Shown: positions 1 through 64,000 of the stretch, piece after piece
How the letters are laid out: every line of letters begins with the position of its first letter
Position numbering within the stretch: the stretch's first letter is position 1
Origin: Armatimonadota bacterium
Lineage (GTDB): Bacteria > Sysuimicrobiota > Sysuimicrobiia > Sysuimicrobiales > Humicultoraceae
Length of the DNA stretch: 64,000 bases
Direction of reading: 5' to 3'
Assembly: GCA_031459855.1 (NCBI GenBank)
Contig: JAVKHP010000001.1
Span: 2,246,906-2,310,905 of the forward strand
Made by a program: the position numbers and the translations under genes
Notes under the pieces: generated by a model
Told to the model about the DNA's origin: nothing
What the model saw: the letters and a program-made list of their open reading frames with translations, nothing else
The model's database searches: none

Positions 1-42
1 CCTCGCGTGGAGCCGCCTCGCGTGGCGACGTGGCCGAAGACC

Positions 43-1104
43 TCACCGGACGTCCTGCGGCGTCACGTGGCGCGGCCTCGGACGCATCGACGCGCCCCGT
101 CCTTCCCCGGATCCCGCCACAGGCGCCGGTCGCCGCCACGCGCCGAACACGCCCTCGTAGTACGCGCGCCACAGCAGGTGGTTGTAGACCTCGCCCGCGA
201 CCGCCAGCAGGCCCAGGCGTTCTGCCAGCCGCAGCACCGGCAGCAGCGGCGCCGTGAGCAGCCCGCTGCGGTAGACCAGCCACTTGACCGGCAGCAGCAC
301 GGGCAGGATCTCCAGGAACAGCCCCAACCGCCACGCCCGCCCGTGCTTGCGCCAGAAGTACACCGCCCCGTCCCCGGCCTGGCGCATCTTCTCACACAGG
401 TCGTCCAGCGTCTGCACGTGATGGTGGTAGGCGAGCGCCGCCGGCTCGTAGCGCAGCACGACCCCGTCGCGGACCAGGCGGTAGGCCAGCTCGATGTCCT
501 CCCAGCCGTAGCCGCGAAACGCCTCGTCGAAGCCGCCGGCGCGATGGAACGCCGCGGCGTCGACGGAGAAGTTGCGGGTGACGACGTGGTAGGGCGAGAG
601 GCCCTCGCGGCGGCGCCGCGTGGTATCGAGCGCCACGCGGTGGGTGGCGCGCATGAAGAAGGTCGCCAGGCTCGCCGGGTCGGTGGCCAGCCGTCCCTGT
701 ACCCCCAGGCCCGGGCGCCCGGCGTGGTGCGCCAGGTGCGCGCGCACCAGCCCGGGCGTCGCCAGGATGTCGGCGTCGAGGAACAACAGCACGCGGCCCC
801 GGGCTTCCCGGGCGCCGTAGTTGCGCGCGGCAGCCCGACCGCGGGGTGGCTGCCGGACGACGCGCACGGGTGCTGGCCCCGCCATCCCCTCGAGGGAATC
901 GCACGAGCCGTCCATCGACCCGTCGTCGACGACCACGACCTCGAACGTCCCCGGCGCAGCCTCCTGGGCCTGTAGCGCCCGCACCGCGCGGTGCAGTGTG
1001 GCCCCGGCGTTGCGGGCCGGGATGACCACCGAGAGCTGTGGCGCAGCCGGCGCAGGAACAGGGTCCGGGGCAGCCTGCGTGACCTGCAGGGAGGGGCGCG
1101 CCAT
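43..1104 (-). CDS. Family 2 glycosyltransferase, membrane-associated
   Basis: A 353-residue GT-A fold glycosyltransferase. The catalytic domain begins near residue 25 with LSVVIPARNAG, continues with the VVVDDGS nucleotide-sugar motif and the LFLDADI metal-binding DxD motif, and has GWEDIELAYRL as the ED acceptor motif. The C-terminal third has hydrophobic stretches (around LFLEILPVLLPVKWLVY) that probably hold it at the membrane. It starts 2 nt after the ABC transporter stop, so it is the last gene of a three-gene minus-strand operon. The donor and acceptor cannot be read from sequence. The operon suggests it modifies a lipid-linked envelope glycan. The family is clear and the exact role is unknown. 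Confidence 0.85.
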   Translation of the reverse strand: MARPSLQVTQAAPDPVPAPAAPQLSVVIPARNAGATLHRAVRALQAQEAAPGTFEVVVVDDGSMDGSCDSLEGMAGPAPVRVVRQPPRGRAAARNYGAREARGRVLLFLDADILATPGLVRAHLAHHAGRPGLGVQGRLATDPASLATFFMRATHRVALDTTRRRREGLSPYHVVTRNFSVDAAAFHRAGGFDEAFRGYGWEDIELAYRLVRDGVVLRYEPAALAYHHHVQTLDDLCEKMRQAGDGAVYFWRKHGRAWRLGLFLEILPVLLPVKWLVYRSGLLTAPLLPVLRLAERLGLLAVAGEVYNHLLWRAYYEGVFGAWRRPAPVAGSGEGRGASMRPRPRHVTPQDVR

Positions 1105-1106
1105 AG

Positions 1107-2897
1107 CTACGGCTGGGACACTGCCGCACGCTCCACAGCCGGGAGGTCCAGCATCTGCAGGCGGAGCAGCCGGGCGTAGATCCCGTCGCGGGCCACCAGC
1201 TCGTCGTGGCGGCCCTCTTCGACCACGGTCCCCTGGTCGAGCACCACGATCCGGTCTGCGGTGCGCACCGTCGAGAGGCGATGGGCGATGATGAAGGTCG
1301 TACGGCCCCGGGTGATGCGCTCCATCGCCTCCTGGATGAGGGCCTCCGATTCGCTGTCCAGCGCCGAGGTGGCCTCGTCGAGGATCAGCAGGCGCGGGGC
1401 GTTCAGCAGCGCCCGGGCGATGGCCAGCCGCTGGCGCTGGCCTCCGGACAGCTGCAGCCCGTCGTCGCCCAGCAGCGTCTCGTAGCCCTGCGGCAGGGCC
1501 ATGATGAAGTCGTGGGCGTTGGCCGCCCGCGCCGCCGCGGTGACCTCGTCCAGGGTGGCGTCGGGGCGGGCGTAGGCGATGTTGTCGCGCACGGTCCCCC
1601 GAAAGAGCACCGTCTCCTGCGGTACCAGCCCGATCTGCCGGCGCAACGACCGCACTTTCACCCGGCGGAGATCGTGGCCGTCGATCTCCACCGTGCCCGT
1701 GGTGGGATCGTAGAAGCGCGCCAGCAGGTTGACCAGCGTGGTCTTGCCGGCGCCGCTCGTCCCCACCAGCGCCACGCGTTCCCCCGGCCGCGCCTCCAGC
1801 GACACGTCGCGCAACACCCACTGCCCGGGCTCGTAGGCGAAGGAGACCTGGTGGAACCGCACGTGGCCGACGATGGGCGGCAGCGCCACCGCCCCGGGGG
1901 CGTCGCCGGGCGCTTCCGGTTCTTCCAGCAACGTCCGCACGCGCGCGAACGCGCCCAGGGCCTGGCGCAGGCCGGCGTAGTGGCGTACCAGCGCCTGCGC
2001 CGGCTCGATGGCCAGCGCCACGTAGGCCAGGAACGCCACCAGCGCGCCGGCGGTCAGGTGGCCTGCCGTGACCCGCTGCCCGCCAACCCACAGCACGATC
2101 AAGGCGCCGAACGCGGTGAGGAAACTGGTCACCGGGACCTGGATCGCGATCATCCGGGCGATCTTGAGGTTGGCGCGGAACGTCCGCTCGTTCACCTGGC
2201 GGAAGCGACCGATCTCGCGATCCTCGCTGGCGAAGGCCCGGATGATGCGGGCGCCGACGAACGCCTCCCGGATCAGCCCGGCCAGGCCCGCCACGTGCTC
2301 CTGCGCCCGGGTGGCCGTGCCCTGGATCTCGCGGCCGAACGCCCGGGCCAGCAGCAGCACCGCGGGAATGATCAGGGCGATCACCGCCGCCAGCTGCCAG
2401 TCGATCCACAGGAGCATCGCCACGATGCCCCCCAGCATGAGCGTCGTGCTCGCCGCGTCCACCACGCCGCCCAGCAGCTCCGTCTGCACCAGCTGCGTGT
2501 CCTGCAGGCTGCGGGCGATGGCGTCGCCCGACTGCCACACGGCGAACCGCGCCAGCGACCACCGCTGGATCCGGGCGAACAGGTCCTGGCGCAGGTCGGC
2601 GGTGATGCGGTGGCTCATGTAGTACGTGGCGTAGAGCTGGACGAACAGCGCTACGCTGCGGACCCCGAACAGTCCCAGCATCACCAGCGCCGCGCGGTTG
2701 AGCACCGCGAAGTCGCGCGTCGCGATCAGCCGGTCGATGAGGCCGCCGGCGTAGCTCGGGGCGACGAGGTTCGCAGCGGTCACGAGCGCCATGGCCACGA
2801 GCGCCGTGACCAGATGCCCCAGGTAAGCGCGCACGTAGCCGGCCAGGCACGCCAGATCGCTGGTACCTGCCGTGCCCGCGCCGCGGTGTGCGCTCAC
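1107..2897 (-). CDS. MsbA-like ABC exporter, fused membrane and ATPase domains
   Basis: A 596-residue half-transporter expected to dimerise. Residues about 20-310 are the six-helix ABC transmembrane domain. The nucleotide-binding domain has Walker A GTSGAGKT near 379-386, Q-loop LVPQE, signature LSGGQ near 483, Walker B LLILDEATS near 503 and the H-loop IIAHRLS. This layout fits MsbA-type lipid or lipid-oligosaccharide flippases, although peptide or drug exporters look similar. Its position between an LpxB-related glycosyltransferase and a family 2 glycosyltransferase favours a glycolipid substrate. It starts 22 nt after the upstream gene ends. The family is certain and the substrate is inferred. 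Confidence 0.9.
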   Translation of the reverse strand: MSAHRGAGTAGTSDLACLAGYVRAYLGHLVTALVAMALVTAANLVAPSYAGGLIDRLIATRDFAVLNRAALVMLGLFGVRSVALFVQLYATYYMSHRITADLRQDLFARIQRWSLARFAVWQSGDAIARSLQDTQLVQTELLGGVVDAASTTLMLGGIVAMLLWIDWQLAAVIALIIPAVLLLARAFGREIQGTATRAQEHVAGLAGLIREAFVGARIIRAFASEDREIGRFRQVNERTFRANLKIARMIAIQVPVTSFLTAFGALIVLWVGGQRVTAGHLTAGALVAFLAYVALAIEPAQALVRHYAGLRQALGAFARVRTLLEEPEAPGDAPGAVALPPIVGHVRFHQVSFAYEPGQWVLRDVSLEARPGERVALVGTSGAGKTTLVNLLARFYDPTTGTVEIDGHDLRRVKVRSLRRQIGLVPQETVLFRGTVRDNIAYARPDATLDEVTAAARAANAHDFIMALPQGYETLLGDDGLQLSGGQRQRLAIARALLNAPRLLILDEATSALDSESEALIQEAMERITRGRTTFIIAHRLSTVRTADRIVVLDQGTVVEEGRHDELVARDGIYARLLRLQMLDLPAVERAAVSQP

Positions 2898-2919
2898 CGT
2901 GTCCTCCGCCTGCAGTCCC

Positions 2920-4122
2920 TCACGCCGTCCCCCACACCGGCCGCAGGGTCTCCACGATCCGACGCGACGCGCCCGCCTCTGCCGGGATCACCGTCAGGGC
3001 CTCGGCCAGCGCCTGCCGCGCCGCCGGGTCGCGCAGCAGGCGGGCCGCCTCGGCGGCGACCTGGGCCGGCGTCACGGCGCCGACCAGCTCGGGCATGATG
3101 CGTCGGCGCGCCCACATGTTGGGCAGCGCCACGTAGGGTGCCCGCCGCAGGTACTGCCGGGCCAGGAAGAGCTTCAACGCCGGGCCTACGGCCGGGATGC
3201 GGCTCAGCCACTCGATGGCGCCCTCGGCGGGAATCTGCACCGAGAACGTCGTGGGGAGCACGACGATGCTGGGAATGCGGAGCAGCGCCAGCTCCAGCGT
3301 GTTCGTCCCCGGCAAGGTCAGCACCAGGGCGGCACCCGCGATGGCCGCCCAGCCCGCGCCGTCGACGCGCACGCCGGCGGCATCCAGCCGCGGGCGGTAC
3401 CGCGCGACGAGTGCGTCGCGCACCGCGGGCGAGACGAACGGCGAAACGACGATCACCGGCTCCACGTCCGGCACCTGCGCGCGCAACGTGGCCGCGGTCT
3501 CCACCCAGAACGGGAAGAACGCCGAGAAGACCGTGTCCCGGCTGCCGGCCAGGAACGCCACGCGCAGGCCAGACGCCCGCACCGACGCCAGACGGCCGCG
3601 CACGGCCTCCAGGGCGTCGCGGCGGGGGTCGCCGGTGATGGTGACCTTCGCCGCGGGCACGCCCCGGCGGCGCAGCCGGTCGGCGATGGCCTCGGTGGGC
3701 ACGAAGATCCGCTCGTAGGCCCGATGCTGGCGGGCGATGTGCGCCCGCTCCACGAACGCGAACGCCCGGGCGCGCCACCGCCGCGTCAGGCGCCGCGAGT
3801 ACCAGAAGTCGCCGCCCACATGCAGCACCGCCACCCGATCTGCAGGCCGCCAGTCGTGCAGTCCCAGGCCCAGGCGCAGCGTGGCCCGCGGGTCGAGCAC
3901 GCGGTCGAACACGCCCGCCGCCGCGGCGGCCGCCGCCTCCTGCCCGCTGGCGAACTGGCACGGCGGCAGGCACAGGTGCACCGCCAGCGCACGTCCGACC
4001 GCCTGGGCCCAGCGCCGCGCCTCGGCGGCGATCGGCACGGCCCAGCCGGCCACTTCGCCGGGGCCGTTGCCCACGATCACCAGCGCGTGGCGCGCCCCGT
4101 TTCCAGACGCGTGCTCTTTCAT
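2920..4122 (-). CDS. Lipid-A-disaccharide synthase-related glycosyltransferase (LpxB-like)
   Basis: A 400-residue GT-B protein resembling the LpxB (GT19) superfamily. It has the N-terminal VIVGNGPGEVAGW loop, a VTITGDPRRD segment joining the two domains, and LVLTLPGTNTLELAL in the C-terminal donor-binding domain. LpxB joins two glucosamine lipids in lipid A synthesis, but this protein is divergent and no other lpx gene is in the window, so that activity is not established. It heads an operon with an MsbA-like exporter and a glycosyltransferase. The ATG at 4122 has a strong GGAGGA site just upstream, which is the last unit of a 13-bp tandem repeat. Confidence 0.72.
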   Translation of the reverse strand: MKEHASGNGARHALVIVGNGPGEVAGWAVPIAAEARRWAQAVGRALAVHLCLPPCQFASGQEAAAAAAAGVFDRVLDPRATLRLGLGLHDWRPADRVAVLHVGGDFWYSRRLTRRWRARAFAFVERAHIARQHRAYERIFVPTEAIADRLRRRGVPAAKVTITGDPRRDALEAVRGRLASVRASGLRVAFLAGSRDTVFSAFFPFWVETAATLRAQVPDVEPVIVVSPFVSPAVRDALVARYRPRLDAAGVRVDGAGWAAIAGAALVLTLPGTNTLELALLRIPSIVVLPTTFSVQIPAEGAIEWLSRIPAVGPALKLFLARQYLRRAPYVALPNMWARRRIMPELVGAVTPAQVAAEAARLLRDPAARQALAEALTVIPAEAGASRRIVETLRPVWGTA

Positions 4123-4290
4123 GCTCCTCCGCTCATACTCCTCGACTCATCCCTCGGTTCATCTCCTCGGCCCATCCCCTCGACCCATCCCCTCGGCCCA
4201 TCTCCTCGACCTATCTCCTCGACTCATACTCCTCGGCCCATATCCGCGCCTACTCCTCGCTCGTGCTCCTCGGCCAATATCCTCGCCTCG
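4120..4290 (-). repeat. 13-bp tandem repeat made of Shine-Dalgarno/ATG-like units
   Basis: Read on the minus strand, the consensus unit is ATGGGCCGAGGAG, in roughly ten to twelve imperfect copies that end at the real GGAGGA site and ATG of the LpxB-like gene. Several units carry both a GAGGAG and an ATG. Because 13 is not a multiple of 3, the ATGs fall in different frames. More degenerate similar sequence continues to about 4370, and nothing else is recognisable between there and 4457. The array forms the leader of the minus-strand operon. Confidence 0.75.
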
Positions 4291-4457
4291 TCTTCCTGCG
4301 CAACATACCTTGCCAAGGTTCCTCCGCCTGACATGCCTCCACCCGGTATTCCTTCGCCTCATGCCCCTCCGGTCGCCCGTCCGCGGTCGGTGCGCCCGTG
4401 CGCTGGAAGCGGGCAACGCGCCGGCCCGTGCCACGGCCGCACGCGGCGTCTCCGTCT

Positions 4458-4874
4458 TTAGTGTCCGATCAGCCGGTCGCACCAGTGCGCCACGAACTCC
4501 GCATCCTCCAGCGCCAGGGCGGCGTCGTGTTCCCCGTAGAGGTCCTGGGGCGCCCTTGCGGTGGCTTCGTCGCCGTAGAAGCTCCGTTCGCGCTCGCGGC
4601 CCAGGCGACGAGAGATCGCGACGAACCGGTCGAGGTGCGCGCGAAACGCAGCGGGGAACCGGCTCTGGTGATCGACCAGCGCATCCCCGACGTCGCGGAC
4701 TCCCGGGACCTCCACGCCCGCCCAGCGCAACGCCGCCTTGAGGGCCAGATCCACCGCTTCCTGCGCCCGGCGGACGACCAGGTTCCACACGCCCCGGGCG
4801 TGCAGGTCCCGTGCCTCGGCCAGGATGGCGCGCGCCTGGCGGAGGTGGGCTTCGGCCATCTCGTGGTTGGTCAC
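4458..4874 (-). CDS. HEPN domain protein of an MNT/HEPN pair
   Basis: A mostly helical protein of 138 residues matching the HEPN family in its N-terminal pattern (AHLRQARAILAEAR, LVVRRAQEAVDLALKA) and its ERSFYGDE segment. HEPN proteins beside a minimal nucleotidyltransferase often form toxin-antitoxin pairs in which HEPN is an RNase. The usual Rx4-6H catalytic motif is not visible, so this may be a substrate-binding or non-catalytic member. The GTG start at 4874 was chosen because it overlaps the upstream TGA as GTGA. An upstream in-frame start at 4925 would lie inside the nucleotidyltransferase. Confidence 0.75.
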   Translation of the reverse strand: MTNHEMAEAHLRQARAILAEARDLHARGVWNLVVRRAQEAVDLALKAALRWAGVEVPGVRDVGDALVDHQSRFPAAFRAHLDRFVAISRRLGRERERSFYGDEATARAPQDLYGEHDAALALEDAEFVAHWCDRLIGH

Positions 4875-5404
4875 AGCTCGAAGATCTCCCCCGGCCGAAA
4901 GTCGGGCTTGAGGTCCCAGTACCATGCCTGGCCCCTGCGGACGCGGCGGGCCCCCAACGCCGCAAGACGCTCCCGAAGCCGTCCGAGGACCCCCGCAAAG
5001 AAGCCGTCACGGTCGTACAGCAGGTCCGCGTCCTCCACCATGTCGAGGTAGAGGGGGGTGATCCGCTGCGCCTCCTCCGGCGTCTTGAGGATGGGACGGA
5101 CGTCGGTCACGATCCCCTCGCGGCGTAAGCGCACGCGCTCAGGCTCGATGCACGCGTCGGCCGCCTGGAGCACGTCGTGGCGGGCCAGCTGGGAGGGCGG
5201 CAGTCCTTCGACCACGAGCAGCAGGTCGATGTCGGACACCGGGCCTGCCTCGCCCCTGGCCACCGACCCGAAGAGGACTGCCGAGACCAACGCCGGCCCC
5301 GCGCTCTCCTGGAGGGCAGCCACGTACAGCCTGGCCAGGTCGCGGAGCCGCTGCGCGAGCTCCGGACCGTGAGGGCGGGTCCCCGCGTGCATCGGTCTTA
5401 CCAT
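4871..5404 (-). CDS. Minimal nucleotidyltransferase (MNT domain)
   Basis: A DNA polymerase beta-like nucleotidyltransferase of about 177 residues. Diagnostic residues are GSVARGEAGPVSDIDLLLV, the GS-x(n)-DxD active site, with a later acidic residue in VTDVRP. MNT proteins paired with HEPN can act as antitoxins that AMPylate the HEPN partner. The pair here overlaps by 4 nt and is surely co-transcribed. The start is uncertain: the ATG at 5404 is used, but the ATG at 5392 is equally possible, since TATGAT just upstream of 5404 looks like a -10 element and would leave a nearly leaderless mRNA. Confidence 0.8.
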   Translation of the reverse strand: MVRPMHAGTRPHGPELAQRLRDLARLYVAALQESAGPALVSAVLFGSVARGEAGPVSDIDLLLVVEGLPPSQLARHDVLQAADACIEPERVRLRREGIVTDVRPILKTPEEAQRITPLYLDMVEDADLLYDRDGFFAGVLGRLRERLAALGARRVRRGQAWYWDLKPDFRPGEIFEL

Positions 5405-5788
5405 ATCATACCCGCGTGAAGATACCCGTACTTCGTCTGCCGATGCCCGCACCCGCGTGACGATGTTTGCGCCCATGCAGCGGTGCCCCTCCGTGCCAGC
5501 CTCTCCCACCCGCGGTGGCTGCGATGGCGCTTCCCCGGCGCGTGCACGGCCCAGACCTCCGCCGCATGGCGGCACAACGCATCCGCGACGCCCCGTGGCG
5601 CGACGCCGCCGCGCAGCGAGGCCCCGCGCAGCGACGTCCCACACAGCGACGTCCCGTGCGGCGAAGCTCCCGCAAGAGTGCGCCGGTGGCAGGAACGACC
5701 CTCAGGCACCCGAATACCGCGAGAAGGTCGCGCGCGTAGAGCCCGCACCTGAGGACCACGGGACTGCGACCGCTCGGAGAGGTGTGGT
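5405..5788. other. Intergenic region, no convincing gene
   Basis: This 384-bp stretch separates the minus-strand MNT/HEPN pair from the plus-strand LptD-like gene, so it should hold two divergent promoters. On the minus strand TATGAT lies immediately before the MNT start. The only other structure is a 15-bp tandem array described separately. Open frames on both strands cross the region but have no recognisable domain. Confidence 0.5.
5611..5670. repeat. Four-copy 15-bp tandem repeat
   Basis: There are four adjacent 15-bp units with consensus GCGCAGCGACGTCCC. The middle two differ at only two positions, and the outer two are more diverged. Because the period is a multiple of three, it reads as five-residue repeats in every frame (for example RSDVP on the plus strand and GTSLR on the minus strand). 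No frame carrying it looks like a genuine gene. Confidence 0.65.
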
Positions 5789-7303
5789 GTGCGGTGGAGC
5801 CTGTTGCTGGCGCTCGGGCTGGTCCTAATCGTCGCCGGACGCGCCAGCGCCCAACCGATCCCGATCACGGTGGAGGCCGACGTCATCACCTATGACGCCG
5901 TCCAGCAGGTCGTCACCGCGCAGGGCAACGTTCGGGCCATGTTCCGCCGCTACCGGCTGACCGCTGACGCCGCCCGCGTGGACCTGCGGACCGGCGTGGT
6001 CACCGCGCGCGGCCGCGTTTTGCTGGTCGATGCCGAGGGCCGCCAGCTACGGGGCGCGGCGTTGACGTACAACAGCCGCACCGAGCAGGGCGTCCTCGAG
6101 CCGGTCGAGGGGCACTTCGAGCAGCGGGTGTACCTGCGCGGACAGCGGCTGGAGGCGGCGCCGACGCTGCTGGTGGCGCACGAGGCGACGGTGACCCCCT
6201 GCGACCCCGCGCAGCCGCTCTTCCGCGTGGTCGCCCGCCGCATCGAGATCGTCCCCGACCGCGAGGTCGTCGCGCATGACGCCAGCCTCTACCTGGGCAC
6301 CCGACGTCTGGTGACGCTTCCCCGGTACGAGATCTCGCTGCAGCCCCCGGAGGTGCGCACGCAGTTCCCGGGTTTCGGGGCCAACGCCGTCGAGGGCTTC
6401 TGGGCCGACTACCGGTTCCCGTTGCGCGTCGGCGCCGCTCGCGGGCGCGTCCACCTGCGGGCCGGGACCCTCACGGGCCTAGCGGGCCTGGCCACGCTCA
6501 CCTACGACGGGCCCCGCTACACCGCATCGTTTCGCGTCGGCCGCACCCAGACCGTGGACGACCGCCCGAGCTTCGATGGGTTGCGGTACGACGTGGCCGA
6601 GGTGCAGGTGGCCACCGCCAGCGCGCGCCTGGCGGGCCTGCCGTTCTCGTGGACCGCTACGGTGACCGGCGGCTGGTACAGTGAGCTCGCTACCGGCACC
6701 GCCACGACGCGCCTCGACGGCCAGCTTCGCCTGGTCACCGACGTCTTCCCGCTGGGCGAGCGGCTGACCGTGGCCGCCGTTGCGGGCATCCGCTTCTCCG
6801 CCTACGGCACCGGCGCGGTGCGGACCGTCGCCTCGTACGGGGCCACGCTGACCTACCGCCTCGACCGGTTCACGACCGCGACCCTGGGTTACGGCCGCGA
6901 CGTGGTGCGCGGCGTCACGCCGCTCCAGATCGACGTCATAGACCCCGCCGACACTCTCAGCGTGCGCGTGGCTCGCGTGGTGCCCGACCGCTACCGCATC
7001 GCCGCCGGCGTCGCCTGGAACGCCGCCCTGGCCGAGACCAAGTACAGTGCGTCCGTGAGCGTGGTCGTGGCGCCCCGGTGGGAGCTGGGCCTGGCCGCAG
7101 TGTACAACACGCGGCTGGCCGCCTTCGAGGATATCGACTACACTGTCCGGTGGGTCTGCGACTGCGTGGACGTGGTGGTGGGCTACCGCCAGATGCGCCA
7201 GCAGGTCGTGCTCGAGGTCGGACTGTTCGGCCTGCCCCCGCGAGGCGACCCGTTCGTGCCCCGCACGCCGCTGCCCATGCGCACCTTCGAGCCCCAGCAA
7301 TGA
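5789..7303 (+). CDS. OstA/LptD-like outer-membrane assembly protein
   Basis: A 504-residue protein with a signal peptide (LLLALGLVLIVAGRASA). An OstA-type N-terminal domain follows at about 22-125, with alternating strands such as VEADVITYDAVQQVVTAQGN and repeated T-A-x-G patterns. The rest is long amphipathic beta-strand sequence consistent with an outer-membrane barrel. LptD delivers lipopolysaccharide to the outer leaflet; this protein is shorter than the roughly 780-residue proteobacterial form. GTG at 5789 is preceded by GGAGAGG. A CDC motif near residue 455 might form a disulphide. It is the best local evidence for an outer membrane. Confidence 0.72.
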   Translation: MRWSLLLALGLVLIVAGRASAQPIPITVEADVITYDAVQQVVTAQGNVRAMFRRYRLTADAARVDLRTGVVTARGRVLLVDAEGRQLRGAALTYNSRTEQGVLEPVEGHFEQRVYLRGQRLEAAPTLLVAHEATVTPCDPAQPLFRVVARRIEIVPDREVVAHDASLYLGTRRLVTLPRYEISLQPPEVRTQFPGFGANAVEGFWADYRFPLRVGAARGRVHLRAGTLTGLAGLATLTYDGPRYTASFRVGRTQTVDDRPSFDGLRYDVAEVQVATASARLAGLPFSWTATVTGGWYSELATGTATTRLDGQLRLVTDVFPLGERLTVAAVAGIRFSAYGTGAVRTVASYGATLTYRLDRFTTATLGYGRDVVRGVTPLQIDVIDPADTLSVRVARVVPDRYRIAAGVAWNAALAETKYSASVSVVVAPRWELGLAAVYNTRLAAFEDIDYTVRWVCDCVDVVVGYRQMRQQVVLEVGLFGLPPRGDPFVPRTPLPMRTFEPQQ

Positions 7304-7400
7304 CCGGTGGCAGTCCACCCGTCGTGCCGTCAGTCGGGATTCCGGCTGGTATCGTTGCAGCGGCGGGTACCGCCAGCAATGACCGGTGGAGTCCGCCCGT
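7294..7400 (+). repeat. Direct repeat pair containing the LptD-like stop codon
   Basis: Bases 7294-7322 (starting CCAGCAATGACCGGTGG and including the TGA stop) recur almost exactly at 7373-7400, with one base missing and one substitution. The 79-bp period suggests a partial duplication of the gene end. Confidence 0.75.
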
Positions 7401-7498
7401 GGCGCCGCGGCGCCGTCGGTACGCCGTGATGGTGTCCCGTCGTTCGAGGCGATTTCGGCCGCCGGGAGCAGAGGGAGGACCGTGGTGAGGACGTGGCC

Positions 7499-8869
7499 AT
7501 GAGCATCGCTGCCGAGATCTTCCGCGAGTACGACATTCGAGGGGTCGTCGGCACCGAACTGTCCCCCGAGGTCGCCCGGCGCATCGCGCGCGCCTACGCC
7601 GCCGAGCGCGGCCTGGCCGGGCAGGCGGTCGTGCTGGGCCGCGACAACCGCACCCACTCGCCCGCGCTGGCCGCCGCCGTGGCCGAGGGCCTGGCCGCCT
7701 CCGGCTGCCGGGTGCTCGACATCGGCACCGTGATCACGCCCACGTTCTACTTTGCCCGCGTCCACTGGGAGATCGACGGCGGGGTCATGGTCACCGCCAG
7801 CCACAATCCTCCCGAGTTCAACGGCTTCAAACTGGCCGGCGGGTTCGGCACGTTGTACGGCGACCAGATCCAGGCCATCCGGCGGCGGGCCGTGGAGGGA
7901 CCGTTCGTCGACGGCGCCGGCACCGTGGAGTCCCGTGACGCGACTGGGCCGTACCGGGCGATGCTGCGCGAGCGCATCCGCCTGGGGCCGCGCCGGGTGA
8001 AGGTCGTGCTTGACTGCGGCAACGGCACTGCCAGCCTGGTGGCCCCGCAGGTCTTCGCCGACTGGGGCGTCGAGCTCGTCCCGCTCTACTGCGACTCCGA
8101 CCCGCGCTTTCCCCACCACCATCCCGACCCCGTCGAGCCCCACAACCTGGCCGACCTCATCGCCACCGTGCGCCGCGAGCGCGCCGACGTCGGCATCGGC
8201 CTCGACGGCGACGGCGACCGCATCGGCGTCGTCGACGATCAGGGGCAGATCGTCTGGGGCGACCGCCTCATGGTGCTCTACTGGCGCGAGATCATGCCCC
8301 GCTACCCCGGCGCCCAGGTCATCGTCGAGGTGAAGTGCTCGCAGGCCCTGGTAGAGGAGGTCCAGCGGCTGGGCGGCCGGCCGTTCTTCTACCGCACCGG
8401 GCATTCGCTCATCAAGGCCAAGATGCGCGAGATCGGCGCCGTCTTCACCGGCGAGATGTCGGGCCACATGTTCTTCGCCGACGAGTACTACGGCTTCGAC
8501 GACGCCGTCTACGCCGCCGGCCGCCTGCTGCGCATCCTCTCCCACACCGACCGGCCGCTGTCGGCGCTGCTGGCCGACGTGCCCCAGTACCCCGTCACCC
8601 CCGAGGTGCGCGTCGCCTGTCCCGACGACCGGAAGTTCGCCGTGGTGGCCGCGCTGGTCGAGCAGTTCAAGCGCGACCACCAGGTGATCGACGTCGACGG
8701 CGCGCGGGTACTGTTCCCCGACGGGTGGGGGCTCGTGCGGGCCAGCAACACCCAGCCGGTGCTGGTGCTGCGGGCCGAGGCGACCACTGAAGCGGGGCTG
8801 GCCCGAATCAAAGCGGCCATCGAGGAGGCGCTGCGCCGCTTCCCCGAGGTCGGCCGGCCGCGGTGGTGA
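7499..8869 (+). CDS. Phosphomannomutase/phosphoglucomutase
   Basis: A 456-residue alpha-D-phosphohexomutase that interconverts hexose 6-phosphate and 1-phosphate, supplying mannose-1-P or glucose-1-P for nucleotide sugars. The start FREYDIRG is typical of AlgC/ManB members. The phosphoserine loop is TASHNPPEFNG near residue 100, the metal loop is GLDGDGDRIG, the sugar-binding loop is GEMSGH, and the phosphate-binding loop near the C terminus is RASNTQP. ATG at 7499 follows GGTGAGG by 8 nt; a GTG lies 6 nt earlier. It plausibly feeds the GDP-mannose to GDP-fucose genes gmd and fcl downstream. Confidence 0.92.
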   Translation: MSIAAEIFREYDIRGVVGTELSPEVARRIARAYAAERGLAGQAVVLGRDNRTHSPALAAAVAEGLAASGCRVLDIGTVITPTFYFARVHWEIDGGVMVTASHNPPEFNGFKLAGGFGTLYGDQIQAIRRRAVEGPFVDGAGTVESRDATGPYRAMLRERIRLGPRRVKVVLDCGNGTASLVAPQVFADWGVELVPLYCDSDPRFPHHHPDPVEPHNLADLIATVRRERADVGIGLDGDGDRIGVVDDQGQIVWGDRLMVLYWREIMPRYPGAQVIVEVKCSQALVEEVQRLGGRPFFYRTGHSLIKAKMREIGAVFTGEMSGHMFFADEYYGFDDAVYAAGRLLRILSHTDRPLSALLADVPQYPVTPEVRVACPDDRKFAVVAALVEQFKRDHQVIDVDGARVLFPDGWGLVRASNTQPVLVLRAEATTEAGLARIKAAIEEALRRFPEVGRPRW

Positions 8870-8874
8870 GCGGT

Positions 8875-9303
8875 CTACCCGAGACCGAGCCCTTCTGCCT
8901 TTGCCGCTGCTGTCAGCTGGGCGTCGAACGACAGGACCCGCACTTCGGGCAGGTCTGCCTGGAGGGTCTTCGCGGTGGCGAGGTGCCACAGGTCAGCGCC
9001 TCGTAGCGGCCATCGCGTCGACAGGGTACGCACGAGCGCCCAGTCGGGCGAGGCACGCACACGCCGCCAGGGCCCACGTTCCAACACGTCGCGAGCTGCG
9101 GTGAGCAGGACGGGCGGCAGCGCACGCTCCCTGCTAGCTCTGCCGATCACCGCATGCGCCTCAGCCCACGCCAGACTCGACAGGAGGTGGAGCCCCGGCC
9201 GCTGGGCCCATCGGTGCGCCGCGACGCTGTGGGCGTCGCGAAACAGCGCCGCCAGCACCGCCGAGGTGTCCCAGTAGAGGACGACCTCGGTTGCGGATCT
9301 CAC
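8875..9303 (-). CDS. PIN-domain ribonuclease toxin (VapC-like)
   Basis: A 142-residue PIN-domain protein. The acidic active-site residues are visible as YWDTSAV near the N terminus, the Glu of AWAEAH, the Asp of RGADLWHLA and the Asp of LSFDAQL. VapC toxins are Mg-dependent RNases, often cutting tRNA or rRNA. The GTG start overlaps the stop of the antitoxin gene (GTGA), giving the usual antitoxin-then-toxin order. It ends tail-to-tail with the phosphomannomutase gene with 5 bp between. The family call is strong; the target RNA is unknown. Confidence 0.85.
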   Translation of the reverse strand: MRSATEVVLYWDTSAVLAALFRDAHSVAAHRWAQRPGLHLLSSLAWAEAHAVIGRASRERALPPVLLTAARDVLERGPWRRVRASPDWALVRTLSTRWPLRGADLWHLATAKTLQADLPEVRVLSFDAQLTAAAKAEGLGLG

Positions 9304-9623
9304 GGTGACCGCTCTCCCCAAAGCCGCCGTCGTGGCAGGTCCCACCGGGACCGCGCTTCCTGAAGCCACCGCAGCGCGAGCCCTCTTCGCAGCGGTAATG
9401 GCGGCGGCAGCGGCTCCGCGGGACGGGCAGGCTCGAGCACTCCGGCGTCCTCCAACTGCTTGATCCGCTGCGCGAGCGACAGCGATGCGGGCGTGACCGG
9501 CGCCAGCCTGGCCACCGGTTTGCCCCGCGCCGTGATGATCCACTCCCGGCCCCGGCTGACCTCGTCCACCAGTCTGCTCAACCGGGCCTTGGCCTCCCGA
9601 ATCCCGACGGTTCTCGCGCCCAT
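9300..9623 (-). CDS. Phd/YefM-type antitoxin of the PIN toxin
   Basis: A 107-residue antitoxin. The N-terminal half matches the prevent-host-death fold: VGIREAKARLSRLVDEV, then WIITARGKPVARLAPV, which would bind DNA as a dimer. The C-terminal tail (about 50-107), rich in Pro, Arg and Leu, should wrap and inhibit the toxin. It has an ATG start with GAGGAG about 5 nt upstream. The pair is probably autoregulated through the region just upstream, 9624-9693, where no clear operator was recognised. Confidence 0.85.
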   Translation of the reverse strand: MGARTVGIREAKARLSRLVDEVSRGREWIITARGKPVARLAPVTPASLSLAQRIKQLEDAGVLEPARPAEPLPPPLPLRRGLALRWLQEARSRWDLPRRRLWGERSP

Positions 9624-9693
9624 CGCGCTCCTCGGATATGGTATTGTGGTGCTGTGAACTACATAATTATTGTGATCCTCGAGACCACATCTG

Positions 9694-10893
9694 TCAAGCG
9701 CCGTCCCGGCGCCGCACGTGCCCTGCGCGCCCGGCATCCGCCGCCAGCGCCAGCAGGGCGAAGAAGCCAAACCCCAGGTGCACCGAAAGCACCGTGCCGT
9801 CGAACATCTGCGTCACCAGGAGCGTCACCAGGGCGGCCAGTACCGCGGTGGCCACAGTGCGCTCGCGCGAGCCCGAGGGACTGCGGACCGTCCAGCGCCA
9901 GGCGGCCCGAAGGCCTGCGCCGCAGAGCGTGACCAGGCCTGCCGTACCCACCACGCCAGTCTCCACGAGGAAGTTCAGCACCAGGTTGTGTGCAAACGGC
10001 GGCTCGGGTTCGGGCGCGTCGGGAGGCCGGTAGCGCGCGTAAGCGTGCTGGAAGGTGCCAAACCCGGTCCCGAGCACCGGATGCGCGGCGAACATGCGGA
10101 CGGACGTGGCCCACAGCACCAACCGGTTGCGGTTGGCAGCCAGGTTCGGAATGGACGCCAGCTCCTGGCGCAACGGCGGCCACTGCCAGGCCGCGGCACC
10201 GGCCAGCGCCAGGACGAGCGCGAGTCCCCCCGCGAGGCGCCAGCGACGCCGCCGATCAGGAACCGCCAGGACGACGACAGCGCTGCCGGCTGTCAGCGCC
10301 GCCCAGGCGCCCCGGGCGTAGGTCGCGGCGAGCCCTCCCGCCAGTAGCAGCCCAACGCCCGCTGCAGCCCATCGCCATCGCGAGCGGTCGCCCACGGCGA
10401 CGGCCACCGCCATGGACGCGGCCAGCGCCAGCGTCGTGCCCAGGCCGTTGGCTCCAAGGCCTGGTAGCGTCGCGGGGGTGCCCGGCCGGGACACCGCAGC
10501 CGCCAGGCCGGCGAGGGCCGCGGGTACCGCGCCAGCGATCCAGGCGGCCACCAGCGCCGCCACCGTCCCACCGCCTGCCCCGTAGGCTCCGGCCGCCGTC
10601 GTGGACACGAGCGACGTGGCCAGGAACAGGACGGTAGGTGCCAGGCTCGCTTCTCTCCATGGTGACGCCAGGGCTGATACGATGACGCCCGCGGCCAGGA
10701 AGACCAGGGGACGCCGCAGTGCACCGCCTCCCCACGTGCCGCGCGCGGCGCGGACGGGGAGGAGCACGGCCAGGAGCAGCAGCCCCGGCAGGGCGAGCCC
10801 GGCGGAGAACAGCAGCACGGTGCACAGCAGCACGCGGTCGAAGAGCCAAGCCGAGCGCACGGGAAGGCAGTTCTCGACCGACGGCAGCAACAC
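9694..10893 (-). CDS. O-antigen ligase family membrane protein
   Basis: A 399-residue polytopic membrane protein with roughly ten hydrophobic segments and the Wzy_C/WaaL signature near residue 270: HPVLGTGFGTF, followed by FAHNLVLNFLVETG. WaaL-type ligases transfer undecaprenyl-linked glycans to an acceptor, and Wzy polymerases share the same fold, so either is possible. The GTG at 10893 is chosen. The gene is divergent from the polyprenyl-phosphate sugar transferase, which fits a shared polysaccharide function. A second protein of this family is at 16570-17904. Confidence 0.82.
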   Translation of the reverse strand: MLLPSVENCLPVRSAWLFDRVLLCTVLLFSAGLALPGLLLLAVLLPVRAARGTWGGGALRRPLVFLAAGVIVSALASPWREASLAPTVLFLATSLVSTTAAGAYGAGGGTVAALVAAWIAGAVPAALAGLAAAVSRPGTPATLPGLGANGLGTTLALAASMAVAVAVGDRSRWRWAAAGVGLLLAGGLAATYARGAWAALTAGSAVVVLAVPDRRRRWRLAGGLALVLALAGAAAWQWPPLRQELASIPNLAANRNRLVLWATSVRMFAAHPVLGTGFGTFQHAYARYRPPDAPEPEPPFAHNLVLNFLVETGVVGTAGLVTLCGAGLRAAWRWTVRSPSGSRERTVATAVLAALVTLLVTQMFDGTVLSVHLGFGFFALLALAADAGRAGHVRRRDGA

Positions 10894-10949
10894 CTGGACG
10901 AAAAGAACCTCGCCAGGGCAGCACCGCGACGTCTCCAGGCACAGTCCTC

Positions 10950-10965
10950 GGCAGGTGATCCTGCC
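10950..10965. promoter_or_regulatory. Inverted repeat between divergent polysaccharide genes
   Basis: GGCAGG and CCTGCC are separated by TGAT in the 104-bp gap between the divergent O-antigen ligase and sugar-transferase genes. This could be an operator or a short hairpin. No good -35/-10 pair was identified. Confidence 0.35.
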
Positions 10966-10997
10966 ACCCGGCGAGAATACAACGCCCGCAGGTGCTC

Positions 10998-12464
10998 ATG
11001 CCCGAGTCGTACTCGTCGTCCGTCACGCCCACCGGGGTGCGCGCTGCCACGCCCCAGGCGCGGATCGCGGGCGCGAGGACGCTGGCTCTGCGGCTCTCCG
11101 AACGCAAGATCATCCTGTTCCTCGCCGACATGGCCGCCATCGTGGCGGCCTTGCTGCTGGTGCTCCACCTGCGGTTCGGCGCGCCCCTGTCGTGGACGAC
11201 CGTGGCGCGCGACCGCGGGTGGTTCCTCTTGCTGGGCGGGCTGTGGGTGGTCTTCGCGTTCCTGCTCGACACCTACGACCTGCAGCGGGCGTCGCGCATC
11301 GCCTCGGGCGTCAGCACGGCTGGGGCGACCGCGCTGGCCACGACTGCCGCGTACCTGCTGATTCCCTACATCACGCCCCCGCTCCACCAGTCGCGCCTCA
11401 CCGCCCTGTTGTTCGTCGGCGCGATGCTCGGGCTGGTCGCCGTCGGTCGTACCGCGTATGCGGGACTGTTGGTGCAACCCACCTTTCGCCACCGCCTCCT
11501 GATCGTTGGCGCGGGGCAGGCAGGCCGGACGTTGGTGGACGTAATCCGCGCCCACGCCGGCGTCGAGTACACGGCGGTCGGATTCGTGGACGACGCGGTC
11601 GGCCACCAGCCGGCCGCCGTGCAGGGGCTGCCGGTGCTCGGCACGTCGCACGACCTGGTGCGAGTGGCCGAACAGCACGGTGTGAGCGAGGTGGTCCTGG
11701 CCATCACGCAGCGGGACCGGTTGAGCCCGGCGCTGGTACAGGCCCTCATCGACTGTCGGGAACGGGGGATGCACGTCAGCGAGATGCAGGTCGTCTGCGA
11801 GCGGCTGACCGGGCGCGTCCCGCTCGCCCATGCCGGTACCAACCTGCACGTGGTCCTCCCCGTCGGCCACGGCAGCCACCGGATCTACGCCGTCGTGAAG
11901 CGGCTCACCGACCTCGTGATCGGCCTCGTGGGACTCGCGACGCTCGTGCTGGTGCTGCCGGCCGTCGCCTTGCTCATCCGGCTCGACGGGCCCGGCCCGA
12001 TCTTCTATCGGCAGGTGCGCATCGGGCGGGGCGGTCGACCGTTCGTACTGACGAAGTTCCGGACCATGCGCGTCGACGCCGAAGACGACGGGCCGCAGTG
12101 GGCGCAACCCGACGATCCCAGGGTGACCCGCATCGGCCGGTGGCTGCGTCGGCTTCACGTCGACGAGCTGCCCCAGGCCCTCAACCTGCTCCGCGGCGAG
12201 ATGTCGTGCGTGGGCCCCCGCCCCGAGCGCCCCGAGTTCGTCGCCGAGCTCGACCGCCACATCCCCTTCTACCGCGCGCGGCACGCGGTCCGGCCCGGGG
12301 TGACCGGGTGGGCGCAGGTGAACTACCCGTACGGGCGGTCGCTGGAAGACGCGCTGGTGAAGTTGGAGTATGATTTGTATTACGTCAAACACTGTTCGCC
12401 GCTGCTGGACGCGACGATCCTGCTACGCACGCTTGCCGTGGTGTTGAGCCTGCGGGAGCGGTAG
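10998..12464 (+). CDS. Polyprenyl-phosphate sugar-1-phosphate transferase
   Basis: A 488-residue initiating enzyme that moves a sugar-1-phosphate from a nucleotide sugar to undecaprenyl phosphate, starting repeat-unit assembly. Four N-terminal membrane segments (about 30-150) are followed by a nucleotide-binding-like domain (LLIVGAGQAGRTLVDVI). The C-terminal catalytic domain starts with KRLTDLVIGLVG and carries FRQV-like IFYRQVRIGRGG, KFRTMR, HVDELPQALNLLRGEMS and VGPRPERPEF. This is the WbaP/EpsE-type polyisoprenyl glycosylphosphotransferase layout. ATG at 10998 was preferred to GTG at 10992 for spacing. The donor sugar is not readable. Confidence 0.92.
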   Translation: MPESYSSSVTPTGVRAATPQARIAGARTLALRLSERKIILFLADMAAIVAALLLVLHLRFGAPLSWTTVARDRGWFLLLGGLWVVFAFLLDTYDLQRASRIASGVSTAGATALATTAAYLLIPYITPPLHQSRLTALLFVGAMLGLVAVGRTAYAGLLVQPTFRHRLLIVGAGQAGRTLVDVIRAHAGVEYTAVGFVDDAVGHQPAAVQGLPVLGTSHDLVRVAEQHGVSEVVLAITQRDRLSPALVQALIDCRERGMHVSEMQVVCERLTGRVPLAHAGTNLHVVLPVGHGSHRIYAVVKRLTDLVIGLVGLATLVLVLPAVALLIRLDGPGPIFYRQVRIGRGGRPFVLTKFRTMRVDAEDDGPQWAQPDDPRVTRIGRWLRRLHVDELPQALNLLRGEMSCVGPRPERPEFVAELDRHIPFYRARHAVRPGVTGWAQVNYPYGRSLEDALVKLEYDLYYVKHCSPLLDATILLRTLAVVLSLRER

Positions 12465-12522
12465 GGGCGATTGCAGAGCAAGGCGGTCAGGACACCTGGA
12501 ACCCTAGGCGAGGGGACGCGGC

Positions 12523-13614
12523 GTGCCGAAGGCATTGATTACGGGCATTACGGGCCAAGACGGCTCGTACCTAGCGGAGTTCTTGCTTGCCCGGGGTTAC
12601 GAGGTACACGGCGTGATCCGCCGGGCTTCTACGTTCAGCACCGACCGCCTCGATCACCTGTACCGGGACCCTCATGAACCCGGTGTTCGATTGTTCCTAC
12701 ACTACGGCGATCTCACGGATGGCACGAACTTGCGGGTGCTGTTGGAGCGGATTCAACCTGATGAGGTCTACAATCTTGGGGCGCAGTCGCACGTTCGCGT
12801 GTCATTTGATCAGCCTGAGTACACGGCCAACGTGGTTGCTCTTGGAACCCTGCGTCTCTTGGAGGCCGTGCGCGACTACCAGCAACGTACGGGCCGGGCC
12901 GTGCGGTACTTCCAAGCAGGCTCTTCGGAGATGTTTGGTAATGCTCCTGCCCCGCAGAACGAACGCACACCCTTCGCTCCCCGCAGTCCGTATGCCGCCG
13001 CTAAGGTATTCAGCCACTACATCACCGTCAACTACCGTGAGGCATACGGATTGTTCGCGTCTAATGGTATCTTGTTTAACCATGAAAGCGAACGGCGCGG
13101 CGAGACATTTGTCAGTCGGAAGATCACACGAGCAGCCACTCGGATCGTCTTGGGTCTTCAGGAGAGACTGTACCTTGGCAACCTGGATGCGCAACGTGAC
13201 TGGGGCTATGCCCCTGACTACGTGGAGGCCATGTGGCGGATCGTCCACCACGACGAGGCCGATGATTTCGTGATTGCCACCGGTGAGTCGCGGACTGTAC
13301 GCGAGTTCCTGGACGCGGCTTTCGGCTTGTTGGGACTCGACTGGCGGGAGCATGTGGTGGTAGACCCCCGGTACTTCCGGCCGACTGATGTGGACCACTT
13401 GCAGGGTGATGCGTCCAAGGCCGCGCGCGTACTGGGCTGGCAGCCGAGGACGAGTTTTTCTGACATGGTCCGTATCATGGTCGAGCATGATCTTGAGCTT
13501 GCACGTGCCGAGCGGTCATTGCGCCAGGCGGATTATTCCGGGGATGTCCCACTACGGTTGATGAGACCACCCGTGAAGTGGCGCCGAACGCCCTGGGGAG
13601 ATAGCCAGCTGTGA
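12523..13614 (+). CDS. gmd: GDP-mannose 4,6-dehydratase
   Basis: A 363-residue short-chain dehydrogenase that converts GDP-mannose to GDP-4-keto-6-deoxymannose, the first step to GDP-fucose or GDP-rhamnose. It has the NADP-binding [15 protein letters not shown], the RRASTFST segment typical of Gmd, the active-site SSEMFG and SPYAAAK (YxxxK), and [19 protein letters not shown] at 12523 has GAGGGG 7 nt upstream. It is followed by fcl with a 4-nt overlap. It marks the left edge of the lower-G+C segment. Confidence 0.95.
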
Positions 13615-14597
13615 CCTCGGTGGACTCCTGGCACGGGATGTCGGTTGTTGTGACGGGAGGCGGGGGCTTCCTCGGCAGGGTGTTGGTAGATCGCCTGCGG
13701 CGCGCCGGTGCCAGGGTGTGCGTCCCGCGGCGCGCCGAGTACGATCTCACCGATGCCACGGCGGCGGCGCGGCTGTTTGCTGAAGCGAACCCCGAGGTAG
13801 TCTTCCATCTTGCTGCTGCTGTGGGCGGTATTGGTGCCAACCGGGACAATCCGGGCCGCTTTTTCTACGAAAACATGGCGATGGGGCTAAACGTCTTGGA
13901 GCAGGCGCGACGCCACGGGGGCGTGCGTAAGCTCGTCCTTGTGAGCACAACGTGTGCCTATCCGGAAGATGCGGAGGTCCCGTTGCGTGAGGAGGACCTA
14001 TGGCGGGGTTATCCGGAGCCCACCAACGCACCCTATGGCATCGCCAAACGCGCTCTGGTGGTCATGGCCCACGCCTATCTGCAGCAGTACGGCTTGCGGA
14101 GTATCACGCTCATTCCTGCCAATCTCTACGGCCCCGGTGACAACTTCGATCTCGAGACGTCGCACGTGATCCCGGCATTGATCAGAAAGTGTGTCGAAGC
14201 CGTGGAGCGAGGCGATGATGAGATTACTGTATGGGGCGATGGAACAGCGACGCGTGAATTCCTCTATGTGGACGACGCTGCGCGCGGCCTGTTGTTGGCT
14301 GCGGAGCGGTACGATGATCCTCATCCCGTCAATCTCGGAACGGGCGAGGAGATCAGCATCAAGGGTCTGGTGACCCTTGTTGCCGATCTTACAGGATTCC
14401 GTGGCCTGGTACGCTGGGATACGTCAAAACCGACCGGACAGCGCCGCAGGCGACTGGAGATCTCCCGGGCCTGGGAGAAGTTCGGTTTTCGGGCGGCGGT
14501 GTCCCTGCGGGAGGGTTTGCAGGCCACAATCAGTTGGTACCGTACCGAGGGCAGGCGGTTGCAAGCGCGGTCGCGTAGGCCCGGAACGAGGTATTGA
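13611..14597 (+). CDS. fcl: GDP-L-fucose synthase
   Basis: A 328-residue SDR enzyme that epimerises and reduces GDP-4-keto-6-deoxymannose to GDP-L-fucose. It has the nucleotide-binding [12 protein letters not shown] near residue 15, the family-specific [14 protein letters not shown] and FFYENM, the STTCAYP active-site serine region, and APYGIAK (YxxxK). The GTG start overlaps the gmd stop (GTGA), so the two are translationally coupled. It ends 4 bp from the stop of a convergent glycosyltransferase gene. Confidence 0.93.
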
Positions 14598-14601
14598 CGG
14601 T

Positions 14602-15705
14602 CTAGCTCAGGATGCCTGCGCGCGAGAAAATCTCTTGAAACCGATGCTCGTAGGTGTGCTCCGCAAGCACGCGGCGGTAGGCAGCTTCGCGCATCCGCTC
14701 GACGTCCGCGGGGTGCTGGAGCGCCCAGCGGATGCGTTCGATGAGATCATCCACGGTGTCGTATACGAGAATATCCCGGCCGAGTTCGTAGTAGTCGGCA
14801 AGCGCTTGCACGTGCTTCGTGATCAAGAGAGCACGACATGCGGGGACCTCGAAGTCTCGACCTTTCACTTGGTCCACACCTCCGACCGAGGCGTTAGACA
14901 GGTTGAGGTTTACTTCGGTCTCGTTGATGATCTCCACGGCCCGCCGCGTGGAGATCTTGCCACTCCGCCACCCGTACCCGAATGTCTTCACCGGGAGGCC
15001 GGCGGCACGCAGGCGCGCGATGACTTGCCGGCGGTTGCCGTGGGGCTGACCGATGAACGTTATGGGAAAGCGTCTTGGCCTGTCGAGCGGGCGGTAGAGC
15101 CTGTGGTTGACGCCCCACTGTGAACGAATCACCCGCGGCATGCCCGCGGCATGGTATTTCGGCACGGCCTGCGGATCGGTCGTGATCGCCCACGAGAAAT
15201 GACGTGCCCAGCGTCGTGAGAATGAGTCAAATCGCCAGTGATCATCCGTGAACCAGTTGAATGTCACGCAGCCCAGGCGTTGGAGCTCTTCAACCGCGTC
15301 CGGCGGAAAGTCGTCTTTGAAAAGGACGAAGAATGCTATGTCCGGTCTTAGGCGAAATGCGGCCTCCACGAGGAGATCTCCCGCACGCTGGCGGCCGAAG
15401 GTGCGCACCAGTGTGAGGGAGTCGAGGCGTATGATAGCGAACCCTAGTTGCATTAGGACCGGCAGGAAGTGGTTTTCCTCGTAGGAGTAGCCACGTGCGG
15501 GATTACCATAGTCGAACCTGGGAGCCACGTACAACAGTCGGATGCCCGCGGCTCGACCGCCTGGCTGTTGAGGGATCACCGGAAGCACGCCGTGTGCGAT
15601 CGTTCTGTCGAGATGTGTCTCAACGTGCATCTGGCGGGTAAGGCACTCTATGAGCTGCATGGCTGCGCGGCGCCAGTAGTACGGATGCGTGATGTAGCGC
15701 CTCAT
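14602..15705 (-). CDS. CgeB-like glycosyltransferase
   Basis: A 367-residue GT-B type protein. The N-terminal half has LLYVAPRFDYGN and the FNWFTDDHWRF segment seen in CgeB/spore-coat-type glycosyltransferases. The C-terminal half has ITFIGQPHGNRRQVI, GYGWRSGKIS, NLNLSNAS and FEVPACRALLITKHV, the donor-binding pattern of Glyco_trans_1_2 proteins. It lies alone at the 3' end of the minus-strand group of the island, 37 bp downstream of the family 2 glycosyltransferase. The specificity is unknown. Confidence 0.78.
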   Translation of the reverse strand: MRRYITHPYYWRRAAMQLIECLTRQMHVETHLDRTIAHGVLPVIPQQPGGRAAGIRLLYVAPRFDYGNPARGYSYEENHFLPVLMQLGFAIIRLDSLTLVRTFGRQRAGDLLVEAAFRLRPDIAFFVLFKDDFPPDAVEELQRLGCVTFNWFTDDHWRFDSFSRRWARHFSWAITTDPQAVPKYHAAGMPRVIRSQWGVNHRLYRPLDRPRRFPITFIGQPHGNRRQVIARLRAAGLPVKTFGYGWRSGKISTRRAVEIINETEVNLNLSNASVGGVDQVKGRDFEVPACRALLITKHVQALADYYELGRDILVYDTVDDLIERIRWALQHPADVERMREAAYRRVLAEHTYEHRFQEIFSRAGILS

Positions 15706-15742
15706 GGTTCCTACGCGTCAGAGTCTGCCGGGCATAAGCCGC

Positions 15743-16573
15743 CTATCGGAGCTTCTGGATGCCGCGAGCATGTGCTGTTATGCGCCGGGTAAGTGTGCCG
15801 ACGGCTGCGTCCGCCGGCCCGTACGCCCGTGCCAGCATGTAGGCCCCGCAGGTCGCAGCCAGCGGCGGAATGGCCTCCCACCACCGCCCTAGGAGCCTGG
15901 CGGCCTCAAGCTGTGCGTCCAGGCGCGCACGCAGTGCCCACGCGCGTGGTCGACGGCTGTAGCTGTGGGGGAGGACTCTGTATGTGACCAGCACCCGGGG
16001 GATCACCGCTAGCTTCCACCTGCACGCCATTCGAATCCACAGTCGATAGTCCTCATTGGGCCCCTCCGGGTAACCTCCTGCTTCGCGGTACGCGGCATAT
16101 CTGAACATCACGGAGCTGTGCACGAACGGGTTGTCCCACAGCAAATAACGTCGAAGACTGTGGTCCTGCGTCGGGGGTTGGAACTGGTATGTACGGCCGT
16201 CCGAGGTTTCTAGGCGGGCGTAACTTCCGACCAAGCCGACATCGGCATGTCGTTCCAGGTAGTGGACCTGCACCGTGAGGCGCTCTGGGTGAGCGACGTC
16301 GTCGGCGTCCAACCGCGCGACGTAGATCCCGTGCGCGTGGCTGCATCCCAAGTTTAGGGCCTTGGCCACGCCGCCGTGGGGTTGCCGGAACACACGGACA
16401 CAGGGATTCTTGATGCGTTCTACAATGGCTACCGAGTCGTCCGACGACCCGTCGTCCACGATGATGATTTCCATCGGCCGCCAGGTTTGCTGCAGTAGGC
16501 TAGCCACGGCACCCTCGATGGTCGCAGCGGCGTTGTGCATGGGCACCACGACGGATACCAGGGGTGCACTCAT
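15743..16573 (-). CDS. Family 2 glycosyltransferase
   Basis: A 276-residue GT-A enzyme with LVSVVVPMHNAA, IIIVDDGSSDDS, the metal-binding YVARLDADDVAH and the NEDYRLWIRM acceptor-site motif. It is similar to small capsule or EPS glycosyltransferases. The ATG start overlaps the preceding ligase/polymerase stop as ATGA, which decides the start over an in-frame upstream ATG at 16636. It is probably co-transcribed with the flippase and ligase/polymerase upstream. Confidence 0.88.
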   Translation of the reverse strand: MSAPLVSVVVPMHNAAATIEGAVASLLQQTWRPMEIIIVDDGSSDDSVAIVERIKNPCVRVFRQPHGGVAKALNLGCSHAHGIYVARLDADDVAHPERLTVQVHYLERHADVGLVGSYARLETSDGRTYQFQPPTQDHSLRRYLLWDNPFVHSSVMFRYAAYREAGGYPEGPNEDYRLWIRMACRWKLAVIPRVLVTYRVLPHSYSRRPRAWALRARLDAQLEAARLLGRWWEAIPPLAATCGAYMLARAYGPADAAVGTLTRRITAHARGIQKLR

Positions 16574-17904
16574 GCGGAAGCCGACCATCTCGGTCGGTGC
16601 ACCTGACATCCGGCAGCCAACCCCAGGAAGACCCAAAAGGTGAGGTTGTCAAACAGCACGTTGAAGGTGGCCCAGATCACGAACGCAGCCGCTAATCCCT
16701 TGATGCACAGGTCCCGGATGCGTTCCTTCGCTGGAGTGTCGGCCGCCAAGTGGCGCAGAAGCAACCAGCCCCACAGGGTCGTGAACCCAACGAAACCCAA
16801 AAGCCCGGCATCGAGCCACGCCTGCAAAAAGGAATTCTCCACGTGGTTAGCGGTCTTGGCGCGGAGATTGATGTCTTGCACGACCGCGGGCACTCGTCCT
16901 GGCCCAATACCGGTGAGAGGATGGGTGGCGATCTGTCGCGTTGCGAGCTCAAGTAACTTGATACGGTCTGGCACATTCTCTTCTCGATTTTCCAATCGCA
17001 TCACAGTCATGCGTTTGTACAATCGCTCCTTGATGGTTGCTGGTTGATCGAATGGTAAAGTCGGAGATGTTACGGTGATGTCCGCAAGGAGAATTGCGAG
17101 AATTGCCGTGCAGCCGATCGCGAACAGCCGCAGGACGTCTCCACGGTGTAACAGCCTGTCCCGAGCGAGCCCCGCTAACACCACCGCCAGGCCAACTAGA
17201 AGGCTAAGCCAAGTGGCACGCGATTGGGAGAGCACGATAGCTGCCGTCGTCATCCCCGTCAGGATGGTCCATATCCAGACGGCCCGTGCCGCCACGGTCT
17301 TAGCAAAGAATATCAGGTGGAAAAACAGCAAGAGGAAATACAGTGCGTCGGCATTGCGGGTGGATGCCGTATACCGAATTCCAAAATACCCGAGCGCATG
17401 TTGGTCTGGCTCTCCGATTACACCGGTATAGAACCCTACGATCCCGTACGCCAGGAGCGCGAGCAAGGTCCCGGTAAGGCCGTTCCATACCAGTGCCCGG
17501 GGTGTGTGCGTGAGCGCCAGGGTGAGAACGGGTACTGCCAATGGCAGGAGGGCCGGCCGCCACGCGGCCTCGAGCGGGACCTTCCCGGCGTTGACGACAT
17601 AACTCACCACTGTCCCAAGGGAAAGCAATGCGGGCGCGGCGAGGAATGCAACCGCGTCTGATGTGCTCACGTGCAGAGGACGGCGAAAGACTTGTATGGC
17701 CACCACAAGCGCGAGTGGTATAGCGAAAAGGTAGGGAAGCGGCGCGCCACTAGCCAGAGGTATTCTGATCTGCGGAACCGCATGCGTCCACAGGGACAGG
17801 ATTAGTGCCACCGTAAGGCCACGCACGATGCGTGCTCTCCAGGCGCTGCTCGTCGTTACTTCGACCGCTGACGTGTCCATTTTAGAGGGGCTCCCCGCGG
17901 TCAT
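16570..17904 (-). CDS. O-antigen ligase/polymerase-type membrane protein (Wzy/WaaL)
   Basis: A 444-residue polytopic membrane protein with about ten hydrophobic helices and a large loop around residues 270-350. The loop carries the Wzy_C features RIKLLELATRQIATHPLTGIGPG and a later NHVENSFLQAWLDAGLLG. It sits between a Wzx-like flippase and a glycosyltransferase, so a repeat-unit polymerase role is plausible and the upstream family member (9694-10893) may be the ligase, or vice versa. The family is confident, the division of labour is inferred. Confidence 0.82.
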   Translation of the reverse strand: MTAGSPSKMDTSAVEVTTSSAWRARIVRGLTVALILSLWTHAVPQIRIPLASGAPLPYLFAIPLALVVAIQVFRRPLHVSTSDAVAFLAAPALLSLGTVVSYVVNAGKVPLEAAWRPALLPLAVPVLTLALTHTPRALVWNGLTGTLLALLAYGIVGFYTGVIGEPDQHALGYFGIRYTASTRNADALYFLLLFFHLIFFAKTVAARAVWIWTILTGMTTAAIVLSQSRATWLSLLVGLAVVLAGLARDRLLHRGDVLRLFAIGCTAILAILLADITVTSPTLPFDQPATIKERLYKRMTVMRLENREENVPDRIKLLELATRQIATHPLTGIGPGRVPAVVQDINLRAKTANHVENSFLQAWLDAGLLGFVGFTTLWGWLLLRHLAADTPAKERIRDLCIKGLAAAFVIWATFNVLFDNLTFWVFLGLAAGCQVHRPRWSASA

Positions 17905-17935
17905 GGATGCACCAAGGGGGTTGGGCGAGCGGCGG

Positions 17936-19546
17936 TCATAGACGGAGCAGCCTCGTTACGGCCGCCCGTTCGCCAGGGTGCAGGGTCCTCGCCCACGTCC
18001 ACCAGATGAGCACGAGCAGCACTATGGCGATACCGACGACACGGTGAGTCGTCGGTACGGGCAGCCAGTAATAGACGATGCTCCAGGTCACACACGCGAC
18101 TACTACCGGTACCGCCACGTGTTGCAGCGGACCTCGTAAGTCCATCCCCGCGAACAGGGGCAACCGTTTCGATAGCCATAATAGTATTGCAGTCTCAAGC
18201 ACAAAACGGCCTGACCAAGCGGCTGCGGCTCCGTTAGCACCGGCCGCATGCACCAGCCAGAGCAACGCCACCACATAGAGGGGTGCCTCAACGACGTGCA
18301 GCTTGGCTGCCACCTCCGGAGAGCCGATGCCGTGAATCAGCGTCATCGGCACTACGCCTATTACTTGAAACGCCGCCCCCACCGCAAGCAGTTGCAGCAC
18401 GGAAGTGCTATGGACGGCGACGCCAGCTCCAACCCATGCCTTGAGGAGATCGGGGGCCAACACCGCCGCCAACCCGAAAATTGGTCCGGTGATTAAGAGC
18501 CCCAGTCTTATCGCCCGGACAAACAGCAAGGCCAGCCGCTCCCGATCGTGGTTGCCGCTCAGGGCGCTGAATGCAGGAAACAGCACGGCGGCCATGCTCC
18601 CCGCTACCAGGCCCAGCCGCGCAATCAATTCGGCCGGTACTGCATAGTACGCCAGATCCGCCATCGGTTGCAGCGTCCCAATGATGACACGATCCCCATA
18701 AGTCAGCATGACGCTTGCAAGTCCGGAGATCATCACCCAGCGACCGAATCCCAGGAGACGCCCGATGTCCTTGCCTCGCAACGGACTCACCGGTACTGTG
18801 AGGGACAGCACCCGGACGGCCCCAACGAGAAGAGCGATGACCAGCGTCGCGCGTGCAGCCAGGAGAGCGAGCGTGATCGGAGGCAGGAGCCATCCGGCCG
18901 CGACGCCCATGACTGGAACCAGGAAGGACGACGCGCTGGAGGCAGCCTTGGCCAATGCGGCGATATCGAATCGCTGCGCGGCTTCGAGCGTTCCGCGAAG
19001 CGAGTTGGTGACGAACATCAGTGGAAGCAGGAAAGCTGCCAGTCTCAACGCCACGATAGCCTCAATCTGCATAGCGGAGGACACGCGCAGTACGTGTAGA
19101 ACCAGCAGAGGCGTCAACAGCGCCATGATACCCGAGATGGCGAGCCCGACGAGGACCTGTCCAAAAACAGTCGTCCAGACCAGTTGCGACACGGCACGCG
19201 TATCACCGCGTCCCAGCGCCTCGGCGACGAACTTCGTCACTGCACTTGCCAGTCCCAAGTCGAAGATGGTCAGCGCGCCGGTTACCGTCCACAGAAAGAC
19301 GAGGAGTCCAAAGCGTTCTGTCCCCAGGCCGCGGAGGATGATGGGCACACTGACCATGCCGACGACCAGGGGAAGCGCCTGACCAATGATGTTGAGAAGG
19401 CCGTTGCGCACGAGGAGTGCACCGCTGATTTCCACTGCCGGAGGAGCCGCACTGCGCAGTCCGGGTCGGTGCGGCGGCTGCTTCTCCGCCCCGGGGGCCG
19501 ATAGCGTGGCGGCATGTCGAGGGGCGGTAGCATGAGGATTCTCCAT
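17936..19546 (-). CDS. Wzx-like polysaccharide flippase
   Basis: A protein of about 536 residues of the MATE/MVF/PST clan with roughly twelve to fourteen membrane helices, beginning at ISGALLVRNGLLNIIGQALP and including GTERFGLLVFLWTVTGA. Such proteins flip lipid-linked repeat units across the inner membrane. The start is uncertain. The ATG at 19546 makes its 5' end overlap the divergent glycosyltransferase start by 15 bp. An internal GTG at 19435 would remove the overlap and trims a non-conserved Ala/Pro-rich leader. Neither start has a clear ribosome-binding site. Confidence 0.82.
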   Translation of the reverse strand: MENPHATAPRHAATLSAPGAEKQPPHRPGLRSAAPPAVEISGALLVRNGLLNIIGQALPLVVGMVSVPIILRGLGTERFGLLVFLWTVTGALTIFDLGLASAVTKFVAEALGRGDTRAVSQLVWTTVFGQVLVGLAISGIMALLTPLLVLHVLRVSSAMQIEAIVALRLAAFLLPLMFVTNSLRGTLEAAQRFDIAALAKAASSASSFLVPVMGVAAGWLLPPITLALLAARATLVIALLVGAVRVLSLTVPVSPLRGKDIGRLLGFGRWVMISGLASVMLTYGDRVIIGTLQPMADLAYYAVPAELIARLGLVAGSMAAVLFPAFSALSGNHDRERLALLFVRAIRLGLLITGPIFGLAAVLAPDLLKAWVGAGVAVHSTSVLQLLAVGAAFQVIGVVPMTLIHGIGSPEVAAKLHVVEAPLYVVALLWLVHAAGANGAAAAWSGRFVLETAILLWLSKRLPLFAGMDLRGPLQHVAVPVVVACVTWSIVYYWLPVPTTHRVVGIAIVLLVLIWWTWARTLHPGERAAVTRLLRL

Positions 19547-20665
19547 ACGGTTGAATTCTACCATCCGCGAGTCGGCGGTGCCGAGCGAGTGGTGCAGCGC
19601 ATCTCCGAGGGATTGGCTGCCCGGGGTCATGAGGTAGTGGTCGCCACCGGCGAGGATCCCGATCGGTCGTTGGGTCGACTCAATGGCGTTGAGGTGGTCT
19701 CGTTTCGGGTTGCTGGGAACCTTGCCCGCGGCCTGCGAGGTCAGGTAGCTGAGTACCAGGAGTGGTTGCGACGCCAGTCATTTGACGTTGTGCTGAACTA
19801 CGCGGCACAGGTCTGGCCTACAGATGCCGCACTACCGCTATTGCGGGACCTGCGGGCGGCGCGCGTGCTGGCACCGTGCGGGTTTTCCGGACTGCACGGT
19901 CCCCGGCGCATCGTATACTGGTCGTACTACCGCATGTTGGCCCGACAGCTGTGCGACTACGATGCGGTGATATGTCACAGCACGAGCACAGCAGACACAC
20001 GGTTCTGTCGTCGATGGGGCCCTGTTATGCAGGCGGTGATACCCAACGGCGCCGACAGCGCAGAGTTCGAGAGCGCACCTGCAGGGTTCCGCCGCTGTCA
20101 TAACATTACGACACAATATATGCTGCTACACGTAGGAAATCATTATCAAGTCAAGGGGCATGACGCTCTCCTGAGGATGTTTTCGTCCCTGCGAGCCGTG
20201 GACGCGACGCTCGTGATCATCGGCGGGCCGCCTCGGGGCGGTCGGTCGTGCTGGGAGACCTGCCAGCGAGCTGCAGCGCGTGACGGGCGCGTGCGTTTGC
20301 TGAGCGGTCTGTGTCGTCGTGAGGTGGTAGCCGCATACCGGGAGGCGGACGTCGTGCTGCTGACGTCGAGGTTTGAGGTTGCCCCTCTGACCTTGGTGGA
20401 AGCGATGGCGGCTGGCGTACCGTTTGTTTCCTACAACGTTGGCAACGCTACGGAATTAGCAGGAGGCCTCGTCGTGAACACGGCGGAGGAGATGGCGAGA
20501 ATCCTTCGCGACCTCCTGGAGGACCACGATCGGCGGCGTCGCCTGGGCGAGGAGGGGCGGCAGGCCCATCGGCACATGTTCGAGTGGGAGCGAATCATCG
20601 ACCGCTACGAAGAATTTTACAGCAGGGTGTGGGCCACGGCACGATCGTCGCGGGGAATCCGATGA
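19532..20665 (+). CDS. Family 4 glycosyltransferase
   Basis: A 377-residue GT-B enzyme. The N-terminal YHPRVGGAERVVQRISEGLA is the classic acceptor-domain start, and the C-terminal domain has LLHVGNHYQVKGHD, VIIGGPPRGG, the retaining-enzyme motif SRFEVAPLTLVEAMAAGVPFVS, and a following NATELAGG. ATG at 19532 has GAGGGG upstream. It is divergent from the flippase and coupled by ATGA overlap to the next glycosyltransferase. The sugar is unknown. Confidence 0.88.
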   Translation: MRILHTVEFYHPRVGGAERVVQRISEGLAARGHEVVVATGEDPDRSLGRLNGVEVVSFRVAGNLARGLRGQVAEYQEWLRRQSFDVVLNYAAQVWPTDAALPLLRDLRAARVLAPCGFSGLHGPRRIVYWSYYRMLARQLCDYDAVICHSTSTADTRFCRRWGPVMQAVIPNGADSAEFESAPAGFRRCHNITTQYMLLHVGNHYQVKGHDALLRMFSSLRAVDATLVIIGGPPRGGRSCWETCQRAAARDGRVRLLSGLCRREVVAAYREADVVLLTSRFEVAPLTLVEAMAAGVPFVSYNVGNATELAGGLVVNTAEEMARILRDLLEDHDRRRRLGEEGRQAHRHMFEWERIIDRYEEFYSRVWATARSSRGIR

Positions 20666-21528
20666 CCGTGCCGATGCCAACTCTCTCCGTCGTGATGGTT
20701 ACATGGAACTCTGCTGGGTTTCTAGCGTCGGCCTTGTCAGCCCTAAGGCGCGAGGCCGCATCACTGGCGATTGAGGTTGTCGTAGTTGACAACGGGTCAA
20801 CGGATGGATCGTTGACGGTGGCCGCGGCGACTCTGCCTGATGCCCTCGTCGTCCGTAACCCCTGGAACAAGGGCGTGGCGCGCGCTCGTAACCAGGGGTT
20901 TGCGATGGCACGCGGCCGCTATGTGCTCTTCCTAGACAGTGACGCCGAGGTGATGCCGGGGAGTCTGTCCGCTCTTGTCGCCTTCATGGAGGCACACCCC
21001 TCGGTTGGCCTCGCCGGCCCGAGACTGGTGTCGCCCGACGGCACCGTCCAGTGTAGCTGCCGGCGGTTTCCCACGTTGCCCGGCAAACTCGGGAGGCAGT
21101 TGCCATTGCGCTTGCAGCGCCGACTGCCCTGGGTAGTGCACGAGGAGATGCTGGACGTCGATCGCTCCACTTCCATGCCGGTGGACTATGTGGTCGGAGC
21201 CTGCCAGTTGATTCGGCCCGCTGTATTTCGCCGAGCCGGCGGCCTGGACGAGCGAATCTTCTACGGGCCAGAGGACGTGGATTTCTGCTTGCGCGTCTGG
21301 CAAGCGGGTTGGGAAGTGTGGTACGTGCCGCAGGCAACTGTCGTGCACCACGAGCAACGCGTCACACGGCGCCGTCCTGGCTGGCTGACCGGCCGGCATG
21401 CCGTGGCGTTGGCGTACTACTTCACAAAGCATCGCTATCTCTGGCGCCGACCCGATCGCGACACGTTGAAGGCATCGGCCGACCGTCGTCGACAGGATCC
21501 CGGGCATTCGGGCAGAAGAGACGAGTAG
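20662..21528 (+). CDS. Family 2 glycosyltransferase, rhamnosyltransferase-like
   Basis: A 288-residue GT-A enzyme with LSVVMVTWNSAGFL, VVVDNGSTDGSL, LFLDSDAEVMPGSL (the metal-binding DSD) and FYGPEDVDFCLRVW. The N-W-N-S and PEDVD patterns are common in rhamnosyltransferases, but the donor is not proven. ATG overlaps the previous stop as ATGA. It is the last gene with island-like base composition; the next gene returns to very high G+C. Confidence 0.87.
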   Translation: MTVPMPTLSVVMVTWNSAGFLASALSALRREAASLAIEVVVVDNGSTDGSLTVAAATLPDALVVRNPWNKGVARARNQGFAMARGRYVLFLDSDAEVMPGSLSALVAFMEAHPSVGLAGPRLVSPDGTVQCSCRRFPTLPGKLGRQLPLRLQRRLPWVVHEEMLDVDRSTSMPVDYVVGACQLIRPAVFRRAGGLDERIFYGPEDVDFCLRVWQAGWEVWYVPQATVVHHEQRVTRRRPGWLTGRHAVALAYYFTKHRYLWRRPDRDTLKASADRRRQDPGHSGRRDE

Positions 21529-21530
21529 CC

Positions 21531-22508
21531 ATGAAAGCCATCATCCCCGTCGCCGGCGTCGGGCGCCGCCTGCGCCCGCACACCCACACGCAGCCCAAGG
21601 CCCTCATGCACGTGGCGGGCCGGCCGATCCTCGGGCACATCCTCGACGAGCTGGTGGCCGCGGGGATCGACGAGGTCGTGCTGGTCGTCGGGCACCTGGG
21701 CGAGAAGATCGCCGAGTTCGTGCGCAGCCGCTACCGGCTCCGCGTCCACTTCGTGGAGCAGAAGGAACCGCTGGGCAATGGCCACGCCATCTACGTGGCG
21801 CGCGAGCACCTCGACGGCGACGGCGTGTTGATCGTCATGGGCGACACGGTGCTCAAGACCGACCTGCCCCAGGTCCTGGCCCTGGCGGAGTCGGCCATCG
21901 GCGTGCAGGAGGTGCTGGACCCCCGCCGGTTCGGCGTCGTCGAGGTGACCGACGGCCGCGTGCGCCGGCTGGTGGAGAAGCCCGAGCACCCCACCAGCCA
22001 CCTGGCCATCGTTGGGGTCTACCTCATCCGCCACCCGCGGTTGCTGGCCGAGTGCCTGGAGCGCCTCGTGGGGGAAGGTCGCATGGTCAACGGCGAGTAC
22101 TGGCTGGCGGACGCCCTGCAGATGATGGTCGACGCGGGCGAGGTGATGCGCACGTTCCCCATCTCCGGCTGGTACGACTGCGGAACACCGGAGGCCGTGC
22201 TGGTCGCCAACCGTGAACTGCTGGCCGCGGAAGGCATCGCCTCGCCCGTGCCGGCAGGGTCGGTGGTCATCCCGCCCTCCTACGTGGATCCCACTGCGCA
22301 GATCGAGGGCTCGGTCATCGGTCCCTTCACGTCCATCGCCGAGGGCGCCCGGGTTGTCCACTCGGTCGTCCGCGACAGCATCGTGAACGCCGCCGCCTCC
22401 CTCGACGGCGTGCTCCTGGAGCGGTCGATCATCGGGGAGAACGCCTCGGTCGTCGGTCGGGCGGCGCGGATCAACCTGGGCGATTCGTCGGCGATCGAGC
22501 TGGGGTAG
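21531..22508 (+). CDS. Sugar-1-phosphate nucleotidyltransferase
   Basis: A 325-residue enzyme that makes NDP-sugars. The N-terminal pyrophosphorylase domain (1-235) opens with the altered signature IPVAGVGRRLRPHTHTQPKAL (consensus LAAGxGTRLRPLT) and has VMGDTVLK and EKPEHPTS. The C-terminal segment from about 245 carries hexapeptide-like repeats of a left-handed beta helix (VIPPSYVDPTAQIEGSVIGP). In this family the nucleotide (UDP, GDP or dTDP) cannot be chosen from these motifs. ATG at 21531 lies just 2 nt after the previous stop. Confidence 0.85.
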   Translation: MKAIIPVAGVGRRLRPHTHTQPKALMHVAGRPILGHILDELVAAGIDEVVLVVGHLGEKIAEFVRSRYRLRVHFVEQKEPLGNGHAIYVAREHLDGDGVLIVMGDTVLKTDLPQVLALAESAIGVQEVLDPRRFGVVEVTDGRVRRLVEKPEHPTSHLAIVGVYLIRHPRLLAECLERLVGEGRMVNGEYWLADALQMMVDAGEVMRTFPISGWYDCGTPEAVLVANRELLAAEGIASPVPAGSVVIPPSYVDPTAQIEGSVIGPFTSIAEGARVVHSVVRDSIVNAAASLDGVLLERSIIGENASVVGRAARINLGDSSAIELG

Positions 22509-22629
22509 CCCTCATCGTTGGCTGGTGCGCCCGAGGATAGGGCGACCGAGTGCAGAACCGCATGGCCTGAAACGTGTCTATTGCTGCCGGCGCTGCGCCG
22601 GTGACCCGGGGAAGCACCCCGCCGAGATC

Positions 22630-22659
22630 GAGGCGCACCAGTCTCCGTCGGTGCGCCTC
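22630..22659. terminator. Strong hairpin downstream of nucleotidyltransferase gene
   Basis: GAGGCGCACC pairs perfectly with GGTGCGCCTC across a 10-nt loop. There is no T-run after it, so it is a possible factor-dependent or weak terminator, or another RNA structure. Confidence 0.4.
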
Positions 22660-22698
22660 CCGCGCGCCGGCGGGGTCATGCGGGGTCGGGAACATCAA

Positions 22699-22727
22699 GG
22701 GATCAAGGGATCAAAGGGATCAGGGAT
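22699..22727. repeat. Short GGGATCAA tandem repeat
   Basis: About three and a half units of GGGATCAA, one of them a base longer, in an intergenic leader. Confidence 0.65.
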
Positions 22728-22809
22728 AATTCCCACTCCAGTGGGCAGTATTCTCAGTGGAGAGCAGCCTAGACTGACGCGCACCCCAGTACGCGCAAAG
22801 GAGACGCCG

Positions 22810-23814
22810 GTGCCGCGCTACCTCGTGACCGGCGGCGCGGGCTTCATCGGGGCGCACCTCGTGCGCGCCCTGGTGGAGCGTGGCCAGCCGGTCCGGGTCC
22901 TGGACAACTTCTCGACGGGGACGCCCGCCAACCTGGCGCACGTCCTGGGCCAGCCCGTGCCCCAGCCGGCGCCGGGCGACCGCGTGCGCGTGGGCCCGGT
23001 GGAGATCCTCCACGGCGACGTGCGCGACCTGGAGGTCTGCCGGCAGGCGTGCGCCGGCGTGGAGGTGGTCTTCCACCAGGCGGCGATGCGCTCGGTGCCC
23101 CGGTCGGTCGACGATCCGCAGGGCGCCCACGCGCACAACGCCACGGGCACCCTGCACGTGCTGCTGGCGGCCGCCCAGGCCGGCGTGCGGCGGGTCGTCT
23201 ACGCCTCGTCGTCGTCGGTCTACGGCGACGACCCGACGCTGCCCAAGCGCGAGGACCAGTCCCCGGCGCCGGTCTCGCCCTACGCGGCCTCGAAGCTGGC
23301 CGGCGAGGCCTACTGCCGGGCGTTCGCCCGGGTCTACGGGCTCTCGACGGTGTCGCTGCGCTACTTCAACGTCTTCGGTCCCCTGCAGGACCCCCGCTCG
23401 CAGTACGCCGCGGTCATCCCCCGGTTCATCACGTGGACGCTGCGGGGCGAGCCCCTCGAAGTGCACGGCGACGGGTTGCAGTCGCGCGACTTCACCTACG
23501 TGGACAACGTGGTGGACGCCAACCTGCGCGCCGCCGACGCTCCCGACCTGCGGGGCGAGGTGTTCAACGTCGGCTGTGGCGAACGGCTGACGCTGCTGGA
23601 CGTGGCCGCCGCCATCGAACGGGCGGTGGGGCGCGAGGTGGCGCGCGTCCACACCCCGCCCCGGCCCGGTGACGTGCGCCACACGCTGGCCGACATCACC
23701 CGGGCCCGGGCGCGGCTGGGCTACGAGCCGCGCATCCGGTTCGCAGAGGGTATCGTCCGCACGGTGGCGTACTTTGCGGGTACGGTCATGGCGCAACAAG
23801 ATGCGCCTCCTTGA
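22810..23814 (+). CDS. UDP-sugar 4-epimerase, WbpP/TviC-like
   Basis: A 334-residue SDR epimerase. It has TGGAGFIGAHL for NAD binding, the DNFSTG segment of UDP-hexose epimerases, SVPRSVDDP, YASSSSVYGDDP with the catalytic serine, and SPYAASK (YxxxK). The FNVFGPLQDPRSQYAAVIP stretch is typical of WbpP/TviC enzymes acting on UDP-GlcNAc or UDP-GlcNAc-uronate. GTG at 22810 has AAAGGAG upstream. Base composition is host-like. The likely role is supplying UDP-GalNAc-type sugars for surface glycans. Confidence 0.87.
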   Translation: MPRYLVTGGAGFIGAHLVRALVERGQPVRVLDNFSTGTPANLAHVLGQPVPQPAPGDRVRVGPVEILHGDVRDLEVCRQACAGVEVVFHQAAMRSVPRSVDDPQGAHAHNATGTLHVLLAAAQAGVRRVVYASSSSVYGDDPTLPKREDQSPAPVSPYAASKLAGEAYCRAFARVYGLSTVSLRYFNVFGPLQDPRSQYAAVIPRFITWTLRGEPLEVHGDGLQSRDFTYVDNVVDANLRAADAPDLRGEVFNVGCGERLTLLDVAAAIERAVGREVARVHTPPRPGDVRHTLADITRARARLGYEPRIRFAEGIVRTVAYFAGTVMAQQDAPP

Positions 23815-23893
23815 GGGTGTGGTCGACGACCAGCTTGCGAGGGATTCCCTCGTCCGCCCGGGCGGTCGTCACTGTCGCCCAGCACTCTTCGCC

Positions 23894-23923
23894 TTGACAT
23901 CCCCAGGATGCGCCCGATAGACT
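23894..23923 (+). promoter_or_regulatory. Sigma-70-type promoter of rplM-rpsI
   Basis: TTGACA at 23894-23899 is an exact -35 match. It is followed after 18 bp by TAGACT at 23918-23923, a four-of-six -10 match, about 50 bp before the rplM start. It is the best consensus promoter seen in the window. Confidence 0.7.
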
Positions 23924-23974
23924 ACGCCTGGTCCGCAGGTGGCCTGTGCGGTCCCCGCGTCCCTGATGCAGACG

Positions 23975-24406
23975 ATGAAGACCTTCGTGGCACGCGAAGC
24001 GGAACTGGAGCGCACCTGGTATCTCGTCGATGCCGACGGCCAGGTGCTGGGGCGGCTGGCTGCCCGGGTGGCCACGCTGCTGCGCGGCAAGCACAAGCCC
24101 ACGTTCAGCCCGCACCAGGACGGCGGGGACTTCGTGGTGGTGGTCAACGCCGCAAAGGTGCGCCTGACGGGCCGCAAGCTGCAGCAGAAGCGGCTGTACC
24201 GCCACTCCGGGTATCCCGGCGGGCTCAAGGAGGTCCCCTACGAGGTGCTGCTGCAGAAGGCGCCCGAGCGGATCATCGTCGAGGCCGTCAAGGGGATGCT
24301 GCCCAAGAACCGGCTCGCCAGCAGGCTGCTCCGGCATCTGAAAGTGTACCGCGGGCCGGACCACCCGCACGCGGCCCAGCGGCCCGTGCCGCTGTCCCGC
24401 GGGTAA
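23975..24406 (+). CDS. rplM: Large ribosomal subunit protein uL13
   Basis: A 143-residue ribosomal protein of normal length. [22 protein letters not shown] matches the family N terminus, and [19 protein letters not shown], the [17 protein letters not shown] block and [11 protein letters not shown] are diagnostic. Starts at 23966 and 23939 are also in frame; 23975 gives the best fit to the family, although none has a good ribosome-binding site. It is paired with rpsI in the conserved L13-S9 operon. Confidence 0.94.
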
Positions 24407-24472
24407 CCTGCCGCGCAACGCCGGGGCGGTGCGGCGGCCCATGCAGGGCGGGGAGAGGACGGAGGAGGGGTC

Positions 24473-24868
24473 GTGACGACGCAGGTGCTGGCGCTCACCT
24501 CAGGGGCCCGGAAGGAAGCGGTGGCGCGGGTGTGGCTGCTTCCCGGCACGGGGCAGATCCTCGTCAACGGCCGGCCCATGGAGCAGTACTTTCCCACCAT
24601 CCCGCTGCAGGTCATGGTGCGCGAGCCACTGGTGGTGGCCAACGTCGAGGGACGCGTCGACGTCCACGCCACCGTGACCGGCGGCGGCATCTCGGGGCAG
24701 GCGGGGGCTGTCCGCCACGGCATCGCACGGGCGCTCGTGCGCATGGACGTGGGCCTGCGCGCGGCGCTGCGCCAGGCGGGCCTGCTGACCCGCGATGCGC
24801 GCATCAAGGAACGCAAGAAGTACGGTCACAAGCGCGCCCGCAAGGCCTTCCAGTACAGCAAGCGCTGA
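24473..24868 (+). CDS. rpsI: Small ribosomal subunit protein uS9
   Basis: A 131-residue ribosomal protein with the family marks SGARKEAVARVWLLPGTG, VNGRPMEQYFP, VTGGGISGQAGAVRHGIARAL and the basic C terminus ending YSKR, whose final arginine reaches the P-site tRNA. GTG at 24473 follows a very strong GGAGGAGGGG. It is co-transcribed with rplM 66 bp upstream. Confidence 0.95.
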   Translation: MTTQVLALTSGARKEAVARVWLLPGTGQILVNGRPMEQYFPTIPLQVMVREPLVVANVEGRVDVHATVTGGGISGQAGAVRHGIARALVRMDVGLRAALRQAGLLTRDARIKERKKYGHKRARKAFQYSKR

Positions 24869-24925
24869 CGGCTCCCCCAACGTCCCTCACCCTGGTACGC
24901 CGGCCGACCGGGCCGAGGAGGTGAG

Positions 24926-26077
24926 GTGTTGAGGGTCCTGGTGACGGGAGGGGCGGGGTTCCTCGGCTCCCACACCGTGGATGCTCTTCTCGCGGCGGGG
25001 CACGAGGTCCGGATCCTCGACAGCTTCGCTGCGCCCGTGCATGCCAGCGGGCGTCCATCGTACCTTCCCCGTGACGCGGAGGTCGTCGAGGGAGACGTCC
25101 GCGACAAGCGTGCGTGGGCACGCGCGCTTCCCGGCGTCGACGCGGTCGTCCACATGGCCGCCTACCAGGACTACCTTCCGGACTTCAGCACGTTTTTCCA
25201 CGTCAACAGCGTGGGGACCGCGTTGCTGTACGAGGTGGTGGTGGAGCAGCGCCTGGACGTGCAGCGCGTGGTCGTGGCCTCGTCCCAGGCGGTCTACGGG
25301 GAAGGACGGCACCGGTGCCAGAACCCGTCCTGTCCCGGCGCAGCGGCGGGGCGTGACTACTATCCCGACATCCGTACCGACGAGCAGCTGGCCGCAGGCC
25401 GGTGGGACCACCAGTGTCCCGAGTGCGGCGAGGTACTGGTTCCGGTCCCGAGCGACGAGCAGCAGCGGGTCAACCCGCAGAATCAGTATGCGATCTCCAA
25501 GTACACGCAGGAACTCATCGCCCGGAGCCTGGGGCAGCGCTACCGCATCCCGACCGTCGTGGCGCGCTACTCCATCGTGCAGGGGCCGCGTCAGTCGTTC
25601 CACAACGCCTACTCTGGCGCGTGTCGCATCTTCAGCCTGAGCTACCTGCTCGGCCGTGCGCCCAGGGTCTACGAGGACGGCCAGCAGCTGCGAGACTTCG
25701 TCAACATCGAAGACGCGGTGACGGCCACCATGTTGCTCCTCACGCATCCCAACGTCGTCGACGGGGTGTTCAACGTGGGCGGGAGCCGACCGTACACGGC
25801 CCTGGAGTTCGCGGAGATCGTGCGGACGGTGGTGGGCAGCGACCTGGCCCCCGAGCTGGCCGGGGACTACCGGTTCGGCGACACCAGGCACATCGTGTCG
25901 GACATCACGCGGCTTCGGGCGCTGGGATGGACGCCCCGGCATCCGCCGGAGAAGAGCGTGGCCGACTACGTGCACTGGGTGCGGTCCCAGCAGGGCTTCG
26001 ACCGCGTCCTCGACGAGGCCGAGCAACGTCTGCGCGCGCTGGGCGTCGTGCGGCGCGCGCGCCGGGGGTCGCCATGA
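24926..26077 (+). CDS. NAD-dependent sugar epimerase with inserted zinc-ribbon-like cysteines
   Basis: A 383-residue extended SDR with TGGAGFLGSH, VVASSQAVYGEG and NQYAISK (YxxxK). Between the active-site Ser region and YxxxK there is an insert with CQNPSC (C-x4-C) and CPEC (C-x2-C) about 50 residues apart, a likely zinc ribbon. Similar inserts occur in dTDP-rhamnose 4-epimerase-like SDRs. GTG at 24926 follows GAGGAGGTGAG; TTG at 24929 is an alternative. It is coupled by ATGA to the phosphatase gene. The substrate is inferred to be a nucleotide sugar. Confidence 0.82.
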   Translation: MLRVLVTGGAGFLGSHTVDALLAAGHEVRILDSFAAPVHASGRPSYLPRDAEVVEGDVRDKRAWARALPGVDAVVHMAAYQDYLPDFSTFFHVNSVGTALLYEVVVEQRLDVQRVVVASSQAVYGEGRHRCQNPSCPGAAAGRDYYPDIRTDEQLAAGRWDHQCPECGEVLVPVPSDEQQRVNPQNQYAISKYTQELIARSLGQRYRIPTVVARYSIVQGPRQSFHNAYSGACRIFSLSYLLGRAPRVYEDGQQLRDFVNIEDAVTATMLLLTHPNVVDGVFNVGGSRPYTALEFAEIVRTVVGSDLAPELAGDYRFGDTRHIVSDITRLRALGWTPRHPPEKSVADYVHWVRSQQGFDRVLDEAEQRLRALGVVRRARRGSP

Positions 26078-26709
26078 ACCGTACCCCGGCGGGCCCGCGC
26101 CCTGCGCTCTACGTGCTCCGGCATGGCGAGACGGCGTCCAACCTCGTCGGCCGGTACGCGGGACGCAGCGACGAGACGCTCACCCTGCAGGGCGAAGCGC
26201 AGGCGGCGCAGGCAGGCGAGCGGCTGCGGGCCCTGGGGATTGCGGCCGTCTACACGAGCCCGATCGTGCGGGCGCGGCAGACCGCCGAGATCGTCGCCCG
26301 GGCGCTCGGGGTCCCGGTGCGGATCGAGGACGGGCTGGCGGAGATGGCCATGGGGCCGTGGGAGGGGCTCCTCGAGGACGAGGTGGCGGCCCGGTACCCG
26401 GTGGAGTTCCAGCTCTGGCGGACTCGTCCAAGCCTCCTGCGCCTACCGGGGCGTGAGTCGCTGGTCGACGTCCAGACGCGTGCGCGGCACGCGGTGCAGC
26501 GCATCATGCGCCAGGCCGCGGGACGCCCGGTGGCTGCGGTGACCCACGTCGCCCTCGTCCGGTGCCTGTACCTGTGGGCTCGCGGGCTGCCGTTGGACGA
26601 CTACCCGACCGTCGGCGTCCCCAACGCCTCCATCTTCGTGCTCGCGGCGGCGAGCGACGGCGTGACGATGGTCCGTCTGGACGAGCACGACGGGCCGCAG
26701 GCGTCCTGA
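26074..26709 (+). CDS. Histidine phosphatase family protein
   Basis: A 211-residue phosphoglycerate-mutase-like phosphatase. The phosphohistidine motif is LRHGETASN near residue 15, YTSPIVRARQTAEIV is the second active-site region, and the later VTHVALVR supplies the second His. Relatives include CobC, GpmB and sugar-phosphate phosphatases; nothing here indicates cobalamin synthesis. The ATG overlaps the epimerase stop (ATGA), so a sugar-phosphate role in the polysaccharide locus is plausible but unproven. Confidence 0.85.
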   Translation: MNRTPAGPRPALYVLRHGETASNLVGRYAGRSDETLTLQGEAQAAQAGERLRALGIAAVYTSPIVRARQTAEIVARALGVPVRIEDGLAEMAMGPWEGLLEDEVAARYPVEFQLWRTRPSLLRLPGRESLVDVQTRARHAVQRIMRQAAGRPVAAVTHVALVRCLYLWARGLPLDDYPTVGVPNASIFVLAAASDGVTMVRLDEHDGPQAS

Positions 26710-26792
26710 TGACCACGACCGCGCCGGCGAGAGTCCCTCCGGGCCGCAAAGCACGGGCAGCCGCACCCGATGACCACCACCGCACGGGCGAG
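26708..26792 (+). repeat. 24-bp direct repeat pair starting at a stop codon
   Basis: The segment at 26708-26731, beginning within the phosphatase TGA, recurs at 26769-26792 with three mismatches (GATGACCACGACCGCG versus GATGACCACCACCGCA). The period is 61 bp. Confidence 0.6.
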
Positions 26793-26886
26793 CGGCGACG
26801 CAGCGTACAGGCCCGGGGCCCGACAGCGCGGGCACGCCCGGCGCAGTCTCCGGACAGGGAAGGGGCTGCGGGACCGGCGCCGCGGG

Positions 26887-27483
26887 TCACGGGTTGCGCG
26901 GCGCCGCGGTCGTGCGCGCCTGACCCCGGACGCGGCCGCGGCGGACCTCGACCTCGACCGTGACGCCGCCATCGGCAGGCTCCACGGTGAAGCCGACGAC
27001 GCCGGTGGCCACCATGCGACTACCCTGCTGGACCATGCGTCCCTGGGCGTCGGCCGTGTAGCGCTGCCGTAGCACCTCGCCGCGACCGCGGCGGAACACG
27101 TAGACGATCCATTCGCCGCTCGCCTCCGGTCCGGCGGCCGGCATGACCGCCAGGACCGGCTCACCGTCGTCGACGGGCACCCGCGGCTGTACGATCACGC
27201 CCGGGGTCTGACTGGCGTTGCGCACGTCCCGCGCCACCGCGTCGACGAGGACGGCAGCATGCGCCTGGGCTTCCTGGAGGTCGCGACCGCGGCGCCAGAT
27301 GTTGAGGCCGGCCACCAGCAGTGACCCGACCAGCCCGACCACCACCGCGCCGAGCGCCACGGCGATGACGATCTCGAGCAGGGTCAGGCCGCGAACGCCG
27401 GCACCCCATGCCCTCCCACCCGCCGCCCGGGTCGGCGTCGCACCGCTCGCGGATCGCGTCCGGCCGAGGGACGACGGCGTCAC
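26887..27483 (-). CDS. Prepilin-type protein (GspJ/PilW-like)
   Basis: A 198-residue pseudopilin-like protein. After a basic leader comes the type III signal peptide GLTLLEIVIAVALGAVVVGLV, with the expected Gly before the cleavage site and Glu at +5, then a hydrophobic helix and a globular domain. Such minor pilins belong to type II secretion or type IV pilus systems. The GTG start overlaps the preceding prepilin gene stop. No pilus ATPase or prepilin peptidase is in the window. Confidence 0.8.
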   Translation of the reverse strand: MTPSSLGRTRSASGATPTRAAGGRAWGAGVRGLTLLEIVIAVALGAVVVGLVGSLLVAGLNIWRRGRDLQEAQAHAAVLVDAVARDVRNASQTPGVIVQPRVPVDDGEPVLAVMPAAGPEASGEWIVYVFRRGRGEVLRQRYTADAQGRMVQQGSRMVATGVVGFTVEPADGGVTVEVEVRRGRVRGQARTTAAPRNP

Positions 27484-27878
27484 TGCCCGACGAAGTCGCA
27501 GGCCGCCGAGACGTGGCGGAGCGTGGTCAACGTCACGGTCCGTGGCCGGCGGGCCTGGGTCCAGGTGACGTGTACCGTCAGTTCCCAGAGGCGAGAGCCT
27601 ACGCGCTGCACGGTCGTCCGGCGGTGGAACCGCAGGCCATGCAGTTCCACGTCAGACGGCACCTGCGCGTGGAACGACGACCCACAGGGTGCCGCCGCCA
27701 GCGTGGCCAGTGCTTCTTCGGCCAGGCTCGTGGCGGTGTGCAGACCCGATGCCAGGGCGGCCGCGCGCAGCGCGACAGCGAACGCGGAGAACACCAGTAC
27801 CGCGGTCGCCCCAAGGAGCATGACGGCGATGAGCACCTCTAGCAGCGTCATGCCGCGCGGACCGGCGCGCTCAGGCAT
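27480..27878 (-). CDS. Prepilin-type protein (GspI/PilV-like)
   Basis: A 132-residue protein with an N-terminal prepilin cleavage and methylation motif GMTLLEVLIAVMLLGATAVLV near residue 9, followed by a short C-terminal domain containing two cysteines (APCGSS and SAACDF). The ATG at 27878 follows GGGGGTGA by a few bases. It is the first gene of a two-gene minus-strand operon with the GspJ/PilW-like gene. Confidence 0.8.
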   Translation of the reverse strand: MPERAGPRGMTLLEVLIAVMLLGATAVLVFSAFAVALRAAALASGLHTATSLAEEALATLAAAPCGSSFHAQVPSDVELHGLRFHRRTTVQRVGSRLWELTVHVTWTQARRPRTVTLTTLRHVSAACDFVGQ

Positions 27879-28113
27879 AGATCACCCCCTCGGCACATGA
27901 GTTGTCCTGTCGCCGGGGATTTCCCTGTTCGTCCGACGACGTGCAGGCACCCGCCGGCTGGGCGTAGGGAGTCTGAAGGCGGCACGACGGGGGTACAGTT
28001 CTCATGACACTGCAGAGTACCGGAGGTCGCGTACGCCCACGCCTGACCGTTACCCCGTTCCCTGGTCGGCCCGCTCCGTCGAGGCGGCCGCACGACGCGC
28101 AGCCGCAGGTTGC

Positions 28114-29031
28114 ATGTGCGCCCCTTCGAAATCGGCCGGGGACCCCGCGGGTGGATGGCGTCGGGGGTGTCGGTTCGCGATGCTCGCAGCTGGAGCGACC
28201 GTCCTGGCCGTCACAATGGTTGGTGCGGTGGCCCCGGCGCTGGCGGCGCCTGGCGACAGGGCGCCTCGGGTGCACGTGGTACAGCCCGGCGAGACCGTCT
28301 ACCGCATCGCACGCCGCTACGGCGTCACGATCGATGCGCTGGCCGCTGTCAATGGTCTGGCCGATCCCACCAGGATACGGGCAGGCCAGCGCCTGCGGAT
28401 TCCCCCGGCGGGGGGCATCGTGCCCAGCGGGGGCCGCACGCACACCCGGTCGCCGCGGAGGGGCGATACGGTAATCCCGGCCGGGGCAGCGCCCTCGCCC
28501 CCAGCGGTGTCCAGGGCCCCGGCGCAGGCGCTGCAGGTGTCGGCGCCTGCAGTGCCGGTGGAGATCTTGCTGGGTCCGCCATCCTCCCTTCCCGCACCAG
28601 GCGACGGCGTGTGGCAACCGCCGCCCGGGGCGCCCACGCCGCAGGACCGTGCGGTGCCCGTCCATGCTCGCCAGATCGCGGCGGCCGCCCGTCGGCTCGT
28701 CGGCGTGCCGTACACGTGGGGTGGGAGCTCGGCACAGGGTGTCGACTGCTCCGGGCTCGTATGGCTCCTGTACGCGCCGGTGTGGCCCGGCTTGCCCCGC
28801 ACGTCGTTCGCGCTGTTCGCCGTAGGCGCGCCCGTCGACCCCGCCGCCCTGCAGCCGGGCGACCTGGTCTTCTTCACGACCTATGCGCCGGGCGCCTCGC
28901 ACGTGGGCGTCTACGTCGGCGACGGACAGTTCGTGCACGTGTCATCGTCTGCCGGCCGCGTGGTCTCCAGCCCGCTGGCCGATCCCTACTACGCCGCGCG
29001 CTTCCTGGGCGCCCGCCGGCTGGTGCCCTGA
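28114..29031 (+). CDS. Secreted LysM and NlpC/P60 peptidoglycan hydrolase
   Basis: A 305-residue cell-wall endopeptidase. The signal region is LAAGATVLAVTMVGAVAPALA. A LysM domain at about 52-97 (VQPGETVYRIARRYGVTIDAL and a closing GQRLRIP) binds glycan, a Pro/Ala-rich linker follows, and an NlpC/P60 domain occupies about 185-305 with catalytic Cys in GVDCSGLVW, His in ASHVGVYVG and a third polar residue at FVHV. It should cut stem peptides between D-Glu and diamino acid. The ATG at 28114 is used; the ATG at 28180, just before the signal helix, is also possible. Confidence 0.9.
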   Translation: MCAPSKSAGDPAGGWRRGCRFAMLAAGATVLAVTMVGAVAPALAAPGDRAPRVHVVQPGETVYRIARRYGVTIDALAAVNGLADPTRIRAGQRLRIPPAGGIVPSGGRTHTRSPRRGDTVIPAGAAPSPPAVSRAPAQALQVSAPAVPVEILLGPPSSLPAPGDGVWQPPPGAPTPQDRAVPVHARQIAAAARRLVGVPYTWGGSSAQGVDCSGLVWLLYAPVWPGLPRTSFALFAVGAPVDPAALQPGDLVFFTTYAPGASHVGVYVGDGQFVHVSSSAGRVVSSPLADPYYAARFLGARRLVP

Positions 29032-29082
29032 CGCGGCCGCCGGTTGGGCCGTGGCATGCCCGGCTGCGGGCGACACGGCCGG

Positions 29083-29104
29083 TATAGTATCATGCTGGCA
29101 TGAT
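29083..29104 (+). promoter_or_regulatory. -10 element overlapping a palindromic operator upstream of argF
   Basis: TATAGT at 29083-29088 is a five-of-six -10 match. It is followed directly by a perfect palindrome at 29089-29104, ATCATGC-TG-GCATGAT, covering the expected start of transcription. No -35 match was found, so an activator may help. A repressor site is plausible; the sequence is not a standard ArgR box. Confidence 0.5.
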
Positions 29105-29128
29105 GCGCTCGTTGGCGTGTACGCTCCC

Positions 29129-30058
29129 ATGACCCTGCGCGGCCGCGACTACCTCTCGGTCGACGACCTCAGCCCCAGCGAGCTGCGCGCCGTGCTCCGG
29201 TTTGGCGCAGACCTCAAGGCGCGCTTCCAGGCCGGCGACCGCCCGCCCCTGCTGGCGGGCAAGACCCTGGCCATGGTGTTCGAGAAACCGTCGCTACGCA
29301 CGCGCGTCAGCTTCGAGGCCGGGATGTTCCAGCTGGGCGGGACCGCCATCTACCTGGGCCCGCAGGACATCCAGCTGGGCGTGCGCGAGTCGGTGGCCGA
29401 CGCGGCCCGCAACCTCGAGCGGTTCGCCGACGCGATCATGGCCCGCACCTTCGCCCACGCCACCGTGGTGGAGCTGGCCGCGAGCGCCCGGTGTCCGGTC
29501 ATCAACGGCCTGTCCGACCACGAGCACCCCTGCCAGGCGCTGGGCGACCTGCTCACCATCGGGGAGCGCTTCGGGCGATGGGAGGGCGTGCGCGTGGCCT
29601 GGATCGGCGACGGGAACAACGTGTGCCACTCGCTGCTGCTGGGCGCGGCCAAGCTGGGGATGACGGTGCGTGTGGCCACCCCGCGCGGGTACGCGCCGGC
29701 CGAAGCGGTCGTGCAGCGGGCGCGCGCCATCGCCGGGGCCACGGGGGCCACCATCGAGCTGCTGACCGATCCCGCCGCAGCGGTCGCCGACGCCGACGTC
29801 GTCTACACCGACGTGTGGACGAGCATGGGCCAGGAGGTCGAACGGGACGCACGGGCGCGGGTCTTCCGCGCCTACCAGGTCAACGCGGCGTTGCTCCGCG
29901 GGGCGAAGCCGACGGCCGTGGTGATGCACTGCCTGCCGGCCCACCGGGGCGAGGAGATCACCGACGACGTGCTCGACGGCCCGCAGTCCATCGTCTACGA
30001 TCAGGCTGAGAACCGCCTGCACGCGCAGAAGGCGCTGCTGGCCCTGCTGCTGGCGTGA
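29129..30058 (+). CDS. argF: Ornithine carbamoyltransferase
   Basis: A 309-residue enzyme that makes citrulline from ornithine and carbamoyl phosphate in arginine synthesis. The carbamoyl-phosphate loop reads FEKPSLRTRVSFE (Leu in place of the usual Thr of STRT). HPCQALGDL and the ornithine-binding HCLPAHRGEEI identify it as OTC rather than aspartate carbamoyltransferase. ATG at 29129 is used without a clear ribosome-binding site; GTG at 29117 is in frame. It is the first gene of a run with cdaA, cdaR, glmM and wecG, an unusual partner. Confidence 0.92.
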   Translation: MTLRGRDYLSVDDLSPSELRAVLRFGADLKARFQAGDRPPLLAGKTLAMVFEKPSLRTRVSFEAGMFQLGGTAIYLGPQDIQLGVRESVADAARNLERFADAIMARTFAHATVVELAASARCPVINGLSDHEHPCQALGDLLTIGERFGRWEGVRVAWIGDGNNVCHSLLLGAAKLGMTVRVATPRGYAPAEAVVQRARAIAGATGATIELLTDPAAAVADADVVYTDVWTSMGQEVERDARARVFRAYQVNAALLRGAKPTAVVMHCLPAHRGEEITDDVLDGPQSIVYDQAENRLHAQKALLALLLA

Positions 30059-30065
30059 GCCGACG

Positions 30066-30875
30066 ATGCCCCAGGTGCACGCGCGCGACCTGCTCGACAT
30101 CGCCATCGTCACGCTGCTCGTCTACCAGGTGCTCTGGCTGATCCGCGGGACCCGCGCGGTGCAGCTGGCGATGGGCATGGCCGTGCTCTTCGCCGCCTAC
30201 GTCGCCAGCCGGGTGCTGCAGTTGACCACCCTGCAGTGGATCCTCTCGTACCTGGGGGTGGTGATCCCCATCGCGATGCTGGTGATCTTCCAGCCCGAGC
30301 TGCGGCGCATGCTGGAGCAGCTCGGGCGCGGGGGGGTGTTCGCCGCGCGCTTTGGCGGCGAGCTGGGGCGCGAGGAGACGATCCGCTTGGTCAACGACGT
30401 GGCGCGGGCGTGCCGGGTGCTGTCGGGGCGGCGCACCGGCGCCCTCATGGTGCTGGAGCGCCGCACCGGCCTCAACGACGTGGTCGAGTCGGGCATCAAG
30501 CTCGACGCGCAGGTCTCGGTGCAGCTCCTCATCACGCTCTTCTTCCCCAACACTCCTCTGCACGACGGCGCCGCCGTCATCCGCGGCAACCGGCTGGTCG
30601 CGGCAGGCTGCCTGCTCCCCCTCTCGGAGAACCCCCACCTGAGCCGGACACTGGGCACCCGCCACCGCGCCGCGCTCGGCATCAGCGAGGCCACCGACGC
30701 CGTGGCGGTGGTGGTGTCGGAGGAGACCGGCGTGATCTCCCTGGCGCAGGACGGCCAGCTCACGCGTGGGCTCTCCGAGGAGGAACTGAAGGTGGCGCTG
30801 CTGGGGTTGCTGGCCCAGCCCGCCCCCCGCGCGCCGGCCCTGTGGCCGTGGCGACGCGCCTCCCGCTCGGCATGA
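30066..30875 (+). CDS. cdaA: Diadenylate cyclase CdaA
   Basis: A 269-residue membrane enzyme that makes cyclic-di-AMP from two ATP. About three N-terminal membrane helices (1-80) precede the DAC domain, which has NTPLHDGAAVIRG (the DGA motif) and GTRHRAALG (the RHR motif). c-di-AMP controls potassium, osmotic balance and cell-wall growth. It stands in the classic cdaA-cdaR-glmM order, 7 nt after argF and overlapping cdaR by ATGA. Confidence 0.95.
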   Translation: MPQVHARDLLDIAIVTLLVYQVLWLIRGTRAVQLAMGMAVLFAAYVASRVLQLTTLQWILSYLGVVIPIAMLVIFQPELRRMLEQLGRGGVFAARFGGELGREETIRLVNDVARACRVLSGRRTGALMVLERRTGLNDVVESGIKLDAQVSVQLLITLFFPNTPLHDGAAVIRGNRLVAAGCLLPLSENPHLSRTLGTRHRAALGISEATDAVAVVVSEETGVISLAQDGQLTRGLSEEELKVALLGLLAQPAPRAPALWPWRRASRSA

Positions 30876-31267
30876 GGCACTGGCGGGCAGCCGTCCTCTC
30901 GGAGCGCATGCGGCTGCTGGCCCTGTCGCTGGTCATCGCCGTGACCATGTGGTACTACGTGAGCACGACCCTGGGGCCGGCGGCGCAGGCGCCGCTGCGG
31001 GTCGTGCTGGTGCGCAACGTCGACGTGGTGGTCTCGGGGCTGGCTCCCGGGTGGACGGCGGCCGTGACGCCGGCCCGGGTCGACGTCGAGATCCGTGGGC
31101 CGGAGCCGTTGCTGGTGCTGCGGGTGGCCGACGTCCGGGCCATCGCCGAGGTGGGTGCGCTCGGGCCCGGCGTGCACCAGGTGGCGCTGCGGGTGCAGAT
31201 CCCCGACGGTGTGACCATGGTGCGGGTCACGCCGCCGGCCGTCCAGGTCACGCTGACGCGGCCCTGA
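30872..31267 (+). CDS. cdaR: CdaR/YbbR-domain regulator of CdaA, short form
   Basis: A 131-residue protein: one N-terminal membrane helix (RLLALSLVIAVTMWYYVS) and what looks like a single extracytoplasmic YbbR domain ending with VRVTPPAVQVTLTRP. Firmicute CdaR has several YbbR repeats, so this is a minimal version. CdaR binds CdaA and adjusts c-di-AMP synthesis. The assignment rests on the helix, YbbR-like pattern and position between cdaA and glmM. Confidence 0.85.
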   Translation: MRHWRAAVLSERMRLLALSLVIAVTMWYYVSTTLGPAAQAPLRVVLVRNVDVVVSGLAPGWTAAVTPARVDVEIRGPEPLLVLRVADVRAIAEVGALGPGVHQVALRVQIPDGVTMVRVTPPAVQVTLTRP

Positions 31268-31270
31268 CCC

Positions 31271-32602
31271 ATGGCGCGGCTGTTCGGCACCGACGGGATC
31301 CGTGGCGTGGCCAACGCCGACCTGACGCCGGAACTGGCCTTTCGTGTGGGGCGGGCGGCCGGCGCGGTGCTCGGCGGCCAGGTGCCCGTGGTCATCGGCC
31401 GCGACACCAGGGTCTCCGGGCCGATGCTGGAGGCTGCGCTGGCCGCGGGCCTGTGTTCGGTCGGCGTGTCTGCGGCGCTGGCGGGGATCCTGCCCACCCC
31501 GGCGGTGGCGTACCTGGCTCGCGCCCAGCAGCGCAGCGGCGTGGTCGTCTCGGCATCTCACAACCCCGTGGAGGACAACGGCATCAAGCTGTTCGGCGCC
31601 GACGGCTTCAAGCTGCCCGACGCGGTGGAGGAACGCATCGAGGCGTGGCTCGCGCGGGACGACCTGCCGCGGCCCACGGGCACGGGGCTGGGGACGGTGG
31701 TGCCGTTGCCGGACGCGGAGGATCGCTACCTGGGCTACCTGCTGGGCCTGGCGGGTGGCCGGCTCGACGGCGTGCGCGTGGTCGTCGACTGCGCCTATGG
31801 GGCCGCCGTGCGCGTAGCACCCCAGCTGTGGCAGGCGCTGGGCGCCACCGTCATCGCGCTCCACGCCGTGCCCGACGGGGCGCGCATCAACGTGGGGTGC
31901 GGCTCGACCCACCTGGCGCCGCTCCAGGCCGCCGTGCGCGCGCACGGTGCCGACGTGGGCTTCGCACACGACGGCGACGCCGACCGCGTCCTGGCCGTGG
32001 ACGAGCGCGGGGAGGTGGTGGACGGCGACGCCCTCATGGGGATCTGCGCGCTGGACCGCTGCACGCGCGGCTTGCTGCCGGGTGCCGTGGTCGTCGCCAC
32101 GGTGATGAGCAACGCCGGGCTGGAGGACGCCCTCCGCGCAGCGGGGGTGCGGCTCGAGCGCACGCGCGTGGGCGACCGCTACGTCCTCGAACGCATGCGC
32201 GAGGTCGGCGCCGTGCTGGGCGGCGAGCAGAGCGGCCACCTGGTGTTCCTGGACCGCGCCACGACCGGCGACGGGCTCGTGACCGCGCTGGAGGTCGTCA
32301 ACGTGATGCTGCGCACCGGCCGGCGGCTGTCGGAGCTGCGGGCGGCGATTCCGCGGTACCCGCAGGTCCTGGTCAACGTGCGCGTGCGCCGGCGCGACGG
32401 CGTGCTGGAGGCCCCGGAGGTGGCGGCGGCGATCCGGGCCGCGCAGGGGCGGTTGCGCGACGGCGGCCGCATCCTCGTGCGGCCGTCGGGGACCGAGCCG
32501 GTGATCCGCATCATGGTGGAGGCCACCCGACAGGATCTGGCAGAGGCGCTCGCCGCCGAGGTCGCCGAAGCGGTGGCGCGCGCTGCGGGAGGGACGCCGT
32601 GA
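31271..32602 (+). CDS. glmM: Phosphoglucosamine mutase
   Basis: A 443-residue enzyme that converts glucosamine-6-P to glucosamine-1-P for UDP-GlcNAc. MARLFGTDGIRGVAN is the GlmM start, VVSASHNPVEDNG carries the phosphoserine, AHDGDADRVL binds Mg, GGEQSGH recognises the sugar, and RPSGTEPVIRIMVE binds phosphate. Its position after cdaA-cdaR matches the conserved regulatory complex in which CdaA and GlmM interact. It is coupled to wecG by GTGA. Confidence 0.96.
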   Translation: MARLFGTDGIRGVANADLTPELAFRVGRAAGAVLGGQVPVVIGRDTRVSGPMLEAALAAGLCSVGVSAALAGILPTPAVAYLARAQQRSGVVVSASHNPVEDNGIKLFGADGFKLPDAVEERIEAWLARDDLPRPTGTGLGTVVPLPDAEDRYLGYLLGLAGGRLDGVRVVVDCAYGAAVRVAPQLWQALGATVIALHAVPDGARINVGCGSTHLAPLQAAVRAHGADVGFAHDGDADRVLAVDERGEVVDGDALMGICALDRCTRGLLPGAVVVATVMSNAGLEDALRAAGVRLERTRVGDRYVLERMREVGAVLGGEQSGHLVFLDRATTGDGLVTALEVVNVMLRTGRRLSELRAAIPRYPQVLVNVRVRRRDGVLEAPEVAAAIRAAQGRLRDGGRILVRPSGTEPVIRIMVEATRQDLAEALAAEVAEAVARAAGGTP

Positions 32603-33360
32603 CCGCGGTCGTCCAGAGCGCGCCTGCGCCGCCGCGGCACGTGCTGCTGGGCACCGGCGTGCACGCGGTGACGCTCGCCGAAGCGCTGGCCTGGATCGAC
32701 GCCGCCATCGCCCGCCGGCAGCCCGTCTACGTGGTGACGCTGAATGGCGCCATGCTCGTCCAGGCGGCCCGGGACGCGGCGCTGCGGGCGCTCGTCAACG
32801 GCGCAGGCCTCGTCACCGCCGACGGGGTGGGCGTGCTGCTGGCCGCGCGCATCCTCGGCGCGCGGCTCGCGCAGCGGGTGGCCGGGATCGACCTGGCGCT
32901 GGCGCTGTGCGAGCGCGCCGCGCAGACCGGGTGGCGGGTCTTCCTGCTGGGGGCCGCACCGGGCGTGGCGGCTGAGGCGGCGGCGGCCCTGCGCGCCCGC
33001 TTTCCCGGGCTCGCGATCGCCGGCGTCTGGCACGGGTTCTTCACGCCGGCGGAAGAACCCGCCGTGGTGGAGGCGATCCGCGGGGCGGCGCCGGACGTGT
33101 TGCTGGTGGCCATGGGCGTGCCCAGGCAGGAAGCGTGGATCGGCCGCTGGCACCACGTGCTGGGCGTGCCCGTCTCCATGGGCGTCGGCGGCGCGCTGGA
33201 CGTGATCGCGGGACGCCTGCCCCGTGCCCCGCGCTGGATGCAGCGCCTGGGGCTGGAGTGGCTGTACCGGGCCCTGCGCGAGCCGCGGCGCTGGCAGGTC
33301 GTGCGCACCATCCCGCCGCTGTTCTGGCTGGCCGTACGTGAGCGGTGGCGGCGCCGGTAG
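32599..33360 (+). CDS. WecG/TagA/CpsF family glycosyltransferase
   Basis: A 253-residue GT26 enzyme. It has PVYVVTLNGAMLVQA, VTADGVGVLLAARILG, GIDLALALCERA, VFLLGAAPGVA, LVAMGVPRQEAWI and the SMGVGGALDVIAGRLPRAPRWMQ block. Family members add N-acetylmannosamine(uronate) or similar residues to undecaprenyl-linked GlcNAc in teichoic acid or enterobacterial antigen synthesis. The exact sugar here is unknown. It shares a transcript with glmM, which supplies amino sugar. Confidence 0.9.
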   Translation: MTAVVQSAPAPPRHVLLGTGVHAVTLAEALAWIDAAIARRQPVYVVTLNGAMLVQAARDAALRALVNGAGLVTADGVGVLLAARILGARLAQRVAGIDLALALCERAAQTGWRVFLLGAAPGVAAEAAAALRARFPGLAIAGVWHGFFTPAEEPAVVEAIRGAAPDVLLVAMGVPRQEAWIGRWHHVLGVPVSMGVGGALDVIAGRLPRAPRWMQRLGLEWLYRALREPRRWQVVRTIPPLFWLAVRERWRRR

Positions 33361-33466
33361 GCCCCTCCCGTGCGTGGGACGGTGTGGCCCGCCGCGCGCC
33401 GGCCGCTGTTCCGGACGCGGGCAGGAGCCCCGGAGCGTCACCGCGAATGCGACGGCTGACCCAGCG

Positions 33467-33490
33467 TGCCGCACGGGGTGCGGCACCCCG
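33467..33490 (+). promoter_or_regulatory. Overlapping alternative hairpins upstream of the glmS ribozyme
   Basis: TGCCGCAC-GGG-GTGCGGCA (33467-33485) and CGGGGTGC-G-GCACCCCG (33474-33490) are two perfect 8-bp stems that share bases and so cannot form together. They lie about 55 nt before the ribozyme cleavage site. No T-run follows. Confidence 0.4.
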
Positions 33491-33542
33491 CGGGAGAAAC
33501 GCAGAAGGGGAGGAGGTGAGCGAGTCTCGTCGCGTGCCGCAA

Positions 33543-33708
33543 GCGCCTGAACCCGACGTCCGTCGGGTTGACGAGGGAGGGGAACTCGGAGCGTTCGGCG
33601 GGTGACCCTAGGCCCGGTCCGGGCCTGCACCACCTCAGCGCATCGCCTCGCGCCTGAGGCAAGGCCGCCTACAAACCCCGGAGGCGACTCCGGCCCAAAG
33701 GGCGGACC
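33543..33708 (+). ncRNA. glmS self-cleaving ribozyme/riboswitch
   Basis: The mRNA leader of glmS matches the glmS ribozyme core. The 5' GCGCC follows the scissile A at 33542. P1 is AACCCGACG/CGTCGGGTT (33550-33569), followed by TTGACGAGG (33568-33576) and TTCGGCGGGTGACCC (33594-33608). The AGGCCC/GGGCCT stem is at 33610-33626, then TGCACCACC and the CCTCAG/CTGAGG stem. The 3' part is AAGGCCGCCTACAAACC, a CCGGAG/CTCCGG hairpin, and a CAAAGGGCGG strand that closes P4. With bound glucosamine-6-phosphate this RNA cuts itself and lowers glmS expression. It ends about 110 nt before the glmS start. Confidence 0.92.
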
Positions 33709-33817
33709 AGGACACGCCAGGCACGTCTTCGCTGCCCGGTCCCATGGGACTACCGGGAAGTGTCGCCGGTTGCCGGCCAGACCGGGCACCCCAGGTTCAC
33801 CGCTGGAGGGTGCACAC

Positions 33818-35665
33818 ATGTGCGGCATCATGGGGTACGTGGGCACACGTCCGGCGCTGCCGATCCTGCTGGACGGTCTGCGCCGGTTGGAGTACCGGGG
33901 CTACGACTCCGCAGGCGTGGCCGTGCTGGAGAACGGACACATCGCGATCCGCAAGGCGGCGGGCAAGCTGCAGCGGCTCGAACAGGTGGTCAGCGTCGCT
34001 CCCCTGGGCGGCTCGGTGGGGATCGGGCACACCCGGTGGGCCACCCACGGGCAACCCACCGACGCCAACGCCCACCCGCACAGCGACTGCACGGGCCGCT
34101 GCGTGGTCATCCACAACGGGATCATCGAGAACTACCTGTCGCTGCGCGAGGCGCTCCAGGCGCAGGGGCACCGGTTCGCCTCCGACACCGACACCGAGGT
34201 GCTGGCGCACCTGATCGAGGCCGCCTACGCCGCGCTGCCGCCCGGCACCCCCGGACGGTTCGAGCTGGCCGTGCGTCAGGCGGTACGCCGGGCACGTGGG
34301 GCCTACGCCATCGTGGTGATGCTGGCCGACGAGCCCGACCGGATCGTCGCCGTGCGCATGATCAGCCCGCTCATCGTGGGCATCGGCCAGGGCGAGATGT
34401 GGCTGGCGTCCGACATCCCCGCGCTGCTCCCCTACACGCGCGACGTCCTGGTGGTCAGCGACGGCGAGATGGCCGTCATCGAGCCGCATCGCGTGCGCCT
34501 GCTGGACCTAGAGGGCCGGCCGGTCGACCGCCGTCCCCAGCACGTCACGTGGGACGCGGAGATGGCCGAGAAGGGCGGGTACCCCCACTTCATGCTCAAG
34601 GAGATCTACGAGCAACCCCGGGCGTTGCAGGACACGATGATGGGCCGCCTGGACCTGGACGACCGGATCGAGCTGGACGGCGTGGTCTTCCCCGACGGTT
34701 TCGTCGAGCGGCTCGAGGGGATCTGGCTCACCGCCTGCGGCACCGCGTACCACGCCGGGCTGGTGGGCCGGCGGCTCATCGAGCAGCTGGCGCGCATTCG
34801 GGTGGAGCCCGACCTGGCGTCGGAGCTCCGCTACCGCGACCCGCTCATCCAGGGGACGACGCTGGCGGTCGCCATCAGCCAGTCGGGCGAGACGGCCGAT
34901 ACGCTGGCGGCCGCGCGGGAGGCTCGGGCCCGCGGCGCCCGGCTGCTGGCCGTGACCAACGTGGTGGGCAGCACGCTGGCCCGCGAGGCCGACGACGTGC
35001 TCTACGTCCGCGCCGGTCCCGAGATCGCCGTGGCGTCCACCAAGGCCTACGTGACCATGCTGGTGGCGATGCAGCTGCTGGCGATCGACCTCGGCCTGCG
35101 CCGCGGTGTGCTGGCCCGCGACGTGGCGCGGCGGCTCGTGGCGGGCCTGCGCCGCCTGCCCCAGCTTGCCCAGGAAGTGCTCCAGCGCGCCGACGCCGTG
35201 GCGGCGCTGGCGGCGCGGCTGGCCCACGTCGAGCATGCGTTCTTCATCGGCCGCGGTCTCGACTACGCCGTGGCCATGGAGGGTTCGCTCAAGCTCAAGG
35301 AGATCTCCTACCTGCACAGCGAGGCGCTGGCCGCCGGCGAGTTGAAGCATGGCACGCTGGCGCTGGTGACGCCGGAGACGCCGGTGTTCGCCCTGGTCAC
35401 CCAGCGGGCGATCTACGAGAAGACCCTGGGCAACATCCAGGAAGTCCGGGCACGGGGCGCGGAGGTCGTCGCCGTCGCCTACGACGACGACGGCGAGATC
35501 GCCAAGCACGCGCACACGGTCCTGCGCATTCCGCCCGTGGACGACCTGCTGGCGCCGGTGCTGGCCATTATCCCCCTGCAGCTGTTCGCCTACCACGTGG
35601 CGGTGCTGCGCGGCCACGACATCGACCAGCCGCGCAACCTCGCCAAGAGCGTGACGGTCGAGTAG
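33818..35665 (+). CDS. glmS: Glutamine-fructose-6-phosphate aminotransferase
   Basis: A 615-residue enzyme that makes glucosamine-6-P from fructose-6-P and glutamine, the entry step to UDP-GlcNAc. The N-terminal glutaminase starts MCGIMGYVG with catalytic Cys2 and has GHTRWATHG and HNGIIENY. Two SIS isomerase domains follow, with TACGTAYHAGLVG, AISQSGETADTL and ELKHGTLALV, ending in the conserved LAKSVTVE. ATG at 33818 follows GGAGGG. Expression is very probably controlled by the ribozyme in its leader. Confidence 0.97.
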   Translation: MCGIMGYVGTRPALPILLDGLRRLEYRGYDSAGVAVLENGHIAIRKAAGKLQRLEQVVSVAPLGGSVGIGHTRWATHGQPTDANAHPHSDCTGRCVVIHNGIIENYLSLREALQAQGHRFASDTDTEVLAHLIEAAYAALPPGTPGRFELAVRQAVRRARGAYAIVVMLADEPDRIVAVRMISPLIVGIGQGEMWLASDIPALLPYTRDVLVVSDGEMAVIEPHRVRLLDLEGRPVDRRPQHVTWDAEMAEKGGYPHFMLKEIYEQPRALQDTMMGRLDLDDRIELDGVVFPDGFVERLEGIWLTACGTAYHAGLVGRRLIEQLARIRVEPDLASELRYRDPLIQGTTLAVAISQSGETADTLAAAREARARGARLLAVTNVVGSTLAREADDVLYVRAGPEIAVASTKAYVTMLVAMQLLAIDLGLRRGVLARDVARRLVAGLRRLPQLAQEVLQRADAVAALAARLAHVEHAFFIGRGLDYAVAMEGSLKLKEISYLHSEALAAGELKHGTLALVTPETPVFALVTQRAIYEKTLGNIQEVRARGAEVVAVAYDDDGEIAKHAHTVLRIPPVDDLLAPVLAIIPLQLFAYHVAVLRGHDIDQPRNLAKSVTVE

Positions 35666-35797
35666 GCGATCGCCGGCGGCAGCGGACCGCGAGCAGGCCC
35701 AAGGCGCGCCATGCCATCGCTAGGCCGTCTGGGATCATCAGCCCGTCGGTAGGGGCTCCTGCCCTGTGGCGCGAAGCCCTCGAAGGGGGTGAGGAGC

Positions 35798-35962
35798 ATG
35801 ACGATCGACGCCGACCTGCTGCAGATCCTGGCCTGTCCGGTGGACCATGCTCCCGTCGTCCTCGAGGGCGATCGGATCGTGTGCACGCAGTGCGGCCGGC
35901 GCTATCCCATTCGCGACGGCATCCCGCACATGCTCGAAGAGGAAGCCGAGCTGCCGCGATGA
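35798..35962 (+). CDS. Trm112-like small zinc protein (UPF0434/YcaR type)
   Basis: A 54-residue protein with LLQILACPVDHAPV, VCTQCGRRYPIRDGIPHML and an acidic end. The ACP, CxxCG and YPIRDGIPxML elements define the Trm112-like family; three cysteines are visible here (one C in ACPVD and the CTQC pair). Eukaryotic and archaeal Trm112 activates methyltransferases; the bacterial role is unclear. ATG at 35798 has GGTGAGGAG upstream, and the gene overlaps acpS by ATGA. Confidence 0.85.
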   Translation: MTIDADLLQILACPVDHAPVVLEGDRIVCTQCGRRYPIRDGIPHMLEEEAELPR

Positions 35963-36339
35963 TCGTCGGGGTGGGAGTCGACGTGGTGGAGGTGGCCCGC
36001 ATCCAGCGGGCCATCGCGCGGTGGGGCGATGGGTTCGTGCGCCGGATCTACACGGCGCGGGAGGTGGAGCGGGCCGCCGCGCCCGCGGTGCTGGGCCCCC
36101 GGCTGGCCGCCCGGTTCGCGGCGAAGGAGGCCGTGATGAAGGCCCTCGGCTGCGGCTGGCGTGAGCTCACCTGGCGCGAGATCGAGATCACCCACGACCC
36201 GCAGGGGCGGCCTGTGGTGCGCCTGCATGGCGCGGCACAACGGATCGCCGCGGCCCGCGGGGTCGTCGAGGTGCACGTGGCGCTCTCACACACCCGCGAG
36301 CACGCCATCGCCAACGCCGTGGCGGTCGGCGCCGGGTAA
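35959..36339 (+). CDS. acpS: Holo-[acyl-carrier-protein] synthase
   Basis: A 126-residue phosphopantetheinyl transferase that attaches the CoA-derived arm to acyl carrier protein. It has GVGVDVVEVARI with the Mg-binding Asp, FVRRIYTAREVE, RFAAKEAVMKALG with the second acidic ligand, and VALSHTREHAIANAVA. Length is normal. The start is fixed by the ATGA overlap with the Trm112-like gene. In many bacteria acpS precedes nnrD as it does here. Confidence 0.95.
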   Translation: MIVGVGVDVVEVARIQRAIARWGDGFVRRIYTAREVERAAAPAVLGPRLAARFAAKEAVMKALGCGWRELTWREIEITHDPQGRPVVRLHGAAQRIAAARGVVEVHVALSHTREHAIANAVAVGAG

Positions 36340-36961
36340 ACACGGCAGCACTGGGCCCGGCGCTACCTGCCCGGGGTCGCTGCGCCCGGGTGGCTTGCGA
36401 TCGGCGACATGCCCACGGTAGACGGCGTGCGAGGCATGCGATGTGGCGATCACAGCTGGCACGTCACGTGCCGCCTGGGGCGTGCACTGCATGAGCCGCC
36501 CGCTAGATGCGCTTGTGCCGACAACCCCTCGAGGAGGTGGCGACCCGTAGCCCGTAGGGAGTGTGGTTGGTCACTACCCCGCGCGCCAAGCGCGGATCCC
36601 AGCGGGGCGCGCGAACACCGCGAACACAAAGCACAGGAAGAGGGGCGCTCGCTTTCTCCGACTTTTCACCGTCTTCGGCTGCGCCGCCGGGCCGTACCGC
36701 CATCGAGCTGATCTCGGGAGTTACCCCCCAAGAAGACCGTCAGGCTCTCGGGCTCCACGTACGCAGCGTTTGACTCGGCTACTTCGCCGTTAGGCTTGCG
36801 CCCCTCTGCCAGCGAACCTATCACGAGGTTCCGGAGATCGTCAAGCCCCAACGATTGTTCCCATCTTGTGGATTGTGTGGGCACGGGCGCTGGGGGATCA
36901 TGGAGAGGAAAGGGCGGCATGCAGCCAGAAGCCAGGGCTATTGGACGCTCCGCGACGAACG
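36340..36961. other. Large intergenic region, no confident gene
   Basis: This 622-bp gap is less G+C-rich than its surroundings. It contains a palindrome GGCACGT-C-ACGTGCC at 36458-36472 and degenerate 9-bp units of GCGAACAC type at 36611-36640. A minus-strand open frame at 36666-36920 includes the segment LAEGRKPNGEVAESNAAY, with no family recognised. The mix suggests an interspersed repeat or a decayed mobile or coding remnant rather than a simple leader. Confidence 0.4.
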
Positions 36962-38539
36962 ATGCGTGTACCCACCAGCCAGCAGATGGCGATCCTGGAC
37001 CGTCGTACCGCCGACGAGTTCGGCGTGCCCACGCTCCTGCTCATGGAGGCGGCGGGCCGACGGGTGGCCGACGCGGCGTGCCGGCTCGTCGGCGGTGGCA
37101 TGCCGTCGGTGGTCGTCATCGCCGGCAAGGGCAACAACGGCGGCGACGGGCTGGTGGCCGCACGGGTGCTCGCGGGGCTCGGCTGGCAGGTCCGCGTGTT
37201 CCTGGTGGCCCGGGACGCCGAGGTCACCGGCGATGCAGCCGTCAACCTTCGAGCCGCGCGTCATGCGGGCGTCGAGGTGGCCAACCTCGACAGCACCGGC
37301 GCGCGCGGTCTGGCCCCGGTCCTGGCAGCGGCAGACCTGATCATCGACGGTCTGTTCGGCACCGGCTTTCGGGGCCCCGCGGTCGGCCTGGCCGCCGCGG
37401 CGATCGAGGCGATGAACGCCTCACGCCGGCCCGTGCTGGCCATCGATATCCCCTCGGGGGTGCACGGTGACACCGGTCAGGTCGACGGGCCAGCGGTCCG
37501 AGCCCGCGCCACGGTGACGATGGGCTTGCCCAAGCTGGGGCTGGTCCTCCTGCCCGGGGCCGAGTACGCGGGGCGCGTCTGGGTGGCCAGCGTCGGGCAT
37601 CCCCGCCGCCTGCTCGAGAGCCCGGAGATCACCACCCATCTCGTGACGCGCGCCATGGTGGACGCCGCGATCCCCCCTCGCCCCGCCCAGGCCCACAAGG
37701 GGCAGTTCGGCAGGGTGCTGATCGTGGCCGGCGCGGTGGGGTACACCGGCGCGCCGTCGCTGGCGGCAGCTGGCGCGCTGCGGGCCGGCGCAGGCCTGGT
37801 GCGACTGGCGGTCCCGGCGGGCATCTACCCGATCGTGGCCACGGCCGTGATCGAGGGCATGCCGGTGCCCCTCGCCGACGAGGAAGGGGCGCTGGCGCCG
37901 TCGGCGTGGGAGCAGATCGCGGCACTCGCCGCCGACGCCGACGTGGTCGCGGCCGGCCCGGGGTTGTCGCGCATGCCAGGACCCCGGCAGGTCGTGAGGC
38001 AGCTGGTGGCAGACAGCCGACGGCCGCTCGTGCTGGACGCCGACGCTCTCAACTGCCTCGCCGACGAGCCGGACGTGCTGCGTGTGACCCGGGTGCCGGT
38101 CGTGCTCACGCCCCACCCCGGCGAGCTGGCGCGGCTGACCGGTACGACGACCGAGGCCATCCGGCGCGACCGGCTGGCCGCGGCGCGTGAGGCCGCTGCG
38201 CGGTTCCGCGCGGTGGTCGTGTTGAAGGGGGCGCGCACGATCGTGGCCTCGCCCGAGGGCGAGGCGTTCGTGGTGCCCACGGGGAATCCGGGGATGGCCA
38301 CGGGAGGGATGGGCGACGTCTTAACCGGGGCGATCGCCGCGCTGATCGGGCAGGGGCTGGCACCGCTGACCGCGGCGTGGGTGGGGGCCTACCTCCACGG
38401 GCTGGCAGGAGATCTGGCCGCGCGGGCCAGCGGGCCGGCCGGGCTGCTGGCCCGTGACGTGGCTGCCGCCCTGCCACACGCGCTGGGCGCCGTCCGGCGA
38501 GGCGAGGTGGAGGAGGTCGTGCAGAGCGAACCATGGTGA
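36962..38539 (+). CDS. nnrD: Bifunctional NAD(P)HX epimerase/dehydratase
   Basis: A 525-residue nicotinamide-nucleotide repair enzyme. The N-terminal YjeF_N domain (about 1-215) has IAGKGNNGGDGLVAARVL and AIDIPSGVHGDTG and epimerises damaged NAD(P)HX. The C-terminal kinase-fold domain (about 230-515) has GAVGYTGAPSLAAAGALRAGAG and GNPGMATGGMGDVLTG and dehydrates it using ADP or ATP. ATG at 36962 begins MRVPTSQQM, the usual start. It overlaps the prephenate dehydratase gene by 7 nt. Confidence 0.93.
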   Translation: MRVPTSQQMAILDRRTADEFGVPTLLLMEAAGRRVADAACRLVGGGMPSVVVIAGKGNNGGDGLVAARVLAGLGWQVRVFLVARDAEVTGDAAVNLRAARHAGVEVANLDSTGARGLAPVLAAADLIIDGLFGTGFRGPAVGLAAAAIEAMNASRRPVLAIDIPSGVHGDTGQVDGPAVRARATVTMGLPKLGLVLLPGAEYAGRVWVASVGHPRRLLESPEITTHLVTRAMVDAAIPPRPAQAHKGQFGRVLIVAGAVGYTGAPSLAAAGALRAGAGLVRLAVPAGIYPIVATAVIEGMPVPLADEEGALAPSAWEQIAALAADADVVAAGPGLSRMPGPRQVVRQLVADSRRPLVLDADALNCLADEPDVLRVTRVPVVLTPHPGELARLTGTTTEAIRRDRLAAAREAAARFRAVVVLKGARTIVASPEGEAFVVPTGNPGMATGGMGDVLTGAIAALIGQGLAPLTAAWVGAYLHGLAGDLAARASGPAGLLARDVAAALPHALGAVRRGEVEEVVQSEPW

Positions 38540-39351
38540 TGCGGGTGGCGTTTCAGGGCGAGCCAGGCGCCTACAGCGAGGTCGCGGCGCTGGAGCAGTT
38601 CGGCACCATCACCCCCGTGCCGTGTCGCTCCCTGGCCGACGTCTTCGACGCCGTCGAGGGTGGGGCTGCCGACCGGGGGATCGTGCCCGTGGAGAACTCC
38701 CAGGCCGGCAGCATCAACGAGACCTACGACCTGCTGGTACGCCGCAGCCTGCACATCGTCGGCGAGCGCAACCTGCGCATCGAGCACTGCCTGCTGGCCC
38801 TCCCCGAGGACACGCTCGAGACGATCCGCGCCGTCTGCTCACACCCCCAGGCCCTGGCGCAGTGCGACGCGTACTTGAGCCGCATGGGCTGGGAGGTCGT
38901 GGCCACCTACGACACCGCCGGCAGCGCGAAGCTCGTGGCCACCGAGCGGCGACGCGGCGTGGCCGCCATCGCGAGCCGTCGCGCCGCGGAGCTCTACGGG
39001 CTGCGCATCCTGGCCGAGCACATCGAGACGAATCCGGTGAACTACACGCGGTTCCTGGCCCTGGCGCTGACGCCGGCTCCCCCGGCCGCCCGCGCCAAGA
39101 CGTCGGTGGTGTTCACGACGGCCAACGTGCCGGGCGCGCTCTACCGCGCGCTGGGCACGTTCGCCACGCGCAACATCAACCTCACCAAGCTCGAGTCGCG
39201 CCCGCGGCGCGACCGGCCCTGGGAGTACCTGTTCTACGTGGACTTCGAGGCGCACAAGGACTCGCCCGAGGGGCGCGCGGCACTCGCCGAGCTCGCTGGG
39301 GTCACGGCGTTCCTGCGCGTGCTCGGCTCGTACCCGCGCGCCGACGAGTGA
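38533..39351 (+). CDS. pheA: Prephenate dehydratase
   Basis: A 272-residue monofunctional enzyme that converts prephenate to phenylpyruvate for phenylalanine synthesis. The catalytic domain has FQGEPGAYSEVAA, VPVENSQAGSINETYDLL and NYTRFLAL (the TRF motif). A C-terminal ACT regulatory domain from about 190 has VPGALYRALGTFATRNINL and LESRP, the Phe-binding sites for feedback inhibition. The in-frame ATG at 38539, which overlaps the nnrD stop, is an alternative start. Confidence 0.93.
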   Translation: MVMRVAFQGEPGAYSEVAALEQFGTITPVPCRSLADVFDAVEGGAADRGIVPVENSQAGSINETYDLLVRRSLHIVGERNLRIEHCLLALPEDTLETIRAVCSHPQALAQCDAYLSRMGWEVVATYDTAGSAKLVATERRRGVAAIASRRAAELYGLRILAEHIETNPVNYTRFLALALTPAPPAARAKTSVVFTTANVPGALYRALGTFATRNINLTKLESRPRRDRPWEYLFYVDFEAHKDSPEGRAALAELAGVTAFLRVLGSYPRADE

Positions 39352-40976
39352 CGGCCGCGGTGGGGCGCTGGCCGCGCCTGCTGCCGCTGGGCGACCGCGG
39401 CCTGCTCGTCGAGTTCGGGGCCGAGGTCTCGCCGGAGGTCAACGCGCTGGTGCGGGGTGCCGAGCCACTCCTGGCCCGTCTGCCGGGCGTCAGCGAGACC
39501 GTGCCGGCGTTTCGGTCGCTCCTGCTCGTCTATGATCCCTTCCGCACGACCTTCGACCGGCTGGCCGAGTATGTGGAAGCCGTGGCCCGCGGTGTGCGCC
39601 CGGCACCCGACGAGGGTGGCCAGCTCCTCGAGGTCCCCGTGGCCTATGGCGGTGCCTGGGGGCCAGACCTGGAAGCGGTGGCTGCCGCGCTGGGCCTGTC
39701 CCAGGCCGACGTGGTCGCACTGCACACCGGGACGATCTACCGCGTCTACATGCTGGGGTTTGCGCCAGGGTTCCCCTACCTTGGCCTCCTGCCCGAGGCG
39801 CTGCGCCTCCCGCGTCGCGCCACCCCGCGGACGCGCGTCCCCACGGGCAGCGTCGCCATCGCCGACGCGTTCACGGGCATCTACCCGCAGGACACGGCTG
39901 GGGGCTGGCATCTCCTGGGACGCACCCCCCTGCGGCTGTTCGACCCGTCGGGGAAGACCCCGTTTCTGCTGGCACCTGGCGACAGGGTGCGGTTCGTGGC
40001 CTGCCCGGACATCGAGATGGGCCCGGCAGAGGAGCCGCCGCCGTTCGCGCCGCGGCGGCCCGTGTTCGAGGTGCTGGAGCCCGGCTTGATGACCACGCTG
40101 CAGGACGCCGGCCGCACAGGGTGGCGGCGCTACGGGGTGCCGGTTTCCGGCCCGATGGACCGCAGAGCGCATGCCGCGGCCAACCTCGCCGTGGGCAACG
40201 CACCGGGTGAGGCGGCGCTGGAGATGACCTTCCCGGGGCCGAAACTGCGCGCGGTGGCGGACGCCCTCATCGCCGTGGCGGGTGCGGATCTGGGCGCGCG
40301 CCTCAACCACACGGACCTGGACCACGGGCAGCCGGTCAGGGTTCGGCCCGGCGACCTGTTCACGCTGACTGCCCCCCGCAGCGGCCAGTGGCTCTACCTG
40401 GCGGTCGCAGGAGGCCTGGACGGCCCCCAGGTGCTGGGCAGCCGGGCAACGTGGACGCGCGGCGGCCCGCGCGGCCCGCTCGGTCGGCCGGTCCGGGCAG
40501 GAGACCTCCTGGGTGTGCGAGAAGGACCCGCCGGCCCGCGGCGGGCCCGGCCCGTACCGCTTATCGCCCGGGGACGCACGCTGACCGCGCGCGTGGTGTT
40601 GGGGCCGCAGGCCGACGCGTTCACGCCCGAGGGGCTGGCCGCGCTCCTGGGCGGGACGTACGAGGTGACCGTGCAGCGGGACCGCAGCGGCGCGCGCCTG
40701 CGCGGCGTGCCGGTACGTCATCGAGTGGGTGCCGACATCGCGTCCGATGGCCTGCTGCCCGGGGCCATCCAGGTGCCGGCCGATGGCGGGCCCGTCGTGA
40801 TCTTCGCCGATGGGCCGACCACGGGCGGGTACACGAAGGCCGCGGCGGTGGTCAGCGCCGACGTGGATGCGCTGGCGCAACTCGCCCCTGGCGACCGCGT
40901 GCGCTTCCAGGCCGTGACGGTGGCGCAGGCGCACGCCCTGCTGCGCGCCGCCGAGGAGGAGACCGGGTGCAGCTAG
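39348..40976 (+). CDS. Fused 5-oxoprolinase subunits B and C (PxpB-PxpC)
   Basis: A 542-residue fusion. Residues about 1-220 are the PxpB/KipI domain (VAYGGAWGPDLEAVA, YMLGFAPGFPYLGLLP, RVPTGSVAIA). Residues about 235-540 are PxpC/KipA (LEPGLMTTLQDAGRTGWRRYGVPVSGPMD, AVAGGLDGPQVLGSRAT). These two subunits plus PxpA hydrolyse 5-oxoproline to glutamate using ATP. PxpA is not in the window. The GTG start overlaps pheA by GTGA. KipI/KipA names refer to the same families in sporulation control; no sporulation gene is nearby. Confidence 0.9.
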   Translation: MTAAVGRWPRLLPLGDRGLLVEFGAEVSPEVNALVRGAEPLLARLPGVSETVPAFRSLLLVYDPFRTTFDRLAEYVEAVARGVRPAPDEGGQLLEVPVAYGGAWGPDLEAVAAALGLSQADVVALHTGTIYRVYMLGFAPGFPYLGLLPEALRLPRRATPRTRVPTGSVAIADAFTGIYPQDTAGGWHLLGRTPLRLFDPSGKTPFLLAPGDRVRFVACPDIEMGPAEEPPPFAPRRPVFEVLEPGLMTTLQDAGRTGWRRYGVPVSGPMDRRAHAAANLAVGNAPGEAALEMTFPGPKLRAVADALIAVAGADLGARLNHTDLDHGQPVRVRPGDLFTLTAPRSGQWLYLAVAGGLDGPQVLGSRATWTRGGPRGPLGRPVRAGDLLGVREGPAGPRRARPVPLIARGRTLTARVVLGPQADAFTPEGLAALLGGTYEVTVQRDRSGARLRGVPVRHRVGADIASDGLLPGAIQVPADGGPVVIFADGPTTGGYTKAAAVVSADVDALAQLAPGDRVRFQAVTVAQAHALLRAAEEETGCS

Positions 40977-41959
40977 GACGCCTGCCACGGCTGCGACTGG
41001 CGACCCTGCCCACGCCGCTGGAGGAGATGCCCACGCTGTCGGCCTACCTGGGCGGTCCGCGCCTGCTGGTGAAGCGCGACGACATGACCGGCCTGGCGTT
41101 CGGCGGCAACAAGGTCCGCAAGCTCGAGTACCTGCTGGGCGAGGCGGTCGATCGGGGCTGCGACGTGGTGGTGACGGTGGGTGCCGCCCAGTCCAACCAC
41201 GCCCGGGCGACGGCCGCTGCCGCGCGGCGCCTGGGGCTCGACGCGGTCCTCGTCCTCACTGGCGACGAGCCCCTGGAGCGGCAGGGCAACTTGCTGCTGG
41301 ACACCATCTTCGGCGCTGATATCCGCATCGTGGACATCGACGACGACTACGTGCTGATGGGCGTCGTGGAAGACATCGCCCGCGACCTGCAGCGGCGCGG
41401 GCGCGCGCCGTACGTGATTCCCCCTGGGGGGAGCGCGGCGCTGGGGGCCGCGGCGTACGCCAACGCGGGCCTGGAGCTCCTCGACCAGCTCAACACCCGC
41501 GGGATCCACGCCGACGCCATCGTCCACGCCACCGGCACCGGGGGCACCCAGGCAGGCCTGTACACGGCGTGCCGGTTGATGCAGACGCGGATGGAGATCG
41601 TCGGGGTGAGCGCCGGTCCCTCGCGCGACGTCGCGACCGCGCGGGTACGCAGCCTGGTCGAGGACCTGTGCGGGTTGCTGGGTATTGACTGGCGGCCGCA
41701 CCCGGATGATATCGTCGTAACGGACGAGTACGTCGGCGAAGGGTACGCCGTCGCGACTCCCGAGGGGCTGGATGCCATCCGCCTGGTCGCCCGCACGGAG
41801 GGCCTGCTGCTCGACCCCGTCTACACCGGCAAGGCGATGGCTGGGTTGATCGACCAGGTGCGGCGCGGCCGGTTCCGCCCGGACCAGAACGTCGTCTTCT
41901 GGCACACCGGCGGCCAGCCCGCGCTCTTCGCGTACGCGACCGCCCTCCGCGAGGGATGA
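40967..41959 (+). CDS. PLP-dependent D-cysteine desulfhydrase/ACC deaminase family enzyme
   Basis: A 330-residue fold-type II PLP enzyme. FGGNKVRKLEYLLGEA has the PLP lysine, VGAAQSNHARATAAAA binds cofactor and substrate, and VHATGTGGTQAGLYTA binds the PLP phosphate. Family members break D-cysteine or 1-aminocyclopropane-1-carboxylate to keto acid and ammonia; motif inspection does not separate them. GTG at 40967 follows GAGGAGGAG and overlaps the oxoprolinase gene by 10 nt. The cluster suggests small amino-acid salvage. Confidence 0.85.
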   Translation: MQLGRLPRLRLATLPTPLEEMPTLSAYLGGPRLLVKRDDMTGLAFGGNKVRKLEYLLGEAVDRGCDVVVTVGAAQSNHARATAAAARRLGLDAVLVLTGDEPLERQGNLLLDTIFGADIRIVDIDDDYVLMGVVEDIARDLQRRGRAPYVIPPGGSAALGAAAYANAGLELLDQLNTRGIHADAIVHATGTGGTQAGLYTACRLMQTRMEIVGVSAGPSRDVATARVRSLVEDLCGLLGIDWRPHPDDIVVTDEYVGEGYAVATPEGLDAIRLVARTEGLLLDPVYTGKAMAGLIDQVRRGRFRPDQNVVFWHTGGQPALFAYATALREG

Positions 41960-42759
41960 CCGTGACCGCTCCCGGCGACCGATGTGGGAGCCGTGCCGCA
42001 CCCCTGGTGGCCACAGGGCGTCGCCTGGCACCCCGGGCGCTGGGCAGCGCGCTGGCGGTGGGCGTGGCGCTGCTGGTGGCGACGGCGATGCCGGCCGGCG
42101 CCGACGAGGCGTTGCTGGTGCGCGCCTTCGGCAGTTTCCTGCGGCGCGCTGACGAGCTGCGCATCGAGGCGATTCCCGACCTGTACGAGGGCGGCTACGC
42201 CCGCATCACCGTGCTGGGCCGCGGCGTGCACCTGCACCAGGGGCCCCGCGTCGACGAGGTGATGGTACGCCTGGTGGGCGCGAGCCTGGACCCGGCAGCG
42301 CTGCGCGAGGGCCGCTTGCGGGTCTTGGACTACCGCGGCAGCGCGCTGCGCGTGCGCGTGCTGCTGCGCAGCCTCCAGGATCACTTCAACGCTGGCGGCG
42401 GCGTCGACGACATCCGGCTGTGGGCCGAGGGCGGCTACCTGTACGGGACCGGCACGGTGCAGTTCCGCGGCCAGCCGACGCGGCTGCGCATGAAGGGGTT
42501 CTTCGCCGTGGCCGGCACCACCGAGGTGTATTTCTACTTCGAGACGCTGCACGCCAACGGGCTGCCGCTGCCGACCGCGGTGATCCGCGATCTGGAGCGC
42601 AGCCTGAACCCCATCCTCCACCAGCGGGAGTGGCCGGTGCAGTTCCCGCTGCGCACGCTCCGACTCGACGCGCAGGCGCTGCTGCTGGGCAGCGACGCCG
42701 ATCCGGCCGCGCCCTGTCCGACGTGTGGGGGCGGGCCGCAGGTGACCTATGAGCCCTGA
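41956..42759 (+). CDS. Secreted LmeA-like (DUF2993) lipid-binding protein
   Basis: A 267-residue exported protein. The signal helix is ALGSALAVGVALLVATAMPAGADE. The mature part alternates strand motifs typical of DUF2993/LmeA: LRIEAIPDLYEGGYARITVLG, a G-rich internal segment, NGLPLPTAVIRDLERSLNPI, then a PVQFPLRTLRLDAQALLLG ending. Actinobacterial LmeA binds phosphoinositides and supports cell-envelope lipoglycan growth. The C terminus has CPTCGGG. It overlaps the genes on both sides. The family is likely and the function uncertain. Confidence 0.6.
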   Translation: MTVTAPGDRCGSRAAPLVATGRRLAPRALGSALAVGVALLVATAMPAGADEALLVRAFGSFLRRADELRIEAIPDLYEGGYARITVLGRGVHLHQGPRVDEVMVRLVGASLDPAALREGRLRVLDYRGSALRVRVLLRSLQDHFNAGGGVDDIRLWAEGGYLYGTGTVQFRGQPTRLRMKGFFAVAGTTEVYFYFETLHANGLPLPTAVIRDLERSLNPILHQREWPVQFPLRTLRLDAQALLLGSDADPAAPCPTCGGGPQVTYEP

Positions 42760-43477
42760 CCGTCCGCGCATCGTGGTCACCACCCGGCGGCCACCTGCCG
42801 ACGCCGCGGCGCGCGCGCGGGCGGCGCGTGCTGCCGACTTCTACGCCACAGCGGTACGCGACGCCGGCGGCGCCCCGGTGCTCGTGGCGCCCGGCGATCC
42901 GCTGCCGGCGCGGATCGACGGCGTGGTGCTCTCCGGCGGCGTCGACGTGCATCCGCGCCACTACGGCCAGACGGTCCATCCTGGGGTTGCCCACACCTTG
43001 ACGCTGGACGAGCCGCGCGACCTGCTGGAACTGGAGCTCGCCCGGTCGGCCCTCGACCGCGACCTGCCGGTGCTGGGGATCTGCCGCGGCGCCCAGGTCC
43101 TGACGGTCGCCGCCGGCGGCACGCTCTGGCAGGACCTGTCGCTGGCCGGCGTCGACCCCGGCCGCCACGACCAGGACGGCCGCCACCAGGACTGGGAGCC
43201 GGCCCACGGCATCACTATCGAGCCCGGAAGCCGTCTGGCCGAGGTGCTGGCCGCGGTGGTGCTGGGCGTCAACAGCTTCCACCACCAGGCGATCGCCACC
43301 CCGGCGCCGGGGTTCGCCGTCGTCGCCCGCGCTGACGACGGCACCATCGAAGCCGTGGAACGCACGGACCATCCCTTCGCGGTCGGCGTGCAGTGGCACC
43401 CCGAGCGCATGGTGGCGCATCACCCGGTGCAGCGCCGCCTCTTCGCGGCGCTCGTGGCCGCCGCCCGCCGGGGCTGA
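42749..43477 (+). CDS. Gamma-glutamyl-GABA hydrolase-like class I amidotransferase (peptidase C26)
   Basis: A 242-residue class I glutamine amidotransferase-like hydrolase. VVLSGGVDVHPRHYG, the nucleophile elbow LGICRGAQVL with catalytic Cys, SFHHQAI and GVQWHPERM with catalytic His match the PuuD/C26 group, which cleaves gamma-glutamyl amide bonds. Being near the 5-oxoprolinase genes, it could act on gamma-glutamyl compounds. It overlaps the DUF2993-like gene by 11 nt. Confidence 0.87.
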   Translation: MSPDRPRIVVTTRRPPADAAARARAARAADFYATAVRDAGGAPVLVAPGDPLPARIDGVVLSGGVDVHPRHYGQTVHPGVAHTLTLDEPRDLLELELARSALDRDLPVLGICRGAQVLTVAAGGTLWQDLSLAGVDPGRHDQDGRHQDWEPAHGITIEPGSRLAEVLAAVVLGVNSFHHQAIATPAPGFAVVARADDGTIEAVERTDHPFAVGVQWHPERMVAHHPVQRRLFAALVAAARRG

Positions 43478-43481
43478 GCTG

Positions 43482-44834
43482 GTGGACGTCCTGCGCCCTC
43501 GCCCGATCGCGCCCGTCCGGTGGCGCCTGGTGCCGTGGCTGGTGGCGCTGCTCGCGCTGGCATGGGGCGTACCCGGCCAGCCGGCGGCCGCGCCGGACGC
43601 TCCGGTCGTGGTGCGCATCACCATCGACGGGGTCATCGCGCCGTCGAGCGCCCGGTTCATCCTGCGCGCGATCCGTGAGGCCGAGGCCCAGCAGGCCGAG
43701 GCCCTGGTGGTCATGCTCGACACCCCGGGCGGCCTGCTCAAATCCACCGACGACATGACCCGGGCCATTCTCAACGCCAGGGTCCCCGTGGTGGTGTACA
43801 TCGCGCCGCGCGGCGCGCGCGCGGCCTCGGCGGGCGTGTTCGTCACCTACGCCGCGCACGTGGCCGCCATGGCGCCCGCCACGCACCTGGGGGCCGCGTC
43901 GCCGGTCGCCATTGGTGGCGGCGAGGGCCGCGAGCCCGACAAGACCGCCATGGAGAAAGTGACCAACGACATGGTCGCCAACATCCGGGCGATGGCGCGG
44001 CGGCGCGGCCGCAACGCCGACTGGGCCGAGCGGGCGGTCCGTGAGGCGGTCTCCATCACCGAGGAGGACGCCGTGCGCCTGCGCGTCGTCGACCTGGTGG
44101 CCGACGACCTCACCGATCTGCTGCGCCGTCTGGACGGTCGCACCGTGGAGACCGACCTGGGTCCGCGGCAACTGCGCACCGCGCGCGCCCGCGTCGTCGA
44201 CCTGCACATGGACCTCACCGAGCGGTTCCTCGCCCTGCTCAGCGATCCCAACATCGGCTTCATCCTGCTGAACATCGGCATCCTGGGCGTCCTGGTCGAG
44301 CTGTACAACCCGGGCGCGGTGCTGCCGGGCGTGGTGGGCGGCATCGCGTTGATCCTGGGGCTGGCTTCCTTCGCGATCCTGCAGGTCAACGTGGCCGGCC
44401 TGTTGCTGATCGCCTTCGCCATCCTGCTCTTCATCGCCGACGTGAAGGTGCCGGGACACGGCGTGCTCACGGTGGGCGGCGTCCTGGCGTTCATCTTCGG
44501 CGCGCTGCTGCTCACCGAGCGCCAGGCGCCAGTACTCCAGATCTCGGTGCGGCTCATCGTGGCGGTCGCCCTCCTGCTGGCGGGCTTTTCGTTGGTCGCC
44601 GTGGGCGCGGGGCTGCGGGCCCAGCGGGGGACACCCCGCAGCGGCGAGGAGCGCCTGGTCGGGGCCGTGGGCGTGGCGCGTTCGCGCCTCGACCCCGCGG
44701 GGCAGGTCCACGTGCAGGGCGAGATGTGGTCCGCGGTGTCCGTGGCCGGCCCCATCGAGGAGGGCACGCCGGTGCGTGTGGTGGCCGTCGACGGCCTGCG
44801 GCTGCGCGTGGAGCCGGCTGCCGGCCCGCGGTAG
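43482..44834 (+). CDS. Membrane-bound NfeD serine protease (ClpP class)
   Basis: A 450-residue protein. After a signal helix (VPWLVALLALAWGVP), residues about 40-225 form a ClpP-class protease with MLDTPGGLLKS, the nucleophile in RAASAGVFVTYAA and the general-base Lys in DKTAMEKVTND. Four or five membrane helices follow (about 260-385), then an NfeD OB-fold domain (LVGAVGVARSRLDPAGQVHVQGEMW). Long-form NfeD proteases usually pair with stomatin-like proteins, but none is adjacent here. GTG at 43482 starts 4 nt after the upstream stop. Confidence 0.9.
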   Translation: MDVLRPRPIAPVRWRLVPWLVALLALAWGVPGQPAAAPDAPVVVRITIDGVIAPSSARFILRAIREAEAQQAEALVVMLDTPGGLLKSTDDMTRAILNARVPVVVYIAPRGARAASAGVFVTYAAHVAAMAPATHLGAASPVAIGGGEGREPDKTAMEKVTNDMVANIRAMARRRGRNADWAERAVREAVSITEEDAVRLRVVDLVADDLTDLLRRLDGRTVETDLGPRQLRTARARVVDLHMDLTERFLALLSDPNIGFILLNIGILGVLVELYNPGAVLPGVVGGIALILGLASFAILQVNVAGLLLIAFAILLFIADVKVPGHGVLTVGGVLAFIFGALLLTERQAPVLQISVRLIVAVALLLAGFSLVAVGAGLRAQRGTPRSGEERLVGAVGVARSRLDPAGQVHVQGEMWSAVSVAGPIEEGTPVRVVAVDGLRLRVEPAAGPR

Positions 44835-44905
44835 GTGCGCCGCCACGGTGGATGGGCAGTCACCGCGCTGCCGCCCGCGCGCCAACGGTGCACCTCCCCG
44901 GCACG

Positions 44906-45388
44906 ATGACCACGCCGGTTCAGGCCGGCCTGCAGCGCACGGTGCGCACGCGCTCCGCCCGCGCCACCGAGGCGCTGGGTGAGCGCATTGGGCGGCGCCT
45001 GCGGCCGGGGGACGTGGTGGCGCTGGTCGGGCCGCTGGGTGCAGGCAAGACCGTGCTGGCCCGCGGCCTCGCGCGCGGAGCCGGCGCCCGCGGGTACGTG
45101 GCGAGTCCCTCGTTCGTGATCGTGCGGGAGTACGCCGGTCCCATCCCCGTGCGGCACGTGGACCTGTACCGCCTGGAGCGGCCCGAGGACATCGAGAGCG
45201 TGGGCCTCGACGACGTGCTGACCGACGATGCGATCGCCATCGTGGAATGGGCCGACCGGGCACCCTGGGTGCTGCCCGCCGACCACCTGCGCATCGATTG
45301 CGCCTTGGGCCGCGGCGCACGCGAGCGCGTGTTCACGCTGACGGCACCCGCCCGGCGGGCAGACGTGCTGACGGCGCTGGACCGATAG
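44906..45388 (+). CDS. tsaE: tRNA t6A biosynthesis ATPase TsaE
   Basis: A 160-residue P-loop ATPase with ALVGPLGAGKTVLARGLARG (Walker A), VASPSFVIVREY, HVDLYRLERPEDIESVGLDD and IVEWADRA. TsaE works with TsaB and TsaD to attach threonylcarbamoyl to A37 of ANN-decoding tRNAs. The ATG at 44906 is used without a good ribosome-binding site; a GTG at 44888 is in frame. The cluster tsaE-tsaB-rimI-tsaD confirms the call. Confidence 0.92.
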   Translation: MTTPVQAGLQRTVRTRSARATEALGERIGRRLRPGDVVALVGPLGAGKTVLARGLARGAGARGYVASPSFVIVREYAGPIPVRHVDLYRLERPEDIESVGLDDVLTDDAIAIVEWADRAPWVLPADHLRIDCALGRGARERVFTLTAPARRADVLTALDR

Positions 45389-45391
45389 CCG

Positions 45392-46156
45392 ATGCGCGTG
45401 CTCGCCATCGAGACGTCCACCGGCCAGGGCAGCGTTGCGCTCCTCGACGAGCACGGGCTGGTCGCCGAGACCCTCGCCCCGGCGCCCGGCGCGCACCTCG
45501 AGTGGCTGGCAGGTGCCATCGTCCACCTGCTGCGCGCCCACGACGTGCCGCCTGCGGCCGTGGACGGCCTCGCCGTCTCCACCGGGCCGGGCAGCTTCAC
45601 CGGGGTGCGTGTCGGGGTGGTGACGGCGATCGCGTGGGCGGAGGCGCGCGGCGTGCCCGTGATCGGGGTGCCCACCCTGGAGGCGATCGCGGCAGGGGTG
45701 GCCGCGGAGGCACTTCCCGCACGGCTCGTGCTGGCCGCCGTCGACGTGCGCCGTGGCGAGGTGGCCGCGGCCCTGTTTGCGCTGGACGGCGGCATTCGTC
45801 GCCTGAGCCCCGACCTCGTGGTCCCGCCAGCCGCCCTGCCCGCTGTGTTGCCGGCGCGCGACGGGCCGGTGGCGCTCGCAGGCGACGCGCTCGAGCGCTA
45901 CCGCGACGTGCTCCTCGCCGCCATCGGTCCGGGCGCAACCGTCGCCGCCCGGTCGCTGTGGTGGCCCCGGGCACGGGTGGTGGGACAGGTGGGCCGGGCG
46001 CGGCTGCTGGCGGGCGTCCGCGTCGACCCCGCCCGTGTGCAGCCCGTCTATCCGCGCCGTGCGGTCGCCGGCCCAGGCGAGGGGCAGGAGGCGGTCGCGG
46101 CCGGCCAGAACGCTGGCGGTGGCAGCCGCGGCGGCGCGTGCGCACCCGGACCATGA
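45392..46156 (+). CDS. tsaB: tRNA t6A biosynthesis scaffold protein TsaB
   Basis: A 254-residue ASKHA-fold protein: MRVLAIETSTGQGSVALL, DGLAVSTGPGSFTGVRVG and VPVIGVPTLEAIA match TsaB (YeaZ), the partner of TsaD. The C-terminal about 30 residues are Gly/Ala-rich and not conserved. It follows tsaE by 3 nt and overlaps rimI by ATGA. Confidence 0.93.
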   Translation: MRVLAIETSTGQGSVALLDEHGLVAETLAPAPGAHLEWLAGAIVHLLRAHDVPPAAVDGLAVSTGPGSFTGVRVGVVTAIAWAEARGVPVIGVPTLEAIAAGVAAEALPARLVLAAVDVRRGEVAAALFALDGGIRRLSPDLVVPPAALPAVLPARDGPVALAGDALERYRDVLLAAIGPGATVAARSLWWPRARVVGQVGRARLLAGVRVDPARVQPVYPRRAVAGPGEGQEAVAAGQNAGGGSRGGACAPGP

Positions 46157-46677
46157 AGCAGATCGCCCGCATTCGGCTCGCGCCCATGACGGTGGACGAC
46201 CTGCCGCGCGTCCGCGAGATCGAACGCGAGGCGTTCGCGCTGCCCTGGCCCAAGGACGCCTACCGGGCAGAGATCGAGGACAACCAGGTCGCCTGCTACA
46301 TCGTGGCCCGCGACGAACACGACACCGTGGTGGGGTTCGCGGGGATGTGGGTGATCTTCGACGAAGCCCACGTGACCACGATCGCCGTCGACCGACGCCA
46401 TCGCGGCCAGGGCATCGGCAAGCGCCTGCTGTTGGGCCTCATCGAGCGGGCGCTGGCCCGCGGCGCGCGCTGGATGACCCTGGAGGTGCGGCCGTCCAAC
46501 ACGGTGGCGCTGGCCATGTACCGCGCCTTCGGGTTCCGCGACGTCGCGCTGCGCAAGCGCTACTACAGCGACAACAACGAGGACGCCGTGGTGATGTGGA
46601 GCGGCAACCTGACCGAGCCGGCCGCCCAGGCGCGCCTGGCCGAGATTCGGGCGAGCCTCGAGCCTGGCGCGGAGTAG
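46153..46677 (+). CDS. rimI: Ribosomal protein S18 alanine N-acetyltransferase RimI
   Basis: A 174-residue GNAT acetyltransferase. It has EREAFALPWPKDAYRAEI, ITTIAVDRRHRGQGIGKRLL-type acetyl-CoA binding (TTIAVDRRHRGQGIGKRLL), LEVRPSNTVALAMYRAFGF and YYSDNNEDAVVM, the RimI signature. RimI acetylates the N terminus of S18 and possibly other proteins. The start is set by overlap with tsaB. Its position between tsaB and tsaD is conserved widely. Confidence 0.92.
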   Translation: MKQIARIRLAPMTVDDLPRVREIEREAFALPWPKDAYRAEIEDNQVACYIVARDEHDTVVGFAGMWVIFDEAHVTTIAVDRRHRGQGIGKRLLLGLIERALARGARWMTLEVRPSNTVALAMYRAFGFRDVALRKRYYSDNNEDAVVMWSGNLTEPAAQARLAEIRASLEPGAE

Positions 46678-46683
46678 GGTCCG

Positions 46684-47679
46684 GTGCGGGTGCTGGGCCT
46701 GGAGACGTCGTGCGACGAGACGGCGGCCGCCGTCGTGGCGGACGGCCGTGTGGCGAGCAACGTGGTCGCCTCCCAGGCCGCGCTCCACGAGCGGTATGGC
46801 GGCGTGGTCCCCGAGCTGGCGTCGCGCCGGCACGTCGAGCGCCTCGTCCCCGTGCTGCGCCTGGCGCTGGAGCAGGCGGGTGTGGGCTGGCACGATCTGG
46901 ACGGCATCGCGGTGACGGCCGGCCCCGGACTGGTCGGCGCCCTCGCGGTGGGCGTCGCCGCGGCGAAAGCGCTGGCTGCTGCCCGGGAGCTACCGCTCGT
47001 GGGCGTCAACCACCTGGAGGGGCACCTGTTCGCCAACGTGCTGACCTTCGGGCCGCTCCCGGAACCCACCCTGGCCTTGATCGTCTCGGGGGCCCACACC
47101 GACCTGGTGCTGGTGGCGGCGCCCCATCGCTACCGCGTGCTGGGCCGCACGCGGGACGACGCGGCCGGTGAGGCGTTCGACAAAGTCGCCCGGGCCATGG
47201 GGCTGGGCTACCCGGGTGGTCCCGCGCTGGATCGTCTGGGCCAGACGGGGGATCCGCACGCCGTGCCCCTCCCCGTACCCTTCCAGGGGCCGGGTCTGGA
47301 CTTCAGCTTCAGCGGCATCAAGACGGCGGCGCTGCGGGCGCTCGCCATCGCGCCCGCCCGCGACCCGCAGTTCATGGCCGACCTCGCCGCGTCGCTGCAG
47401 CGCGTGGTGGCCGAAGCGCTGGTGCGCCGCGTGGCACGCGCGGCGCGGCAACACCGCCCTCGCGCGCTGGCGCTGGCGGGCGGCGTGGCGGCCAACTCCG
47501 TGCTTCGACGCCGGCTGCAGGAGGAGGCCGCACGCCTGCGCCTGCCGGTCCTGATTCCGCCGCCGGACCTGTGTACCGACAACGCCGCGATGATCGCAGC
47601 CGCGGGCGCCTCGCGCCTGGCGCGGGGGGAGCGGGCTGGCTGGGACCTGGGCGCAGCGGCCGATCTGCCGCTCGCGTGA
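46684..47679 (+). CDS. tsaD: tRNA N6-threonylcarbamoyladenosine transferase TsaD
   Basis: A 331-residue Kae1/Qri7 family enzyme that transfers threonylcarbamoyl to tRNA. It has LGLETSCDETAAAVV, SQAALHERYGGVVPELASRRH, TAGPGLVGALAVG, the metal-binding VNHLEGHL, LIVSGAHTDLVLV, GEAFDKVARAMGLGYPGGP and LAGGVAANSVLRRRL. GTG at 46684. Its stop codon lies in the first unit of a 17-bp tandem repeat. Confidence 0.96.
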   Translation: MRVLGLETSCDETAAAVVADGRVASNVVASQAALHERYGGVVPELASRRHVERLVPVLRLALEQAGVGWHDLDGIAVTAGPGLVGALAVGVAAAKALAAARELPLVGVNHLEGHLFANVLTFGPLPEPTLALIVSGAHTDLVLVAAPHRYRVLGRTRDDAAGEAFDKVARAMGLGYPGGPALDRLGQTGDPHAVPLPVPFQGPGLDFSFSGIKTAALRALAIAPARDPQFMADLAASLQRVVAEALVRRVARAARQHRPRALALAGGVAANSVLRRRLQEEAARLRLPVLIPPPDLCTDNAAMIAAAGASRLARGERAGWDLGAAADLPLA

Positions 47680-47724
47680 CGGTCCGTCTGGCGTGACGGT
47701 CTGTCTGGTGTGAGGGTCTGTCTG
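47674..47724 (+). repeat. 17-bp tandem repeat spanning the tsaD stop
   Basis: Three adjacent units, GCGTGACGGTCCGTCTG and two near copies, begin five codon positions before the tsaD end. Each unit contains a TGA at the same place as the real stop. Confidence 0.85.
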
Positions 47725-47729
47725 GGGGC

Positions 47730-47759
47730 TTGATCTCCGGCGGGGGGACTGTCTAAGAT
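47730..47759 (+). promoter_or_regulatory. Promoter of the groES-groEL operon
   Basis: TTGATC at 47730-47735 and TAAGAT at 47754-47759, spaced by 18 bp, place the transcription start just before the CIRCE operator. Each hexamer matches consensus at four to five positions. Confidence 0.6.
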
Positions 47760-47769
47760 GGGGGGTGAC

Positions 47770-47795
47770 TAGCACTCTAACCTCGAGAGTGCTAA
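47770..47795 (+). promoter_or_regulatory. CIRCE operator (HrcA binding site)
   Basis: TAGCACTC, nine bases, then GAGTGCTAA: a match to the CIRCE inverted repeat TTAGCACTC-N9-GAGTGCTAA with only the first T altered. HrcA binds it and represses groESL until heat shock. It lies in the 5' leader, 34 bp before groES. Confidence 0.95.
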
Positions 47796-47829
47796 TTCCC
47801 AACACTTTGGCGCAGGAGGGACGCGAGAG

Positions 47830-49771
<1,942 letters not shown>

Positions 49772-49789
49772 GCGCGCGTGGCGGCTGTG

Positions 49790-49826
49790 CCCGAGGCGGG
49801 GGCTGCCCCCCGCCTCGGGCGTTTTT
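49790..49826 (+). terminator. Intrinsic terminator after groEL
   Basis: A perfect 13-bp stem (CCCGAGGCGGGGG with CCCCCGCCTCGGG) closes a 4-nt loop and is followed by CGTTTTT. Confidence 0.95.
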
Positions 49827-49890
49827 GTGGTAGCGACCTGTCACGGACGTCCGCACGATCCGGCGGGACGGTGCACGAGCCGGCATACTC

Positions 49891-49919
49891 TTGCCAATGT
49901 ACGGTTTTCATGATAGAGT
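49891..49919 (+). promoter_or_regulatory. Candidate promoter of the purine operon
   Basis: TTGCCA at 49891-49896 (five of six) and TAGAGT at 49914-49919 (four of six) are 17 bp apart, with purD starting 65 bp downstream. A CGTAGC-AG-GCTACG hairpin sits directly before the purD ATG. No purine riboswitch core or PurBox was recognised. Confidence 0.5.
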
Positions 49920-49983
49920 TCCTGACGGGACTTACAGTATTTGCCCCCAATCCGGACAAAAATCCGAACGTAGCAGGCTACGC

Positions 49984-51297
49984 ATGAGGAAATTCTTCGT
50001 GATTGGGGGAGGCGGCAGGGAACACGCCATCGTCTGGCACCTGGCCAGGTGCTATCCAGGTGCCGCGATCCACTGCGCGCCCGGTAACCCCGGGATCTCC
50101 CGCCTGGCGACCTGCCTGCCGGTGGCTGCGACCGACCTGAACGGCCTGGTCAGCGCCGCCGCTACCCTGGCGCCCGATCTCGTGATCGTCGGTCCCGAGG
50201 CACCGCTCGTCGCGGGTCTGGCCGATCGGCTGCAGGCTGTAGGGCTGCCGACGCTGGGTCCCGCCGCCGCCGCCGCCCGCATCGAGGGCAGCAAGGCCTT
50301 CGCCAAACACCTGATGGCGCGCGCCGGTATCCCCACCGCACCGTTCGCGGTCTTCGACGATCCGCCCCAGGCCATCGCCCACGTGCGGCACGTGGGCCCG
50401 CGGGTGGTCGTCAAAGCCGACGGCCTGGCGGCGGGGAAGGGGGTCGTCGTCTGCGACGGGCCCGACGAGGCCGAGGCGGCGGTACGGGCCATGATGGTCG
50501 AGGTGGTGTTTGGCGACGCCGGACGCCGTGTGGTGGTCGAAGAGCGCCTCGACGGCGACGAGGTGAGTGTCTTCGCCCTCGTCGACGGCGAGGCGGTGGC
50601 GTGGCTGGGCGCGGCCCAGGATCACAAGCGCCTGCACGACGGCGACCGCGGTCCCAACACCGGCGGCATGGGCGCGATCGCGCCTTACCCGCTGGCGCCG
50701 GCGCTGCGCACCCGCATCCTGCGCGAGATCCTCCAGCCGGCCGCCAGCGCATTGGTCGCGGAAGGCTGCGCCTACCGCGGGGTGCTGTTCGCGGGGTTGA
50801 TGCTCACCGCCGATGGGCCACAGGTGCTGGAGTTCAACTGCAGGCTCGGGGATCCCGAAGCGCAGGTCATGCTGCCGCTGCTGCGCGCGGGGCTCCCCGA
50901 CGCGTTCGACGCCCTGCGGCGGGGCGAGGTCGACGCTGAGGGCCAGGTCGCTGGAACCGAACTCCTCAGGTTGGACCGGGCAGCCTGTGGTGTCGTGCTG
51001 GCGTCGGAAGGCTACCCCGCCACGACGCGCCCCGGCGTGCCCATCGACGGGGTCGCCGACGCCGAGGAGCTGGCCCTGGTGTTCCACAACGGCACGGCGC
51101 GCGCGGAGGGGCGGCTGGTGACCGCTGGCGGGCGGGTGCTGACGGTGACGGGGCTGGGCCCGGACCTCGCCGCGGCGCGCCAGCGCGCCTACGCGGCCGT
51201 AGGGCGGGTCGCGTTTCCTGGCATGCAGTACCGCACCGATATCGGCAGTCGCCTGCTGGCCACGGCCGGCGCGGGAGGCGTGACGCCATGCCGGTGA
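49984..51297 (+). CDS. purD: Phosphoribosylamine-glycine ligase
   Basis: A 437-residue ATP-grasp enzyme making GAR from phosphoribosylamine and glycine. The N-terminal [18 protein letters not shown] and NPGISRLAT, the ATP-grasp segment [17 protein letters not shown], and the [11 protein letters not shown] and [19 protein letters not shown] blocks are standard PurD. ATG at 49984 fits the family start; a longer frame reaches 49891 but crosses the candidate promoter. It is the first gene of the eleven-gene purine operon and overlaps purA by 10 nt. Confidence 0.95.
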
Positions 51298-52577
51298 CGG
51301 CGGTGGTGGGCGGCCACTGGGGCGACGAGGGCAAGGGCAAGGTCGTGGACGTGCTGGCCGCCGAGGCGGATCTCGTCATCCGGTACAACGGCGGCTCCAA
51401 CGCGGGACACACCATCGTCAGCGACCGCGGTGTCTTCGCGTTGCACCTCGTGCCCTCCGGCGTCCTCCACCCGCGGGTCACGTGCCTGATCGGGCCCGGG
51501 GTGGTCGTCAACCCCGACTTCCTGATCGCCGAGCTCGACCAACTCGAGGCGCGCGGCGTGTCCACCCACAACGTGGTGATCTCCACCCGTGCCCACATCG
51601 TCTTCCCCTTCCACATCACCCTCGACGTCCTCGAGGAGCAACGCCGCGGGCCCCGGCCGCACGGCACGACGAAGCAGGGCATCTGGCCCGCCTACGCCGA
51701 CAAGGTCGCGCGGGTGGGCGTCCGCATGGGCGACCTGCTCCACGACGCGCACCTCGAAGCGCAGGTGCGGTACCTCGTGGCGCGGACGAACCGCCTGCTG
51801 GGTGCCGACCACCCGCCCATCGACGCCGACGAGGTCCTAGCCCGCTGCCGGCAGTGGCGCGCGCGCTTGGGTCCACGCATCGTCGACAGCCATCAGCTCG
51901 TGCAGCGCGCGCTGGCCGCCGACCGCCGGATCCTCCTGGAGGGACACCTGGGCGTCATGCGCGATCTGGACTGGGGCATCTACCCCTACGTCACCTCCTC
52001 AACGTGTCTTCCCGGCGGGGCCGCAGCGGGCGCGGGTATCCCCGCGGCCCGGATCACGCGTGTGGTGGGCGTGGTGAAGGCGTACACCACGGCCGTGGGC
52101 GCCGGGCCGCTGCCCACCGAGCTCCACGGCGCGGTCGCCGACCGCATCCGCGAGGCCGGCGGGGAGTTCGGCACCACCACCGGGCGGCCCCGTCGCTGCG
52201 GCTGGTTCGATGCCGTGGCGGCGCGCTTCGCCGCAGAGGTGGCCGGCTTCACCGAGCTGGCCGTGATGAAGCTCGACGTGCTGGCCGGCCTGGACGAGGT
52301 CCAGATCTGCACTGCTTACCGGTACCAGGGCGAGGTCCTCGACGGTATGCCCGACGTCCCGGTGCTGGCGGAGGTCGAGCCCATCTACGAGACCCTGCCC
52401 GGCTGGCGACTGGAGGGGCGCGTGCGGACGCTGGAGGACCTTCCGGCCACGGCCCGCCGCTTCCTGGACCGCATCGCCGCGCTGGTGGGCGCGCCGGTGA
52501 CAATGGTCGGGTTGGGGCGCGACCGCGAGGCGCTGGTGCGGGCGATGCCGGCGGCGGGGGCGCGGGAGGCCGGGTAG
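51288..52577 (+). CDS. purA: Adenylosuccinate synthetase, divergent
   Basis: A 429-residue GTP-dependent enzyme joining IMP and aspartate. It has GGHWGDEGKGKVVDVLA (catalytic Asp kept, the usual Gln before Trp replaced by His), NGGSNAGHTIV with catalytic His, and HGTTKQGIWPAY, which differs from the common GTTxRGIGPAY. LEGHLGVMRDLDWGIYPYVTSS replaces the near-universal EGAQG. C-terminal GRPRRCGWFDAVA is normal. The substituted Gln contacts IMP in E. coli PurA (Gln224). Context strongly supports PurA. Confidence 0.9.
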   Translation: MPVTAVVGGHWGDEGKGKVVDVLAAEADLVIRYNGGSNAGHTIVSDRGVFALHLVPSGVLHPRVTCLIGPGVVVNPDFLIAELDQLEARGVSTHNVVISTRAHIVFPFHITLDVLEEQRRGPRPHGTTKQGIWPAYADKVARVGVRMGDLLHDAHLEAQVRYLVARTNRLLGADHPPIDADEVLARCRQWRARLGPRIVDSHQLVQRALAADRRILLEGHLGVMRDLDWGIYPYVTSSTCLPGGAAAGAGIPAARITRVVGVVKAYTTAVGAGPLPTELHGAVADRIREAGGEFGTTTGRPRRCGWFDAVAARFAAEVAGFTELAVMKLDVLAGLDEVQICTAYRYQGEVLDGMPDVPVLAEVEPIYETLPGWRLEGRVRTLEDLPATARRFLDRIAALVGAPVTMVGLGRDREALVRAMPAAGAREAG

Positions 52578-52740
52578 TGCCCACCGACGGGAGCATCGCC
52601 GTGCCTGTGGCCGATTACCGCCTTGTCGTCCGGACGTGCGACGGGATCCCCGGGGGACTACCGCCGGCCAACGGGTGGGCCCCAGATGATGTGGACGTTG
52701 CCGTCCGTTCGCGGAATGGCATCTCCGGTAGGGGGACGAG

Positions 52741-54060
52741 GTGATCGAGCGCTACGCCACGCCGGAGATGCGGGCGCTGTGGGCGCCCGAGACGAAGTAC
52801 GCGCTGTGGCTGGAGATCGAGCTCCTGGTGGTCGAAGCGCAGGCCGCGCGGGGCGAGATCCCCCGCGCGGTGGCGGAATGGCTGCGGCGGGACGCACGTG
52901 TCGGCACGCCCCAGCGCATCGAGGAGATCGAGCGGACCGAGACGCAGCATGACGTGGTCGCCTTCCTGCGCTCGGTCGCCGAGTTGACCGGCCCCGATGC
53001 CCGGTACCTCCACCGGGGCCTGGGCTCCACCGACGTGGTCGACACTGCCCAGAACGTGCTGTTGGTGCGGGCCGCAGACCTGCTCCTGGCGGCGCTGGAG
53101 GACGTGCGGCGCACGACCGGCCGGCTGGCCGACCGGCACCGCTACACCGTCATGGCGGGCCGCACCCACGGGATTCACGCCGAACCCATCACCTTCGGGG
53201 TCAAAGTCGCCCTGTGGCACGCCGAGCTGGGCCGGGCCGTCCGCCGCCTGCAGGCCGCGCGCGAGGCGGTGCGCGTGGGCAAGCTCTCGGGCGAGGTCGG
53301 CACGTTCGCCCACCTACCGCCCGAGATCGAGGCCGAGGTCTGCGCGCGGCTGGGGCTTGAGCCCGATCCCGTCAGCAGCCAGGTCGTCAGCCGCGACCGG
53401 CACGCCGAGTACCTGGCAGCGCTGGCCGTGCTGGCCGGGACGATCGAGAAGATCGCCACCGAGATCCGCTCATTGCAGCGCACGGAGATCCGCGAGCTCG
53501 AGGAGCCGTTCGCCCCCGGCCAGACCGGGTCGTCGGCGATGCCGCACAAGCGGAACCCGATTCTGTGCGAGCGCCTCGTGGGTCTGGCCCGCACGGTCCG
53601 TGCGGCGGCGCAGGTGGCGTTCGAGAACCAGGCGCTGTGGGGCGAGCGAGACATCACCCACTCGTCCGCCGAGCGCCTCATCCTTCCCCAGGCGACGACG
53701 CTGTCGCACTACATGCTCCGCGTCCTGCAGCGGGTCCTCGACGGCCTGCGGGTGGACGCCGACGCGATGCGCCGCAACCTGGAGCACGGCGGGGGCCTGG
53801 TGTTCAGCCACCGGGTGCTGCTGGCCCTGATCGACAAGGGGCTGCCACGCGACGAGGCCTACCGGATCGTGCAGGACGCGGCCATGGCCGCGCTGGACGG
53901 CCGCGGCCGGTTCCGTGACCTGCTCGCGGCGACGGGCGCCCTCAGCGCGGAGGAGCTCGACGCCTGCTTCGACCTCGCCCCCTACCTGCGCCACGTCGAC
54001 GCGATCCTGGAGCGCGCTGGGATCCCCCGGGTCCCTGCGCCGTCGGGCAGCACGCCGTGA
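52741..54060 (+). CDS. purB: Adenylosuccinate lyase
   Basis: A 439-residue fumarase-superfamily enzyme acting on SAICAR and adenylosuccinate. It has IERYATPEMRALW, the RTETQHDVVAFL His region, GLGSTDVVDTAQN, AGRTHGIHAEPITFG and the flexible catalytic loop GQTGSSAMPHKRNPILCE. GTG at 52741; the 163-bp gap after purA has no recognised element. It overlaps purC by GTGA. Confidence 0.96.
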   Translation: MIERYATPEMRALWAPETKYALWLEIELLVVEAQAARGEIPRAVAEWLRRDARVGTPQRIEEIERTETQHDVVAFLRSVAELTGPDARYLHRGLGSTDVVDTAQNVLLVRAADLLLAALEDVRRTTGRLADRHRYTVMAGRTHGIHAEPITFGVKVALWHAELGRAVRRLQAAREAVRVGKLSGEVGTFAHLPPEIEAEVCARLGLEPDPVSSQVVSRDRHAEYLAALAVLAGTIEKIATEIRSLQRTEIRELEEPFAPGQTGSSAMPHKRNPILCERLVGLARTVRAAAQVAFENQALWGERDITHSSAERLILPQATTLSHYMLRVLQRVLDGLRVDADAMRRNLEHGGGLVFSHRVLLALIDKGLPRDEAYRIVQDAAMAALDGRGRFRDLLAATGALSAEELDACFDLAPYLRHVDAILERAGIPRVPAPSGSTP

Positions 54061-54971
54061 GCACGCCGACGGTCGCACTGCGGGAGACCGCGCTGCCCCT
54101 GACGCTGTACGCCCGGGGGAAGGTGCGCGACCTCTACGAGGCCGGTGACGAGGCCGGCGAACTGCTGCTGATGGTGGCTACGGACCGGATCTCGGCGTTT
54201 GACCACGTGCTGCCCACTCCGGTACCGGACAAGGGCCGCGTCCTGACGCAGCTCTCGGCCTTCTGGTTCGAGGCGACGCGCGGCCTGGCTCCGAATCACT
54301 ACCTGACCGCCGATCCCGCGGCCATGCCCGCCCCGCTCGGCGCGCTGGCGACGTCGCTAGGAGGTCGGGCCATGCTGGTCCGCCGCGCCCGCCGGCTCGA
54401 CGTCGAATGCGTGGTGCGTGGCTACCTGGCCGGTGGGGGCTGGTCCGAGTACCGGCAGACAGGGGCCATCAGCGGTGTGCGGCTGCCCGGAGGGCTCCGG
54501 GAGGGCGACCCGCTGGCCCAGCCGATCTTCACGCCCGCGGCCAAAGCCTCTACGGGGCACGACCACAACATCACCTTCGACGAGGTCGTGGCGCTCGTGG
54601 GCCCGGCGCTGGCCGAGCAGCTCCGGGCGTGGAGCTTGGCCCTCTACGCGCACGCCCATGCGCACGCGGCAGCCTGCGGGCTCGTGCTGGCCGACACGAA
54701 GGTCGAGTTCGGCCTGCTGCCAGGGAGCCCGGCGCGGCTGGTGGTCATCGACGAACTGCTGACCCCCGACTCGTCGCGGTTCTGGGACGCCGCCGACTAC
54801 GCGCGCGGTGTGCTCGTGCCGCTGGACAAGCAGTTCGTCCGGGACTACCTGCTGCAGATCGGATGGGATCGCCAGAGCCCGCCGCCGCCCCTGCCGCCCG
54901 AGGTGGTGGCGGCTACCGCACAGCGCTACCGCGAGACCTACCGCCGTCTTGTGGGGAGGGAGCTGTCCTAG
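54057..54971 (+). CDS. purC: SAICAR synthetase
   Basis: A 304-residue enzyme condensing CAIR with aspartate. YARGKVRDLYEAG, ATDRISAFDHVLPTPVPDKG, VECVVRGYLAGGGWSEY, STGHDHNITFDE, LADTKVEFGLL and IDELLTPDSSRFW are the full set of PurC motifs. The length is like the longer (yeast/fused-type) PurC rather than the 240-residue E. coli form. GTG start coupled to purB. Confidence 0.96.
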   Translation: MSTPTVALRETALPLTLYARGKVRDLYEAGDEAGELLLMVATDRISAFDHVLPTPVPDKGRVLTQLSAFWFEATRGLAPNHYLTADPAAMPAPLGALATSLGGRAMLVRRARRLDVECVVRGYLAGGGWSEYRQTGAISGVRLPGGLREGDPLAQPIFTPAAKASTGHDHNITFDEVVALVGPALAEQLRAWSLALYAHAHAHAAACGLVLADTKVEFGLLPGSPARLVVIDELLTPDSSRFWDAADYARGVLVPLDKQFVRDYLLQIGWDRQSPPPPLPPEVVAATAQRYRETYRRLVGRELS

Positions 54972-55417
54972 TGCCGACGTTCCGGATCGTCGTCATGCTC
55001 AAACCCGGGGTCCTGGACGCGCCCGGACAGGCCGTGGCCCGCGGGCTCGCGGCGCTGGGCTTTCCCGCCGTAGACGTGCGGGTTGGGAAGGTCATCGAGC
55101 TGGCGGTCCCCGAGGGTCACGTCCACCGCCTCGACGAGATCTGCGCGCGGTTCCTTGCCAACCCGCTGATCGAGACCTGGGAGATCCAGCGCTCTCCTAG
55201 CCCAACGGCTGCCACCGTCGGGACGGACGGGTCTGCCACCGTTGCGGGGATGGGCGAGTCCCCGGCCGCACAGGCGCCGGCTGCGTCCGCGGTGCTCGGC
55301 GGCCTGGCCCCGCCCGGCGTCGCCTCGCCGGGCGCCGACGTGCCCGGTGCCGACGACGCGCGGCCGCCGGCCGCCCACGCGGGAACTGCACCCTTGCTCG
55401 GGGAGGCCCGACCGTGA
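54971..55417 (+). CDS. purS: FGAM synthase subunit PurS with long C-terminal tail
   Basis: Residues 1-80 are a normal PurS (FRIVVMLKPGVLDAPGQAVA, GFPAVDVRVGKVIELAV, NPLIETWEIQ), the small subunit that lets PurQ and PurL form the FGAM synthase complex. Residues about 81-148 are an Ala/Pro/Gly-rich, probably disordered tail not expected in the roughly 80-residue family. GTG overlaps the purC stop by one base, and the frame then overlaps purQ by GTGA, so the tail is truly open up to purQ. Confidence 0.9.
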   Translation: MPTFRIVVMLKPGVLDAPGQAVARGLAALGFPAVDVRVGKVIELAVPEGHVHRLDEICARFLANPLIETWEIQRSPSPTAATVGTDGSATVAGMGESPAAQAPAASAVLGGLAPPGVASPGADVPGADDARPPAAHAGTAPLLGEARP

Positions 55418-56160
55418 CCTGGGGTGTGGTGGTCTTCCCGGGCTCCAACAACGATCGTGACGCCGTGCACGTGCTGCGGCACGTGGTGGGCGTCGACGTG
55501 GTGGAGGTCTGGCACGAGGACCGTGAGCTGGCGGGGGTCGACGCCCTGGTGCTGCCCGGTGGCTTTTCGTACGGCGACTACCTGCGGGCAGGGGCCATCG
55601 CCGCCACGGCACCCGTGATGGACGCGGTGCGCGCCCTGGCAGCGGCAGGCAAGCCGGTGCTGGGTATCTGCAACGGGTTTCAGATCCTGACCGAGGCAGG
55701 GTTGTTGCCGGGCACGCTGGTGCGCAACGCGGGCCTGCGGTTCCGGTGCCGGCCGGTCTGGGTGCGAGTCGACTCGCAGCGCACGCCGTTCACCGCGGCC
55801 CTGCCCGTCGGCACGGTACTGCAGATGCCCATCGCGCACGGCGAGGGCGCCTACCTGGCGCCGCCCGACGAGGTCGCAGCGCTGGACACATCCGGCCGCA
55901 TCGTCTTCCGGTACTGTGATCCGTCCGGGCGCGTCACGCCCGAGGCCAACCCCAACGGGTCGGTGGCGGAGATCGCCGGCGTGGCGAACGCGACGGGCAA
56001 CGTCGTGGGGCTGATGCCGCACCCCGAGCGCGCGTCCGAAGCGGTGCTGGGGTCGACCGACGGCCTGCGGCTGTTCGCCTCGGCCGTGGCGTGGTTGCAC
56101 CAGCAGCCGCAGGCGGTGTCCGCCGGGGCGGCGTTGGCGAGCCAGGGAGGGTCCCGGTGA
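55414..56160 (+). CDS. purQ: FGAM synthase glutaminase subunit PurQ
   Basis: A 248-residue class I glutamine amidotransferase that gives ammonia to PurL. VVVFPGSNNDRDAV, LPGGFSYGDYLRAGAIA, the nucleophile elbow GICNGFQILTEAGLLPG and VVGLMPHPERASE with catalytic His are diagnostic. The C-terminal 15 residues are variable. GTG overlaps purS and the gene overlaps purL, both by 4 nt. Confidence 0.96.
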   Translation: MTWGVVVFPGSNNDRDAVHVLRHVVGVDVVEVWHEDRELAGVDALVLPGGFSYGDYLRAGAIAATAPVMDAVRALAAAGKPVLGICNGFQILTEAGLLPGTLVRNAGLRFRCRPVWVRVDSQRTPFTAALPVGTVLQMPIAHGEGAYLAPPDEVAALDTSGRIVFRYCDPSGRVTPEANPNGSVAEIAGVANATGNVVGLMPHPERASEAVLGSTDGLRLFASAVAWLHQQPQAVSAGAALASQGGSR

Positions 56161-58373
56161 GCGCGGTCGCGCCAGACCTGGCCGCTCGCGCCGGCTTGAC
56201 TCCCGAAGACTACGCGCTGATCTGCCGGACCCTGGGGCGGGCGCCCAACCCCGTGGAAGCCCGCATGTTCGCCGTGATGTGGTCGGAGCACTGTGGCTAC
56301 ATGCACTCCAAACGCGTCCTGCGCCGGCTGCCGACCGCGTCGCCACGGCTCCTCCGCGGGCCGGGCGAGAACGCCGGCGTCGTGGCCGTGGGCGACGGAT
56401 GGGCCGTGGCGTTCAAGATGGAGAGCCACAACCACCCCAGCGCGGTCGACCCGTACAACGGGGCGGCAACGGGCGTGGGCGGAATCATCCGCGACGTGCT
56501 CGCGATGGGTGCCCGTCCCATCGCGCTGCTCGACGCCCTCCGCTTCGGCCCGCTGGACGAGCCGCGGGCCCGGCGGTTGCTGGCCGGCGTCGTGGCCGGC
56601 ATCGCCGGCTACGGCAACGCCATCGGGGTGCCTACCGTCGGCGGTGAGATCCTGGTCGACGCCTGCTACCGCGACAATCCCCTGGTGAACGTGGCCTGCC
56701 TGGGCCTGGTGCGTACCGACCGCGTGGCCTCCTCGGCGGCCGCGGGGCCGGGCAACGTGGTGCTCTACGCCGGCGCGCGCACCGGCCGCGACGGCATCGG
56801 GGGGGCGGCCTTCGCCTCCACCGAGCTCGACGCGGGACGCGAGCAGGCCGACCGCGCGTCGGTGCAGCTGGGCGATCCATTTACCGGGAAGCTCCTGATC
56901 GAGGCCACCCTGCAGGCGCTGGAGACCGGGGCCGTGGTGGCCATCCAGGACATGGGGGCCGCGGGCCTGACGTGCGCGGCCGCTGAGATGGCCGCCCGCG
57001 GTGGCGTCGGGATGGAGCTCGACGTGGACCGGGTGCCGCTGCGGGAACCACAGATGCGTCCCGACGAGATCCTGCTGAGCGAGTCGCAGGAGCGCATGTT
57101 GCTCGTCGTCCGCCGTGACGACGTCGCGCGGGTAGCGGCCATCTACCGCCGGTGGGGACTCGAGGCGGCCGTGATCGGCACCGTGCTCGCCGAGCCCCGG
57201 CTGCGCGTCCTGGCCGGCGGGCAGGTCGTCGCCGATCTGCCGCCACGGGCACTGGCCAACGCGCCGGCCTACGAGCCGGCCGAGGCCGTGCCCGCAGACC
57301 TCGAGGCCCGCTGGGCGCTGCCCGCGTTGCCGCCCCTCGACGACCTGGGCGACGCGGTGCTGGCGCTGCTCGCTCATCCCGATGTGGCCAGCAAGCAGGC
57401 CGTGTACGAACAGTACGACCACATGGTCGGGATCCGCACCGTGGCGCCGCCGGGCGCCGACGCGGCGGTGCTGCGGCTGCTGGAGGTCCCGCCGCGGGGA
57501 GTGGCGTTCGTCGCAGACGGCAACGCGCGGTGGTGCGCGCTGGACCCTTCGCGCGGCGCCGCGCTGGTCGTGCTGGAGGCGGCTGCCAACCTCGCCTGCG
57601 TGGGCGCCACGCCGCTGGGGCTCACCGACTGCCTGAACTTCGGCAGCCCACGGCGCCCCGAGGTCTTCTGGGCCTTTCGCGAGACCGTCGACGGGCTGGC
57701 TGCGGCCTGCCGCGCGCTGGGGATCCCCGTGGTGGGCGGCAACGTCTCGTTCTACAACGAGGCGGAGGGCGCCCATGATCGGGCCATCCTGCCCACCCCG
57801 ATCGTCGCGATGGTCGGCCTGGTGGACGACGTGGCCGCGATTGGGCGGATGGGGTTTGTGCGCGCTGGCGACCGCATCGTGCTGCTGGGGCCCGACAGCG
57901 CCACGCTCGGCGCGAGCCTGCACGCACGCCTGGTCACCGGCAGGGACTGCGGGCGCCCTGCGGCTCCAGCGTTTGCTGCTGCGGTCGCCGCCACCGCGCT
58001 GGTGCGGGATGCCGTGCGCCAGGGGGTGCTGCGCTCCGCGCACGACTGCAGCGAGGGCGGGCTCGCCGTCGCGCTCGCCGAAGCGTGCATCGCGGGCGGG
58101 ATAGGTGCGACGGTGGCCCTGCCGGCGCCGGCGGACGGCGATGGCCGTCGCGCGTGGTTTGGCGAGGGGCCGGGCCGGTTTGTCGTCTCGTGCCTTCCGG
58201 AGCATGTGCAGGCCATCACGGCCGCGGCCGCCGCTGCGGGGGTGCCGTGCGCCGTGCTCGGGACGGTGGGCGGCGACGCGCTCTGCATGCAGTGGACTGC
58301 CGGCAGCACCACCCGCACGACCTCGCTGCCCCTGGACGCGCTCGTGGCCGCGTGGACCAGCCTGGAGGTGTAG
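56157..58373 (+). CDS. purL: FGAM synthase synthetase subunit PurL (small form)
   Basis: A 738-residue AIR-synthase-fold enzyme of the small PurL type that works with PurS and PurQ. FAVMWSEHCGYMHSK, KMESHNHPSAVDPYNGAATGV (ATP and substrate site), GGEILVDACY, IQDMGAAGLTCAAAEMAARG and the duplicated C-terminal half (GGNVSFYNEAEG, HDCSEGGLAVALAE) are present. GTG at 56157 overlaps purQ. Confidence 0.96.
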   Translation: MSAVAPDLAARAGLTPEDYALICRTLGRAPNPVEARMFAVMWSEHCGYMHSKRVLRRLPTASPRLLRGPGENAGVVAVGDGWAVAFKMESHNHPSAVDPYNGAATGVGGIIRDVLAMGARPIALLDALRFGPLDEPRARRLLAGVVAGIAGYGNAIGVPTVGGEILVDACYRDNPLVNVACLGLVRTDRVASSAAAGPGNVVLYAGARTGRDGIGGAAFASTELDAGREQADRASVQLGDPFTGKLLIEATLQALETGAVVAIQDMGAAGLTCAAAEMAARGGVGMELDVDRVPLREPQMRPDEILLSESQERMLLVVRRDDVARVAAIYRRWGLEAAVIGTVLAEPRLRVLAGGQVVADLPPRALANAPAYEPAEAVPADLEARWALPALPPLDDLGDAVLALLAHPDVASKQAVYEQYDHMVGIRTVAPPGADAAVLRLLEVPPRGVAFVADGNARWCALDPSRGAALVVLEAAANLACVGATPLGLTDCLNFGSPRRPEVFWAFRETVDGLAAACRALGIPVVGGNVSFYNEAEGAHDRAILPTPIVAMVGLVDDVAAIGRMGFVRAGDRIVLLGPDSATLGASLHARLVTGRDCGRPAAPAFAAAVAATALVRDAVRQGVLRSAHDCSEGGLAVALAEACIAGGIGATVALPAPADGDGRRAWFGEGPGRFVVSCLPEHVQAITAAAAAAGVPCAVLGTVGGDALCMQWTAGSTTRTTSLPLDALVAAWTSLEV

Positions 58374-58375
58374 CG

Positions 58376-59908
58376 ATGGCAGGTGGCGGTGGCGATCCGG
58401 TCGTGCGCGCCCTCCACCCAGCGCCCGCGGCGCCGCAGCGCGAGACCGCAGAGGACGGCGGGCATCCAGCCGGGCCGGCGCATGCGTGGAAGGAGGAGTG
58501 CGGGGTGGCCGGGGTCGTCTGCCGCGACGGGACCGCGGCGGCGCCGCTGGTGCACGTCGCGCTGTACGCCCTCCAGCACCGCGGGCAGGAGAGCGCGGGC
58601 ATCGCCGCCTTCGACGGTCGCGAAGTACGCCTGCACCGCGGCATGGGGCTCGTGGCGCAGGTCTTCGACGCGGCCCGGATCGAGGCGCTGCCCGGTGCCG
58701 TCGCCATCGGGCACGTGCGCTACGCGACCATGGGCTCCGCACAGCTGGAGAACGCGCAGCCCATTGTCGTCGCCTCGCCGTGGGGGCCGGTGGCCATCGC
58801 CCACAACGGCAACCTCATCAACGCGCCGCAGGTACGCCGCGCCCTCGAAGCCCAGGGCGTGATGTTCGCCGGCACCACGGACAGCGAGGTGATCGCCCAC
58901 CTGATCGCCCGGGCCCCGGCCGCCGATCCGGACGACGCGGTGGCCTCGTGCATGACCAGGCTGGAGGGCGCCTACACGGTCGTGGCCGCGGCCGGCGGCC
59001 GGCTCTACGGCTTCCGCGATCCCTGGGCGATCCGTCCGCTCGTCGTCGGGCGCGGGCCGTGGGGCTGGGCGCTGGCGTCCGAGACGTGCGCCTTCGACCA
59101 CATCGGCGCGGAGTACGTCGCCGAGGTGGAACCGGGTGCCCTGGTCGTCCTCGATCGCGACGGGCTGCGCACCCGCCAGGTGCTCTCCCCCGCGCAGCGC
59201 GCCGCGTGCGTCTTCGAGTACATCTACTTCGCCCGCCCCGACAGCGTCCTGGCCGGGCGCAACGTCCACCAGGCCCGGCGGCGCATGGGACGGATCCTGG
59301 CCCGCGAGCACCCGGCCGACGCCGACATCGTGATCCCCGTCCCCGACTCCGGCACGTCGGCGGCCATGGGCTTTGCCGAAGCCGCGGGCCTCCCCTTCGA
59401 GGTCGGGTTGATCAAGAACCGGTACATCGGCCGCACCTTCATCCAGCCGGATCAGGCCACGCGCGACTTTGGCGTGCGCCTGAAGCTCAACCCCAACGTC
59501 GAGGTGATCGCCGGACGGCGCGTCGTGTTGGTGGACGACTCGATCGTCCGCGGCACGACCTCGGGACGCATCGTGCGCCTGCTGCGGGCGGCGGGTGCCC
59601 GCGAGGTCCACGTGCGCATCTCCTCGCCGCCGATCCGCTTCCCGTGTTTCTACGGCATCGACACCAGCAGCCGGGGAGAGCTGGTGGCGGCGCGTCACAC
59701 GGTGGACGAGATCCGCCGCCTGATCGGCGCCGACAGCCTGGGCTACTTGAGCCAGGCGGGGCTCGCCGAGGCCGTGGGGCTCGCGCGCCGTGACCTGTGC
59801 ATGGCCTGTCTGGACGGGCACTACCCGACCCGCGTGCCCACCGAAGCGGAGGCGGGGCGACGGGCGCTGGATGCCTTCGCCAGGTCGGCCGCGCCCAGCC
59901 GCTCGTGA
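58376..59908 (+). CDS. purF: Amidophosphoribosyltransferase, iron-sulfur type
   Basis: A 510-residue enzyme for the first purine step. A 41-residue Gly/Ala/Pro-rich propeptide precedes the nucleophile Cys42 (EECGVAGVV), longer than the 11 residues of B. subtilis PurF. The glutaminase has HVRYATMG and HNGNLINA, and the PRTase motif is VVLVDDSIVRGTT. Four cysteines in CVFEYIYFARPDS, FPCFYGID and LCMACLDG match the [4Fe-4S] ligands of the B. subtilis type, suggesting oxygen-sensitive stability. ATG follows GGAGG, 2 nt after purL. Confidence 0.95.
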   Translation: MAGGGGDPVVRALHPAPAAPQRETAEDGGHPAGPAHAWKEECGVAGVVCRDGTAAAPLVHVALYALQHRGQESAGIAAFDGREVRLHRGMGLVAQVFDAARIEALPGAVAIGHVRYATMGSAQLENAQPIVVASPWGPVAIAHNGNLINAPQVRRALEAQGVMFAGTTDSEVIAHLIARAPAADPDDAVASCMTRLEGAYTVVAAAGGRLYGFRDPWAIRPLVVGRGPWGWALASETCAFDHIGAEYVAEVEPGALVVLDRDGLRTRQVLSPAQRAACVFEYIYFARPDSVLAGRNVHQARRRMGRILAREHPADADIVIPVPDSGTSAAMGFAEAAGLPFEVGLIKNRYIGRTFIQPDQATRDFGVRLKLNPNVEVIAGRRVVLVDDSIVRGTTSGRIVRLLRAAGAREVHVRISSPPIRFPCFYGIDTSSRGELVAARHTVDEIRRLIGADSLGYLSQAGLAEAVGLARRDLCMACLDGHYPTRVPTEAEAGRRALDAFARSAAPSRS

Positions 59909-59945
59909 TCCCCTGCCCGCTGTGTGGTGACCGACAGGCCCCGTG

Positions 59946-60998
59946 ATGGAGTCGCGTGACACCCCCGCCGGTCCGTCGCCCGGCCTGTCGTACCGGGACG
60001 CCGGGGTCGACATCGCGGCGAAGGAACGGCTGCTGGCGCAGGTGGCGCCCAGCATCCGCGCGACCCACTCCCCCAGGGTGCTCGCCGGGGTCGGGGCGTT
60101 CGCTGGCGCCCTGGCGCTCCTCCCCTCGGAACGCGACGCAGTCCTCCTGGCCACCACCGACGGCGTGGGCACCAAACCCCTGCTGGCCCGCCGCCTGGGG
60201 CAGGATGCGGTCATCGGATGGGACATCGTCGCCCACTGCGCCAACGACCTGGTCGCCCAGGGTGCGCGCCCGTTGGCCTTCCTCGACTACATCGCCATGG
60301 GCCACCTCGACGGCGACCTGGTCACCACGCTGCTCGCAGCCATCGCCGAGGCGTGCCGCACGCTGGACGTGGCGCTGCTGGGCGGCGAGACCGCAGAGAT
60401 GCCCGACGTGTACGCGGCCGACGCGTACGATGTCGTGGGGACGATGGTCGGCCTGGCGCCGGCCGAGGGGCTCATCACCGGCGCCCGCATCCGCCCCGGC
60501 GACCGCCTGGTGGGGCTGGCCTCCACCGGCCTGCACACCAACGGGTACACGCTGGTGCGTCGCGTGCTCGCCAGGGCCCCCGCGGCCCTCCATGCCGTCC
60601 TGGACGACCGCGGGACCACCGTGGCGGAGGCACTGATGGCGCCCCACCGGTGCTACGCTGCCGAGGTGCTTGCGCTGCTCGCCGCTGTACAGGTCAAGGG
60701 CATCGCGCACGTCACAGGCGGTGGCCTGGGGGCGAATCTGCGCCGCGTGCTCCCGGAAGGCTGTACCGCGCGGATCCGACGTTCCTGGCCGGAGCCACCG
60801 GTCTTCGGCTGGCTGCGCCGGGTCGGCGGGGTCTCCGAGGACGAGATGGTCGCCACGTTCAACCTGGGGATCGGCATGGTGCTCGTCGTGGCACCGTCCG
60901 ACGTGGCGGTGGCCCTCGCCCACTTCGAGCGCTGCGCGGTCCCCGCCTATGAGATCGGCGAGGTCGTCCCCGGTGTACGGGAGGTCGAGTTCGGGTGA
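59946..60998 (+). CDS. purM: Phosphoribosylformylglycinamidine cyclo-ligase
   Basis: A 350-residue AIR synthetase with YRDAGVDIAAKERLLAQV, LATTDGVGTKPLLA, DIVAHCANDLVAQGARPLAFLDY, LLGGETAEMPDVY and HVTGGGLGANLRRVLP. It closes the imidazole ring using ATP. GTG at 59943, directly before the ATG, is an alternative start. It is coupled to purN. Confidence 0.96.
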   Translation: MESRDTPAGPSPGLSYRDAGVDIAAKERLLAQVAPSIRATHSPRVLAGVGAFAGALALLPSERDAVLLATTDGVGTKPLLARRLGQDAVIGWDIVAHCANDLVAQGARPLAFLDYIAMGHLDGDLVTTLLAAIAEACRTLDVALLGGETAEMPDVYAADAYDVVGTMVGLAPAEGLITGARIRPGDRLVGLASTGLHTNGYTLVRRVLARAPAALHAVLDDRGTTVAEALMAPHRCYAAEVLALLAAVQVKGIAHVTGGGLGANLRRVLPEGCTARIRRSWPEPPVFGWLRRVGGVSEDEMVATFNLGIGMVLVVAPSDVAVALAHFERCAVPAYEIGEVVPGVREVEFG

Positions 60999-61768
60999 TG
61001 CGCGTGGCTGTCTACGCCTCGGGCGCGGGCACCATCCTGCAGGCCCTGCTGGACGCGTTCGGTCCAGGACGGTGCGAGGTCGCGGGCGTGGTGCTGGTGG
61101 TGTCCAACAATCCCGACGCTGCGGCCCTGGCCCGAGCCCGTAGTGCCGGCGTGCCCACGGCGGTCGTCGACCACCGGGGCCGCAGCCGGCAGGCCTTCGA
61201 GGCCGAGCTCGCCGCGGTCACCGGTGCGCACGGGGTCGACCTGATCTGCCTCGCAGGGTTCCTGCGCATCCTCTCGCCCGAATTCGTCGGCCGCTATCCC
61301 AACCGCATCCTGAACACCCACCCGGCGCTCCTACCCGCCTTCGGCGGCAAGGGGATGTACGGCGAGCGGGTGCACCAGGCGGTACTCGCCGCGGGCGTGG
61401 CGATAAGCGGGTGCACCATCCACCTGGTGGACGAGGTTCCCGACGGTGGCCCGATCGTCGCCCAGGCCACGGTCCCGGTGTTGCCCGGCGATACCCCGGC
61501 GACGCTTGCCGCGCGCGTGCAGGCCCAAGAGCGGCGACTCTACCCCGAGGTCGTACGCTGGTGGGCACAGGGGCGCCTGGTGGTGCGCGGTCGCACCGTG
61601 GCGTGGCGCCCGGGCCCTGCGGGCGCGTCCGCTGGCGAGCCGCTGCTTGCCGGGCAGGCGCCGCATGCCACAGCCGTGCCCGCTGGCGAGCCCGCGTGGC
61701 ACTCGGGCGAGGCGTCACGTGCTGAAGCCATGGCCGATGCGGGCGTAGAGGGACGCACGGGGGCGTAG
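60998..61768 (+). CDS. purN: GAR transformylase PurN with C-terminal extension
   Basis: A 256-residue folate-dependent formyltransferase. MRVAVYASGAGTILQALLDA, LICLAGFLRILSPEF, RILNTHPALLPAFGGKGMYG and GCTIHLVDEVPDGGPI carry the active site (Asn, His and Asp). The core ends near residue 200. A tail of about 55 residues, with two SAGEP/PAGEP units, is extra. ATG at 60998 overlaps the purM stop; GTG at 60995 is also possible. Confidence 0.94.
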   Translation: MRVAVYASGAGTILQALLDAFGPGRCEVAGVVLVVSNNPDAAALARARSAGVPTAVVDHRGRSRQAFEAELAAVTGAHGVDLICLAGFLRILSPEFVGRYPNRILNTHPALLPAFGGKGMYGERVHQAVLAAGVAISGCTIHLVDEVPDGGPIVAQATVPVLPGDTPATLAARVQAQERRLYPEVVRWWAQGRLVVRGRTVAWRPGPAGASAGEPLLAGQAPHATAVPAGEPAWHSGEASRAEAMADAGVEGRTGA

Positions 61769-61820
61769 CAAGTACAGAACTGCCCAGCCGAGAGACCACA
61801 CCCTGGTAGGAGGGACCATC

Positions 61821-63353
<1,533 letters not shown>

Positions 63354-63361
63354 ACCCCGCC

Positions 63362-63781
63362 ATGATGATCTACGGGCGCGCAGTGATGATGGGCGGGCTC
63401 GCGATGTTGATGGTGCTGGGCCTGCCCTTGGGGCGGGGGCGGCCGGCGGCGGGCGGCCCGGCGCTCGTCGTGCAGACGGAGCAGGTCGTCCGGGGCCGCG
63501 AGATCTTTGCGATGCAGTGCAGCCGGTGCCACGGCGACCAGGGGCAGGGGACGGAAGACGGCCCGCGTCTGATCGGTCCCGGCACCGGCCTGCGTGGGTA
63601 CCAGACTGCCCAGCGCCTGTTCGAGTTCGTCCGCAGCGAGATGCCGGCCAGCGCGCCCGGCAGTCTGCAGGTGCAGGAGTACTGGGACGTGCTGGCGTTC
63701 ATCCTCGACGCGAACCGTCTGTTGCCGCCTGGGGCCACACTCGGGCCGGAGAACGCACCCGACATCCGCCTGGACCAGTAG
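63362..63781 (+). CDS. Monoheme c-type cytochrome
   Basis: A 139-residue exported or membrane-anchored class I cytochrome c. An N-terminal hydrophobic segment (MMGGLAMLMVLGLPLG) is followed by GREIFAMQCSRCHGDQGQG with the CxxCH heme site near residue 60 and RSEMPASAPG with the probable axial Met, then YWDVLAFILDANR. Such small cytochromes carry electrons in respiratory chains. Alternative TTG start at 63350 overlaps the purH stop. The partner is unknown. Confidence 0.88.
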   Translation: MMIYGRAVMMGGLAMLMVLGLPLGRGRPAAGGPALVVQTEQVVRGREIFAMQCSRCHGDQGQGTEDGPRLIGPGTGLRGYQTAQRLFEFVRSEMPASAPGSLQVQEYWDVLAFILDANRLLPPGATLGPENAPDIRLDQ

Positions 63782-64000
63782 CGGGCAGTGGCCGTCGGCC
63801 TGCCGTCGTCCCAACGGAGCGGCCACCTCATGACAGTCGCCGCCACCACCGGCGCGGCGCACACTGCTGGGTGCACCTGTGGTGTGCCGTGGGTGCACCC
63901 GTGGGGTAGTGAGCGGAGCTAGGCGTCGACTGGACAGCCCCCAGCGATCCGGACGCTACACGATGCGGCTGAGAGCCGCAGCCGCCAGGGCGCCGGCCAG
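63782..64000. other. Window-end intergenic sequence
   Basis: No gene can be supported. A 15-bp direct repeat (TGGGTGCACCTGTGG and TGGGTGCACCCGTGG) occurs around 63869-63905. An ATG at 63963 opens a frame that runs off the window and cannot be judged. Confidence 0.4.

Follow-up and report, generated by a model that had tools for sequence, protein, structure and literature searches.

The leader of glmS in this Armatimonadota bacterium poses two questions: does it hold a genuine glmS ribozyme, as a first-pass annotation proposed, and, if so, how would such an RNA silence its gene in an organism in which RNase J, on which textbook glmS control relies for destroying the cleaved message, is not detected? 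Within the window, i.e., the whole 64,000-nt stretch of DNA analyzed, an Rfam search found glmS (RF00234) to be the single RNA family above its gathering score. The match, at 33531-33717 on the + strand, covers the full length of the model (1-167) and scored 38.5 bits (E 1.7e-5), 1.5 bits above the cut-off of 37. The genome (3.19 Mb, 4 contigs) carries one copy, located in the glmS 5' leader 100 nt before the ATG at 33818. The Rfam alignment showed a complete catalytic core, a P1 that is short, and 38 nt inserted between P3 and P4; the last two features, with the core unbroken, likely explain a score that in relatives reaches 89 bits. Folding energy was ordinary for the composition of the sequence (z -1.4), and the minimum free energy fold was uninformative by itself. 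We therefore relied on comparison with 43 genomes of the same phylum, belonging to one order and seven families (f1-f7, the window's own being f1). The parts of the ribozyme, and the nearby features that bear on it, are as follows.

33534-33537, + strand: GUGC of the leader, ahead of the cleavage site; proposed helix with its complement GCAC at 33627-33630
33542-33543, + strand: predicted self-cleavage site, A33542 and G33543 being A(-1) and G1 in the Rfam alignment; A(-1)GCGCC is invariant in 28 aligned relatives
33543-33713, + strand: ribozyme body (P1, P2, P2.1, P2.2, P3, insert, P4, P4.1, P3.1)
33544-33549, + strand: 5' strand of P2.2, CGCC, with bulged U33548, and G33549; pairs with 33596-33600 (scheme of PMC7125110)
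33550-33569, + strand: P1 hairpin, 20 nt
33570-33576, + strand: invariant GACGAGG; C33572-A33574 pair with 33586-33588 to form P2.1
33578-33609, + strand: P2 (33578-33581 with 33606-33609), enclosing the second strands of P2.1 and P2.2; an A-U pair is changed to G-C in f5
33610-33626, + strand: P3 hairpin, whose loop GUCC (33617-33620) forms the P3.1 pseudoknot with GGAC (33710-33713)
33627-33662, + strand: insertion between P3 and P4, GCACC plus a hairpin at 33633-33659; neither the Rfam consensus nor f4 has it
33663-33708, + strand: P4 (33663-33669 with 33701-33708, one bulged A), with the P4.1 hairpin at 33678-33693
33805-33809, + strand: GGAGG, from its sequence the likely Shine-Dalgarno of glmS

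G33570 is presumably the catalytic guanine (G33/G40 numbering). The annotation had placed the ribozyme at 33543-33708; its 5' end agrees with A(-1)/G1, and the 3' end moves to ~33713 since P3.1 extends past 33708. In core sequence, in P1-P4, in the P3.1 pseudoknot, and in the predicted P2.1 and P2.2 pseudoknots, the RNA resembles the RF00234 ribozymes of B. subtilis, B. anthracis, and T. tengcongensis. It differs from them in being G+C-rich, a peculiarity that the annotation had rightly pointed out, in its extra hairpin between P3 and P4, in the wecG gene of its gene run, in a possible pairing of leader and insert before cleavage, and in a host in which RNase J is undetected.

The gene order in the window is argF, cdaA, cdaR-like, glmM, wecG, ribozyme, glmS, acpS. 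Profile matches bear out the cdaA-cdaR-glmM-wecG run that had been read before the ribozyme, with the cdaR-like gene just under its cut-off:

30066-30875, + strand: cdaA, diadenylate cyclase (TIGR00159, 250 bits)
30872-31267, + strand: cdaR-like (YbbR) gene (PF07949, E 0.0015, just below cut-off; assigned also by position)
31271-32602, + strand: glmM (TIGR01455, 567 bits)
32599-33360, + strand: wecG/tagA/cpsF-family glycosyltransferase (TIGR00696, 169 bits)
33818-35665, + strand: glmS, glutamine-fructose-6-phosphate transaminase (TIGR01135, 806 bits)

A scan of the wecG-glmS interval found no promoter or terminator. The physical link between c-di-AMP signaling and glmS that the annotation pointed out is not supported as a novelty; it is ordinary, because the established B. 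subtilis operon has the same order, cdaA-cdaR-glmM-ribozyme-glmS, with the ribozyme inside it and likewise placed before glmS (PMC6171935). The cdaA, cdaR-like, and glmM genes lie upstream of glmS throughout the families examined. What is peculiar is only the presence of wecG between glmM and the ribozyme, seen directly before the ribozyme in f1 and f3 alone.

The description of the host as apparently diderm is probably right: Omp85 (PF01103) was found in 39/43 phylum genomes, including the window's own, and an outer membrane is likely in the lineage, but LptD (PF04453) matched in 0/43, and these genomes show no sign of the standard LptD export route. Elsewhere in the window, positions 12001-20000 have a G+C content of 61-62% vs. 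70-74% around most of the window, and by eye the end of a sugar-transferase-like gene and the start of a nucleotide-sugar dehydratase-like gene lie at ~12000-12600; this region is possibly an acquired polysaccharide cluster.

RF00234 matched in 30/43 phylum genomes, in 27 of them above the cut-off, and a pattern search recovered the core in two more (G013 and G027, the latter copy cut by a contig end). GlmS was found in 38/43 genomes (there was no glmS match in G005, G006, G012, G014, and G042), and 32 of these 38 carry the ribozyme. The remainder are the four members of genus g7 (G007-G010) and G011, which have glmS without the ribozyme, and G002, which has an assembly gap. In an alignment of 28 trimmed cores, A(-1)GCGCC, GACGAGG, UCGGCGG, and other core columns were invariant. 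For 36 core pairs taken from the published scheme (P2.1/P2.2 after PMC7125110; for P3.1, loop 3 against the strand that follows P4), 99.3% of cells were paired and 19 pairs showed double changes. The corresponding values were 84.5% and 12.0 for shuffles and no more than 45.5% and 7 for slid versions; the halves of P4 and P3.1 were hand-picked for pairing, which biases these counts to structure, and sequence anchors defined the remaining helices. Double changes occurred in each of P1, P2, P3, P4, and P3.1, with the same caution for the hand-picked P4 and P3.1. The P3.1 variants comprise GUCC/GGAC, UUCC/GGAA, GCCC/GGGC, CGGC/GCCG, and UGAC/GUCA, and one pair of this helix appears as GC, UA, and CG types among relatives. 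P2.1 and P2.2 are formed in all aligned sequences and none of their pairs varies; for these helices and most of P2 the signal is conservation, not covariation. The ends of P1 are paired in every sequence despite lengths of 20-172 nt. The match above cut-off and this conserved fold, found at the same place across the phylum, confirm by sequence comparison that the leader in the window is a true member of the known family RF00234.

Several loci (L023 1381-1565, L013, L015, L017, L029) have large P1 insertions, 60-172 nt in length and in some cases palindromic or repeat-like, and P4.1 of L017 holds an insertion of ~80 nt with the stem ends still paired. It is possible that these points in P1 and P4.1 are landing sites for small repeats. 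Outside the phylum, the control genome of the non-Firmicute Deinobacterium chartae also gave RF00234 above the cut-off. Six loci from a genome-contig search, whose query lay off the GlmS frame, had no glmS ribozyme above the cut-off, and viral contigs yielded one distant GlmS only.

RNase J (TIGR00649) scored above the cut-off in 20/43 genomes, all in f4, f5, and f7, and tblastn with an f4 RNase J found it in 20/20 genomes of these families and in 0/23 of f1, f2, f3, and f6, a set that includes genomes 93-99% complete. In the window's genome neither method detected it. An intact ribozyme without detected RNase J thus occurs in 13 genomes of three families (f1, f3, f6), and both are present in 19. 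In B. subtilis, RNase J1 degrades the cleaved glmS product (PMC7125110; PMC11780869); since RNase J was not found in our organism, the last step of repression must differ from that of B. subtilis. The window's genome encodes both RNase Y and RNase E/G (732 and 488 bits, respectively), and its sole RNase J-like protein is a metallohydrolase of 470 aa that carries an RMMBL domain and scored 71 bits with TIGR00649 vs. a cut-off of 400. This divergent RNase J-like protein, of metallo-beta-lactamase fold, lies at G000:C1:1286526-1287350 (L103 964-2376), and similar weak matches occur in relatives.

The fold and its place before glmS are seen directly in these genomes; for the ligand, the cleavage, and the decay route, we infer the following. 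GlcN6P, the product of GlmS, would bind the P2.1/P2.2 core and drive self-cleavage between A33542 and G33543, predicted to leave a glmS message with a 5'-OH. That end would most likely be trimmed or bypassed, and RNase Y or RNase E/G would then cleave the message. In B. subtilis, 2 nt are trimmed from the 5' end of the glmS product independently of RNases J1, J2, Y, and III (PMC11780869), and trimming of this kind, independent of RNase J, could yield an end that feeds RNase E/G or Y. Alternatively, decay might fall to the divergent beta-CASP-like metallohydrolase, which from its sequence could be a stand-in for RNase J. We hold this explanation as a whole, i.e., a glmS ribozyme in the leader, GlcN6P-driven cleavage, and decay by a route other than RNase J, to be highly probable.

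The strongest competing explanation is that the RNA cleaves and its product stays stable without RNase J, with repression exerted by severing the leader and any upstream cdaA-wecG transcript from glmS, or through an effect on translation. Lack of detected RNase J in f1, f2, f3, and f6 favors this, as do E. coli data in which 5'-OH ribozyme products are stable as long as RNase J1 is not added (PMC7967978), and the genes, which share one strand and show nothing resembling a terminator in the wecG-glmS interval, would suit it. That reporter host resembles ours in being without RNase J, and its product was stable; unlike that artificial host, however, the RNase J-less state is natural here and the ribozyme has been retained. 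Against this reading, the window's genome has RNase Y and RNase E/G, 5' trimming independent of RNase J exists in B. subtilis, and the Shine-Dalgarno and start codon stay on the product, so that cleavage alone need not reduce translation. A stable product appears an unlikely outcome, albeit one to be taken seriously.

A second alternative holds that in f1, f3, and f6 the ribozyme is a decaying relic in RNase J-less hosts, recognizable but no longer regulatory. Scores in f1 and f3 are indeed low (27-57 bits vs. 50-89 in f4), and genus g7 has lost the element completely: glmS abuts wecG there and the ribozyme is missing (L059-L062, last 50 nt before glmS). In the gap of G007, a 29-nt segment is identical at 27/29 positions to ~33645-33673 of the window, where the inserted hairpin ends and the 5' strand of P4 lies, a match equaled by 0/1000 shuffles; the scar measures 19 nt in G010, and none was seen in G008. 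Since g7 is nested beside the ribozyme-bearing G001 and G000 in the GlmS tree with full support, its absence is a derived loss. In some g7 genomes the wecG stop codon lies within the scar region or next to it. Against the relic stand the invariant catalytic core of f1, f3, and f6, compensatory changes that continue in P1, P3.1, and P4, and the retention of the ribozyme by the 13 RNase J-less genomes of three families; we regard decay as very improbable. A chance or G+C-composition match, to which the narrow margin of the score and the ordinary folding energy might point, is ruled out for practical purposes by the conservation and covariation that genomes across the phylum show in this RNA at its constant position upstream of glmS.

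Two further features stand out among these families. The first is the extra hairpin 3' of P3, present in f1, f3, f5, and f6 and absent in f4; in f1 and f3 double changes were seen at all five of its outer pairs, whose halves were hand-picked. Just 5' of the cleavage site, the f1/f3 leader reads GUGC, extended e.g. as CGGUGC or CCGUGC, and GCAC with the matching extension is located after P3. In f5, leader UGGGU faces ACCCA in the hairpin loop, and L026 has UGGCG/CGCCA instead. Complementarity of leader and insert exceeded 500/500 leader shuffles and 498/500 leader swaps between genomes, but only 471/500 swaps within families. In a fixed register, the f1/f3 helix was 89.6% paired, with two double-change pairs and the inner four pairs invariant, and the f5 helix 83.3% paired, also with two double-change pairs. 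The window can form only 4 bp in that register (33534-33537 with 33627-33630), most f1/f3 relatives can form 5-7 bp, and L021 and L030 show complementarity of 6-7 bp; such pairing was not evident in f6 (L023). This moderate evidence points to a possible new helix in f1, f3, and f5, joining the leader 5' of the cleavage site to sequence beside or in the extra hairpin.

The second feature is confined to f5, where in 7/7 genomes a fructose-1,6-bisphosphate aldolase/phosphatase gene lies between the ribozyme and glmS (e.g., L098 7974-9104; also L090 and L091), ~50-80 nt before glmS. Two of these proteins scored 526 and 530 bits with NF041126 (the two scanned), and PF01950 was found in three. In the other families this gene, where present, is located elsewhere. 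By the sequence assignment, then, the f5 ribozyme lies ahead of one enzyme that produces fructose-6-phosphate and of GlmS, which consumes it, and from spacing and strand the two genes are probably co-transcribed.

Joined together, these observations would describe a ribozyme lineage that works naturally without RNase J, its substrate strand held by a new helix beside an added hairpin, and, in the sister family f5, ribozyme control of an FBP aldolase/phosphatase-glmS operon; we advance this combined picture tentatively, as somewhat short of an even prospect. The 13 ribozyme-bearing genomes without RNase J and the 19 with it constitute a natural comparison for other routes of repression. The pairing of leader and insert, if real, would be a new means of tethering the cut strand. 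In f5, the gene pair ties the same signal to substrate supply: if co-transcription is true, GlcN6P would shut off both GlmS and the enzyme supplying its substrate, fructose-6-phosphate.
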